From Angiostrongylus vasorum (lineage: Eukaryota; Nematoda; Chromadorea; Rhabditida; Metastrongylidae): a stretch of 64,000 nucleotides of DNA. Within the stretch, counting starts at the first letter, position 1, and the number at the start of each line of letters is the position of its first letter. The stretch is from positions 62,001 through 126,000 of the forward strand of contig JADANN010000334.1 of NCBI GenBank assembly GCA_018806985.1, read 5' to 3'. The translations under genes and the position numbers were made by a program. Shown here one piece after another: positions 1 to 64,000 of the stretch. The notes beneath the pieces are model-generated. The model saw nothing but the letters and a program-made list of their open reading frames with translations. It did not search any database and was not told where the DNA came from.

Positions 1-95
1 TAGAACACTCATTGCACGACGAAGGTGATATTAGGGAAAATCGCTTCGTGTCTTCATCAATGAAAGCTTACTATAATTTCTTGTTTTCTATCACT

Positions 96-1309
96 CTATA
101 TTTTTCTATAAATAATACATCCATTGTCACTGTCGAACATCTCTAAAAGATCCAGCAACTCAATTCTGAATCTGGAAGTCACCCTAGCGAAACAACCAGC
201 TCCACAACTGACCAAGAGGTGATAGACTGATTCAGAAACTTGCAACAGTATCGAGTATCTATTGAGAACGAAAGAAACAACGGGATCTGCGCTCTCCTTT
301 TCAAATAATCGATTCTCCTTGCCTTGATCCAATGAAAAAACGGAATAGGAAGCAATGTGATTGACTAGGTTCTCAAGAGGATAGATCTCACTCCTGAGAA
401 TAGCAGTATCACCCAAATGGAAAACAGGATCCAAGATGTTTAAATTACTTCGACTGTCAATGAGCAAACACGTTGAGTTTTTTCCTATATGTTTAAAGTG
501 AGGTGAGCGGGTAACGTTAAGCTTATTAAGAACAGCCAATTAACAAGTACCGCTGTCCGAGGATTACCTCTGGATGTCAAATTCGGATTAGCAAAGCTAC
601 CAACCCGACGATCTGGATTTCTTACGATTATACTAGGAGAAAAAAAGGCTACTTTTGCATCGTAGAGTAACAAATAGACGACTTAGTGTCGCACGCTGGA
701 TTCAGTCAACAATTCCTTCTTCAGTTTTTTTAACTCTTTGAATAAATGTCATCCTTGCCCAGTTGAGAACAATTTGGCAATTCGTACAGTTTAGATGGGA
801 AAGCTCTCTCAAAACAAACCTGATGTATTGAACGTGTAGAAAACGGCGTCGTGCCACGTCAAGTTCAGATTGCTATCCTTCATCACCTGTCTCCTTTTAC
901 GAGATCCTCTTACGAGATGTTTTACAGTTGTCATTGCTTCTCTCCCAAAGGCGCCCGACGTCGACATCTTGGAAGTATCTAAAACAAAACAGGGAAGAAG
1001 ATCTTTTCTAGTCAGTGGATTACTGTTACAGAGTGACCCCACTATGGAAAATAATTCGTCCAATGCCTCTTTCAAAGCTCATTTTCAGAATCGGTTTAGG
1101 CAAATTAGGGTCGTAACCATTTGGTTTCGTCTCATTCTCCTATCAAATGAACAGAGTTAGTTTTCAACTTATACAAATCGAGATGTAGACAGAAGTGCGG
1201 AAACAGTACCTGCACCTCGATTTCCTTCTCCTGATCTCTGGCCTTTCTCTGACCTTTCGTCATTTTCCGTTATAGCGGAAAAAATCGTTTCGATAAACGG
1301 AGACTCCAT
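96..1309 (-). CDS. Unidentified four-exon gene, 286 residues
   Basis: I do not recognise the product. Four minus-strand exons join in frame: 1309-1210 (ATG at 1309), 1077-820, 681-568 and 484-96 (TAG at 98-96). Donors are GT at 1209, 819 and 567. The phases (1, 1, 1) agree at every junction and no stop intervenes. The N-terminus (MESPFIETIF) is followed by an acidic and basic polar stretch. The middle has a basic cluster (GSRKRRQ), and the C-terminal 120 residues have ordinary globular composition with no obvious membrane segment. The acceptor before 1077 (AAATGAG) is poor, so that exon could start elsewhere. Introns are 83-132 bp, typical of nematodes. An open stretch at 1510-1374 might be an extra upstream exon. 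The phase agreement makes chance unlikely, but the function is unknown. Confidence 0.5.
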
Positions 1310-1790
1310 TGAAATTCACAGTCTAAAGGCATCGTATTTCAAAAGTACAAGTTCCCATTCCTTTACAACCTTAGTTTTTGTGAGTATACTGCTTTCGATG
1401 CTCTTAAGACCTTGACTGGCAGAGAAGAAGTCCTTTATCTTTGTGTCGACAACGGTTAAGCCACAGTGCATCTCTAAGGAGATGACGGTGAGCAGTTGAA
1501 TGGTTCTCATCTATAATCCTTCTGATTTCAATGAATCCGACATGAAGAAGAATTACAAGAGCCGCCGACACAGCCAGCTCCTTGTTTCATATTCCGTGGA
1601 ATAACACATTCCCCGTTTTCATTATTATCGCAAATTTTGACATCTTTTAAAATAATTAATCTGGTACATTCAATAATGTTTATGAATCTGTAAACATTTC
1701 CTAAAGAGATCGCCCTATGCGACTTCCTAGCGACAATCGCACAAGGATGTCATCTTTGTTCTCGAGTATTCCGTACCGCTGTAATACGAT

Positions 1791-2130
1791 AGTGGGTGGG
1801 TAGCGCAGTGGGAGTGACGTGGATCAAAACAAAAAGAGCGCTGGTTCGACTCCGCACAGGACTCACTAAGCCCTCATCCCTCCGGGATCGGGAAATTGGT
1901 ACCGAACTTCTCTGGGAAAGGCTGCCTCTGCAATAGGAACGTTCTAGTTCGGCCATTTCAAGACACCAGGGAGAATTGACTCGACCAGCATTCAACGGCC
2001 TTCAGGACCAAACTTCAAGCAGCACCGGATCTCACACACAAAGGATGAAAGAATTTCATGACGGCTGACAAAAAGAAACGAATAGAATGCGAGAAGTGCT
2101 GGGATCTGCACGGTAGATATCAAAAATCAA
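1791..2130 (+). repeat. SINE-C copy (tRNA-derived), near full length
   Basis: The head carries a pol III A box (TAGCGCAGTGG at about 1801) and a B box (GGTTCGACTCC at about 1843). The central block GGAAATTGGTACCG follows, then a body ending in GAGAAGTGCTGGGATCTGCA. The same end is found at 12110, 34315 and 46900, which defines the family. Confidence 0.75.
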
Positions 2131-2593
2131 AAAGGAGTGGTATGAAATAAGTAATTAAAAATCCTTTTGGGTTTTCTAGTCCTCGAATGGGTCACATATT
2201 GCAAGAATTTTTTTTCCTAGATTTTTTACGATTTTTCGCGTTTAACCGCCAAGTACTTTGCTACTCCTAAGTGTTCTTAGTGGTTCATAAGTGTTGTGTT
2301 CTATAAAACTAAGGAACGCGTGGAAATAGGACAAAAACTGCCGCTACTGGCCATGGTGATGGATGGCGTTGTTAATGATGTTCCTGCTATTTTCCACCCT
2401 CAGTTTTTGCAGGCTATCCTATTTAGGACGAATTTACGCAGCTGCAATAGCAACGATGTTTTATCAGCAAAAATTTGCTCTGTTCGACGATTTCCTGCAT
2501 GTTTGTCGAGGATCCGATAGCCTGTTTTCCCCCTGAAAATCCTGCAACACCAATTTCATTGCAGTCGATGTCAAACATATTGAAACAAGCACA
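2131..2593. other. No supported feature
   Basis: Short open stretches occur on both strands (for example about 2423-2560 on -), but none has a recognisable domain or splice context. Confidence 0.4.
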
Positions 2594-3049
2594 GTGATGC
2601 TGAGGTATTTGCAAAACTCCGGGCGGCAGGTGTCTGCGGTGGGGAACGAACGCGCTATTACCCGTTCCAGGGGGCTAACGCGTTCACCATCACACCAAGC
2701 AGGTCCTTCGCTTCGCCTTTCTCTCAGCTAGTTCTATCGATAAGCGCCATCAGCAATCACCCGTCAACGGGATTGGTCTAGGGAGCCCAAATCGGCAACG
2801 AATCCAGTTAAGCTGAGGCTGTAGTCGAAATCACAGTGTTAAGTTTTGGGCTCCCTAGATCAATCTCATTGACGGATGATTGCTGATGGCGCTTATCGAT
2901 AGAACTAGCTGAGAGAAAGACGAAGCGAAGGACCCGCTTGGTGTGATGGTGAACGCGTTAACCCCCGGAACGGGTAATAGCGCGTTCGTTCCCCACTGCA
3001 GACACTTGCGGTCCGGAGTTTTGCAAATATCTCCACGCTATTATGGTCG
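2594..3049. repeat. Repeat B, head-to-head inverted pair
   Basis: Two repeat B units lie in opposite orientation: - at 2594-2797 and + at 2846-3049, with a spacer of about 50 bp. The arms are about 200 bp and close to identical. Each contains the family hallmarks: the CTGCGG/CCGCAG mini-palindrome, GAACGCG...CGCGTTC, and TTTGCAAATATC at the outer end. A transcript through the pair would fold into one long hairpin. Confidence 0.8.
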
Positions 3050-3097
3050 TGCATGTCCTAAATAAGAGAAAAAGCGCTTGGCATAATAAAAATTACT

Positions 3098-3345
3098 CCA
3101 TGAAGGGAACGCCATGCATTTGACTTTGGCAAACGTCGTAGAGATGATTGAATGCAAATCTGGCCTGTAGAATTACTTAATTAGGTTTATCGATATATCA
3201 AGTCAACGTTTTTTATCCTACCGGACAAGTTACCGACCGCAGAGGGATAGAAGGCTCGATGAGATCGCGGCGAGAGGTCGAACCAGCGATCGACCTACTG
3301 TGTCGTCTACTGCAGGTCACATATACCACTGCGCTACACGAGTCA
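3098..3345 (-). repeat. SINE-A copy, 3' end trimmed
   Basis: On the minus strand the tRNA-like head (box A TAGCGCAGTGG near 3335) is followed by the SINE-A body, ending near the TGCATGGCG block. The terminal ATCCTTT tail is missing. Confidence 0.65.
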
Positions 3346-4378
3346 TCCTTGCGTGACGTAGCATTCATGACTTGGGCGCTATGTTATCTGCTTGTCTTAT
3401 GCTGATATTGGTGAAGAACGGTGAATTTTCCAGTTGCAAAATTGCTGTACTGCTCGTCGTTTTGTATACCGTATATCCCAGTCATTCAAGACGTTCATGT
3501 CCGCCACTGTCTGAATAGAATCAAAGGCCTTAACGTCTGTGGAGATAAGTCGTAGCTGTATCTCGTCGTCACGATTCTTCAGATGCTTTTCGTAACTATA
3601 CGGTCCGAATGAAGCTCTTTCTGGAGATTTTAATTGCTTGCATGGCCAACCTTCTGTGTGAGATTTTATCGAACCTGTTGATAATTTTTCCTTACGCTGG
3701 GATAACTGGAGTGAAGAGCCCCTAGACGACAGACACCAGTCGAATTGAACTATAAGTAACGATATTAGTCGATTTCCCTTCCTATTAAACCATGGTATCC
3801 TGCTACATTTTAGTGAACAGAACATTCCACTGTGACGGATATAGCGCAATGAAAAAAAATCATGCCCCTGAAATCCGGGAAATGTTAACATTGTTGTTCT
3901 GTCTACTGTTCTAACCGTCTTCTTCACGCTGTGTGCTTAACATCTGGACGAAAACCTATCTATTCTGTTAATCCTGGGAACATCTGTTCTGGATTTACAA
4001 CATCAACTTTTAGATTCGGCGAAAAGCTGCGCCAGCTGCATTTTGTCGCTCCATTGAAAAATACTTGCAAAGCGATTTCTTTCCAGTTTCTAAATTTCTA
4101 ATTGTTCTTGCTGGCTCTAAATAACTCTACTAATACAAAATGGAGAAGTTTTCTTCAGGTATGCAGTAAGACTGAAGCTGTACATCAATAGTGATAATGA
4201 CAACTGAAAGGAATCATTTAACGCCTCGGTTGGGCTACATTGCTAGCGTAAAGGTAATTTCCTGGATCTTAGCGACTTTCTGGTTGTATTGATAGGGTTT
4301 TTGTCGAGTAAGATTCGCATATTGTCTTCATTGCCGCGCAATTACCTATGTGTTCTGCAACAAGAGTCCATTTTTCAG
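3346..4378. other. No confident feature; may hold GPAT 5' exon(s)
   Basis: A 176-codon open frame on the minus strand (3927-3397) has no recognisable domain. The start codon of the downstream acyltransferase gene must lie here or further upstream. ATG at 4140 with a GTATGC donor was tested, but its phase does not fit the exon at 4379. Confidence 0.35.
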
Positions 4379-4686
4379 CAGTCCTACTCTGCACCGTACA
4401 AACATATTCCGGTTTATCCCTTAGTGTCTCCAGCACTGGATTTTTCCTGCAGTAGTATTCATCGGCTCCAACGGTCATGTGTACAGTGCTTTCCGCAACC
4501 ATTAACTGAACTGCATCAGAACTATGTGGATCTGCTCGAATTTTCAAAGTTCGGTGGAATGCCTTATCCAATCCTACCTGGTGCACGTTCTCCATCACCA
4601 TGCTTTGCAGATCTACGTTATACCATAGCTACTCCACTGCCGCACTCGTATCCCAGAGTTCAAAAGGAGGTGATGGAATCGAAAAG
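4379..4686 (+). CDS. GPAM: GPAT N-terminal exon
   Basis: A strong acceptor (TTTTTCAG at 4371-4378) opens a frame that runs to the donor AAAAG|GTATCC at 4686/4687. Its phase-2 end joins exactly to the phase of the next exon at 5422, giving ...ESKR|VARAIEAEE. The segment includes CVQCFPQP, which matches the C-x-x-C-x-P-Q pattern near the N-terminus of GPAM-type enzymes. That resemblance and the phase fit are the evidence. The antisense frame over the same bases is a shadow. Confidence 0.6.
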
Positions 4687-7600
4687 GTATCCTTGATGAC
4701 TAGTTTTTTTCCCTCGTTTCCACACTACTCTGCCATAGAGAAGACTATGACTTTAATAGTGCCCAGGATCGACTTTATGTTAACCTCGGCATTGGATTAT
4801 AAATGTAATAATTGTACTAGACAACAAATTAAAAGTTGACTTTGTAATTTCGACTACAGGGTCAGCTTAACTGAGTTCAATGCCGATGTGGACTCTCCAG
4901 ATCCCGCTGCGGATGACTGCTGATGGTACTGGTATACAGAAAATTAGCTGAGAGACAAACGAAACGAAGGACCGGCATGGTGCGGTGGTGAACGCGTTAG
5001 CCCACGACAATGACAATGGCGTGTTCGATCTCCACCGCAGACACCTGCCTTACGGAGTTTTATAAACGCGTTCTTAAAAGCGTGGAAAAGAAGCGACACA
5101 TTTATGGTTCTAATGTTGACTTTTTATTTGCTTCCTATTATTATTTTTCACGGAAGGGTTTGATGTGGTATATAACCACTATGGTATTGGAATATTTGCA
5201 AAACTTGGTTCCAAGGCTAGATCGAGCCATGATTACTGTTTCCGGGGCTCACATGTTATCCACTGCACCACGGAGACCATTGCTTTGCCTTTCTCTCAGC
5301 CTTTATTCTACATAACGATGGCATCGTCAGTCACTGTGGTGTTGTGTTTTTCAATGAATTGCAATCTCTTATTATTTCACTGACTGCTCTGGGTACCACT
5401 TTATCCCATGTTGAATTATAGAGTGGCTCGCGCTATAGAAGCAGAAGAAGCCCAGAATCCTAATTTGTCCAGGCCACAGTTGACGAGAAAATTAAGAGGG
5501 TTTTTTATGGATATACGAGCTACAGTTTCACGGTTCATTTGCAGAATCTGTGGCTATCTTCTCTTTAAGGTATAGTTGAGGTTAAATTCCAGCTCATGGT
5601 CTAAGTTATGTTTTTTTCTTTTGTTAAGGTCTTTCGTCATCTTATGTCACATCTGCTTGTGAGTCCCCAACAACTCAAAAGACTTAGTGAAGCAGAAAGG
5701 GTGATTTCGCTTTGATTTTTCATTTTGGTTGTTTCCAAAATGCAAACTTTTGGTGTTGCGATTTTTTCTTAGTAGTTTTAGACTGGTACTCCACTTGTGT
5801 ACCTTCCTCTTCATCGATCGCATCTTGATTATCTCCTTATCACGTGGACCGCCTGGCATTTCGGTCTGCGTTTACCACACATAGCATCTGGTGATAATCT
5901 GAACCTCAGCGGTTTTGGGTTAGTATGGCCTAAGTGTTTTTAACTTATTGATTTTTTTACAATAAATAAGTACAAATCTCTTGACGTTGGTCAGCTAACT
6001 CTTTGAACTTCTTCTTGTCACTTGTTCTCCTGCTTCAGATGGCTGTTACGTTCCACTGGTGCATTTTTCATTAGACGACCAACTAACGTGCACGATAACC
6101 GTGGCAGAGACTTATTGTACAGGTGTGAACAAAATAAATCGGCTGCGTAATATTTTTTGTTCTGTAACTTCCAATAATTTTTGTTGTCGTTTATCTATTT
6201 TATTTTATTTAATTCGGTTTATTTTATTATTTATTTTTCAATCATTTATTTATTCACTTTATATCAACCATATTTTTATTAGTATATTTCATTTAGTTTG
6301 TATTTATTTCGTATTAATTATATTATTGTTATACTATTGTTATTGTTGTTGTGTACCAATTATTACTGTAGATTATAGAGTTTTACTCAATTTTATTATT
6401 GATTATTTATTTTTTGCTATTATTTCCTATTATTTATTTGTTTACTTTCTATTAAAGTAAGTATCCAAGTACTACTTCATTTTTTACAATAATTTTCATG
6501 CGTGATCATTTTCTTTCTACAGAGCCGTTCTTCATTCGTATATCGAGCAGCTTTTGAATAAGGGTCTTAGTATAGAGTTTTTCCTTGAAGGCACAAGGTA
6601 AGGCCATACAGTAGCTCTTTACAATGCCTTTTTTCCACTGTTAATATTGTTTCCATTAGCTTTTTATTGTGTTCTGCATATTGAGTGGAATTCTTGGACC
6701 ATGGATTTATAACAACCCTTTTCTGGTCGTCCTTCATTCATATTGTATACGTAGAAAACTATAATAAAATCTAAAAAAATCATTGAATTTGTCGTAAAGC
6801 GACTGCTGAATTTATTGTGGTTATTATCAGACCCATGATCAGGGTAAAGGATAAAGGATCGAACTTTCGGCGTTGATCAGTCCCTGAGGGATACGCCATG
6901 CATTCGACTTCATTAAGCATCGTTGGAGGTGATTGAATGCATATCCGGCCTTTACAATGAATCGCGGTTGCCTACCGATGTATCGAGCCAGTGTTGCTAA
7001 CCTCCCAGACAAGTTTAGTTTGATACCAATTTGCAGACCACGGAGGAATGGAAGGCTTGGTGGACCATGGACGTGGGGATCGATCCCTTATGCACTATAG
7101 GGCGTCTCCGAGCACTCCGCCACAAGCGCCCTTGTTCAGAGGCAGTTTAAAAATGGTGTTCATCATCCTATGCGCTCTGCTTCGTTCTTTCTTAGTCGAA
7201 GAAGTCCAGTTTTATTGCTATTTGGTCTTTATGCTTCTGTTTAAACCTGTGTTTGTTATTAACTATTAGTTTCACCCAGCCTCTACCCTAGGGTAACGGT
7301 TCTGTTCTGATAGGTTTCACTCACGGTTCGAACAGATATTGTAGATCTCTGTTTTAGCTTAATATTTAGAGGATCAAAGCCCAGTAATCCGTCTTTTTCT
7401 AAGAATTTCGATTTGGAAAATTTGTATGTTAAACTGGTAGATGAACTGTTGTCATATTCGAAAAAACGACCTTCTATAAACCTTTGCGTAAATAATCGAT
7501 ATATTTATTTGTAACATATTGTTCTGGCCTTTCGCCCTTCTAATCCAAATTCGAGAAATGTGGACAAATTCAAGCTCTAATAAGTGTGTCGTGATGCTTC

Positions 7601-10600
7601 GTCACATTCGTGTTACACTAAAACGCAGCTCAGTAAGTTAATGTGGATGTTCGTTCGGGTTTGGTTCCCTATTCCAAGCTTCTGGGCTCTTTGTTACATT
7701 TCAGGGAACTTTTCTACGTTGAAATCTCAGTCAATAGGTTTGTGAGACCTTTATTTGAGATTCGCTGTATCCATCTAATCATAGAACGCGTATTATTCGG
7801 GTTCATCGCTAACACTTTGGCGATTGGGAGATGGTGATGTTGCCGATTTTTTTCAAGCTGAGGTTCAAGACATGAAATGACTACGTGAAGACACACGATG
7901 CCATGTAATTCGATGGAGGACAAATGGGTTACCATTGAAGTAACACTGCTAGAAGTCCAGAGCGCATCTTCGCTTCACTCATGACAATGGTTTCACTCGT
8001 TTTGTTTGTGTATGTCACTCTTGGTGCTTATTTTCCGAGCGAAGAAATTTGATATGTTATGTGGCCGTAAGGAGACAATTGAGAGCAAGGCCTGACGAGT
8101 TTTTTTTTTCTGTTGTAGGTGCGGAACATGATGTCTACATTGAATGCCGTATCGTTATTACGTTTTGGTTAGCAGTGATATTCCTCACATTATGAACTCA
8201 ATTGAGAGCGCGTGTGGTACCGTAGTTTGAGGCGCCCCGCAGTACACATGGGATGAATCCCCGTGCCCCAGACCCACAAAGCCTTCCATCCCGGCATACT
8301 GAGGTTGGCAAATTGGTACCAGACCTGTCTGGGAAGATGGCAGCACTGGCTTGATACATCGGGAGGCCACCGCGAGTCATTGTAAAGGCCATATGTGCAT
8401 TCACTCACCTATAAACGATGCTTAGTGAAGTCAAATGCATGGCCCATATCTCAGGAATTGACTAGATCCCAGAGCTTTATACTTTTGACCCTTATGGGTT
8501 ATACTCAGGAATTCAAAGTGGCTATGCATCATGTGCTGTTATTCTTCGGTCGAAGGGAAATTCATGGAAGGTATGTGGGTATAAAAATACGAAATCGACT
8601 CGAATTAAGCTCCAAAACTCTCAGGAATTAGGCCTCATCGCGATTTTGTTAAAACGCCCAAATTTACGGTCATATGTGCGTCACTCATACCTAATCAAGT
8701 CAATTTAGATGTCGCTTTGGTAAATCTCAGCTGCCAAAACATGGTCTAATATCAAATGTGATTCAAACAGTACAGCAAAGTGAGTTTTGCGTTCACAAGG
8801 AGTTCCATCCTTCTTGTGGTTTGTGCTATTCAAGCCTCATTCATGCAATGCAGTAGTGCTGGTAGTTATAACAATTAAAATCACATGGTGCTGCTTAAGG
8901 TGGGAATTTCGTCTAAGATTATTGTTGCTTCCTATCTCATTTCTTACATAGAAGCCATCTCGAACTGTTATCTGGTGCCAGTATCGTATACGTACGACAA
9001 CATCGCAGAAGGTGTATTTTTGGATGAATTGATAGGAATACCAAAGGTGCGTCACGCATGGATGGATGAAACTTTAATGGCGATTTAAATTTAGAACTGT
9101 GAAAAAGTTATAGCAAATGAAAATATGTGTTTTTACAGAAGCGTGAAAGCGTCTTCGGTGTGCTCCACGCCGTTTTCAAAAGTTTTGGGAAGTCAAGACG
9201 GTGTGGGGCGGTGCGATTGCAATTCGGAAACCCTGTTTTGCTCTCGGTCTGTTAGCCATATTTTTGTGCACCCTTGGTTCTGGATAACTTTGGTCACAAA
9301 TGATTCTGTACATGAAATTTCTTAACATTTCAGGACTACTTAATCGCACTTCAAGGGGTCGTCATGTCTCATAACGTCATGCCTCAGTTGGGGCGTATGA
9401 CCCACTCTTTCTCGTATAGAGAACTTATACCTTGGCACACTGGGCACACGGAGAAGGCGTCTGATCGGAATTTGATTCGAGCGATAGGTTACCACGTTCT
9501 CTATGAGGCGCAGTCTATGGCTTCCATATCGCTTGTGTCGGTGCTTAGTGCCTTGTTATTGTGTAAATTTCGGAAGGTGTGTTTGTTCTCCTATGGATTG
9601 ATATTGTATAATTCGAAAGTAATTTCCTATTTTACGAACAAATTATCAGTGTAGTTTATTTTTTGGCTTTATTCTTTATAAGAAATAAGTGTGAGAAGAA
9701 AGTGTATAGCATGGGTTTTTATTCAAAATTCGATTTGGGCACCGGCATATACTAGCCACTACTTCCTCGAGCCGCCCAGGAACTACATGATTCCACCAGA
9801 AACTGTTGTGAGACCGAGAACATAAGTCCTCACTTTCGCTCTTCAAGTTCTACTGAAATCGTGATTTTTGTATAGTAGACTTCTTTTCTAACCAATCCTA
9901 ACGAAAAAAACGGCAAGTGTTAAGCCAGAGCGCCTAGCTGGCCACTCATTCGGACCACGACTGCCCCAATTTATCTCGCATTTATGTGTACATCCAGCCA
10001 TTCAAGACCAACAATTACAGAATGTGGAGGAGCGCCATGTTGCGTGAAAATCTAATCTTCAATGTTTTTTCCAACTACTGGTAACTTATCAGATTTCATT
10101 TTGTAGCATGGTGAAGTCCATTTGGCAATCATGGTATCGTGTAGGATGAAGGGGCCTACAGTCCTGTTCGAAGTCATTGCACACCATAGAGCTACAATTT
10201 GGATCGTTTTGGCGGCAGCTTGAACATGTCTTCTCTCCTTTAATGATCGTATATCATTTTCGAACAATGAATTTGCCAACTTAACGTGCCACTAGAGCTG
10301 TACGCTCTTGCAAGCTGAAACGTCTAGCAGTGTTTGTTGGGTTTCCAAATTTCAAAGAAAGCAATCGGCCTGAAAAAAAGATGTAGGTTTAATTCCCACA
10401 TGTTAAGGAGCATACACAAAAGATTTGTGAAGAATGTTACATCATACAGATGCATTAAAAAGGCGCATGTGGCGGAGTGGTCGGAGGCACCCTGCAACAC
10501 ACACGTGGAATTGATCCCCCGCGCCCTCGGTTCACCAAGCCTTCCATCCCTCAGGAGTCGGCGAATTGGCGCCACACTTGTCTCGGAGGAGAGCAGCACT

Positions 10601-13600
10601 GGCTCGATACATCGGCAAGCCACCGCGAGTCATTGTAAAGGCCAGATATGCATTCGATCATTTCCAGCGATGCTCAATGAGGTCGAATGCATGGCGTATC
10701 CCTAAGGGATTAACCAACGCCGAGAGCTTTATCCTTTATAGATGCATTACAACTGTTTTAGAGTAGTGATCGATCCTTCAGTCTCTCCATATAGTGTTTT
10801 TTATAGTCATTTTTAAACATTGCACTTCGGAATAGGTCTGATGGTTTTGAAGAAATCGATCTGCAATAAGCAGACGTATTTGTTGGAGTTTCAAACTTAT
10901 TTTGCAGGTTTTATATATGTTCATTATCCTAATGATCTTAAACTGCACTGAACTTTTTCTTTTATCTTTTTAACTATTGCCACCTAAGGAGAACTTTTTG
11001 CAACTCTTTTTGGGACGATTACTAGTTGAATTGCTTCTCCCCGCTGTTAACTTAAGTCTTTTCCTTAGTATAAAGTTCCATTATCCAGGTGAGGTTTTGA
11101 TTGTGCGCTTAGTTATGGATTTATTTTAAAGATAGTTGACACATGAACAAGTCTTCATTTTCGCTTGCTTTTATCTTTGGTTTAGGAAGTGTCAGTGAAG
11201 TTGTTGTCTGCTGACTGTCAGTGGCTTTGTGATCAGATAATTCTTGCTGGATCCGATGTTATGGGATGGCGCATGGGACAAACATGTGGTCGAAATGCAG
11301 TCGAGGTCTTTATTCTTCATTTTCTTTGTGTGTGTGGGAAAACTTGGAATAACTGTCATATTTTCACCATTCTTTACGATGGATCTCATAGTTTCAGTAT
11401 GCTCTACCATACCTCGCTAACTCGGTGGAGCGTCATTTTGATACGGACGCGAAAGACGATGTATTGGTTCTTAACAGAACACATCGTCAACTCCTAAGCC
11501 TGGCATACTATAAAAATGCACTGGTTCCCCTGTTCGCTCTACAATCTGCTGTTGGTTTGTAATATTTTAAACTTCGTTTTTAGATTGCAGTCCTTTTTTA
11601 TAGGTACTAGGTTTTTACAGTGGTCAACATAGTTAAGTTCGTAAATTTAGTGAGATCTTATGAAAGCTTCAGATTTCAGGGTTGGCGATGATTTCTCGGC
11701 CTTTAGGGCATAACATGTACAGTGATGTGATTGAAGACGTTGCACTCATATGTGACTGGATGCAGTTTGAAGTCATATTTTGTAAAGTATGTTATTCTAA
11801 ATCTAGAAAGCATTGAAGTCTTCCTGATTAATTCTCTATTCGGGGCAGTGATCGCGCAATGGTTAGTGGTGCCGTCAGTCAGGAAGCAAAGGCGCTAGTT
11901 AGATCCCCGCGCCAACGCTTACCTCCTATCCACGTGGAAACGCTTTACTCGGGTTATCTCAAAATTTCAAGAAGGATTGACTCGACGAATATTCTGCGGC
12001 ATTCATAAAGAAGACTAAATCCTCAAGTATCAGCTGAAACAACACGGGAAATGGTCCAAGACTATTGTGGACGATAAGTGCAAGGAAAACGAATGAAATA
12101 CGAGAAGAACTGGGATCCGTGCAGTAGATGTAGACTGGTCATTTAAAATAAAGAAAAAATTTTTTCTTTCGCTGCCCAAATGTATTGTTTGCACATATTG
12201 CATAGTTCAGATTTTTCCATTAGATTGACCGTACCATTCGGCGTTTCAGAATCGTTGTTCTCGTGTAAAGAAAAGGCATATTGATTTGTTTGAATTCACT
12301 GCCTAGCCTTCAGAGCTATTCGCATTTCTTGAATTTCACCTGCATCTCCTATATCAAATATCGCCTGTACTCAAGAAATCACCAATCCATTTAGTTCCTT
12401 TCGCTTGCCGAAGCAGCCTTATTCGCTCCATTTGTTCTTGAAATGCGAAAAATGTTGCAGTTTTCTGTAAGACAGCCCTTTGTTTCTAGATTTTTAAAGA
12501 TTGCTATAATCAGTGCACTGAGATCTGCCATGGATAGGTGAGTGCGCTTATAAAGAGCTTGTCTTGTATTTTCGTAATAGATGTGAGCCACTGGAGCATC
12601 TTCAAACCAATTCCCATGCACTTTCCCGTTACTTGGTTTCAGGCAGGGGGGGGCGAATCAACGTAAAGGTACACTTTGCCTATAAGGAAGCTCATAAGCG
12701 CGCATAAAATAAAAAAGGATAAAGCTTTCCGCGTTGATCAATCTTTGAAGGATGAGCCATGCATTCGACTTCATTAAGCGTCGTTCGAGGTGCATGAATT
12801 TTTTACAATGACTCGCGGTGGCCTACCGATGTATCGAACCAATGCTACTATCCTCCCAGACAAGTCTGGTACCAATTTGCCGACCACAGAAAGAGGAAGT
12901 GTTGTTGAGCCTGGGGCTTGGGGATCGATCCCTTGTGTATTGCAGGGCGCCTGGGACCACTGCGTTACACGCGCCCTATAAGTGCACATGTGCATGTATA
13001 TTGTGACTGATATGACTACTACATATGCATTTTCTTTAAAAGTATATGCGGAAATCGTGGGCGGTCTATTTCAACAAAGTTGGTAAACGCTGTCACCTTT
13101 AACTTGAACTTACTCGATTATGATGACCACGTTCCTCTTTCTACATATTTAAGCGTTCCTGTTTTAGCCGTGTGAGAACATTCGTGATGTTATTATGGCT
13201 GTCGTTGGTAAACAAGGTCTTAGTCGTATGCAGCATGGTTTGCTGAATCTACAAGAGAACGAAGATGATTTCGCTGGTGGAGACCGCATTAGTGTTCAGG
13301 TCTAGCACTTCTCACTATTTTTTGACTTGTCTTTATTTCATACTATTGTACTACTTCGAAGCCTAAGCCAAAACTATAGTCGGCGATTTAGGTACGTGAT
13401 TCATTGTCGTGTGACCTTCTGATGTTCCACTCGAATTTCCTGCGGCCATTTATGCAGTCGTTGTACATTGTCGTTGACAGATTACTTCTGGGTGATCTTC
13501 CTATTGAAGAATCGGAAACAATCCGAAATTGGTGTCAGTTTTGTGCCACAACCGCTTACTGCACACCGTTTCCTCTGATGTGTAGGTTTCTAGACCTTGA

Positions 13601-13887
13601 ATTTTTGTTGTGCGGCTCAGATTATGCCGTACTTATTAGTCCGTTTTGTAGTATGAAGTTGTAGATTTGTGCTTTTAAATCTTCTATTTCTAGTGGAGGC
13701 AGTAAACTCAGACTCATTTCGGAATTCACTTCTCCTGTTACGACAAAAAGGAATACTCTCAGAAGATTCAAAGTTTTTGCAAAGACACGAAGCAGAAGTA
13801 ATGCACGCCACTTTAATGAGATTGTTGACTGTGGAACAGTACACATGTACTGGAAGTATCTGTTGGTTCGGGTCTGTAGATGTTTAG
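4379..13887 (+). CDS. GPAM: Mitochondrial-type glycerol-3-phosphate acyltransferase (GPAM/ACL-6 family)
   Basis: Transfers an acyl group from acyl-CoA to sn-1 of glycerol-3-phosphate, the first step of glycerolipid synthesis; family members sit in the mitochondrial outer membrane. Sixteen exons join with consistent phase: 4379-4686, 5422-5569, 5629-5700, 5782-5918, 6039-6122, 6523-6597, 8709-8779, 8952-9046, 9139-9246, 9334-9576, 11186-11305, 11398-11554, 11680-11786, 13168-13299, 13392-13650, 13694-13887 (stop TAG 13885-13887). They encode 769 residues, close to the roughly 830 usual for the family; the initiator exon was not found. All four acyltransferase blocks are present in order: HRSHLD (I), GAFFIRR (II), FFLEGTRCRFGK (III) and LVPVSYTYD (IV). 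Introns hold SINE-A, SINE-C and a mariner remnant. The last intron (13651-13693, 43 bp) is the least certain junction. Confidence 0.9.
5422..6597 (+). CDS. GPAM: GPAT exons carrying acyltransferase motifs I-III
   Basis: Five exons. 5422-5569 gives the helical lead-in (RKLRGFFMDIRATVSRF). 5629-5700 and 5782-5918 give YLPLHRSHLDYL with the catalytic His and Asp, followed by IASGDNLN. 6039-6122 gives STGAFFIRRP, and 6523-6597 gives IEFFLEGTR. Introns are 59-400 bp. The longest (6123-6522) contains a T-rich low-complexity tract. Confidence 0.9.
6160..6440. repeat. T/A-rich low-complexity tract in GPAT intron
   Basis: Runs of TTTAT, ATTTA and TATTG dominate. The long hydrophobic frame across it reflects composition, not a protein. 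Confidence 0.7.
6843..7131 (-). repeat. SINE-A copy, full length
   Basis: On the minus strand it runs from the tRNA-like head near 7131 to a tail with two ATCCTTT repeats at 6843-6860. The body contains the conserved TGGTAxC and TCATTGTAAAGGCC blocks. It lies in a GPAT intron. Confidence 0.75.
7455..7545 (+). mobile_element. PLE terminal fragment
   Basis: CGACCTTCTATAAACC followed by AAATAATCGATAT and then GGCCTTTCGCCCTT matches the ends of the PLE-like elements near 36716 and 40490. Confidence 0.45.
8205..8489 (+). repeat. SINE-A copy, full length
   Basis: It has head, central block (GGCAAATTGGTACCAGACC), GAGTCATTGTAAAGGCC and an imperfect ATACTTTT tail. A second, very decayed 3' end may follow at about 8640-8708. 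Confidence 0.75.
8709..9576 (+). CDS. GPAM: GPAT exons with motifs III (end) and IV
   Basis: Exon 8709-8779 completes GTR with CRFGKSQLPKHGLISN. 8952-9046 gives YLVPVSYTYDNIAEG (block IV). 9139-9246 gives the KRESVFGVLHAVFKSF region. 9334-9576 gives the linker after the catalytic core (IRAIGYHVLYEAQ). All phases agree across the four junctions. Confidence 0.9.
9890..10279 (-). mobile_element. Tc1/mariner-type transposase remnant
   Basis: On the minus strand, ALWCAMTSNRTVGPF is followed by HGAPPHSVI and, in a shifted frame, GPNEWPARRSGLT. This is the order seen in mariner-type DDE transposases (WxG/A...GPF, QDGAPPH, W-P-x-R-S-x-D-L-T-P). The last catalytic Asp is replaced and frames are broken, so it is dead. 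It sits in a GPAT intron. Confidence 0.6.
10461..10740 (+). repeat. SINE-A copy, full length
   Basis: Box A TGGCGGAGTGG at about 10470 and a B-box-like GGAATTGATCC at about 10509 precede the central block, body and ATCCTTTATA tail. One of the best copies for defining the family. Confidence 0.8.
11186..13887 (+). CDS. GPAM: GPAT C-terminal exons
   Basis: Six exons (11186-11305, 11398-11554, 11680-11786, 13168-13299, 13392-13650, 13694-13887) encode the C-terminal half that follows the acyltransferase fold in GPAM-type enzymes. The sequence is less conserved, for example DCQWLCDQI, VLVLNRTHRQLL and NSDSFRNSLLLLRQKGIL. The short last intron has a good donor (GTATGA) and acceptor (TTTCTAG), and the phase fits. 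I cannot exclude a different arrangement between 13560 and 13700. Confidence 0.8.
11846..12152 (+). repeat. SINE-C copy
   Basis: The head has a degenerate A box (TCGCGCAATGG). The 3' end GGGATCCGTGCAGTAGATG matches the SINE-C family. It lies in a GPAT intron. Confidence 0.65.
12153..12700. other. GPAT intron sequence, one unexplained open frame
   Basis: A 76-codon minus-strand frame (12621-12391) has ordinary protein-like composition but no domain I recognise and no clear splice context. Confidence 0.3.
12712..12978 (-). repeat. SINE-A copy, full length
   Basis: Tail ATCCTTTTTT at the left end; tRNA-like head with GTAACGCAGTGG near 12968 on the minus strand. In a GPAT intron. Confidence 0.75.
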
Positions 13888-15049
13888 TGGGTAGTGGTTT
13901 CTCGCTTGGAACTGAACATTGTCTGTAAGCCCGAACCACAGAGTGACCAGTAAAAGCTCTACTAAACTCTGCGTTAATCAGTCTTGTGCCCGCACTGCCC
14001 TGTGCGCTCTTCTTTGTCGAAGGACATTGAGAGAGTTGCACATTCACATTCCTATATGTCAACTCTTACAGTTTCTGACGAGGGTAGGTTTCCTAAGAAA
14101 TAGATTGTCGAGCTTTCATGGAGTTTCTCACCCCTTTATATCGCCCTGTTGGCCGTAGGCTCCTGGTCGAATCAAATTCTAGGTTAGGTTATAATGCATC
14201 TGCATGTAACATGCCTTGGTGTTTATCTAGATTATCCATCATTCTGTGGTTATGTTTGAACAGAAGGTATGCGTTGACCACAATAAAGACAAAGATTTCG
14301 TTCTTTGAATCCGCATCTTCCTCAATGCAAGGAAATGTTCGGTTTTGTTCCGCTTTTATCTCTCCTATCCACTTGATTGGGTTGATGCTCCTTGTATTTT
14401 CGTGATTGTCTTTCAACTGGGGGTCAGTTTTGGAAAGGAGAATCTGTTTTCTTATTGAGAGATCTGCAGTGTCTTTTAATCCAAAGTGTCCTTTTCAATA
14501 TGGGTTTGTTCTTAATATGAAAAAATATGTTTTTGTGAATGTTTGCTAGACATTTTGGAATTGCGTTAGGTTATGAAGACGAGAGGATTTATTGCAAACG
14601 TAGCTTTCATAAGATTTAAGATCTAGACTTGTAAGGTTTTTTTTTAATAAGGATAAGATAGGATTTTAATGTACCCGTGACCGTCACTGGTGTTTTGGCT
14701 TATATGGTACCCTTTCCATCCGTGAATTATTTAAGACTTATGTTAGTATTTATGTTAATGTTAAATGAAATGAGATTGTTTCCGAACTCGCCTTATATTC
14801 TGTTTGTTGTTGAAAGGAGATTTTTCCTCTTGTAGTCCTTACATTATTTTGTACCATACTTCCATATGTTGCCATCAGTAATAGTCAAACTTTGATGGTT
14901 GAAATGGAAGAACAAAATAAACAGCATCTTAAAACTGTACTCTAGAACAGCGATCTTCTTTATTTTTATAGGACCAGTTTTTATATCTACTGTCCGGATG
15001 CCAGCACTTCTCACAGTCGATTCGTTTGGTGGCATGCATCCATCATCCA
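13888..15049. other. Downstream of GPAT, no gene seen
   Basis: Presumed 3' UTR and intergenic sequence. It becomes AT-rich after 14400. Nothing else recognised. Confidence 0.5.
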
Positions 15050-15324
15050 CGAGCCCGCGTAGCCCAGTGGTCGGAGGCGCCCTGCAAGACACATGAGATC
15101 GGTACCAGCGTCCCGGCCTCACCAAACCCTCCATCTGTCCGGAATCGGCTGATTGGTACCGGACCTTCCTGGGAGGATAGCAACAATGACTCGATACATC
15201 GGTAGATCGCCGTGAGTCATTGTAAAGGCTAGGTATGCATTCAATCACCTCCAACGGTGCTTAACGAAGTCGAATGCGTGGCGCATCTCTCATGGACTGA
15301 TCAACGTCAGAGCTTTATCCTTCC
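15050..15324 (+). repeat. SINE-A copy, full length
   Basis: Box A GTAGCCCAGTGG, central block with TTGGTACCGGACC, and tail TTTATCCTTCC. It abuts a SINE-C in the opposite orientation. Confidence 0.75.
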
Positions 15325-15632
15325 TTAGTTATCATCCAGGAAGATTTTCCGACGCAAGGTTGACGTATTACATGTAATTTCGGATGCTGCTTGAGAATTT
15401 TCACTTCGTCTTAAATGCCGCAGATTAATGGTCGAGTTGATTCTCCCTGGATTCCTGGGATAGTCGGACTGGATCATCCCCACTGGACTGCAGATAGCAA
15501 CTTTTTCCCCGGAGAAATCCGGTACCAATTTCCCGACCCCGGATGAATAAGAGGGTCGCTGAGGCTGGAGCGAGATCAAACCAGCACCTTTCTCGTGATA
15601 ATCGGCATCACAGTCACTGTGCTATCCTCCCT
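15325..15632 (-). repeat. SINE-C copy, directly abutting SINE-A
   Basis: On the minus strand: box A ATAGCACAGTGA near 15625, B-box region TGGTTTGATCTC, then the central block GGAAATTGGTACCGG at about 15536-15520. The 3' end runs straight into the SINE-A tail. Confidence 0.65.
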
Positions 15633-15850
15633 AAAACGTCCAGAGCGTTCGGGAAAGCATTTGCGAAGAAAGGGACAGAAGCCTATACAAAAGAGCGCAG
15701 CGATCACAACCAGTTTCGGCTGCATTCTCGTGTCGTAAATGAGATGTAAGATGTACAAAATATTAAGAGTGCCTCATTTTTATCACTTCTTTCTATTTCT
15801 GTGCAGTGACGAACTTTTTTTGGAATACAATATAGTGTCTTTCAGTCAGA

Positions 15851-16126
15851 GGGCGGTTGTAGCAGAGTGGTTGGAGATGCCCTGCAATACACATAGGATC
15901 GATTCCGCCCCCAGGCTGACTAAGCCTTCCATTCCTCCGGGGTCGCCGATTTGGTACCAGACCTGTCCGGGAGGGTAGCAGCACCGACTCGATACATCGG
16001 TAGGCCACTGTAAGCCATTGTAAAGGCCAGATATGCATTCAGTTACCTCCTACGATACTTAATAAAGTCGAATGCACGGCGCACCTCCACGGATTGATCA
16101 ACGCCGACAGCCTTATCCTTATCCTC
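15851..16126 (+). repeat. SINE-A copy, full length
   Basis: Box A TAGCAGAGTGG, box B GGATCGATTCC, central block, and tail TTATCCTTATCC. Confidence 0.8.
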
Positions 16127-16572
16127 ATAGTGACATTAAAGTATAAGCTATTGTTTAAGGAAATTAATAACTCACAGGGTATAGTTCACCAAGAACCGGT
16201 AGGTATATTCATTCCCTCTTCTTTGCATTCAAATTCGCATTTAACCCTAGTAACAGATGAAGTCGTTAACTTTCAAGCCCCATTAGGATAAAAGGAATGG
16301 GACGTGTGGTGGCTGTAGTTGCACCGATTGTCATAGAGCTCACGCTTAGGAGCTTTGTGGCAGGCAATAAGTCGTTGTGCTCGGTTGGCAACGTGACTGT
16401 CTGTACATCATTCCTCAAAGATCTTTCCACTGTGAAGGTGTTGCCATGTTGTTATCGTAAAATTGACTTTACATTCTACTATTTCGAATGTGGGGCCCGA
16501 TTTCCCAGAGAAAGTGTTAGGTAATTCTTACTCATATCAGGGGCTGTCATCTACTCTGATAACCCAACAGTT
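16127..16572. other. Region upstream of DCAF5-like start
   Basis: No repeat recognised. An acceptor-like CATATCAG at about 16533-16540, 32 bp before the ATG, could be a cis or spliced-leader acceptor. Confidence 0.35.
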
Positions 16573-17023
16573 ATGGCGTCTGCTGTGGATGCGAATGGTG
16601 GTAAAGTTGATGTCGATTCTGAAACAAAGGTCGCATGGTCTCGTGGAAGTTGGAATGTTGGTGGATTTGTGGAAGATGTTCGACTTGGAATGATACAAGG
16701 ACATCTGAAGGATTTTCATGTGAGATTTGTTTTATCTTACTGTCATCTTGCCTTCAGGGTTGCATATCCTACTATAGGTCCTGTCGTGCTGCTGAATTCC
16801 AGGAAATGAATCTCCAGTTATGTTTGTACAGATTTTCATGAGTGCTGAAGTGTGTAATGGAATGTATGATGTACAGGTCCGTATAAATTTGTACAAGTTT
16901 AGAATGATGTTTTCCGTATCGGAGCCAAGAAATTTGGTGCTGTACATCAGAAGGATATCTTGGGACACACGGGTTGTGTAAACGCCGTCGAATTCAACAA
17001 GAGTGAAATTTTACTTGCTAGTG
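16573..17023 (+). CDS. DCAF5: DCAF5-like exons 1-2 (N-terminus and first blade)
   Basis: Exon 1 (16573-16719) opens with MASAVDANGGKVDVD, a region specific to this protein. Exon 2 (16903-17023, after acceptor TTTAG) gives HQKDILGHTGCVNAVEF, matching the DCAF5 blade-1 start. The ATG is the first in frame downstream of the acceptor-like site at 16540. Confidence 0.85.
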
Positions 17024-20000
17024 GTAAGTTTTAATACTACTTCCTGAAAATTTCTTTTTATCTTGAAAGATAGCGATGGGTTTTTTATACGTAAGCTTGT
17101 TGCTTGTAATTTCTTGCCTAGCTGAATCAGCCGAAAACAGTCGTAATCGTAGGTTTATGGACCCGTGAATATGGGATTTTTGTTCATTTTCATTCTTAGC
17201 TCAGTTGTTAGCAGTTTCATAATTACTTGAATACGTAAATGGTTCATCTACATTGGTTGTGGGAGCTCCATCATAATTTCAATTTTTTCGGAGTTTTGCT
17301 GGTTTAGCCATTGTGATTTCCTGGATTCTCGAGGTCAGCCAAGCCAAACTTCGCCCGTCTTCACTACCACAGGGCAGCTGCCACTCTTGTGCATCAGGGG
17401 GGAAAATTGCCACCACGCGACTAGTTTGATACGTGAATCCTGGTATCGCTTTATTTCTGGCTGTTCCTCCCAATGGAAAGGCCGGATTCCTTCTCAGTTT
17501 GGGAGGCCGTGCTGAGAATATGAATCTTCCCGCTCTACGTCGCAGTCCGACGTCCAGGAACACCTCTCAGCCGCGGTGAGGCGACAACGTGTTGGGAGGA
17601 AGCAGTGCCATACATATATTGCATCAATATGCCTGGTTTTAAAGTTGATATTAGCCGATGGCCGTTGAAAGGTTTTGCATACAGCATGGATACAATGGGA
17701 CAGTGGTGCCTCAGACTTCACTGTTTGGAGCGACTAGAATCGGCTATTCTTTAAAATTCAATAGGGTTTTGAAAATTCCCTATTAAGGATGTTAATGCTG
17801 CAAACAAAACTTGATGTAAGGTATCAAATCCCTCATAGTACAGTTCATCTACAGAATAAACAGGATTTGCAGATAAGAAATAAAATAATTGTTTAGTTCG
17901 TAATAATTAGTTCAGTAACCATTCATGGAGCCAGTGAACATATTGGCCCGTCTTATTGTTTCGTCTGAAATATGCAATTAATGAAGTCAGTAGACGTGAA
18001 ACTTTTTGTAAGTTCCTTAATGGGATCGCTTTGGTGGACTCGAAAAATTGTTGAAGAGTTCGGTGGTAGTCGTTTATCACTACCTCTTCTGCTAGATCAT
18101 CTGTATCAGCTGTAATTTCGTTAACTGTCGAATAACTCGAGCGGCAACTGGTTAAACTTCCATTTGTAACTCTCGAAGGAAGTTCGTCGAATGAACAATT
18201 GGACAGTTGTTAAGAGTGTCTCACTCTACTTCGCGCCCAACCACTATAAGGCGGTGTCAAGAGCATTCCGTAGGATCCGAAATTCATAATTAGAGCTTGC
18301 CTCACATTACTTATTAATTCGCAACTCCCTGATTACGCTCCTGAAGATCACACCTTTTTTGCAGTTGGGTGTTTTTCTGAATTTTAAAACTTAGCATAAT
18401 AAATACGTAGAGTCATTTATGACCATTGAGCGATGATTTGGTGTTCGATTCCATCCCTTCTTTGTGTGTGTTGCGTTGTTTGCCTTCATCAAGTCAGTCT
18501 AGGACACGATCGTGTTGGCCTTGAAATATCTTCAGTGGAACAACTATGTCGCTTTGTTTGGCGTTTTTTTGGCGCTAAGGAGTTAGTCCAAAGCGGTTAC
18601 AGGTTCTTACTACCATGAGTACCTAGCTTATACGGATCGGAGGAACGATTAACACCCCTGTACCATATCTTTTTTTTCCAAGGCGACGGCTATTCATTAG
18701 TATTATTCTTATTGCGATCTTTAGCTTTGGTTTACCTTTATATATGTTTATAGGTTTGTAGATGAACTCCCACTTCTGCTTTTAAGCTTTCTGGATCTTC
18801 ATCACCAAAAGCGTTACTGTGTGATACTCGATGTAGACCTTGTTTTTAAAGTCCGTCTATGAGTGGAAGTAGTACTTGTTCCTAGCGAAATGTGAGAACC
18901 TTTTTTCTGCTTATGAAATTTGCTTGCAAATAGACCACCAGTGTGTATCACATTGGTCTGTAGTTGAACGCTTCCGTTCTCCTGTGGAATTAATAGGAAA
19001 GAACCACACGTAAACCACTGCAAACAGTTCTTGATGGGTTAATGTTGATTTTTATGTTAGAGAAGCGTTAATATATACTAAAGGATAGCTTTGCACCTAC
19101 CCAGGAACACATCCTAATGGGTTACCTCCTCATCGTGTGTGGGAGGTGTTCCCTACGTGTCGGGTTGCGATGTACAGGAGGGGATTCTTCCCCCCTGCAG
19201 GGTCTCGCAGGCTGAAAAGGAGCCCGTTGTTTCTGTCAGGAAGTTCAGCTAGGAGTGAACCAATACCGGGATCCACCACCGTCCTGGTATCAAATTAGTC
19301 GCATAGTGGCAAATTTCCCTTTGATCCACAAGGGCGGCGACTGCCTGTGGTGGTGACGACCTAGTGCAGACTTTGGCCAGGCTGACCTCGGGTCTCCACG
19401 GAACCAAATTGGCTAAACTAGCAATACTCCGAAAAAACTGGAATTTTGCTGGGACCTACACAACCAGTGAGGATGGGCTATCCACGTCATTAAATGATAG
19501 CTTGTTGTAAGTCAAAGTAGGCGTAATGTGTTCAAGTGTCTATGAGACAACTACTAGGCGTGTTGTTTTTACTAAATAGTTCGTCTAAAGTTCTAATTGA
19601 TGTGACTGTAATCTAGGTGGCGATGATATGCGAGTGTTTGTATGGCGTGTCGCAGATCTTATGGTGTGCGGAAAACCAAAACCGGCTGTTATTATGGAAC
19701 GAGGCCACCACTCGAACATCTTTTGCTATCAATTCTCACTCGAGTTAGCCTAATTCTTTGCTCTACTACAATCATACTGCAATCCCGTTGACGGGCGACT
19801 GCTGATGGCACGGGTAGACAGAAAACTAGTTGAAAGGCGAAACGAAAGATCCGCATGGTATGGTGTTGAACACGTTACCCCACGAAAAGGGTGATAGCGC
19901 GTTCGTTCCCTTTGGCAGACACTTGCGGTCCGGTGTTTTGCAAATATCTGTTTCATTGGAGTTGTATCATACAATCATTCATATGTTGTTTTCTTTATAC

Positions 20001-23000
20001 ATTTTGTAAGAAAACATAGCTTTTTCTAGTGGTGCTGAGTTGTATTCTGGTGGTAACGATGGTATGGTAATTTGTCACGACGTAGACACTCGAAAGCCCC
20101 TCTGTGTATATGAAGAACGTCATCCTGTCTACAGTATTTCTGCTAATGTAAGTTTAAAGCAATACGACGAGAAATTGGTTAGTGCTTCAATAGAAAAAAA
20201 ACTGGTTGTAAATATGATTACGCAAATTTCGCGGACAATTCATTAGTGGACAGATCTTTGGTCGGTCAACTTGTTGGTAATACGTTCTCTTTCAGCATGT
20301 TTTTTGTACATTTGTTTTAATGCTGTACTAACACTACTAACCCTACTTAGAAGGCAGGTTTGGTTGTGAATGTAGCACGAAACATATTATTTAAATATTT
20401 TTTGGTGGTATTTTGGTATTAATAGAAGTACTTTCCTTATGTCATTAAGGCAACATTTTCCTAACAGCGCATTTTTTTACTTGAATTATCCTAATTGCAG
20501 TCTCAAGAGGGATATAGAATACACTGTAGTTGTTGAAAAGTAGACATTTATTTATTTATTGGAATGTGTAGCGCAGTGGTCGAAGGCGCCATGTGACGCA
20601 CACGTCGAATCGATCCCCGCGCCGATGGCCCACCGAGCCCTCTGTTCCTCTGGGGTCGGCAAATTAGTAGCAGATTTGTCAGGGAAGATAGCAGCACTGA
20701 CCCAATACATCGGTAGGCCTCCGCGAGTCATTGTACAGCCCAGATATTCAATCGCTTCCAACGATGCCTAGTGAAGTCGAATGCATCCTCAGGGGTTGAT
20801 CAGCGCCGAGAGCTTTATGCTTTTTTTATTTTGCTTATTTTAAAGTTTTTGTTACATGGTTGGTCTCATCTTTGTTATCGCCTTTGAGGTGATGTTTGAA
20901 ATTGATTCCTCAAAATTATCATATTTAGCCTATTGACTATAATATCATGGCAGCTGCTCGTGAAGGTGGTGTAGTGTCTTTCTATGATCGCAGGGAAACT
21001 AGAGAAGGTTGTTTCTGCCTTGTCGATAAAGGTACGGAGAATCCAGCTTGCCTTAAAAGCTCAGTAATGTTTGTTCTGGTTTTTATTTGTGTATTTTCAG
21101 GTCAACTTTTTCGTGGTCAGTATAATCCGGCCAATGCACTTTTATTTGCTACGGCATCAAGTCGTGGCGTTCGTCTTTACGACCTACGACATCGGAGGAA
21201 GTATGAGTTTATTTGCTGTTTCTGTATATCGGGTGAAATAGAAAAATATCGGCAACAAGCTAGGGAGAGTGACAAATTTCGTTTTACCCACTTATAACTC
21301 TTCTCATCTGTTTAGGCCGTTGCTTGATTTGAAAGATTTCGTCAGCGAAGCGATCTATGTTGAGTGGAATTCGATAGGGACGGCGATCACGGCTCTCCAG
21401 TCTCACTCGGATCCTATTTACATAGATGTAATTGAAACAATCTATCGTTTTATCTTTTGTTTAACATTGAAAGGATCCAAGCCTATAGATTTCATCGTGA
21501 ATTTGTAATACAAAACAGAAAAAGTTTTATAACTAAACATAGCTGATTGTTCTAATTTACAGAGGTCATAGTCTTCTATTTGTTGTCAACTAAGCTTGAT
21601 TTCAGTGGTTACCAACATACATTTACTGCATTTGAGAGCAAGACTTTACATAGCTTTTTAATTTTTTTGTCTTTTATTGAGTTAAATTCCGTATTATGAT
21701 AGGCATGGTAAATTATTGAATTCAAACTTAGTCTTAGAAGTCTATGGAGATTGATTGCCTCAAATCCGTTGCTAATAGTTACCGTTTCGCTCTATCCTTT
21801 TTTTTGTTAAATGATTTCATGCGCAGTAATTTAGCTCGCTGAGCGCCGTAAGGTGGAACTCAAAGATCCTCAGTACAGTAATGTACACACGATCAAGTCC
21901 ATTACATTCATGGATGACAACACGATAGTGACGGGTAGCGATGATTTCAATGTATACGCCTGGCGCGTACCTGGAACTGGGAATAACGGCGGTTAGTTCA
22001 AGTTCTTTTACGAAACGGCTTTATTTTTGCAACCTCAAGGCAAAGAACTCTTTTGTAAAAGTGTTGTTCATTTGAAATCAAATTGCTATTGTTAAGATAT
22101 CTGAAATCGGTAACTACTAGGGTTTATCGAACCCATAGTGTTTCAATTCATCAATGTAGAGCGCGTAAGAAGATGGCTTTAAGAGATGGTCAAGTGCTCC
22201 CGGTAGTTTTTTTCAAATGGTTTTGTTCTCGACAAAATTATACCGCTGAAATTTGGAAAGACGGGAAGGATTAGTGCAAAATATCTTCTCACTTTGTTTT
22301 CCCTTTTTTTGTGGAACACAGTGCGCACATAACATTTTCATTTATTTTAATACGGAGTTAGTCACAAGTTTATTTTGCTTACTGTTCCATAATCCTATGG
22401 CATCGCTCTAGTAATTTGATAACTTTTTTGGTAGCACTTCCCGGATATCTAGATAAACAGGTACTTCAGGTGGCTTGTCCATAGAGACGAGCTTAATCCC
22501 ATTTAAGATGTTTTGCAGAGATCTTAATAATGGTAATCGAGGACTGCATGCCCCAATGAATGAGGTGGATGGCACGAGTTATCTTCGATCTCATTCTTCC
22601 ACTTAGCAGTGTATAATCCTTACTTATGTTCACATTTTTGCATCTCTGGAAGTGAGCGAACGTGTACTAATTCGGAAATGTACCAGTTTTTGGGTTGCTT
22701 CAAGAAACGACAGAATTTGATATTAGGTTATTCGTAAATTAAAGCACGACTTGGACGTGTATCTTTAAAGCTGGTAACAAAACTTTTTATCGAAATAGGG
22801 AACACTGTAATCCACTCATTTCTTTTTCTACGAGAAACAAGATTATTTATTCTGACTGTATAAAACTTTGGAGTTCTTGAGATGGGGAAGGCATTGAGTG
22901 CAATTTTGGCCTCAGCTTTGGATCTGGAAAATTTCTCACTCAAAATGTTATCGATTTGCGTGAGGAGGAGGTAGTTGGTGGACGAAAAGGGGGAGGGGGG

Positions 23001-26000
23001 CAAATATGGTAGATTAGGTAGAGTTTTGTATCTCGGTCCGTTCAACCGTTGGATCATTATTTTTGCAACTTGTGGTCGCGCATTAAGGCAATATCTCTTA
23101 ACTGTCGTTAATCAGATTCTTATAGATCATTTTCACGCTCTGAGGAAAACGGCTCACCTGCTGATTTGTTGTTGTTGTTGTTGTTTTTTTTAATTTGACC
23201 GGTCAAGTCGAGAACTCTATCCAATTGCTCACAATAATTTCTGTGGTGACAGTGGTGCTATGTGGGAAAAGCGTACGGATTGAAAGCTGGACGGTGACCG
23301 CTATGCCGAGAACATGGTCATTTTGTTGGAATACACTATCATGTTGTTTGGCGTCTAGATTGGGGTACAACTGATAGAGTTGAGTGTGGAGTTGGAATAA
23401 GTTACGCAGTCAGGATCGATAGCAGTGATGGGTCTGATTTACATTTTCCTGTTGCGTTGCTGAAGTTCTTCACTTATATCAGCATGATCGTTGCGGTCGC
23501 TTTCCGACTAATGAAGCGGTGATCGTTCAGACCTCTGCTTTACCAAGTGAGCGGATTTCGTTTTCGATATAGATATTGAACGCTCATGCCTTTATTTGGC
23601 GGATTATCGAGCCCAAATCATCACCAATGTTTGCTTGGGCATTCCTAATTCTAACTTATTTGAATCACTGCATCAAAAATCGATGTAGGCGGTGGTGCAT
23701 CTCATTTGACAACATCAAACGAATATCGAACAACGAACGACATCACATCGATCAAAATGTGAGCACCGCAGAACTTTTGCATTCGATTCATTTTATCGCA
23801 TTCACTATCCATGGAAGTCTTTAACTTTTTCTGCGTGTGGCTTCAGCTGCCGGTTGAGAATTTTTTCTTGGTCGAGTCAGTTCTGACTTGAATCTTGAAA
23901 TAGTTGCACTAGAGCGTTCTCACGTGGGTTAAATAGTGTGAGCTTGACCCAGACAAATTTGATACCAAATTCTGTTGGGATAAGGGCTTGGTCCGCCCAG
24001 AGTAGGCGGAACCAGAGCCTAGGTAGATGGAGCCGTCCGCGCTACCACTGCGCTAGCTGCTTCATAATCAAATTTTAGCACACATTGATTCTGCGCCACT
24101 CATGATAAAAATCGAACATTTTTTTTTTTGCGAGAGATAGGAAGCTTTCAACATTATTCCATGTGTTTCTACAAATGTAAATCTTACAAGTTTTTCGCAC
24201 GTGAATAGTGCCTTTCACTAGAACACGTTGCGAATTAGATGACTCGTCTTCACGAGTCATGTGGCCGCTCTACAGTTGGGAAAGAGAACGTCTTATAGAA
24301 AACTGCTATCAGTGGATATGCGCTTTTTGTCTCACTTGAGAAGCGACATCCACCACAAAGAACCTCCCATTATCCCTATCAGTGTTGAAATGCTTCTTGT
24401 TGGATTAGTTTAGTCCAAAGTGCTTGATATATGCTATAGGATAGTTTTCGTGAAGAAATTATAGTCAAATCGACGTAAGGTTACGAACATCCTTTTTACT
24501 AACATTTTTATGGAGGCTAACCATTCCATAGTCTGAATTGGTCGAGATTTCCTTCCTTTTAATGATGTACTTCGTGTTGCTTTGTCAATCTGATCTGGTA
24601 CGGGAACTATCTTGAGGACTGTGGCAGTAATTCCGTCTTCGTTAATGAGGACTCACAATATGAAATATACGAATGTCCCGGCAGGATTTCAATGTGTTGA
24701 CTGTTTTGCAACTGCTTATAACAATTGTTTCCGATTATATTATTAGTGCTGCTGTGGTGATGTGCTCATACTAACAGTATAAGCTGTACTAGGTGTGTTG
24801 TAGTCGGTCTAGCTTCAGCTTTTGTTCTTCTCGACAGAATAATGACGCTACGGAAGTCTCAGGACATTATGTTCTCCTTGTATGTCGTCGATTTCAGCAT
24901 GAGTAGTGTTGATATAAGATTATCTTCTCAACCATGATTTTCCTTTTTTAAAAATAATGAAGAGGGATGGTGAAAATAAACGTAAAAATCGTTTCGATCG
25001 TTTTTTTTTATTTCCTGTTCTAAATTCTGGATTCTGTGCTATCGTTTACTATCCTGTTGCATTCGTTAATTATGTTCAAGTACTCAACAACAGATTTTTA
25101 GACTAGCTTAGCGTTACGTATCACTTCCTCCAACTGGTCATATAGCTTCTATAATTCGCGTTCATTACCTGTAGACGTCGGTGGGTAGCAAATAAATGGT
25201 ACTGACCTTTTTCTTTTGAGCTGGTATGAAGTCAGCAGCTGGCTTTGCGACAGGAGAGGATCTTTTACGACGCTATGTAATGGGTTAGGGATTTTTTGTG
25301 TGACTAATATCTGCGTTTACGACCTTTTGTGATGAGTTGTTCTTTCAACGAAAGAACAGCCTGTCGTTTCACTGAGCTATGCTCCTCTCTTTGCCTTTTT
25401 TCGGCTGTACGACAACTACCGCAAGTGCGTCTGTAATGACGCTGATTTACTAAGAGTAGGATAATTGGGTTTTCATTGAAAATCCCGAGATAGTAATGAT
25501 AGGATTTGATTGAGTGGGACATTACCATTATTTATAGGCGGTCGTAAGTTCCGTTGTTATTTGTCGATGCAAAAGAAATTAGAGTCTAGGGATTTAAAGT
25601 CAATCCCTGAGGAATGCACATTGCCTTCGACTTCCTCAGATATCGAATAGTGATTGGACGTGTACAGTGTCTTGCGGTGAACGGTCGGTGTTTTATATTT
25701 GTATCTTATTAGACAAGTTTAGCACCAACGGGTAATGAATCACTTGGTGAGGCTACGGCGTGGAATCGAACCACCGGTCGATCTTTTACGTATTGCAAGA
25801 TTCCTCTAATCATTGCGCCACACACTTCTCATTTCCTGCATCGTTCTATAAATGCAGGCTTTTTTGTTGTGATTTCGCAAACGAAATCAAACAAAGAGAC
25901 CGAAGATCTAATATTGTATTTTCAACACGTGTGTTTATGTTTCTTTCTGGATTATACTTGTGATGTTTTGTATCGTATTTGTTTCATATCCTAATGAATT

Positions 26001-27645
26001 ATTCTTGTACTGTTCGTATATACCTATTATTCCGTCTTAATGGGGGTGTTCCAGAACAACGTAGCGTTGTTTCGAAGGCGACTTTTGTGCTGAAGGGTCA
26101 TCGATCCATTGTGAACCATGTGAGATACAGCCGTAGTAATAGAATAATTGCATCTTGTGGTGTAGAAAAGATAATCAAGGTATTTTTCATATAATATTTC
26201 TTTGTATTTGCCGTTTTTTTCTTTTTATTACTGCTTTCATTTATGACCCAGTATGTGACGATTGTTTTGATACTTTTATTCGCATTTTCACGAGGGTTTC
26301 TGAATTTTCAGGTGTGGAGCTCAATTCCGATACCATTTTCTTATGATAAACCAAGAATCCGTGAGAAGAAAACATTTCCTGAGTTTAGCGTCGTTGATGC
26401 TACCATTGTTCCAGACGATACAGCTGAAGATCTCAATATGCTAAACTATTTTGATCAGCTGGAAAGCGTGAGTGCTTACATATCGATGTAAATGTAAGCC
26501 ATGCTGTGCGCTTATTCCATAAATGTTTCTTCTTTCCCTATATGGTTGTTTCAATTTTCAGCTGAAAGGAGCCTACTTCCCATTTTTTTCAACCCATCTG
26601 TTTTTTCAAGCCGCCATTCTTGTTTCTTCCTCACTTAGAAAGTACATTTAGCAGAATTAATTGAATCCTTCTGGCTTAGTTTTTTTTCTAGTTTTCTCGT
26701 ATGCGCGCTATTAATGTTGCTGACGGTGGCGCCGATGAAGATCTCGTCGTGGGAATAGGTTTGACAATTTTCGTAACTGTTCTTCCATATATTTTTAATC
26801 GAACTTACAAGGTGTTATGTTTTATTTGCCACTCTATCTATAGTCGCTTTCTATAGAGAATTACGTCGTGAATGTTGAAATGGAAGGTTTGCGTGCGCAT
26901 CTTATGGGGCTGGAGACGTCAGATGAAAGTAACGATAGTGATGGAAACGATTATGATGCCACACTACCTGATGACGATGGTGATGGTGGGGATGCAGAAG
27001 ATGAAGATACTTTTCGTGGCTCTCTCAGAGGTTATTTCCCCGTACATCATACCTTCTTTTCTTTTATTTCTGTTCACATGTAATGTGGATCTTCATTCTA
27101 GCTTTATTTTAAGAGTCATTAACCCCATAAAACTTTGTGTGTTTTAATTCCTTTGAATTATGGATGCTTTGCTTGGGATCGATTTTTGTTGGTTGTTATG
27201 AATGCATAGATTATGTTCTGCCTTTGTTAGTTAAAGCTGAAAGTGTTCATGAAAAATGGTCGTGGCATCTTCTTAACTTCTTTTTTTTTTGCACTACGTC
27301 GTCGTCGTTGGAGAATGATAGGAAATCATGGAAGACGAACGAACGATAATGCAGTAGAACCTGGACCATCACCATCCCGTGACGCTGAGGGTGAACGTAG
27401 GGAAACTGATGCTACTACCACTGATGAAGAGAGTGAAGGTCCACGCAAGCGGTTCAAAAGAGACTACGGTGAGATGCTTTTTGTTCTGCTATGTTATCTA
27501 TGTCCTTAGTGCTTTGTGTAAGACGAAATCATTCATTGCAGAATCTAGTGATTCATCGGACAATGAATTTTCGGTGTGTGATGGTGGTATTCCTGTCGAT
27601 GTGTGGCCAGTTAGGAGGAGCCGATCTCCTGAATCTCAATCGTAG
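16573..27645 (+). CDS. DCAF5: DCAF5/WDR22-like WD40 protein
   Basis: A WD40 protein of the DCAF5 family, which serve as substrate receptors for CUL4-DDB1 ubiquitin ligases. Fourteen exons join with consistent phase from ATG to TAG: 16573-16719, 16903-17023, 19617-19743, 20030-20147, 20929-21031, 21101-21200, 21316-21427, 21835-21991, 26055-26179, 26312-26467, 26692-26758, 26857-27030, 27322-27468, 27542-27645, giving 585 residues. The blades align in order with DCAF5: DILGHTGCVNAVEF, ASGGDDMRVFVWRV, LYSGGNDGMVICHDV, GVVSFYDRRE, GVRLYDLRH, TGSDDFNVYAWRVP, and the diagnostic LKGHRSIVNHVRYS followed by CGVEKIIKVW. A long acidic and basic low-complexity tail follows (DDDGDGGDAEDED, then RKRFKRDY). 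FYDRR and YDLR resemble the WDxR box used to bind DDB1. The tail is shorter than in vertebrates. Introns of up to 4 kb hold SINEs and RTE 5' modules. Confidence 0.92.
17262..17610 (-). repeat. Solo RTE 5' module
   Basis: Reading on the minus strand from about 17610 it matches the 5' end of the RTE at 31.4 kb, then leaves that sequence for the tail shared by other solo copies. In DCAF5 intron 2. Confidence 0.65.
17611..19119. other. DCAF5 intron 2, unannotated part
   Basis: AT-rich intron sequence with no repeat or exon that I can identify. Confidence 0.4.
19120..19500 (+). repeat. Solo RTE 5' module
   Basis: Same module as 17262-17610 but on the plus strand: GGGAGGTGTTCCCTA at the start, GTCCTGGTATCAAATTAGTC in the middle, and the AACCAGTGAGGATGGGC end. 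Confidence 0.65.
19617..21991 (+). CDS. DCAF5: DCAF5-like exons 3-8 (WD40 blades)
   Basis: Exons 19617-19743, 20030-20147, 20929-21031, 21101-21200, 21316-21427 and 21835-21991. The split Asp codon GA|T across the 19743/20030 junction restores SLDGAELYSGGNDG, which supports the use of the GTTAGC donor at 19744. A repeat B copy and a SINE-A lie in the introns between them. Confidence 0.9.
19773..19965 (+). repeat. Repeat B copy
   Basis: GTTGACGGGCGACTGCTGAT, then the GAACACGTTACC...GCGCGTTCG hairpin, then TTTTGCAAATATCTG. In DCAF5 intron 3. Confidence 0.7.
20561..20825 (+). repeat. SINE-A copy, near full length
   Basis: Box A TAGCGCAGTGG at about 20569 and box B GAATCGATCCC at about 20606, both close to consensus. 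Central block and TTTATGCTTTTTT tail. In DCAF5 intron 4. Confidence 0.75.
21992..23934. other. DCAF5 intron 8, first half
   Basis: A 4 kb intron. Apart from a short (GTT)n at 23168-23186 I see no repeat or exon in this half. Confidence 0.4.
23935..24062 (-). repeat. Lone tRNA-derived SINE head
   Basis: On the minus strand a consensus box A (TAGCGCAGTGG near 24052) and B-box-like GGTTCCGCC are followed by a remnant of the shared central block (TTTGGTATCAAATTTGTCTG). There is no family tail, so SINE-A or SINE-C origin cannot be decided. Confidence 0.55.
24063..25587. other. DCAF5 intron 8, second half
   Basis: No exon or recognisable repeat. Confidence 0.4.
25588..25832 (-). repeat. SINE-A copy, diverged
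   Basis: The minus-strand head GTGGCGCAATGATT near 25828 and the B box GGTTCGATTCC near 25770 are recognisable. The body is eroded. In DCAF5 intron 8. Confidence 0.6.
26055..27645 (+). CDS. DCAF5: DCAF5-like exons 9-14 (last blade, acidic tail)
   Basis: 26055-26179 gives FVLKGHRSIVNHVRYS and SCGVEKIIK, the strongest family signature. 26312-26467, 26692-26758 and 26857-27030 lead into an Asp/Gly/Glu-rich stretch. 27322-27468 gives a basic KRFKRDY segment, and 27542-27645 ends in RRSRSPESQS and TAG. The acceptors at 26054 (TTCCAG) and 27321 (ATGATAG) were picked because they keep the frame; the latter is weak. Confidence 0.85.
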
Positions 27646-28639
27646 AGGTAACGTAATGTGTCAGGGAACTAGGAACCCGGAATGTCAGTTTAAAAAAATC
27701 CTAAGGAACTATGCATTTCCTTCAGTGATTATGCTATCAAGTGCGTTCGTCAAGACTTATTTGGACTATGAAAATACGGTGCAACCTTTGTGTTTGCACT
27801 TTCGTGCCTTTGCGTTTGTATTACAAAGAATATTGAAGAAAATTTCGTCTGCCAATGTTTTTGCTGCTTTTTTGAAAGCACAACAGTTTGCGTCGAAGTC
27901 AGACGATTAAATTAAGATTAAAATTAAGGCGACGAAAAGCGATTCCAAATACTTTTTTCTGCACATATTCAAATGTAAACTGAAACTAGTGGTGCTTTCA
28001 GCAGCATAATTGCTACATATGGGCGATACCAAGCCTTGGGTACAACATTGTTTTTAACAATCGTCGTATAGATAACAGCTTTGGAGCTAAAGAAGGTCGA
28101 GAATGACCCGTTTCCATCTGAAGTGACCATATTAAGAGATAAATTTTTTCGAAGAACTAGTGGTAATTCAAAGAGTTTTGACGCACCTTAGCCGCGAACT
28201 ATGAAGCGCTTTAACATGTCCGCGACAAAAACTGGATTTTCGAGAACATACGAAAATTTCTGTGTTGCTAAAGTATTTCAAAAAGTTCAGAATTTCATAG
28301 ATTTATAGAAGAAACTTTGGTTTATCCCTTTAAAAGCATATATAGTTTTCACACAGTGTTCTTTAATGATTAAATGTGTTTAGAATTGGAACTTTTAAAA
28401 AATTGATAACGGAGTTTCAAATTTTTTTTCAAAATTTTCCGCTGAGGAGCGGCAGATGCAACCCAAAGTGTACAGTGGAGAACAGCATTTTTCCATGTTG
28501 GGCAAAATTCCGCTTGTTCTTTTCTATAACCCTTGAAGCAGTAACGTGAAAGGAATATTTGTCATTGGCTGCAGAAAATCAAGATGTCGTAATGGGTGAA
28601 CTTTTATCCTATATGCAAAAATTTGTAGACTCATATTCT
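27646..28639. other. Downstream of DCAF5-like gene, no gene seen
   Basis: AT-rich sequence, probably 3' UTR and intergenic. The open frame that overlaps the last exon is a shadow. Confidence 0.45.
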
Positions 28640-31430
28640 TTTTGTTGTTTTAATAAAGTTCTCTATGAGCTGAGATATGTTGATTCTGTCAGTTAACACA
28701 TAACGGACAGTGTGCGTTTTGATCCGTCGGATGGTTAGTATGGTTATAGGAGCCACTACCATGATTTCCATTCGTTTCTCATTCGCGCAGTCGCCGTCCA
28801 TGGTGGTGGTTTGCTTCGAACACGGTGTTTCTATCTGCAAATGCAGATGGTTAACGTTAACTACGAACACGTGTACCCATGGTTTCGGTGGTCTATCAAG
28901 AGGACGTTTGCATTTTCTTGGAATCCATTTCACTGTTCTTTTCGTTCATCTGTCATCTGTTCTTCTTAGTAGGTGACTGGCCAGTCTGTTTGTCACTATC
29001 GATGTATTTTCTTTTAAATAGTTTATGAACTGAATCTTCGTCGTATTTATGTGCATTCCAATCGTTTTTTCCGCTTCGTTGAGTTCACCGAGCATCGTTA
29101 TCCTTTCACTCCTAATCCTCTAAAAGATGATGATGTCGTCATTGAAACGAAGGCTTGATAGGAATATTCCATCAATACGTACGCCTTTCTCATCCCTATC
29201 GAATGACTTCATTATCCACTGCAATGCGTCGGTAAACAGCTTTGACGATACCGTGTCGCTTTATTAAACTCCTTTTCCAATGGGTATGGTAAGAGGTCCA
29301 TGGAAAAGCTATATCTTCGTAGTGCAGTTCCGATAGCAGTTAGACAGTGTTCTTATGTACGACAAGTCCACTTCTTGCTCGTCGAGTGCTGAGAGGATTG
29401 CATTTGATAGTCGACAAAAGTTAGGACTAAAGTCAGGTGGTATTCCCAGCAAACCTCAATTATCCTGGGCGCAGTTTGGATGTGGACCATGCAGCAAAAT
29501 TCTTGTCGAAATCCTGCTTGCTCCACTGGTTGCGCCTCTTCCAGTGTCTTTGATATGCGCAAGAGGATAATCTTCGTAAAGAGCTTATAGAATACACTCA
29601 ACAAGCATATCGGACGATAGTTACAAAGGTCCCTTCGGCCAGCTTTTTTGGGCATAATGACCGTGCATGACGTCTTCCACTGGCTTAGGTTTTTTCCTTT
29701 TGAAGGTAGGCTGTCATATGGCTTGCGAGAAGTACAACTAAATTGTGGCTTCTAGCTTTAAGGAAGTCGGCAGTGATATTATCGGGTCCTGGAGCTGTGC
29801 GTCCTTTCATGCTTCCTATCGCAACTCGAACCGCCGACAGAAGAATTCCAGGTGGTTTTTCACCAGCAGGGATATTATTGTCCGCGACGGGAATTGTGGA
29901 ACGGGTTGGTGAAGAACATTTCGTTCACCAGGGCAGATAGCCGAACATTATAGTCGCAAAGATCACAAGGGCAACAAGATCGTTTTTTAGATGCTTCCAA
30001 TGGCCTTTCTGCCCATGCCGATGTAAATCTTTCTGCAAAGATCTTCTACAGCTAGAATTTATTACCAGTCTTGTTGGGTGTGTTGCAGGAGGATCAAGCT
30101 TCAATTTCCTTCTTTTTCGAACAACTCCTTAGTGATAATGGAGAAACGGTCTGAACTTCTTTCTTGAGGAACTGAAGTGCATTCGGCACAAGTTTTTAGT
30201 CCGTCGACCAGCAGCATGTTGACCTCGTTCGGGTCTTCATTTATTTGTCAGTCATAAAGGGGAGAGAAATTTTGCTGAGAAAATCCTTGTCGTACATGAC
30301 TTGATTCATTTTTCTTGGACGACGGAAGTTCCTTTCCAGTTTATGGCTGAGTCGTATCCTCACACAAAGAAGGCGATGATCAGATCCAATACAGAATCCA
30401 TGTACGCCTGAGGTGTCAAAAACGCACCGTTTTCTGTTCGTGAGAATGTGATCGATCTCGTCAGGAGTCGTACCGTTAGGAGACTCCCATGTCTATTGGC
30501 GATTTTCTTTTTTGTCGAGAAGTAGATCATCATGAAAAAGATATGCGGACATGAGTCCTGCGACACGGTTTCCATTCTCATTTCATTCTCCTATTCCGAA
30601 TTTCACTGCCTGCGCTGTATTCTTTTACATTGGCCGTTCATAATTTGACGTTGAAATCTTCAACAACGAAGTTATGGAAGGACTTCTGGTTGAAGATTAT
30701 TTCCTCCAACTAGTAAAATGCGTCCAGTTCGCTGTGCTCAGTTGTGTAAATTGGTGAGTAACAGTTGATGGTAGTGAATTTCTTTTGACGCCCAAGCTGG
30801 AGACGAGTAATGTCCAAGCGAGATGGTAGGATTTCGTATGACGTAACTAATTGGAAAGTAAATGAGTGTACGACAAAGCGAACTCCTTTGACATTTCGTA
30901 GCGGAAATTTCTTGCCATGGATGATATAGATTCTGTCATATAATATTGTCGGTCTTCCTGCTTTTCGTCTGTTGTAGGGCGATCACTTGCAATTTGATGC
31001 GATCAGCAGAAGAGCATAGAGCTCAGTGCCTGAAGAGACTGTTGTGGTGTTATAGGCGCACAGCATGAAGCAGACTTCACAGCATGTCGTAAGCGTCCTT
31101 TTTGTCCGTTTCCAATGAGGTCCTGTGCAACCCGAGACTTCATCGCCTCTCACCGGTAGTCCCACCGCCTGATGACGTCGTATACGGGACCGCCCAATGT
31201 ACAGGGTAAGAGGCTGGACATTTGCTAGTTTCGCCATTGTGGTTCTCTGGAATTCCATGGTAAGCCAAGCTAAAGCCTTCCACAGATCGTAAGCATCCCA
31301 GGCAGTAGCCGCCCTTATGGATCAGGAGGAGATTTGTCACATTGTGACTAATTTGATACCACGACAGTGGTTGATCCTGGTGATGGTTTATTTTATACGG
31401 AATGCCTATACCCAAGAACAACTTCCGGGA
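28640..31430 (-). mobile_element. Degenerate RTE-type non-LTR retrotransposon
   Basis: Read on the minus strand, the order is: 5' module (31430-31170); endonuclease start (CAYNTTTVSSGTELYALL near 31060); endonuclease region FNVKL near 30640; SDHRLL-type segment near 30370; RTAPGPDNITADFLK near 29790; the RT block LCNYRPICLLSVFYKLFTKI at 29630-29570 with EQAGFRQ and LVLTFVDY; and a C-terminal KRPLDRPPKPW near 28890. This is the layout of RTE-clade elements, AP endonuclease then reverse transcriptase. Frameshifts and stops occur throughout and the catalytic YADD region is not intact, so the copy is inactive. It is nearly full length. Confidence 0.75.
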
Positions 31431-32137
31431 TAAAACCTTTGGTGAAATGGTTTCCTATATTTCTTTTATTTTATTGGTTGCTTATTCAACACGGATGTTA
31501 TAGTGAGTGTTGACTGAGATAAGCTCTACTGTACACTTAGAAATGCTGAGAAAGCTTTTTCTTTCGATTTTATTGCTGTATAATTTGACAGGTTCAATGT
31601 TATTTCATTTCTAAACACTTTAGTGATTCATAGTCATTGTATGAAGTGTGCGAGTATAAAAATTACCTAGATAGACGCCGGCGTAGATTGCAAAACACTT
31701 CCATAATGCTGGGAACAAGTTGTTTGCATGGTGGACAATACCAACATTTAGTAAGTAATAGTAACATACCATTCATACTCGTACAGTAGCAGAGTCTATT
31801 CTACAGTCCTGCCTTGTTCACCGTCCCTCAGTTGCTCTCGTTATCAGAAAATTACCGTCCAATTTCGAAAAAGTAACACCCCCGTGACGGCTGGGAATTA
31901 TGCGCTGTTTCAAGCGGCAGTGATACACGGGCGTTGTCCCTTAAACAAGTGCGGGACATTTCCATTAATGAAATTTCCTCTGCGCTTTCTACGTGCTAAA
32001 GAAATAGTCTCCTTCTTCATTGTATTTGTATTGTAAACAAAGGAGTAAAAGTGGGTTAAACTGGCTTGCGAAAGGTTTTAGGAAGGTAACGTATAGAATG
32101 TTTTTGCATTCAAATTTGTGTCGTCAGAGGGTTGTGG
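31431..32137. other. No feature recognised
   Basis: No coding or repeat similarity that I can support. Confidence 0.4.
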
Positions 32138-32371
32138 TCACTTCTTGCTTGACAAATGGAATTGTGCATTTCTTGCTTGCATGGTGAGGTTATTTCTGGA
32201 CCCATTTATGCACTCAGGTACAATTGGTCGTACAGCGTAGGTACAAATCGTCAACTTGGTTCCTCGAGATTTAAGCAGCCTAGGACGGCCTGAGATTTTA
32301 CCAGCCCCTCGTACCGGGGACTCTCTGGGAATCAAGGGAATAAGGTCAACTTGATTTACTATGTTTAGCAT
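32138..32371 (-). mobile_element. LINE endonuclease N-terminal fragment
   Basis: The minus-strand frame contains RGTKLTICTYAVRPI and LTMQARNAQFH, which resembles the start of the endonuclease domain of nematode RTE-like elements (LTICTYNVRT...). Only this part remains. Confidence 0.5.
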
Positions 32372-34079
32372 TTAATATCCTCTTATGGCTTGCTAAACTT
32401 TGAACGTGAGGACTGGATATTCTCACGGGTAACCTGCCACTCTCTTTCAGAGTAAACGAGGAGCTTGTTTTTTAGAGGCGACTCCTAACGCCTCCCATAT
32501 ACTTCCCACTCACTTCATTTCGGGCTTTTTGAAGAATTGACTCATACAATACAATCCACAAAATGATAAGCAATAACACATCCAAGCACGTACGCGTTAA
32601 TACTTTCTCACAGACACAGAAGGTATGTGCCATATCGGCGTAGCAGTAACAGGGGATCGATTCCCTGGATCCACCTGTTTCTCAAACTTTATGTAAAGGT
32701 GGCTTTTGGTCCTTGATTAAGCTTGTATCCGCCACTTGAGGATGAGCCAAGTTGCATGGCGACTAACCGGCCAAAGATCCCTTTGTGAGATAGATCCATG
32801 GAACATAGAAGTAGTGCCAGGATTTCGACCAAATTCGTCAAAACTAACGAGTCTTAGGATTCATTGGTATGGAATGAAATAGTGCTGTTGTGCTACCAGT
32901 TGATGCCCAACCAACACCACAAAAATCGAAGAGTAGGTGCGAATTGCCGCTATATTCCATTATCTAATCGTCAGAATTATCGCTAAAAGTTTTCCAATCC
33001 CCTTCAGATTTTCTGAAAAAACGTTTAACAAACGGCGTCCCGTTGAAAACGCAGCTAGGAGACTCATGAGTTGCTGAGCGCTGACAAGTATATATAAATC
33101 CTAATAGTTTTTGTTTCGATTAGGAAATATACCTTGATCTGTTATCCATATATCTAAAGGTGTACGTTGAATGCTATTATAATCTTTGAACAAATATTGA
33201 AAAATGAGAATTTAGTGTTATTTGTCCACGAAGACGCTGAAGTTCGTTAACTAACAAGACCACTTTTAGTTCTTTGAAGGTCTAATTTCCCGGTTATTGT
33301 CTGTGCTGTGGTTTGAAGACGATATCGTGTACAACTACACTATACAATGTGTTGGTGGTTCGTCTGATCTGTAACTTTATTTGAATACGTAGCAGTGCAT
33401 GCCAATCTCTCTATTGCTTGATGGCGTTTTATTCCTTAGATATTTAAAACGAGTAGTTATCGAAATATGTATTATGAGAAGTCATTTTATTACACAGTGA
33501 CAGGACAACGCTTTGTTCTTCTTCGTGTTTGTACATATTTGTACATCTGTAAATATGCCATTGACGTTCGTAACTTCATAACCTCCTCTAAGTGAAGACA
33601 ATCATTATTTGTTATCTTTTATCAAACCTTGTCTAGTTGTTGCCAAAATTCACTTTTTTTTCTCGTCTGAATAGAATGTTGCATTTGCAAAGTTCTGCTT
33701 GGCATTCTTCAATGAATCCAAGCGTTTTCGAGAAATTTCTTCATTCTTTCTATTCGTGTTTCGTTTGCCTTTCTGCTTAACATTCTAACGTTTTTGAGAT
33801 AAATTTTAGCGCTTCGTACTGATTTTTGTCCACTTTGTCCACGATTTCGTCCAAATTGAATAAAAGGTGCTAAACGACATTGTTTTAATCATACACATTT
33901 TTGTATTGCCTGATCACTGTTTTATTGCAAGAGTTTTCAGATTGTATATGAATCTAGGTGGAAATTTCTTTCTAGATGCGGAATAATATTCGCAACGTAG
34001 ATTGTCGAAACATGTTTTCCAAGGGACCCTTGCTTGTATCAAGAATTCAGTTTTGAGTGAGATAAACATAGACACATTA
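32372..34079. other. No confident feature
   Basis: A GGATCGATTCCC box-B-like string near 32654 with GCGTAGCAGTAAC before it may be an eroded SINE head. The rest is featureless AT-rich sequence. Confidence 0.35.
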
Positions 34080-34372
34080 GCCGGACTCACCAAGCCCACA
34101 ATAACCGTGAAATTGATGCAAAACATGTCTGAGCCAAGCTCAGTCCAAGTAGGGACGCTCTGGCCAGGATATTCCAGAACTGCAGAGAAAATCGATTCGT
34201 CCAGTCTTCAATGACAGGCATAAGGAAGCTGGAACTTTTTAAGAAGCGGCCGAACCAAACATGCGAAAATTTCGAAGGCGTTCTTGTATGATGGATGCGA
34301 GGAAAATAGTCGGATACAAGAAGTGCTAGGATCCACACAGTAGGTATGCAGGTGGGTAATGTAACATGCAAG
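34080..34372 (+). repeat. SINE-C copy, 5' truncated and eroded
   Basis: CCGGACTCACCAAGCCC starts after the lost head. The 3' part GAAGTGCTAGGATCCACACA matches the family end. Confidence 0.6.
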
Positions 34373-35298
34373 AAAAAGTGCATTAGTGGTTAGTTCGTTG
34401 GAGAAGAACTCCACAGTACAGCTACTTTATCCACTAGTAAGGAAAGATTGTAGCTGTTTCTTCTTTTGAGTACGTAAAAGTGCCAAGATTATATTAAAAA
34501 TTCTCCTTATTCATATATCTAAATAGCCATAGTGTCTTTCTCACCGTAGGTAGACCGGATGTAAGATTGAATTCGTTCCGCAGTAATGTTACAACTGTAT
34601 ACTTACGCTGTGGATTCTTGTCACCATCGCTAAACAGAGATCACCAGCATCCAAAGCATCCATCTCGATCTATTTGACTAAATGTTTCAATTTTTCGGTT
34701 CATCTTGAAGAGAAAGGAAATCTGTGCCTGTGAACAATATCTGAGTACACGAACCAGATCCATGTATCGAGACGGCGACGAACGTCGGCCCACCCAGCCA
34801 GTAGAGCGCCTACAACACTGATGTTTACGCTGTGTGGCGTGCAGTCAGTGGGGCACGTGATCGTTTATAGTTTTTCCAGTGCCCTGCCACATCGAGACCA
34901 AGGCTACTCCGTCATTCTTTCTCGGTTACTCGCTGATAGCGGATTTATCCGTGAATGTGAAGGATAAGACGTTGATTTGCTTATCAGTGAACTCCCATCA
35001 TTCACAAGAAATCTCAAAGTTCTAAATAAATCCTTTGCTAATCCATACGTACAACCAGCACCTACTTCGATGTTGACCGTAGTTTCAGTGAACAGCGATA
35101 TCATTAACGATTGATTATTCCATCAAATCACTTCACTCATAACAGTTACATAGCTTGGAAGTAGTAATTCCTTGTCTTTCTTTTCATTCTGGAGTCCATT
35201 TTTGCTGTTTAATTTGTGGTTTTTTTCTCTTGCTTACCTGTTTCCACCTTCCGCTGTTTTCCCAACTGTGGTTGAATTCGTCGGAGTATCCAGGTAGT
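34373..35298. other. No feature recognised
   Basis: Open frames here show no domain and no splice pattern. Confidence 0.4.
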
Positions 35299-35384
35299 AT
35301 GAATGCGTCGTTTTCTTGTTTAGCAATCGCGATGTTGTTAAACAGCATACATTTACTTCCATAGAAAAACACAATACAATACAA

Positions 35385-35429
35385 CAGTAGCTGACGTTTC
35401 GGCAGTATCGCCTTCTTCAGAGCCTGGAA
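35385..35429 (-). ncRNA. Hammerhead-ribozyme-like motif, PLE copy 1 left arm
   Basis: On the minus strand: CCAGGCT, CTGAAGA (core CUGANGA), an extra A, GGCG/TGCC stem II, GAAAC, GTC, then AGCTACTG. Stem I can form as GCU/AGC plus CAG/CUG. Stem III would be only the 2 bp implied by GAAACGUC. Confidence 0.5.
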
Positions 35430-35800
35430 GGGTATACTGATATACAATTTACTAGGCCAAACGCTTCAATAACACTTACAAAAAGACGAAAAACTCTATG
35501 GTAATTACATGATTAACAGCTTCTCGAAAAACTCATCGCTTTTTACGTGACTTCCAATGAGGAAGATTAGAACAGCTGATTATAGTCGCATAAGGTTGAC
35601 GACTGCACCAACCCACATCAGACATTGATCCGAAGCTACGGGGTCAGGGTCGCGTGTGACCTCTGGGCATTCCTTCCTGCTATTCATCGTAGGGTTTTTG
35701 GCATTTATCCAAAAACTCGTAAGTTCGTAAGCCCCTGTATGACCGCCTATGTGAAACAACAGATTGCGTAATTTGCCCTAACGACAGGGACGGTGATTGC

Positions 35801-36136
35801 ATGAGTTCAGGTACGATATACCTGATCTCTTGTAATGACTGCGGAGACGAATATATTGGCGAAACGTGCAGAGCTTTGTGTATCCGTATAAAAGAACACC
35901 TAGATGGCAAACGAAAACTAAGACAAAGTACCCCACTAGGCACGCATAGGATACAAAAGCACAGCGGGGACGATTTTGAAGTAAAAGTCAATGTCCTCGC
36001 ACAGGAGACTAAAACACCATCGCGAAAACTTCTTGAGGCATTTTGGATAAATGCCAAAAACCCCACAATGAATGGCAGGGAGGAATGTCCAGAGGTCACA
36101 GGCGACCTGACCCCGTATGTTCGCATCAATTTCTGA
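35801..36136 (+). CDS. GIY-YIG endonuclease domain of a Penelope-like element
   Basis: A 111-residue open frame. SGTIYLISCNDCGDEYIGET holds the GIY-YIG half-motifs (here IYL...EYIG) and the CxxC that is typical of PLE endonucleases. RIKEHLDG carries the conserved Arg and His-x-x, and LEAFWINAKNP the conserved Glu. In an intact PLE it follows the reverse transcriptase; here the RT is absent. The frame is open and may start further upstream. Confidence 0.75.
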   Translation: MSSGTIYLISCNDCGDEYIGETCRALCIRIKEHLDGKRKLRQSTPLGTHRIQKHSGDDFEVKVNVLAQETKTPSRKLLEAFWINAKNPTMNGREECPEVTGDLTPYVRINF

Positions 36137-36324
36137 TGTGGGATGGTGCAGTCATCAACCTTATGCGACCATAATCAGCTGTTCTAATCTTCCTCATTGG
36201 AAGTCACGTAAAAAGCGATGAGTTTTTCGAGAACCTGTTGATTATGTAATTTCCATGGAGTTTTTCGTCTTTTTGTAAGTGTCATTGAAGCGTTTGGCCT
36301 AGTGAATTGTATGTCAGTATGCCC

Positions 36325-36369
36325 TTCCAGGCTCTGAAGAAGGCGATACTGCCGAAACGACAGCTACTG
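36325..36369 (+). ncRNA. Hammerhead-like motif, PLE copy 1 right arm (cleavage triplet changed)
   Basis: Same layout as the left arm on the plus strand, but the sequence after GAAAC is GAC, not GTC. That breaks the NUH cleavage triplet and the A-U pair of stem III, so it is probably inactive. Confidence 0.45.
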
Positions 36370-36709
36370 TTGTATTGTATTGTGTTTTTCTATGGAAGTA
36401 AATGTATGCTGTTTAACAACCTCGCGATTGCTGAACAAGAAAACGACGCATTCATATTACAATGCCGAGGTTAATAGAAAGTCGATCCTGAGAACTGTCC
36501 AGGTAATGATTGATAACGATTGATCTGGAACGAATGTTGATCCTAATCAATCACATTGACTTTATTGATATTCTTTGCACCATTCATTCCAGCCAACAAT
36601 AAACATCTTTAGGCGTTAGCGTTAGTGGAATTGTGTCGCAGCGACATCATCGATGCAAACTTTCCATGTTCGCTTCCCTAAAAATTATCACATCACTTTT
36701 TAGTAACTC

Positions 36710-36935
36710 AAAAAACCGACTTTCTATAAATTTCGGCATAAATAATCGATGTAGTTATTTTTATGTTCTTACGAACTGCCCTTGTTGAGCTGATGAGAGG
36801 TTGGTACAAGTTGTCGATGTCGTTGTTGTTGTTGTTGTTGTTGTTTTTGTTGTTGTTGATGTTGTTGATTTTGTTGTTGCTGTTGTTCGATGGCTAACGT
36901 TCCGGCGATTTCGCCTTCCTCAGAGATGTGCTGTT
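36710..36935 (+). mobile_element. PLE terminal fragment with hammerhead-like motif
   Basis: CCGACTTTCTATAAATTTCG at the left end, a (GTT)n run at 36816-36884, then on the minus strand CTGAGGA, A, GGCG/CGCC and GGAAC near 36927-36900. GAAA has become GGAA. Confidence 0.5.
36816..36884. repeat. (GTT)n microsatellite
   Basis: Imperfect GTT repeats inside a PLE fragment. Confidence 0.8.
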
Positions 36936-37499
36936 ACGAATTCGACTATCACATCATTTCCTATTGACTTTTCCATTAGTCCAGCGAAAGAAAAACTTTA
37001 AAAAAGTTATTGGCGGCACTTAACAAGTAAGAGTTACCATTATGGATCTGAGGCTTTTCTCGAAAAACAAGTTTTTAAGTTTTGGGAAAAGTGCAGAGGA
37101 TTTGCAAAGAACATCTCGTCGTCGAAACAATCTCTCCTTGTCGTCAGTTGTGGTCTGTATTCGTTGAATTCACAGTCTTAGCTACTGGATTCCTACTTTT
37201 ATGAACTTATTGTAGTAATGAGAACTTTGTACTCAGATTCACTGATAACTTGCTCGTTTGATTTTGTCTGTGTACTTTAAACCTTATCAACACTTTACTG
37301 CCTTTAATCACAAAAAGGTCATGTCGAACATTGTGTGTTTTTCTCGCTCCATAGGAAGAGAAATTACTTTAATCATTTCCTTTTCTTCACCGCTTTAAGC
37401 ATGTGATAGAGACAAGGTCTAATTAACATTGTCTAGCTTTTCCTTTACTGCCTATTATTTCTTTTTCATGGCAGTGTATTGTGTGAAATACAACCACAA
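36936..37499. other. No feature recognised
   Basis: Nothing supported. Confidence 0.4.
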
Positions 37500-38020
37500 T
37501 GATGCGGAGATGTTTGCAAAATTCGGAACCCTAGGCCAGCTTCGAACACACGATTACGCTTTCCGAGAGCTCAAGTGTTATCCACTACAGCACCGAGGCC
37601 CTTGCTTTGCATTTCTCTCAGCCAGTTTTTTTTTACCCTATCGGTGTCATGAGCAACCACTCGTCAGCGGGAATGACCTGGCAAGCACAAATCGACATTG
37701 AACCCAGTTAAGCTGATATTGCAGTCAAAATCACAACATTTAGCTTTTCTCTAATGGTTATTCTTTTTTTATGGCAAGGTACTAATTTTCCATGGCAGGG
37801 GTGTTATTCCGACTGCAGCTTCGGCTTAACTGAGGTCAGTGCCGATTTGTGCTCTCTGGATCAATCGCTTTGACTGGTGATTGCTGAGAGCACCGTTGGT
37901 GTAAAGGACTGGCTAGTAGGCACAGCAAGGGCGTCGATGGTGCAGAGGCTAACACCTAAAGTAATCGGAAAGTGTAATCGCAGCTTCGAAGTTGGCTGTT
38001 GTTCCGAGTTTTGTAAGTAT
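37500..38020. repeat. Repeat B, diverged inverted pair
   Basis: A minus-oriented unit (37500-37735) and a plus-oriented unit (37795-38020) in the same head-to-head arrangement as 2594-3049, but much older. GATGTTTGCAAAATTCGGA marks the left end. Confidence 0.6.
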
Positions 38021-38235
38021 CACCGCATCATTGTGATTGTATTTAATTAACAGTTGAGTGACAGCTACGATGATATGGCTTATTCTCGTTTATTTACGAC
38101 CAGTCAGTATTATTCTCTGGTTTTATTTCATATTACGGCAGCGTTTTCTTTGTATTTACACTTTGATTTTCCTCATTCTAAGTTTCTTTTCATCTAGAAA
38201 AAAAACCACTTAAGAAGCGTAGAATTGCGAAATGT

Positions 38236-38520
38236 GGCGCGCATGTACAGCGCAGTGATTAGGGGTGACCTGCAATACATACGCGGTCATTAGTTCAATC
38301 TCGCATCCCGGGTTCATCAAGCCTTCTGTGTATTCGGGGTTGGAAAATTGGTACGAGACCTGTCTGGGAGGATAGCAATGCTGATTTGGCACATCAGTGG
38401 CGCACCGCAAGTCATTCTATAGGTCAGTTATATATTTAATCACATCTAACGATGCTCGTTGGAGTCGAAGTCATGGCGCATCCCTTAGAGATTAGTCAAT
38501 GACGAGAGCTTTCTTCCTTT
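38236..38520 (+). repeat. SINE-A copy, full length
   Basis: Box A ACAGCGCAGTGATT and B-box-like GTTCAATCTC; central block GGAAAATTGGTACGAGACC; TTTCTTCCTTTTT tail. Confidence 0.7.
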
Positions 38521-40479
38521 TTTAAGTAGCGGAAATCAACAACAACTGGTTAAAAACGAGGCAGATAATAGGCGCAGAAGAGTTATAAACATGCTTATTT
38601 ATGCACAATAGAAAGCAGTAGCTAGGTTTTTAGAGTACAATTAACAAGAAGGAGCAAAGGAAGAAAAAATAAAGTCGTATTCAAAAAGAGGACTTGGTGA
38701 AAAATTGTTTCAAACCCGGATATCCTTTAAGAGTTATAGGAGGACCGAATTTTTTTCTCTTCCACGATTATTGGGCCCGCTGTCAAAACGAAAATGTGGA
38801 CCGGTGACAAGTGCAGCGTTAAATGAAAGCTCTCCTTTTTTATATTGCTTAATGGAAAGGCGATATTCAAGACCCTTATGACCTGAATTGGGAAGTAAGG
38901 ACCACATTAAAGCAAAGTTCAGTCGAATGAAAAGGACCTTTGTGAAAGCAGCGAAATTGTTCTAAGCCAGCGCGTTAAACCAGCTGCAGCTAACATCGAC
39001 TAGCGCCCCAAACATTCGTCGATATTCGTCGTCTTACTCGCTAGTGCTATTTTTGTTCCATTAGATTTACATCATCATATCTAGTATTCCCTTTAGTATT
39101 TTTTTTCATTTGTTCCTTAAGTTTTCTGACCACTTGTGGCTTCAAATGCTCAGTGAGCATCCACGATAACGCCAAATATCCAGTTTCTGCACACATAATG
39201 CTTGACGTGCATTAGACGCAGCGCGTTTGATGTGAGGATAATGGCCGCTTTCAAATTTGATTCGCCTTATTCCAGTACATACTGAACTCTTCTAGCTAGA
39301 ATAAGAATATTTAGATTCTATAGATCTTCACCTGCATATCATTTTATTCTGCTAACGTGAAATTCTGGTTTTCTAAATCCCAAGAGACATTTTTATCGTC
39401 TTTTTGGGTTAAGGCTTGCATTCCGAACATTAAAGCAATTGGCCAAGCGGAATTCCGTCCATCAGGACGATGGTGTCCACATTATATCGCTTATTTTTGC
39501 AACTGCCACTCTTATGTTAGACTTTGTAAAGATTTAGATCCTTTTTTTAGTTCTTGAGACATTTAAGTCTAGCCATAAGCGACAATATTGTATAAAGGTT
39601 GTGTACACGATTAAGGCATAAAGTAAAGTCTCCTTTCAATAAGTCTGTGAACTACTCATCTCCTGACTCGCTCTACTGATCGAAAAAATTTGCTTAGGGG
39701 GATACGTGTAATAGCTTAGGTCTCGAGAGTCGTGTTACTTAAGAGTGCAACGACGGCCGAAAACCACACGGCATTTCTTCTCTCTCTGTCTTTCTATCAA
39801 ACATTTGTCGCGTGAGACCACTAGTCATTTCTGTAATTGATTTCAATTCTTTCATGAACTTCGTCCAATTTGAAAACCACTCTACTGTTTGCACCAATGC
39901 ATCGGCAGCCAATGTGCATCGATTTCGATGCATTTCGTGATAGCATTCTAGCCTTTCGCCTTTAATTACGTACATCTCGGCTGACATTAGATTTCGTTGC
40001 CTGAACTAAAAAACCTTTAGAATTTAGGGGGCTTCGCCAAAGGATGCAGATTTTATTATTCTACTGCAATAGAATTCTGATCCTCTGGAACCCTGAGAAT
40101 CGGTCATTTTCGTCTTTTTGTTCCAAAAACCATATTTCCTATAACAAGGCGAATTAATTACATTTACGTCAACTACAACGCTATGATACCCTAGAATGAA
40201 TCACTGAGTCTACGGTGGTTAGCCTTGCGTTTAAAATTGTACGAATCTCAGCTTCTCCTTTTAAATTTTTTAAAAGTTTGAAATCTAAAAAATTCTGAGC
40301 TAGAGGTATCAAAATAACACAGATAAAATACAGGTACTGTTATGGGATCATGGGATCATTTACTAGTCTGTTACATTCTAAGTTCCTTAAGTGCTCCGTG
40401 GCTATCAAGAAATCACTGGCACCTGTCGAAAACCCTGCTCTATTCTGAATGTGTTTAACTTCCGTATTACATTGTCATA
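38521..40479. other. No gene recognised
   Basis: An 82-codon minus frame (39987-39739) has ordinary composition but no domain I can name. No repeat identified. Confidence 0.35.
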
Positions 40480-40690
40480 TTTCAAAAACCGGCTTTCAAT
40501 CAACCTCAGCTTAAATAATCGATATTTCTCATGGATTACTAAGCTAACACGAGGTCGTTGTGAAACTTTTTGTTCTTCTAACGTTTCGACTTTTTCGTCT
40601 TCTGCAGAGCCACATGGACCTGAATCGATTGTCCGCAATTGTTCCTTCCTCCGTTGTGGCTCATCGTGACCACATCAAGTCAAATCCACT
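40480..40690 (+). mobile_element. PLE terminal fragment, decayed hammerhead-like motif
   Basis: CCGGCTTTCAATCAACC at the left end. On the minus strand the motif reads CTGCAGA (core damaged), A, GAC/GTC stem, GAAAC, GTT. Confidence 0.45.
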
Positions 40691-40865
40691 GGCGGGAGCA
40701 ACGGTGGGATAAAAGTCTCCCTCAGTAGGCTGTACCCCTTTTGTCTTGGACGATTGTTGATCTACTGCCATCCATTATGATCTGCAAATCTGCTTCCGTG
40801 GTGGCAATGCATCCTGCAGAAGTCGAATTTTAGATAGTGGACTTTCATTTGACCTTGGAATGAAT

Positions 40866-40885
40866 AAATAATAATAATAATAGTC

Positions 40886-40933
<48 letters not shown>

Positions 40934-40945
40934 AAATAATAATAA
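40866..40945. repeat. (AAT)n microsatellite
   Basis: Near-perfect trinucleotide run. The Ile- and Tyr-rich frames across it are artefacts. Confidence 0.9.
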
Positions 40946-41044
40946 ACGAATTGCAACCGAAAGATACATTAACGGAATAGAATTTTTTTTGCAAATCTTG
41001 TGTTAACTTAATAATCCGAGAGAATATAATGTTACATAACTGCA

Positions 41045-41182
41045 GTGATGCTGAGATGTTTGCAAAATTCTGGACCGCAGGTGTCTGGGGTGGCGATCGA
41101 ACCCGCTATTACCCTTTCCGGGGGTTAACGCGTTCACCACCACACCATTCGGGTCCGTCGTTTCGCCTTTCTCTGATCCATC
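41045..41182 (-). repeat. Repeat B copy, truncated
   Basis: Outer half of the family only: GAGATGTTTGCAAAATTC, the CCGCAGGTGTCTG palindrome, and the GAACCCGC...GCGTTCACC hairpin; then it stops. Confidence 0.7.
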
Positions 41183-42477
41183 CATGAAAAAAGAATAGGC
41201 AGTAAACAAAAAGTATTACATTATATTGTTATAGTTATTCTTCAAACTGTTCTTTTCTTCTGCACAAGCATTTGATTCACTATTATTTCGCCATATTCAT
41301 GTGTTTACTAATCCATACTTCTGTCCATACATTTGAAAAGGATCCCAATGTCGATGTTCATGCTTTACGATGATTTTTTCAACTTGTTAGTTCAATATCT
41401 GAATCAACTAAACTTTGAATCGATCGGTTTTCAATTGATCGATTATTCGAAGTAGAAGGGGGTTTGAAATGCTTCGATATCGCCAGTTGTAAAATACTAA
41501 ATTACATTTAGGGTTTTTTTTTAAGTCAACGAAAAAGAAAAGATATTTGTGTTTTGTGTTTCGCCAAATGTGACTTCTGGAATGAATTCGTCATGGTGTG
41601 CTCAGAAAAACCACAAAATTTACGCCGACGATTCTATCAGTCCATGTGGTGCAAATAAAAAGTACTTCTCATCGACGATACTTGACAGTGCAATCGATAT
41701 GATATCTGACTTCGAACATACCGACTAGTACAGCTACAAGTACTCTTCAAATCACTAATCACGTAGGATCGGATTTTTTTCTGTTGTTTGCTTCGGCTTT
41801 CCTACTCGTTCTGCTAAAGCTGACTGGCGATGAACGATGAACAAATACTTCATCTACCGGTCAGTTATGGTGTCGTTCAAAATTAGTAGACACCAGAATA
41901 TATCTGATTCGTTCAAAGTGTATTGAGTGACGGACATCATTCACAACAAATTACATTGTCAGTTTCCCTACGAGTTTATTTTTCACCTTTTCATCACTAT
42001 TGTAATTATTTTGTTTTCGAGCCAACCATACTGAACTGCGTTATGTAAAAAAAACGTCCTAGTAAACAACGATTCATCCCATCAAATACCACAGTTACTC
42101 TGGAAATCAGAGATCATACATTGACTTCAATACATATACGTGTTAACACGTCGAAAATAATCTATGCTTTCAACTCTAAACAACCGTTTCTCGCTTCAAA
42201 TTTGGTCTTTGTCAGTTAAAGTGAAGGAGGAAAAGTTGGAATCTACAGATCTTTGCTTATGAGAATCAAGTTCAGTTACTCTGCGACGATGAATTTCCGA
42301 TTTTCGAGAGTCCAAAAAAGCAGTTTCTTTTTTAGTTCTTATCTCATCCCACCTCATTCCTCATGTAGCAAAATAACTGGACAACCGGAATTTCATCTAG
42401 CAGCATACGGTAGCGTACTCGAATGCATAGTTGGTGTAAAGTGCTGCCGGAGCATGCGTTAGCAATTCATAGAAGAA
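41183..42477. other. No feature recognised
   Basis: No domain or repeat that I can support. Confidence 0.4.
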
Positions 42478-42645
42478 GTATTTGATAAGCTAACACAAGG
42501 TTGATAAGGAACTTTACTGGACTGACGTTTCGACGTCTTCGTCTTCCTCAGAGCCGACGATTCTAGTCGATCTCCACAGTTTACATCGACAGTGCGGAGC
42601 AGCATAAAGTCCTTTATCAACCTCATGTTAGCTTATCAATGAAGG
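42478..42645. mobile_element. Miniature snap-back PLE derivative with hammerhead-like motif
   Basis: Inverted ends GATAAGCTAACA...GATAAGGAACTTTA (from 42483) and TAAAGTCCTTTATCAACC...TTAGCTTATC (to 42640) enclose about 90 bp. On the minus strand the enclosed motif is GGCT, CTGAGGA, A, GACG-AAGA-CGTC, GAAAC, GTC, AGTC. Its stem II differs from the larger PLEs by a compensating pair. Confidence 0.55.
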
Positions 42646-42844
42646 GATGCATGTTGATTACTCATACCGAGTTTAAAGGAAAGCCGATTTGTAAAAATGG
42701 TTAGAATTTTTAAAAAAATCTCCTAGGAATCAAATTTTAAGCAAGTTTAAGATTAAAGCAATGTATTTTCATGGAGTGATATATTGCCCTAGTAATAATA
42801 AATAGTAATAAAACTTTAGGATGAATTGATTATGCTCTTAAAAG

Positions 42845-43122
42845 GGCGTAACAAATGGTTAGAAGTGCTGTACAGGACACACGAGGTCATAGGTTCGATC
42901 TGTCGTCCATGGTCATCCAGACCTCCAGTCCCTCCAGGGTCGGAAATTTAGTATCAGATTTGTCTGGAAAGGCAAAAAGATTGAATTGAAACATGGATAG
43001 GCTTCATCAAGTCCTTTCTTAAGCCAGGAATGCATTAAACACCTCTAACATTTGCTTGATGAAGTCGAATGCTTGGTGCACAACCTTGATGATTCATCAA
43101 CGCTAGAGTCTTTTTTAACCCT
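42845..43122 (+). repeat. SINE-A copy, diverged
   Basis: Box B GGTTCGATCTG is intact; box A is eroded (GTAACAAATGG); TCCAGGGTCGGAAATTTAGTA is the central block. Confidence 0.6.
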
Positions 43123-43487
43123 ATGCTCCTAAAGGGATAAGCGCTTTTTCTATAATTTTGTCAAGTTTTCAACTTTTTAAGTTTTATTGTTGAAAAATAA
43201 ACTCTGAAAAGCATTCACAGTGATCAATTCCTGACTTCGTTTGCACAGGGCGTAGGATTGCACAAAAAATTGGTCATGTGTTCATTGAAGGGCACCTCTT
43301 ACAGCTGCTTTATACATGCACACGTGCTCTAGTAATCAAGAAAAAGTCGAAAAAGAATGAAAGCAGAGCAGTCACGAATAGGCTGATGTAAGTTTAGGAG
43401 ATTCAAGTGAAACACAAATTCCACTGAAAAAACTGACATGGGAGAAAACATATACTATGAACAATAACTTTCTACATGATTGAGCTA

Positions 43488-43705
43488 ACATGTGGTTTGT
43501 ACGAAAAACTTGAAGTTGAATGAAGTTCCCCTTTCGAGCGATGCTCCCTCCTCTGGATTCGATTCGATGTGGCGACGAACAATTAATTACTTCCAATAAC
43601 GACCACCTATGGATCGTCGAGATGGGTTAGTCCGGCTTTGAAGAATACGAGGACGTAGGAACGTTAGCCAAAGAAAAGTTACATAGTAACCTCGTGTTCA
43701 CTCAA
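43488..43705. mobile_element. Probable miniature snap-back PLE derivative
   Basis: Ends ATTGAGCTAACATGTGG and GTAACCTCGTGTTCACTCAAT are a diverged inverted pair related to the ends at 42483 and 59450. The interior hammerhead-like core is no longer readable. Confidence 0.35.
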
Positions 43706-44982
43706 TCATGTGGAGAATTACTGATTGCTGTTACCGAGCTTCAATGAAAGTTGGTTTTTAAGATATACTAAGAACACTTTAAGGGTTTTCCGTTGTCATA
43801 ATTTGTAAAGGAATCAATTAAATTATATACATCTCTAGAAATGATGCTTTCAACGACAGTTAGTTGCGTATTTGGCACTTTCAAGATGTCATCTTAACGG
43901 CCACATTGAATCTACTGCAGGCGTCGCCTACTTGTTGGTAAGCTGCCCTCTCCATTGGGACTGTAATGATAAAAGAATTAGTGTTTTCATTTTTCTTATC
44001 CGGAACTTATGTAAATGGCTTTTTTCCCTGGTCGATTTGTTTTTATTTTGTTATTTAAAGATTTCGGCTGACTAGATTCCTCGTTATAATCCACTGATGG
44101 TTGACCGTTCATTGTGGTATAGACAGCAGGATGTGGGTGATGTTTGGTTGAACACCTGCTCTCCTGGAAAATACATCATGTCTGCATTCCTCAGTGGTTA
44201 CTTGACATTGGATGAAAGTAAACACACATATGTGTGAGGATTGGAATAAAAAACATTAATGTGTTTTCCAGGAATCGATGATATTAGAATATCGTGCAAT
44301 ACTTGCGATAATTCAGTCAAGCTAGCTTAATCTAAAGCTTTACGTATACCTAAATTTTTATTTAACATAGTAAATGGTTCAAGAAATAGATGCTCTCCCT
44401 ATTAGGCGTCTGGCTTGAAGATGAACTGTGACAGTCGAACATTATTCACACAGCATTTTGTCAATGAGTTCTTATGTCGACCACTGTTTTACGATCTCAT
44501 ATCAGCTGTCATAGTACTGTAACTCCTGTTGGTTATGTTATTGCAGCGAAAGTTATCGGGTTTCCTCTAACTTCGCAGAAGTGGTCGAAAAAATTCTATG
44601 AATGTCAATGATTCTTTTATTGCGGAAGTATCGATCTCTCAAGCTTCTATCCTGGTTTTCTCAACCTACTCGAAGTTGTTTCGTTCGAAAAATAGTTGTT
44701 ATGTTGAAATGATTTAAGCATCCATATATTTTGTTTAGTAGTGATTAAGAACATGTAGAATATGCTTTTAGAAAGGAATTTAACTAACCCATCTCATGAT
44801 CTGTAAATCACCCATACTTGGAAAGATTTTCGTTCTGTGAACGAGTCAAATTCAGTTGACCACCTTAGACGAAGCGAAATATCTACTGCAAGCATAGATA
44901 GTGGTACGGCTTGGTATGGCTCGTGTTACATGCCGCGACTGCTGTATGCGATAGCCATCGCCGTAATCTTGTCTTATGTTTC
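43706..44982. other. No feature recognised
   Basis: Nothing supported. Confidence 0.4.
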
Positions 44983-45030
44983 GGTATTATTATTATCATT
45001 ATTATTATTATTGTTATTATTATTGTTATT
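44983..45030. repeat. (ATT)n microsatellite
   Basis: Imperfect ATT/GTT run directly before a repeat B unit. Confidence 0.8.
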
Positions 45031-45372
45031 TCTACAATGCTGAGATATTTGCAAAACTCCGGACCGCAGGTGTCTGCGGTGGGGAACGAACGCGCTATTG
45101 TCCTTTCCGGGGAGTAACGCGTTCACCACCACACCATGCGGGTCCTTCGTTCCGCCTGTCTCTCACCTAGTTCTATCGATCACTTGCTATCAGCAATCAC
45201 CCGTCAACGGGATTGATCTGGGTAGCCTAAATCGGTATTGAACCCAGTCAAGCTGAGGCTATAGTTATAATCACAATCTTAACCTTACTCCCCGGAAAGG
45301 ACAATAGCGCGTTCGTTCTCCCACCACGCAGGCACCTGGGGTCCGGAGTTTTGCAAATATCTCAGCATTGTA
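45031..45372. repeat. Repeat B inverted pair, right arm truncated
   Basis: Full minus unit 45031-45265, then a plus unit 45285-45372 that keeps only the outer third (TCCGGAGTTTTGCAAATATC). Same geometry as 2594-3049. Confidence 0.7.
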
Positions 45373-45429
45373 GAAGTTATATTTTCATATCCTGCCATTA
45401 AAAAGAATGGGCAGTAAATAGAAAGGTTA

Positions 45430-45471
45430 AGATGATTATTATCATTATTATTATTATTGTTATTATTATTA

Positions 45472-45535
<64 letters not shown>

Positions 45536-45558
45536 TATTATTACTATTACTATTATTC
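45430..45558. repeat. (ATT)n microsatellite, left of PLE copy 2
   Basis: Long, nearly uninterrupted run that ends exactly at the PLE terminus. Confidence 0.9.
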
Positions 45559-45680
45559 CCAGGATCGACTTTCTATTAACCTCGGCGTTGGAGTATGAAT
45601 GCGTCGTTTTCTTGTTCAGCAATCGCGAGGTTGTTAAACAGCATACATTTACTTCCATAGAAAAACACAATACAATACAA

Positions 45681-45726
45681 CAGTAGCTGACGTTTCGGCA
45701 GTATCGCCTTCTTCAGTGCCTGGAAG
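45681..45726 (-). ncRNA. Hammerhead-like motif, PLE copy 2 left arm
   Basis: CTGAAGA, A, GGCG/TGCC, GAAAC, GTC, AGC on the minus strand. The first stem I pair is disrupted (GGCA instead of GGCT). Confidence 0.45.
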
Positions 45727-46222
45727 GGTATACTGATATACAATTTACTAGGCCAAACGCTTCAATAACACTTACAAAAAGACGAGAAACTCTATGGTAA
45801 TTACATGGTCAACAGCTTCTTGAAAAAACTCACCGCTTTTTACGTGACTTCCAATGAGGAACATTACAACAGCTGATCCTACGCAATCTGTTGTTTCACA
45901 TAGACGGTCATACAGGGGCTTACGAACTTACGAGTTTTTGGATAAATGCCAAAAACCCTACGATGAATAGCAGGAGAGGAATATCCCAGAGGTCACACGC
46001 GACCTGACCCCGCTATGTTCGCATCAATTTCTGATGTGGGATGGTGCAGTCATCAACCTTAGACGACTATAATCAGCTCTTCTAATCTTCCTCATTGGAA
46101 GTCACGTAAAAAAGCGATGAGTTTTTCGAGAAGCTGTTAATCATGTAATTACCATAGAGTTTTTCGTCTTTTTGTAAGTGTTATTGAAGCGTTTGGCCTA
46201 GTAAATTGTATGTCAGTATACC

Positions 46223-46267
46223 CTTCCAGGTTCTGAAGAAGCGATGCTGCCGAAACGTCAGCTACTG
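46223..46267 (+). ncRNA. Hammerhead-like motif, PLE copy 2 right arm
   Basis: CTGAAGA and GAAACGTCAGC are intact; one G of stem II is lost, which weakens it. Confidence 0.4.
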
Positions 46268-46347
46268 TTGTATTGTATTGTGTTTTTCCTATGGAAGTAA
46301 ATGTATGCTGTATTAACAACCTCGCGATTGCTGAACATAGAAAGACG

Positions 46348-46575
46348 ACGCATTACTATTATTATTATTATTACTATTATTATTATTATTAATTATTATT
46401 ATTATTATTAATTATTAAATTATTATTATTATTTATTATTATTATTATTAATTATTATTATTAGTTATTATCATTAATTATCATTATTAATTATTATTAT
46501 TAATTATTATTATTAATTATTATTATTATTCATTATTTATTATTTTTATTATTAATTGTTTAGTAGTAGTAGTAG
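46348..46575. repeat. (ATT)n microsatellite, right of PLE copy 2
   Basis: Imperfect ATT/AATT run ending in (TAG)n just before a SINE-C. Confidence 0.85.
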
Positions 46576-46945
46576 TAGTAGAGGGGCGGATAGCACAGTG
46601 GTAGTGATGTCCATCATCACTAGCATGGTACTGGTTCGATCTCGCTCCGGGCCAACCGAACTTGTCATCTCTCCTGGGTCGGGAAATTGGTACCGGTCTT
46701 CTATGGGAGAAAAATCGTCTCTCTGCAATTCAACTGAAACGCTCTAGCCCGGCTATCTCAGGGCTCCAGGAGAAGTGCTTGACCAGAATTCTACGATACT
46801 CAAGATGAAATGAAATCCTCAAGCAGCAACCGAAGCCACACGTAAAATTTTTGAAAGACCCTCGTGGACAGTGGATGCGAGGAAACGAGATCGAATGTGA
46901 GAAGTGCTGGGATCAGCACAGTAGATGTGAAGACGAGTCATACAA
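46576..46945 (+). repeat. SINE-C copy, full length
   Basis: The best member of the family. Box A TAGCACAGTGG at about 46586, box B GGTTCGATCTC at about 46633, central block GGAAATTGGTACCGG, and 3' end GTGCTGGGATCAGCACAGTA. Confidence 0.8.
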
Positions 46946-48943
46946 AATAAAAATAATAAGATAAATATCATTGATTGAAGGGCACGAAACTGGATCTGTA
47001 TGCCTCGACTCACCTATGTCATCTGTTATCCTATTAATCGCTGAATAACTTAAATAGAAACTTAGAAGGTGTGTATTGTATTATTCCATGTTGTGCGCCT
47101 GAGATTCTCGTGCGTTTCGCTTTCTCGTCACGAGGAACATGACAGTTTGCTAGTATGCCGTCCATTTTCAGAGTTTCTAGGCAGAATGAGGCAAATATAG
47201 CTCACTATTCTATTGCTTGAACATAGTTTTGCTCTTAGATGAGTTATGGGTAGAAATATAGAACCTTTCTTCGTGGATTACTCTTCTGGAGATTTAAACT
47301 CCCGCTGTACCTCACAGTTCGATACCAAAAACACCAGCCAACAACCACGTGGAGGTGAACCATCCGGGACATATCAGGTGCCAACGCAACTGGTTTTTAT
47401 CAATAACGAAGTTCATCCAGTTTAGTGATCTTACTCCTCTATGAGCCCATTTCAGTGTCGTGAGCTCTATATGACTACGTTGAATATATTATTTGTCAGT
47501 CGTTTTTCATCTATTGTGTTGGGCCCATCCGGAACGTAAAAACTACTGGTCTTTTGTCAACACATATTGATCAATGTGTAGAAGCTTTCTACACAGCTGC
47601 ATTCATTAACGTTATACTACCGCTGTGTCATGTCCACAAAACATTTGTACCCAGTTTAGGCAATCCCTCAAGAGGGATAACATAGCCAACCAAACAAAGG
47701 ACAGTGTTTGAAAGACTTAGAAACACTCTACATCAGGCCATCATCTACGTCATCTACACGTTTGCTCATTCTCTTGTTTGACTAGGAATGAAAGCAGCCC
47801 TTTCAAAATCTGAGCTGCGCTGCGAAATCTATGTCGTCGTTGAAAATCTGGTTGTACATGCACTAAAAACAAAGAATAGGAAGGACTCGAGAAGAAAATG
47901 CTTTCAAGGAAGAAAAATCAATGAAGAGAGAGCCCGATAACTTCAACGTCGTTCCCGAAAAACACATGCAAGTGTCTGAAGATGTTGTTTTCGCTTTGTT
48001 CTTGGTACCATTTCCAGGCCAATAAGCACTTATCAGGTTGCGTCAAGCTGGTGAATGAAATTGAATAGTGGAAGAATGAAACGCATTCAACGGTCTGCAC
48101 GAATTTTTTAAAACAAGCCAGCTATTAATCTAAAACAAGTGAAAGAAGGTGCTTGGGAACGTTCCGTTATCAGTATGAAGTAAAGGCTAAAAACCCCCTA
48201 CATGACCCTACAGGGGTTAGAATTTGCTCAATGATTGACTTTCGGATAGAAATGTCGTTTATATCGCAATTCAACACTAAGGACTTTTTTTCAAAACAAT
48301 GGTTTCCCTGATGCATTGTGAATTACGGGCTGTTCAGTGAAGCGAGATTGGCATCAAGGTAAAACGTCACTGAAAGTTCAGTAAGAAAGAAAGCACTTCT
48401 CTACAAGCTAGGTATGGTCCCTTAACTAAAGGTGTTAACTTTCTTTTAACTGATTATCGTACATTTATTGACTTTTCTTCTTTTTATTTGGTTTTAGCCA
48501 CTTAGATCTCAAAGTGTTGAGGATTGGTGCTTAATACCTATTCTTTTCGCAGTTCATTAACAATATAGTCGTTATCATTCGGTCACACATTTGACTTGCA
48601 CATTTTTGAAATCAACTCATGCCGGTCTACGTGACTCCATAGCAAATCGCTCCACCCTCTCCAGTCATACTTTTTGCTCCTTTTTCTATGTATTTTGCTA
48701 GTGCCTTCTCTAGTTTTTATTTACCACCTATCCTTTAAGTTCTTTTATTTCCTTGCCATACACATACTGAGGAGCACCTCCAAAATTGTGATATCTTGGA
48801 AGAAAGCGCTGGAGTCGCACACTCCACCGATGATTTCTCGGACTCCTTCTGTGTTTTATCTACGAAATCTCTCTTTATCAAATTCATGAGCTCAAATGAG
48901 GTTGCTACCAAAAGAAGTTAAAAGTAAATTCCTCTTCGTTTAG
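46946..48943. other. Mostly unassigned; eroded RTE 5' module at 47240-47370
   Basis: On the minus strand about 47365-47255, GAGGTACAGCGGGAG and neighbouring bases match the RTE 5' module. The rest shows nothing I can support. Confidence 0.35.
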
Positions 48944-49048
48944 TTGGTTTCAAATCCATTTACGGGCTGGACAAGAAATTACGTCTTGTCCACTCCAGAA
49001 GGTCAGAATTTCGTCTTAATAGCATCTTGTTCGCAAGATTTGTATATT
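48944..49048 (+). CDS. Orphan WD40-like exon
   Basis: Acceptor CGTTTAG and donor ATT|GTAATG bound a 35-codon phase-0 stretch. It contains TPEGQNFVLIASCSQDLYI, which reads like the end of a WD40 blade (...LIASCSQDxxIRxW, as in Elongator subunit 2). The next blade residues would come from a later exon, and I could not find any. It may be one exon of a gene broken by repeats, a pseudogene piece, or chance. Confidence 0.3.
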
Positions 49049-49123
49049 GTAATGATTTCCATTTTTGTGAGTAAGACTCAATGCGAGCCGAGAAATCAAA
49101 CCAAAACTAACATATGGTTATCG

Positions 49124-49402
49124 AGCATGTGTAACGCAGTGGTTAGGGTATTCTGAACTGCAAGGCTTACTGGTTGGATGGTACGCCCGAACTCACTAAA
49201 AATTTCATCCTTCTGGAGTTTTTCAGATTGGTATCTGACTTGTCTGGGAGGATAGCAGTGTTGTTTATGATACATTGGTGAGCCAATGGAAGTCATTGTA
49301 TGTGCTGAGCAGATATCCTTTCATTCTCCTTCACAATGCTTGGTGAATTTGAACGGGTGGCGAATCTCCTAGGGATTGATCAACATCGAAAACTTCATCT
49401 TT
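49124..49402 (+). repeat. SINE-A copy, diverged
   Basis: Box A GTAACGCAGTGGTT; TTGTCTGGGAGGATAGCAG in the body; tail CATCTTTTG. Confidence 0.65.
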
Positions 49403-51002
49403 TGTTTCTTTTTTCCCGTGGAAATTACTAAACATAGTTAATGCTTGGTGAATAATGTGAACATGTATTTCAAAACATGGCACCTGAATGAGTGCGCAGG
49501 GTAGGTTGTGAGCCCATTAGATCAGCATTCCTGCTCAGTGGGGTCCAGAAATATTCCGTTATGTATCACCAGAACACTATTCAAGGCGCTCCTTGAGAAG
49601 CTGTTATCGCCATTCCTTTTCTTAATCAATAGAATTTTGTGAGAAGTATAGTTACATGCGCCTAGTTCTCTCACATTCATTCATTATTGTGACACCGACT
49701 ATGGAAGCTAAACCACAATTACATCTATACAAGGGTTTTCCAATGATTTTACCATGCTATAAGAGTGAAAAGGTGTCTTATAATGTGGAACTGAAGTGTT
49801 AATTCACAGCAAAAAATCTCCATATCCTCCTCGGTGACAATGTCTCTGTGGTGGGTACTATCTTTCTCTGCATGACGTAATGAACGACAGCAGAGGAAAC
49901 TCAGTTAGTTGAAACCCATCGATCTTCCTTTGTATGCGTGGAAACCGGCTTAACTTTGTGATTATAACGTTCATGTCTAGTGTTATATTTGTATTTGTGT
50001 GTCCAGGTTATCATTCATAGGCACATACATATGACCTCAGCGATTGTAATCTTTAATCTTCATTCCCTTTGCAATCGGATGGTTAAAGAGAAAGGCAATA
50101 AACTCTGTTCTTTTTACGTGAGGTATTTGCCGAGTTGGTTTAGCTCGTCTAAAGGATAAAAAGCGCGTGTACTTTAGTTTATGGTCTTAGCAAAGAACTT
50201 TGCCTTGGCTTTCCTGCCGTGTAGTTTCTATTCTGTAAAGAGTGTATTTGCTACGTGGCTTCGTCCAGCAGTGGTCGTAATTATGTGTAACGTGTCCGCC
50301 GATCTTCGATTTGCGTGAAACAAGTTGTTCATAACATCATTCCTACTGCATCTCCATTAATCTGACCACATTTTATCCGGTTTACATAGCGTCCACGTTT
50401 CTGAAGAAGTCATTAAGTCAAATTAGTTATAATTATAGATTTATTAGTGGAGGGACAGTCTGATCTTCTTTTTTTCCACCACGTCAGTACTCTCGCTTTC
50501 AAGCTCGCTTGCTTTAACCTGTAGGTAAGTCGTTAATCGTGTCATCTAACCCAACAAGACATACAAAGCCGAGATCTTATCGTCTTGAAGCATGCAGGAG
50601 AAGTCCTTCCATAAGCATTGATTTCTTTGCTTTTATGCAAGTACCCGATATTTCCACACGCGTAATTGAAACCGGTCAGCTCTCTCTTCAGCTCGCTGAT
50701 GTTTGGTATTATTAGATCACTGTTGTTAGCAAAGTAAAAATTATGTTCGGTTGTCAACTTTCACCGTCACGTCCCACACCAGTTCTCCCATGGCCTTTAT
50801 TCATGAATGGCACCCATTGTTTTTGCTGATATAGTATCGCATCTCAATGTTAATGATGGTTGTATTGTAAATTATGGCTTTCGAATCGCTCTATAGTCCA
50901 TGAAAGTCCTTTGTTTTGAAGATAGGGAATCCCTTATTTTTTTTGCCAAAGTTCTAGTTCCCATTTTTATGTCGAACGCCGTTATAAATGCCGACAAGTC
51001 AT
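49403..51002. other. No feature recognised
   Basis: A 71-codon minus frame (50757-50542) has no recognisable domain. Confidence 0.4.
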
Positions 51003-51287
51003 AAAATAAAGGATAAGGAATAAAGCTCTCGCCGTTGATCAATCCCCGAAAGATTCGGCATTCATCCGACTTCATTAAGCATCGTTAGAAGTGAGTGAAT
51101 GCATATCTGGCCAATACGATGACTTGCGGTGGCCTACTGATGTATAGAATCGGTGTTGTTATCCTCTAAGATAAATCTATTACCGATTTTTCGACCTCAG
51201 AACGACAGAAAACTTGGTGACCTTGAGGGTGCAGGGTCGATCCAATGTGTATTACAGGGCGCCTCTAACCACTGCGCCATACGCGCC
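51003..51287 (-). repeat. SINE-A copy, full length
   Basis: Minus-strand head GTATGGCGCAGTGGTTAGAG near 51283; tail TTATTCCTTATCCTTTATTT at the left end. Confidence 0.75.
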
Positions 51288-52673
51288 GACAAGTCGTACT
51301 ATCACGAAACGTCAATGAGTTTTACAACCGTATGAATTTAACCTTGCCACTTTGCCAGGATATACTGAACCATTTTCGAAAACATTAGTTACGCAAATAC
51401 TCAATTCTGTTGATGCACTTCATGGTTAAAGCGGATAAAGAGCCTGTGGGAAACACAGAAGCAGATTACTTGATGGACGTCGCTGCCGTGTCGGTCTGGG
51501 TATATATAGCTTCAGCCAGCTGGCATTTCTACTATCTCTTTTTAAAGACGTGATTTATCGCTTCTTTACACCACTTTGAGAGAGTGTTTATCTGCAGGCA
51601 GTTCGGAATGTGGAATAGGATATTTTTTTTGTAAAAAGAAGGGACTCCGAACCGTTTTAATTCACAGCTGTTTGATTCTATAATTCGGGTTGATAAGCCG
51701 CACTGAATGTTGTCCATATACACACAAGCATACCCACGTAATCCTGTATAGCATACACGCATCCAAGAGGCATACTCCATTCCTGTAGAAGAATGAAGAA
51801 CTGTAGGGTGTAAATCGACTTGCCTCTTAGAGAAAATGTTATAAGTAGAAAATTACTGTTTGTCAGAGTTCAACACCCTATCTACTACGTGAGGACAGTC
51901 GGGAAACGTAGCCTAGCGATTATCCATTTCGACATTCGTCGTGTGAAAAAAATCTGTCGGCTAAGGTGTTCTCGATAAATCATATAGATTAACAGTGTGC
52001 AATAAGTAACCATTGGTAGTACTGGATGTAAGTAGTGTAGTGGTCCCTGTGAACTTTGAAATAATTAACGTTGTCACGTTCATCCAATCAACAGTTCGTA
52101 AGAAAAAATCGCTAGTCGGAGAGCATCTCAAGGCTATGTGAAATTAGTTCAGCTCATTGAGAAAAATGTGTATAACATAGGACTGTAATGGGTAGAGGAC
52201 GAGAAATCAAACGATAAAAACTTATCAGCATAAGGTGGTCGCCTTGAATCACGCGTTACCAATCTCGTTCTAGGTTTGTTAAAACAAGTGGATCACTCTT
52301 TTTATCTAATTAAACATCCGTAACAAGCTGGAATCATACATATCGATCATAGCTTTGGTGGTGGTAGATAATCCACTTTTCTTTCACACTTTCGTAAAGG
52401 CTTTATCGATGGTTTCTTCTGTTTCAGGTAGGTTCCCGCTAGAAAGATCCTAAAACTCCACTGTTCTATTTGAATGTGGTATTCTCAGAAAAATTTCCAT
52501 GCTTTTTTTCTTGTCGTATCCTTCACTTTTGCTTCTAAAGTGCATCACACGCAGTGAACGATTTTTGATTATTATCTGTTTTTAAATGAGAAGGAGTGCG
52601 ATTGCACAACGTGTGTGGGTAAGTTTTTACTAAAGAAGTCCTATGAAAGTCAGTGAATTCTGAACTCCGTTGA
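51288..52673. other. No feature recognised
   Basis: An 82-codon minus frame (51780-51532) is Cys- and Tyr-rich but has no domain I know. Confidence 0.35.
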
Positions 52674-52970
52674 AAGATAAAGGACAAAGCGTTCAGCGTT
52701 GAACCAATCCTTGCTGTGGGATGTACTGTCGCATTCGACTTCAAGTCGTTTGAGTTGACTAAATAGGTATCTGGCCTGCACATTGACTTACGGTGGCCCA
52801 CCGATGTACGTGGTCAGTGCTGCTAACCTCTCAGATAACTCTTTCGTACCAATTTTCGAAGCTGGAAGGATGGAAGTCTTGGTGAGTTCGGAGTTCGGGC
52901 GTAGGATCAAATCAGTGACCGATCCAGTGAACACTGAGGGTACTCGTAACTATTGCGTTACCCAAAACCT
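52674..52970 (-). repeat. SINE-A copy, diverged
   Basis: Tail GTCCTTTATCTTT at the left; head GTAACGCAATAGTT near 52960 on the minus strand. Confidence 0.6.
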
Positions 52971-53099
52971 CCTGAACCATTGTACACGTTTGAACTATCG
53001 TGCGTGGATTATTTTTCTCAGCACTCAGGTCTTCCGTCTCCTAGAATCGACCTCTACAGAGCCATACGGATGAGAGCTGTAAATAATAGTTGGATACTT

Positions 53100-53450
53100 G
53101 GATAGTTTAATCGCCCGTCCTCACTGGTTGCGCGGGCTCCAGCATAATCTCCATTTTTCATGGAGTTTTGCTGGTTTTGCCGTTAGTGGTTCCCTGGAGT
53201 CTCGAAGTCAGCCTGGTGAAAGTCGCAGTCCTTATGGATCAGAGGGAGGTTTGCCACCGATGCGACAAGTATGATACCAAGACAGAGAGTCGATCCTGGT
53301 ATTGCTTTACTCTTAGCTAGGATGCCTAGTGGAAACGCCCGATTTCTTCTTAGATTGAGAGACCGTGCTGGATGGATGGATGAAACCGCTCGATGTACCT
53401 CGCAGTCCAACACCCTAGGGAACACCTCCCAGCCACATTGAGATAAGCAT
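53100..53450 (-). repeat. Solo RTE 5' module
   Basis: On the minus strand GGGAGGTGTTCCCTAGG near 53430, then the shared body, ending GCAACCAGTGAGGACGGGC at about 53115 and followed by two TATCCAAG units. Confidence 0.65.
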
Positions 53451-54036
53451 GAAATATAAGCGTCAAAACTCAGCGCTGGACAAATTTGCGACTCCAAACA
53501 TTGATTTCAATGTTTGCGGAACAGAATATGATTTATGCTGCCAATCTTAATGTATGAGTCTCAGAAATGTGTTAGATGCAATGCATTTGTTGCTAAAATA
53601 TTAGCCGCTTTCAACTTTAAACCAATATATTTTAGCTCAGGGTGAACTTTACTAGCTGATTTAAAAGAGTTATAGGAATACGCAGATCGTTATCTCCAAA
53701 CGCAATTTTCCTGTCGTACACACATGAAATGCTGATTTATTGAAGCTCACTGGGTGGACCATCTTTCTTTCACACCTGAGCGTTTAAGGCTTGCTTTTCA
53801 AGTTCTATAGCCCTTAAGTACTCTAATTGTTGAAAAATTATCAGCCGTTGCAGTTATCGAATACTCACTTCACTTTGTCGACTATGTGTTGATTAATTCC
53901 ACTTATTTAATGAGGAAGTTCCATACGAGTAATAAATCCCACGACCGACTTTCTATTAAACTCGGCATTGATCAAATAATTCTTCGTATTCTTGTTGAGC
54001 AAACACGAGGTGTTATGTTTATTCTTTATTCACGAA

Positions 54037-54079
54037 CAAGCTGACGTTTCGGCGGATTTCGCCTTCCTCAGAGGCTGGA
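54037..54079 (-). ncRNA. Hammerhead-like motif, PLE copy 3 left arm
   Basis: CTGAGGA, A, GGCG-AAATC-CGCC, GAAAC, GTC, AGCTTG on the minus strand. The stem I 5' strand is AGCCT instead of AGGCT, so stem I is weaker than in the right arm. Confidence 0.5.
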
Positions 54080-54744
54080 AAAGTCAAGTTCACAGCAGTC
54101 TATTCGGCCAAACACCTCCATAACCAAACAGAGAAAACGATGAACCAAGATTTCAATCACATTGAACACAGCTTCTGCACACTCACCGCTTTTCTATGAG
54201 GCTTCCACTGAGTATGTCGCGTGGAGACCAACCGCACAGAATCCACATGGAAGCGTAATGTGCCCCTCCTGTCATGAACGGGTAGACCACTCTGTGTCCA
54301 TATAAAAAGAACACCTAGTTGGTAAACGTAAACCAAATACCCCACTAGGCACGCACAGGGATCCAGGGACATAACGCGGAGGACTTTGAAGTACAGGTCA
54401 CGAACCTCGCACGGGAATCGCGAGACACAAGCGCGCAAACTCTCGAGGCGTTCTGGATCAATTCCAGAAATCCGAAAATGAACCGCAGGGAAGAATGCTT
54501 CATTATCACGCGTGATATTGGGCAATATATAAGCCTATTATTCTGATGGGAGGGACACATTACGCTTCCATGTGAATCCTGTGCGGTTGGTCTCCACGCG
54601 ACATACTCAGTGGAAGACTCATAGAAAGCGGTTAGTGTGCAACTAGAAGCTATTCTGTGTTCAATGTGATCGAGATCTAGGTTTAGCGTTTTCTTTGTCT
54701 GGTTATGGAGGTGTTTGAACGAATAGATTGCTGTCAACTTGACC

Positions 54745-54792
54745 TTTCCAGGCTCTGAGGAAGGCGAAATCCGCCGAAACGTCAGCTTGTTC
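54745..54792 (+). ncRNA. Hammerhead-ribozyme-like motif, PLE copy 3 right arm (best copy)
   Basis: CAGGCT pairs with AGCTTG to give a 6-bp stem I. CTGAGGA fits the core CUGANGA. GGCG/CGCC gives a 4-bp stem II with loop AAATC, and GAAA follows. CGTC gives a minimal stem III and a GUC cleavage triplet. One extra A lies between the core and stem II, as in the other readable copies. Confidence 0.6.
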
Positions 54793-55126
54793 GTGAATAA
54801 AGAATAAAAATAATACCTCGCTTGCTCACCAAGAATACGAAGAATTCCATACGAGTGTTAGATTTTCGTCGACGCTGCACTTTTCTTTCGGCATTACATG
54901 AGATCCATGAATTCTCATCTGGTCTTATCTTGTAACTGCATTTTATTTCTTTCTAGTTTGGTCTGTTTTTTTTGAGAAATAATTTCCATAGTTTTTTGAA
55001 GGACTAATATGGTTGTGCCAATATGTGCTAGATCATAGCGCCAACATATGAACCAGTCCCTTGGAAACCATCGTTACTTCATATTTTTTCTGGCTTCGCT
55101 GAATGTCGCAGTTTCCTCAATTTTAC

Positions 55127-55133
55127 TTTCAGG
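55127..55133 (+). promoter_or_regulatory. Splice acceptor directly before an ATG (candidate spliced-leader site)
   Basis: TTTACTTTCAG ends one base before ATG at 55134. In nematodes such an acceptor without an upstream exon is typical of SL1 addition. A cis-spliced 5' UTR intron would look the same. Confidence 0.4.
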
Positions 55134-55228
55134 ATGAGATTTGTGTGTACAACACACGTAATAAAGCGCTTATGTTTCCAATCACGTCACGCTCACAGTG
55201 CTCCCAAGGTCAAGGAATTCAAAAAAAG
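55134..55228 (+). CDS. pyc-1: Pyruvate carboxylase first exon (targeting peptide), frame uncertain
   Basis: From ATG 55134 the frame reads [18 protein letters not shown] then [13 protein letters not shown]. It is basic with no acidic residue until near its end, as expected of a mitochondrial presequence. It ends in a run of seven A at phase 2, whereas the next exon needs phase 0. From ATG 55172 a different frame ends at phase 0 but has no targeting character. Confidence 0.5.
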
Positions 55229-58200
55229 GTGAGAGCGCTGAGTTGGTTGAATTACAGTTTTCGTCGGAATCATCCATGAGGATTGATGTGATATTCCTTT
55301 GTTTTCTTCAACGTAGTTAGTTTTAGTCATAGTGTGCATCAATTTAGATATTTGACGTTGAGATTAATAAAATACGCACAAAATGCATTGGTTTCAATGG
55401 ATGCGTGGGGTATCGGATCGGACAGTGTGCATTGATCTCAACACAGTTCCTTTTTCAGATTTTTAGACAAACTTAGCAACACCGAGTTTACTTGCTGATT
55501 TCTTTGCTTTCTTTTGCCAAGTTGACGGCTTATCCCAACAACGACGCTGTGTTAGATGCGGCATCTGAAAAGCTGTTTCTTACACTTAATAATTTACGAA
55601 AACCTTAATTTGAAAGGAAAATTATGCATTGAGAAGATATAGGGTAAAGCATTTGGCATTGGTCAGACCACACAGGAAGCTAAGCATCGCCAGAGGTGAT
55701 TGAAGACGGTTTGATGAATCCGAACGCGGCGTCAAACCAACGTCCAGGTGTACGTCGTTGCAAGACATCTTTAGGCACTGCGCTGCATGCGTCATCCTAG
55801 AACATTCGAAATTGTTATCCAATCTTACTTGATGTTTTTGTTACTTTGGATTGTCTTTTGTGAAACTATTGGTGAAAAACGACTCAATATATGTATTAGG
55901 TCATTTAAACTTCATGGAGCACTACTGCCTATGTGGTGATTTTATAGGTGATGGTAGCAAATCGAGGTGAAATATCAATACGTGTATTTCGTGCCTTAAC
56001 TGAATTGAACATAACATCGGTCGCTATTTACAGTGAACAGGTGTGCTCATTTGAGATTATTTCTTCATTTACGTATTTATTTCTTTATTTGGGGCATGCT
56101 TTGTCTTCTTATCCGAATCGCTTACTAAGTTATTTCCTAGTCTATCATTGTACTACAGCTGGAAAACATATGTACGCAGCCCTTAGGTTTTTAAAAAAAA
56201 GTGTTGTTACAATAAGGAAGAGCGGGTGATCACTGGATCAAAATGGAAATGTTTTCCGTACCCATAAACATCAAAGCCCATTTATTCATTGTATCCTTTT
56301 TCTTAATACTTGGATACTTGTACGGCCCGTCCTCGCTAGTTGTGCGAGCCCCAGCATAATCCCCATTTTTTTGGAGAGTTACTGGTTTACCCATTGTGCT
56401 TCCCCAGAATCCCGAAATTAGCCTGGCCAAAGTCTGCCTCAGGTCGTCACCACCACAGCAGTCGTAGTCCCTATGGATCAGAGGGAGATTTGCCACCGTG
56501 CGACTAGTATGATACCAGGACAGTGGTCGATCCTGGTGTTGTTTACTCTTAGCTAGGCTTCCTAGTGGAAAAGCCGAACTCCTTCTGTTTGGAAGACCCT
56601 GCCGGGGGAATGAATCCCCCCGCTGTACATCGCAGTCCGACACCGAAGAACGCCTACCAGCCACGATGAGGTGGGAAATCGTTGGGACTTTTTCTTAATA
56701 ATAATAATCTATACAGCAAAGGTGGCAGTGGGGCTAAGCTTTGCTGCATTCTACTATACGAGACATGTAATTAAAATATTCACAAAGCCGTACCTCAAAT
56801 TTAGGTAATTTCACATATACATGGTGATTCTTATATACCAACTGGAGTGGGAATGATTACTATAAAGGTTGCGAGTCTTTCTCTGCCAGTGATATTAATA
56901 TACAAAGAGATGACAGAGCGCCTTTCAGTCACCTGCGAACTAAGCTCATGAGCTGGTGTTTTAATACAAGACAATATGGGGCAATCTGGTCCAAAATATT
57001 GTTCGCAGCTGTTTCCATGATCTGTGGAAACTCTTTATCCATTTATTTGTCGTTAATAAAGCAAAGGGAAATCATATTAAGGACAAGCACTCGATGCATA
57101 GACTAAAGGCTGATGAAGCATATTTGGTCGGTAAAGGACTACCACCAGTTGCAGCGTATCTCGCCATTGATCAAATAATTGACACTGCACTTAAGGTACC
57201 TGCAGTTTTTTTTGACACTTCTGAGACAAAGTATTCGCTGAAATCTTTCCTGACCGCTTTATTATATCTTGCAGCATGACATCGACGCTATTCATCCAGG
57301 TTACGGCTTCCTGTCGGAACGCTACGATTTTGCTCAAGCATGCATTGACGCTGGAATTACTTTCATTGGCCCCAGTCCAGAAGTAATGGCTCGGATGGGA
57401 GATAAGGTATTTTGAGGACAACTGCACTCAATACAAATGCCGGAACAATAGTGCAAACTTATGTGACTGATGTTTGCTCAGATCAGACTATATTATTGCG
57501 TTCTTAAGAAATTAATACTAACAACACTTAATCTATTGATACTCATCAATGTTGTGGAGAAAAAAATATTATTCTGTAACTAGTTCAAGGAGAAAAAAGT
57601 GCTATTTACTTCTAATGATTTCCTTCATCTGCTTGAACTCATTAATTTTTTTTAATACAGAGAGTAAGCTGAGAAGATCTGTTTAGAGTTTACTGCCATG
57701 GATACCGTTGAGTCACTTCTCTAGGTTTAAGTGATGGTTTATGAGCTGTTTTATCACCAGTGCAATATTTTTAACTCCATTAAATCGCAACACCACATTT
57801 ATTTTGCCCGACAGATAATAAATTTCGATTACTTCATAGCTACGCGCTTTCTCCACTGTTCGTTTTTAGCAGACCGTCGTCGAGAAAAGAGAAGAATATG
57901 AATCCAGATGTAGATGAATTTAAAAAATTGAGAATACCGCATAATTAGAGAACCGGTATTGAATCGTCTGTTCGGAGTAATTTTGCGAATCACAATAACT
58001 CTCTTACGATGGTAAGAACTTAACATAATTGTTTTTTATTCTAAATGTGGTTTCTGGGTAATGCTACTTACTGGCCGTCGAACGGGGATGTATAGTAGGA
58101 GTTTATGCCCACTCTTCCCTGCAGAGTCTCGCAAGCCAAGGAGGTTAACGTTTAAACTCAGCTCAGAGTAAACTAGTGCCAGGAATCACTTTCGTGATGG

Positions 58201-61200
58201 TAACTGCAGTCTCTTAGTAACTAGCTAGCACTAGATAACAACTTGTGAAAGGCTAGCACGGCTTTTCATGCTCCTCGAACAGAACTTCATGCCAAACCAG
58301 AAAAATTACATTGTGAAATGGAAATTGATATTCTCTGGATTATTCGTGACTCTTGAGGACGAGCCACTCAAGTATTTAAGGAAGCAAATATTATTCAAAT
58401 TAGGGTATTTTATGGAATTTTACAAACTTCAACTACTAATACCAGGCCGCGCATGTGTTCGCGGGTTTTCTGCCACATTCCTTTCAGATAAGCTTCCTTG
58501 CTGAGCACTCTCCCACAATTTCGCTGGATTTTTAACTGTCTACTTCGCATCGCTTTGTGGAGGATGTAGGTCTGCTTTTAAGGAAGGTGGTTCCAAATAT
58601 TTCAGGTTCTATGCGGAAAACTGTTCGTCCGTGCATTTTTTGTGAGAAAATAGAGCGAATTGATAGCTTCAAGAAATAACAAAAAGGTTAGCAGCACTAT
58701 CTCGATACATCGGTAGACCACCACGAGTCATTGTAAGGGCCAGTTATGCATTCATTCACCTCCAAGCAAAGCTTAATGAAGTCTAATGCATGGCGCATTC
58801 TTCAGAGATTGATCAACGCCGTGAGCTTTATCCTTTTTTTATCCTTTTAATCACATTTGTCCAAAGCAGTGATTTTTTAGTCAAGTTTTTTCTTTGTGAT
58901 TATTTGTACCTGGATGACTTGTTTTCACAGTGTTGGGTAGCCCAATGCACATCTTCAACTAGACTAGTATGTTATTGGTTTGGCAAAAATATTCTCTTCG
59001 GCTTGCATTGTGGAAATCTGTGCCAGGTCGTCGTTAGAAGTAGTCATTTGCACGTTCCTAAATTTCGATCTAACTGCATTTTTAGCTGGATTTGCGAGTG
59101 TAAATATCGAACTCGTCAACTAGCATGACCTCAAAATTACCACGAACGATTTGGCACAATTTGTCACGTCCATTATGCATTGTGCTGCCTGTACAGTTAG
59201 AGGCACTTCGTTGTTTTCCACTCTTAGTTGATCTTCAGAACAAAAGCATCTGAGGAATTCTATGAATGTTACGGAAAATCTAGACTTGACTTCAGCGCAT
59301 CCACAGCTCTGCATAGAAGTGGCAGTGGTTTTTCCTTGTGACGGAAGAAAGAGTTTTCCTTAACAGATTGCACAGAGCGGAAAAATATTTCAAAAACCAA
59401 GTTTCCTTTAACCTCGCTATGACTAGTCGGCATGTATTCCTTTATCGATAGGCTAACACGTGGTTCGCAAATAAACTTTGTTCGGCTAAAGTTCCAACGT
59501 TTTCGTCTTCCTCCGAGCTAATGTCCCGAGTTGTTGTCCACAATTGTTCGTACTCTCAATGTGGTATCTTTGTCATCGTATAGAGCTTATCAGTGAAAGA
59601 ATACATTTTGATTAGTTTTCTTTAAATTGGAAGTCGTAGATCTTTTGTGGGTTATTGTCAATAATCGATTCATATTTTGACTAGGACTTCGAAAACATCA
59701 CACCATCACTTGTGGCTTGCATCCTTATCTCCATGTTGTTGCACTGTTCCCTAGGTGTGGTTTTTATTTTCAGAGAGTTATGAGGGTCTCACTTGCTGCA
59801 GGGAAGCGATAATGCAAGGACAAAACTTCACTTTTTTTTTTGTGAGAGGATATGGCAGATCTTCCTTTGAGCCGTTCTGTTGGCTGCTGACACATGTTAA
59901 AGCGGTTATGTTCATGCGCTGACTTCCTGAGTTGCAATTTTCTCAGTTTATATCCTGACTTGGTCGTATATTCCTAACCACTGTGGTTGGAAATGTGTTT
60001 TTTGAATTCTTGCGAAAGTGGTCAAGTGGATGAGACAACGTGGATTCAAAAGTGGTACGTTCTCGGCAAGGCCTCTGATTTTTCTTGAGGTTTCAGAATC
60101 GTTGGCGCCTGTTGTGCTACTGAGAGATGGGCCCCAGCTGTAGATCGTGATCGTGCGCATAGGAACAATTCCATGTCTTTGTTATTGAGTTTACGTCCAA
60201 GAAACGACAAATTAACTGTGAATTCTATTTCCCAAAGTTTCAAATGTCTTCATGTTGAAGATATGGTTAGATTCGCACGTCGTTTTATTTGGAATCTTTG
60301 ATTCTTTTCCGTATTTCTCAAAAGTTCTTAGTCAGTTGTGCTAAGGAAAGGTATGGGCATATGATTTTTAAATATCTGTTCTGTTTGCTGTCGCCCAATA
60401 TCTCTCAACTTCGGAATATTTGATGAAAAAAGTCCTCACTATTAAGCCAAAGTTTTTATATCCCACTACGTTTAGCCCTTTGACTCCAATAGTGGTGTCG
60501 GTGAAGTATTGAATCGCCCACGTCGTCAATTCGCATTTCATTAGAAGTTACCGCCAACGCTTTCAGCCTTGTCAGGAACTTGTTTTTTTCTAGTTGTACT
60601 CATTTTATTTCATTTTTGATGACCGGACATCACGTTTTATGTGGATTCCACTACTTCTTTTATTGGATCTATTTCTTTGCATTCTTATTCAAGGAAGGTC
60701 TTCGGACTTTACATATGGGTTCGGCTGCTCCTTGAGGATTCTCGGTATTCTTTATGAATGTTAGTACTGGTCGAGCTGGTTCTTCCTTGAATCTTGACAT
60801 AGCCGTGTTGTGGTGTTCCTAGATCATCATCAAAGGCGTTTGTCATCTTTTGTGGATTGGTGGGAGTGAGCTGGTCGAAGAAACGTCTGGCATCAATTTA
60901 TCAGCTCTGGAGAGATGGAATTTTAATTCATCTGGCGCGTGGTCGAAGCAGGGTCTTCTGCGTGTTAAAAGAGATGACAACCACTGCGCTATCCTCTCGA
61001 GAAAGCTGCACCGAGGACCATTTCTGTACTGTTTGTTTCGCCCAAAATAATGTATAATATGATCTTTGGTCCGCCACACTGTTTTATCAGTTTCATTAGT
61101 TGAAACTGATATTGTTTCAGATATCTTTAAGGAAAATTGTTTGTACGAGGGTTATTTGGCAAAATCTCTCTACTTGATATATTTCCTGTTTTCATATGGA

Positions 61201-63015
61201 TTCTTTGACTGAAATTTCAAGCTACAATTTTTTCTTGATAAATTGCTACGAGATATTTTTTCTGACAATTAAGTTCAGAACTAGCAAGAAGGTCCAATCA
61301 AATGATTGTGTAGGTCGCAGCTCGTCAGGCAGCTATCGAAGCTGGGGTACAGGTCGTACCTGGAACGGCCAATCCAATCACTTCTGCGGAGGAAGCCATT
61401 GAATTTGCTAAACAATACGGTACGCCCATTATTCTGAAAGCGGCATATGGAGGTGGAGGTCGTGGTATGCGAAGAGTGGACAACGTGGGCGAGTTAAGTC
61501 GAAAATTTTTTTTGACATGGGTTCAAGTGAGTGAGCCCTTAAATGATCTAACTGGTTCTGCTCGTTAATTAGTCAGCGTAATTTTTAGGTTGCTGAAGCT
61601 TTCCGTCGAGCGTTTTCCGAAGCACAAGCGGCATTTGGCGATGGATCTCTATTCGTGGAAAAATTCGTTGAACGACCAAGGCATATAGAAGTGCAGTTAT
61701 TGGGTACGATTTCGAAAACTTTAAACATAAGAACAACTACCAATCGCACTGGTGCTGAGATATTTGCAAAACTCGGGACCGCTGTTGTCTGCGGTGGAGA
61801 TCGAGCACCTTTCCTTTCCGGGGGCTAACGCGTTCACCAACACACCATGCAGGTCGTTTGCTTCGCCTTTCTTTCAGCTAGTTTTCTATCGACCAATGCC
61901 ATCAGCAATCATCCGCCAACGGGATTGATCTGGGGAGCCCACACTGGCATTGGATCCGGTTAAGCTGATGGCTGTGATTTTAGTATTTTACATAATACCC
62001 TGCTGTGAAAAAACTGCGATAAGCAGCAAATGAAAAAAAGTTAACTAACAACCAGTTGTCATCTAAAAAATGCATCTTGACTGTTAGTTTTTCGATAACC
62101 AAGTGTATTTTACTTGTTGAAAACTTAGTTAAATCATAGAGGCTTTGCTCTATTATCCAAAGGGTATGATTTTTTTTGCCGAAAAACTATTGTAGTTTTG
62201 GAATATTTTGTAATCGGAATTCACAAAAGTTAAAAGTGTAGAATTCGAATTTTTAACAAACTCAGCCCAGTTGCGCCGACCACGCACACGAGTTATACCT
62301 GTGAGGGACACCATCCTGTTGTGATTGAAGAAATTCAGCCTGGTTGAAAGGATAGAGGATGAAGCGACTGGTGTTGATCAACCCCTCAAGGATGCCCTAT
62401 GCATTCAGCTTCATCAAACATCATAGAGGTGTTTGAACCCATGTTTGCCTTATTAAATACCTGTGCTGCCCTATCGTTATATCGAGTCAGTGTTGCTATC
62501 CTGCCAGGCAAGTTTGGTTCCAATTTTTCAATCCTGGATGGATAGAAAGCTTGATGAGCCTCTGGCGCGAGATCGAGCTAGAGACCACGTGTGTATCGTG
62601 TATCGTGTCGCAAAACCAACCACTTTCCTTCGCACCCTCAACTCGCAGGAGGAATAATATATAAGGATTTTGAGTTGTATAAGCATATGCGGAGGAAATT
62701 TTATCATCTTGGCAAGAATCTGTAGAATCCGATAATTACTATTTCTTTCAATGAGGTTCACTAAGAGCTGAGATTTGTTCGTTTAAAGTTGAGAAGGGCA
62801 GTTATGTCCAAGCACGCCTCTGTGATAACGTGACTCACTCCGGGTTAGGTATTAAGATTGCTCTCTATGTATGAGTGAGAACAAATTCCGATTCCCCAGG
62901 TTATTCTTTTTATTTCCAACCAAAATCTTATGTTTTTCGATTTTCAGGAGATAATTATGGAAACCTAATCCACTTGTATGAACGTGATTGCTCTGTGCAA
63001 CGGCGACACCAAAAG
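55134..63015 (+). CDS. pyc-1: Pyruvate carboxylase, 5' part (biotin carboxylase domain)
   Basis: Carboxylates pyruvate to oxaloacetate in mitochondria, using ATP and biotin; the N-terminal domain seen here carboxylates the biotin. Exons: 55134-55228 (or from 55172), 55948-56040, 57082-57195, 57275-57406, 61314-61526, 61589-61703, 62948-63015. The gene continues past the window. Motifs in order: [42 protein letters not shown], the Gly-rich ATP-grasp loop [28 protein letters not shown], and the carboxylase signature [13 protein letters not shown]. About 245 codons are covered. Two oddities are the frame at the exon 1/2 junction and an 11-codon extension at the end of the 61314 exon. Introns of up to 3.9 kb hold SINE-A, repeat B, RTE 5' modules and a PLE end. 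Confidence 0.88.
55632..55797 (-). repeat. SINE-A copy with internal deletion
   Basis: Tail side (CTTTACCCTATATC) and head (GCAGCGCAGTGCCT near 55780) remain; the central block is missing. In pyruvate carboxylase intron 1. Confidence 0.55.
56320..56700 (-). repeat. Solo RTE 5' module, best preserved
   Basis: Starts near 56700 on the minus strand with CACCTCATCGTGGCTGG, runs through the CGGGGGGATTCATTCCCCC hairpin, and ends in GAGGACGGGCCGTACAAG plus TATCCAAG units. Open over more than 120 codons. Confidence 0.7.
58070..58200 (+). repeat. RTE 5' module fragment
   Basis: GGGGATGTATAGTAGGAG and CCTGCAGAGTCTCGCAAGCC match the start of the module at 19150. Confidence 0.5.
58688..58838 (+). repeat. 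SINE-A copy, 5' truncated
   Basis: Begins within the body (AGCAGCACTATCTCGATACA) and runs to the TTTATCCTTTTTT tail. Confidence 0.75.
59391..59600 (+). mobile_element. PLE terminal fragment, decayed hammerhead-like motif
   Basis: CCAAGTTTCCTTTAACCTCG at the left end; AGGCTAACACGTGGTTCG as in 42483 and 43490. The minus-strand motif reads CGGAGGA, A, GACG-AAAA-CGTT, GGAAC: core and GAAA are both mutated. Confidence 0.45.
59601..60864. other. Pyruvate carboxylase intron sequence
   Basis: No exon or repeat recognised. Confidence 0.4.
60865..61005 (-). repeat. Lone tRNA-derived SINE head
   Basis: Minus strand: box A ATAGCGCAGTGGTT near 60993 and B-box-like GCTTCGACCAC near 60945. No tail. Confidence 0.5.
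61752..61985 (-). repeat. Repeat B copy, full length
   Basis: GAGATATTTGCAAAACTC at the left, hairpin region with GGGGGCTAACGCGTTCACC, and TTAAGCTGATGGCTGTGAT at the right. In a pyruvate carboxylase intron. Confidence 0.75.
62352..62625 (-). repeat. SINE-A copy, diverged
   Basis: Tail CATCCTCTATCCT at the left; GGCAAGTTTGGTTCCAATTT marks the central block; the head is eroded. Confidence 0.6.
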
Positions 63016-63885
63016 GTTAGGCTTTTTGTTTCACCTTTTCCTAGTTTAAATGTCAAAACAACAATGGTCTGTGGTGTTAGCTTCTTGTTGTTTTTTACTC
63101 TGTAATGTAGCTCACGAACCTTTCTAAAATGCCATCCTCCTTCGGACGATCTTTGGCAAGCAAATGTTTGTATGTCGATCTCTAATACGTTCGTTCATAG
63201 TGAGAAGTAATACATTCATAGTGAGAAGTAATACAGCCTCATAGGAGGAGCGAAACTCCATTTATGAGTTATGGTCTTGCTCCCTAGATATGTCAAAGAT
63301 ACATAGAAGCAAGAAAACCTACTGGGCCAGAAAGGGGAGAGGTTATGGCTCTAGCGTTCCTTATCGCACGCAGGATTTATAAAGACATGTGGTCTTATTG
63401 TCAGCTTATAGAAATCAACTTGGAAGATTTCCATGAAGCTTGATCACTTCCTCGTGCCGTACTTTTTAGGGTACATCTTTTATCTCCATGTTGGGTGACA
63501 GGGGAGGAGATGGGTTGCAAATAACTATCCGTTATGTGGCATTTCAAATATTCATGAACGTTCTTCGTACTCAGCCACTCAATACTTTAGTAAGGCGTTA
63601 GTGAACAAGTGGGGGAATTGTTTCATTTTAAATCCACAATCTTTTAAATGGATTCTCTTGTAATTTCTTTTACTTAAATTCCGTGCGTCTTACTGTTAGC
63701 TTTTACTGGAGTAGAAGCATTTATTAATACCGTCAAATAATAGGTCTACGTCGAGTTCTGTTGTGGGAAACGAATTCCATTTAGAGAAACAGGGTGTTTT
63801 TTATGAATAATTTGGTTTTTAGTTTGGCTCCTTAATTAAGATCGTTCTGATTGTGTTCGGTATGGTACCTTTTGTTAAGAAGAAT
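63016..63885. other. Pyruvate carboxylase intron sequence, right edge
   Basis: No exon found. The next carboxylase exon should lie beyond the window. Confidence 0.45.
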
Positions 63886-64000
63886 GCGTTTAGCGCAGTG
63901 GTCTGAGGCTCTCTGCAATACACAGGACATCGATCCCCGAGTCCCTGGCCCATCAAGCCTTCCATCCCTCCGGGATCGGCAAATTGGTACCATACTTGTC
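63886..64000 (+). repeat. SINE-A copy, cut by the window end
   Basis: Box A TTAGCGCAGTGGTC, box B GACATCGATCCCC, and central block GGCAAATTGGTACCATACTT up to the last base. Confidence 0.75.

Follow-up and report, generated by a model that had tools for sequence, protein, structure and literature searches.

The window, a 64,000-nt stretch of the Angiostrongylus vasorum genome, carries one insertion of a Penelope-like element (PLE) at 53931-54844, flanked by a 12-bp target duplication. The insertion consists of two arms that stand head to head, and in each arm a hammerhead motif points outward. The tails of the two arms differ in length by 51 nt. The element is a dead derivative, truncated and broken by a frameshift. 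The coordinates of its parts, and of related copies elsewhere in the window, are collected in Table 1.

Table 1. Hammerhead motifs and associated features in the window (PLE, Penelope-like element; R1, covariance model described in the text)
Feature	Position	Strand	Basis
Target site duplication TTCCATACGAGT, left copy	53919..53930	.	flank comparison
Left arm: 5'-truncated PLE 3' end (pseudo-LTR), long tail, ends 112 nt past predicted cut	53931..54269	-	
Second hammerhead, facing outward; C.C mismatch in stem I (CAGCCT)	54037..54077	-	model R1
Right arm: 5'-truncated PLE copy, short tail, 3' end 61 nt past predicted cut	54277..54844	+	
Remnant of GIY-YIG frame end in two frames (54306-54359, 54364-54543); stop codon 54544-54546	54306..54546	+	
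Family A hammerhead motif, minimal type I, with stems I and II and ACGU as stem III	54749..54789	+	sequence inspection, genome count, descriptor, covariance model
Stem I, 6 pairs including one G.U	54749-54754/54784-54789	+	sequence inspection
Catalytic core CUGANGA (CTGAGGA)	54755..54761	+	sequence inspection
Extra A between CTGAGGA core and stem II	54762	+	sequence inspection
Stem II GGCG/CGCC (54763-54766/54772-54775), loop AAATC	54763..54775	+	sequence inspection; pair 2 varies between families with pairing preserved
GAA, ACGU (self-complementary stem III) and C17	54776..54783	+	sequence inspection
GAAA	54776-54779	+	sequence inspection
Cleavage triplet GTC	54781-54783	+	sequence inspection
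Target site duplication TTCCATACGAGT, right copy	54845..54856	.	flank comparison
Family B hammerheads, pair 1	35387-35426 and 36328-36367	- and +	arm comparison
Family B hammerheads, pair 2	45683-45722 and 46227-46265	- and +	arm comparison
Further diverged hammerheads, n=5	42518-42557, 36890-36929, 40578-40609, 43632-43671, 59482-59521	-, -, -, +, -	model R1

The hammerhead order is intact at 54749-54789 (+): stem I CAGGCT/AGCTTG, the core CTGAGGA, an extra A, stem II GGCG/CGCC, GAAA, and GTC. The first-pass annotation had described stem I, CTGAGGA, stem II, GAAA and GTC, and inspection found each of them in place; however, its layout passed from the core to stem II without the extra A. The motif has the conserved CUGANGA, GAA, A15.1-U16.1 and H17 elements in the correct order. 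Stems I and II are present and largely kept across families. Stem III is ACGU without a loop, so that a single molecule can form no more than one pair, A15.1-U16.1, closing a loop of 2 nt. Because ACGU is self-complementary, four stem III pairs are possible between two molecules. The earlier view that stem III (given as about 2 bp) is too short for a monomer therefore holds. Judging from the hammerhead model, the predicted cut site lies after C 54783.

A hammerhead descriptor (5-bp stem I, CTGANGA, 4-bp stem II, GAAA and UH), applied to both strands of the window, matched this site and no other. On 6,336 dinucleotide-preserving shuffles of the window, it gave 23 matches, or 0.0036 per window. 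We searched the 280-Mb host assembly (468 contigs) with the 29-nt core CTGANGAAGGCGAAATCCGCCGAAACGTC, allowing any base at position 5, and found 1,310 occurrences (633 + 677). The reversed control pattern did not occur. The fold energy of the motif was unremarkable and uninformative (z = -1.02; 31 of 200 shuffles folded equally well).

An Rfam hammerhead search, the check named by the first-pass annotation, was negative at the gathering score over the whole window and at up to E = 10 in both 50001-58000 and four sister loci, in runs that had no positive control on a known PLE hammerhead. This silence may arise because PLE variants are minimal, having been published as lacking helix III. A covariance search with a family-specific model was positive. 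Model R1 was built from nine sequences, none from family A (families were assigned by eye), and the 42518-42557 and 36890-36929 copies were among its training rows. It found 54749-54789 with 53.5 bits and E = 4.5e-11, and the second copy at 54037-54077 with E = 7.2e-9. E was below 1e-4 in 11 of the 13 matches listed, three of these 11 being members of the training set.

Across 10 family representatives, the catalytic letters CTGANGA were kept in 10 and GAAAC in nine, with N7 varying, and stem II was paired in 97.5% of cells. The whole structure was paired in 85.0% of cells. The corresponding figure for shuffles was 79.3%, with 7 of 500 reaching the observed value, and sliding the structure gave 11 to 44%. 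A 16-row alignment gave 83.8% versus 80.0% (3 of 500 as high). Pairs changed on both sides showed no excess over shuffles, either among the representatives (three such pairs; 306/500) or in the 16-row alignment (241/500). At stem II pair 1, 13 of the 29 genomic copies changed on both sides still pair, by eye, versus about 14 expected from letter frequencies. Neutral decay of single copies would give this lack of covariation. In stem II pair 2, family A has G-C, whereas a family with the core CTGATGA has A-U. A pattern forcing a change on both sides of this pair had 1,632 matches (812 + 820), versus 4 (1 + 3) for controls, and 90 of the 100 matches listed were A..T by eye. By these sequence comparisons, what stands at 54749-54789 is a real, small hammerhead motif and not a chance resemblance.

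We compared 620 nt around the hammerheads of the families (420 nt upstream, 200 nt downstream). The window's family C and E copies have a single block of 34 to 35 nt in common with family A, namely the hammerhead. Family B copies match family A in the hammerhead block (45 to 46 nt) and also, varying from copy to copy, in either the coding end or a short, weak stretch. Window copy D, among the matches listed for the same span, matched B and C and had none to family A. The CTGATGA form is the second abundant one. It has this canonical core and stem II GACG/CGTC, as does the hammerhead at 42518-42557 (-) in its stem II, and an exact 32-mer of the form (family C) had 226 copies versus none for controls. 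In one such copy (L126), stem I is TCGGCT/AGCCGA, versus CAGGCT/AGCTTG in family A. The family C tail resembles that of family A by eye. However, tblastn with the family A PLE protein found nothing in six of six family C loci (L126-L131), each covered for about 1.5 kb on either side. Family C may be short, old or non-autonomous.

Family B, a second PLE family with the same hammerhead, forms two more outward inverted pairs in the window. Their arms are 421 and 285 bp long, with about 93% identity. Their target duplications, of 8 bp and of 13 bp in low-complexity sequence, are both ambiguous (12 mismatched controls, at most 7). In the hammerhead at 36328, GAC replaces GTC at the cut. We also considered the 42518 (-) and 43632 (+) copies as an inverted pair and rejected it, because only the 35-nt motif is common to them.

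In sister copies of family A, a reading frame with RVT_1 and GIY-YIG domains (Pfam) lies on the 5' side of this hammerhead, in the same orientation, and therefore the carrier is a PLE. This bears out the first-pass placement of the motif in the terminal repeat of a PLE derivative. In the L041 frame, GIY-YIG is above the Pfam cut-off and RVT_1 just below it (28.3 versus 29.6 bits); in the L039 frame, RVT_1 is above and GIY-YIG below (19.2 versus 22.6 bits). The order of RT domain and then GIY-YIG endonuclease is seen in these two sister copies, and the window copy keeps only the endonuclease end. The sister copies and the window remnant place the hammerhead in the pseudo-LTR, and inverted pseudo-LTRs, an optional tail and a short target duplication are all present. 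The named relatives of the RT frame, among 120 of 200 matches listed, came from Ancylostoma, Haemonchus, Necator, Heligmosomoides, Nippostrongylus and Angiostrongylus. Together with the relatives of the antisense frame given below, they point to an Angiostrongylus-like nematode as the probable host. A PDB sequence search with the RT-EN frame gave no match. One sister locus, L063, is a partial tandem with hammerheads at 4124 and 7105 on one strand, 2,981 nt apart, and the next reading frame has its first ATG 76 nt downstream of the predicted cut. Such a sense tandem, which could form dimers, is present in L063 and absent for the window copy.

We compared the flanks of 12 distinct outward hammerhead pairs, including that of the window. 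Seven, that of the window element among them, share a flank word of 12 to 13 bp, and each of these seven has one long tail and one short tail. The other five share only 5 to 7 bp, and 132 mismatched arm-pair controls share at most 11 bp (median, 7). In all seven duplication-bounded pairs, the 3' ends of the arms lie past the predicted cut. This result suggests that their templates were uncut at that ribozyme.

We then mapped 5' ends in two samples, with positions given relative to the cut. The first consisted of copies containing the ORF start; 40 of 532 candidates were scored and 39 of the 40 were read upstream, the query's own place being left out. Nine were flagged as reaching the beginning of the sequence read, but one (L073) more likely ends near -69, which leaves eight that continue. 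The ends of the other 30 fall between -40 and +129 and include at least three duplicated junctions. None ends at 0; the nearest are at -6 (the same junction twice) and +5. With one duplicate merged, 4 of 29 ends lie at -40 to -6 and 25 at +5 to +129. Such a small number upstream of the cut is also what one would see if the cut formed the 5' end of some template RNAs, so that the ribozyme may have been used in part.

The second sample consisted of copies reaching +297, with 40 of 492 candidates scored (the query's own place, 16 from the first sample and 23 new). After three duplicate junctions were merged, there were 29 distinct ends: 6 at -20 to +49, 19 at +50 to +154 and 4 at +155 to +299. 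Seven more copies extend as far as the sequence read, which stopped a few bases from the cut or past it; one of these, L124, is ambiguous near +3. Finding 19 ends in the best 105-nt window has a p of 0.007 against a uniform null. These near-full-length copies (L064-L125) have 5' ends clustered at +50 to +154, around the 3' ends at +61 and +112. An exact pattern of GTC joined across the cut to AGCTTGTTCG... showed 664 copies reading through. With three different bases before the cut, the pattern found no copy starting at the predicted cut. It demands an exact 24-base tail, and a random flank passes in 27 of 64 cases, so that such copies, if few, could be missed. In the small samples read, the end sequences give no sign that cleavage sets the ends of most insertions.

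The cluster at +50 to +154 has more than one conceivable cause. We consider it unlikely that near-full-length copies were made by once-around copying of a unit-length circular RNA, released by two tandem hammerhead cuts. Such copying would leave a shared start and end zone, which fits the cluster, and it would give the PLE ribozyme the role that it lacks. Alternatively, PLE protein bound at the next unit could block the enzyme and leave the same mark.

The same ends bear on what the block is kept for. It could serve as a hairpin in the RNA to which the PLE protein binds, or work as DNA or as a promoter, with self-cleavage vestigial in this family. The absence of copies starting at the cut by the exact pattern, the 19 of 29 mapped 5' ends at +50 to +154 and the 3' ends past the cut in seven of seven duplication-bounded pairs all agree with this reading, as does the report that ribozyme mutants of an anole PLE left in vitro insertion unchanged (PMC11167929). 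However, a binding hairpin would need no such core, and here the catalytic letters are kept, N7 varies and the stems change with pairing preserved. In addition, the scarcity of 5' ends upstream of the cut would allow for the cut being used in some cases. We therefore regard such another function as unlikely.

Still more improbable is a non-autonomous retrozyme-like repeat, that is, a short tandem circular-RNA element instead of a PLE end. A type I hammerhead in a short repeat, and family C with its six loci lacking a match to the family A PLE protein, would suit such an element. However, animal retrozymes are described as tandem repeats of 150 to 450 bp, most with a workable helix III (PMC7229834), and here the tails and inverted pairs match PLEs and the arm retains the last part of a GIY-YIG frame (54306-54543), which contradicts this alternative. 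A chance origin of the hammerhead likeness, despite the silence of Rfam and the ordinary fold energy, has almost no probability left, being refuted by 0.0036 sites expected per window, more than 1,000 copies, conservation across families and the match to model R1.

We consider it very likely, then, that the motif is a minimal type I hammerhead of a strongylid-nematode family of endonuclease PLEs, and that the window element is a dead derivative whose ribozyme is a passenger, silenced in the full-length transcript. When PLE units are transcribed in tandem, two sense copies of the hammerhead (2,981 nt apart in L063) could pair through the ACGU stem III, or alternatively the PLE protein may assist the ribozyme. 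By analogy with the chemistry of the class, the cut would follow GUC. Catalytic activity itself, and its dependence on a dimer or on protein, we infer from this class. At the window insertion, reverse transcription would have been primed on both target strands. On one side it may have started 61 nt downstream of the ribozyme and on the other 112 nt, in each case passing through the uncut ribozyme before stopping early, and the products would then have joined head to head. Two-sided target-primed reverse transcription seems the best account of the inverted pair, given published Penelope anatomy, in which the pseudo-LTRs are inverted, one of them may carry a tail and the target duplications are short (PMC3846280), and given the behavior of the anole PLE protein, which is reported to cut and extend both target strands and to start inside the RNA (PMC11167929).

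The first-pass annotation had proposed that this copy may self-cleave, probably as a dimer. The dimer idea fits the class: dimer cleavage is published behavior of PLE hammerheads (title of Lunse et al. 2017; review, PMC7761336), published variants are minimal and lack helix III, and L063 offers a tandem. The ribozyme of the anole PLE reportedly cut only with protein present (PMC11167929). For the window copy, however, self-cleavage as a dimer is not borne out, because this copy is 5' truncated, frameshifted, part of an inverted pair and predicted to be held in antisense pairing. Since the insertion is inverted head to head, the window copy has no second sense copy of its own. In the energy model, the monomer with stems I and II has -12.5 kcal/mol versus -13.5 for the best fold, and the hammerhead dimer -23.3 versus -28.8 for the best dimer fold; the dimer hammerhead is thus allowed by the model but is not its most stable fold. 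In the predicted fold of the 53931-54844 transcript (-545 kcal/mol), 40 of the 41 motif bases pair with the antisense hammerhead. A full-length transcript is therefore predicted to bury the ribozyme in antisense pairing, with the partner 0.7 kb upstream. The window copy could be active only if its transcript began within the right arm and another copy supplied the sense partner, and in this copy the ribozyme is probably a passenger.

The window hammerhead is a fresh example of an already known kind, the PLE minimal hammerhead. As described in citing papers, the minimal type I PLE hammerheads (Cervera and de la Pena 2014; Lunse, Weinberg and Breaker 2017) resemble family A in their location in the pseudo-LTR of GIY-YIG PLEs, their near lack of helix III, their more than 1,000 dispersed copies and their tandem pairs as possible dimers. 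By the same accounts, family A appears to differ in host and sequence, in its loopless self-complementary ACGU and in the extra A. In Poseidon PAc of Anolis carolinensis, as in family A, the hammerhead is reported to lie beside the ORF start, the ends to lie past the ribozyme and the tail to lie between two reverse-transcription start sites (PMC11167929). However, the PAc ORF starts at stem II, whereas the first ATG in family A is 76 nt after the cut, and PAc cleavage is reported to be protein dependent (PMC11167929). Pen2a_Av of bdelloid rotifers and its relatives share with the window element head-to-head repeats, short target duplications and pseudo-LTRs that are inverted, one of them with an optional tail, of 31 bp in the rotifer elements (PMC3846280). 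By comparison, the two tails of the window element differ by 51 nt, and the target duplications here measure 12 to 13 bp. The word hammerhead has no occurrence in the main text of that paper. Metazoan retrozymes likewise have a type I hammerhead in a repeat element, but are described as short tandem units without a coding remnant, with a helix III ranging from one pair and a tetraloop (amphibians) to stable (PMC7229834). Among the titles listed in our literature search, none dealt with hammerhead PLEs from Angiostrongylus or another nematode; a paper on a reniform nematode mentions Penelope-like elements twice (PMC7960049).

The role of hammerheads in the life of PLEs is stated to be an open question (PMC7761336). 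With more than 1,000 copies, several families and readable ends, this genome allows DNA alone to test whether cleavage marks the copied RNA. The lack of an end peak at the cut in the natural insertions sampled agrees with the report that the anole ribozyme is dispensable for insertion in vitro. The arms extend through a 3' ribozyme that was left uncut and into what follows it, and none of the mapped copies starts exactly at the cut, which points the same way.

Several minor observations concern the element and its surroundings. Ribozyme arms also stand back to back elsewhere, with outward hammerhead starts 29 nt (L056, 435-464) and 46 nt (L060, 1529-1575) apart. An antisense frame of the window element, 54345-54857 (-), runs through the hammerhead and resembles parts of its three database relatives, annotated as RING-type ligase, Kunitz-domain and ShKT-domain proteins, all three from A. 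cantonensis or A. costaricensis. This protein likeness probably reflects gene-prediction artefacts or an exonised repeat. About 1.1 kb beyond the element, an exon at 55951-56043 (+) encodes the beginning of a biotin carboxylase N-terminal domain (Pfam PF00289).
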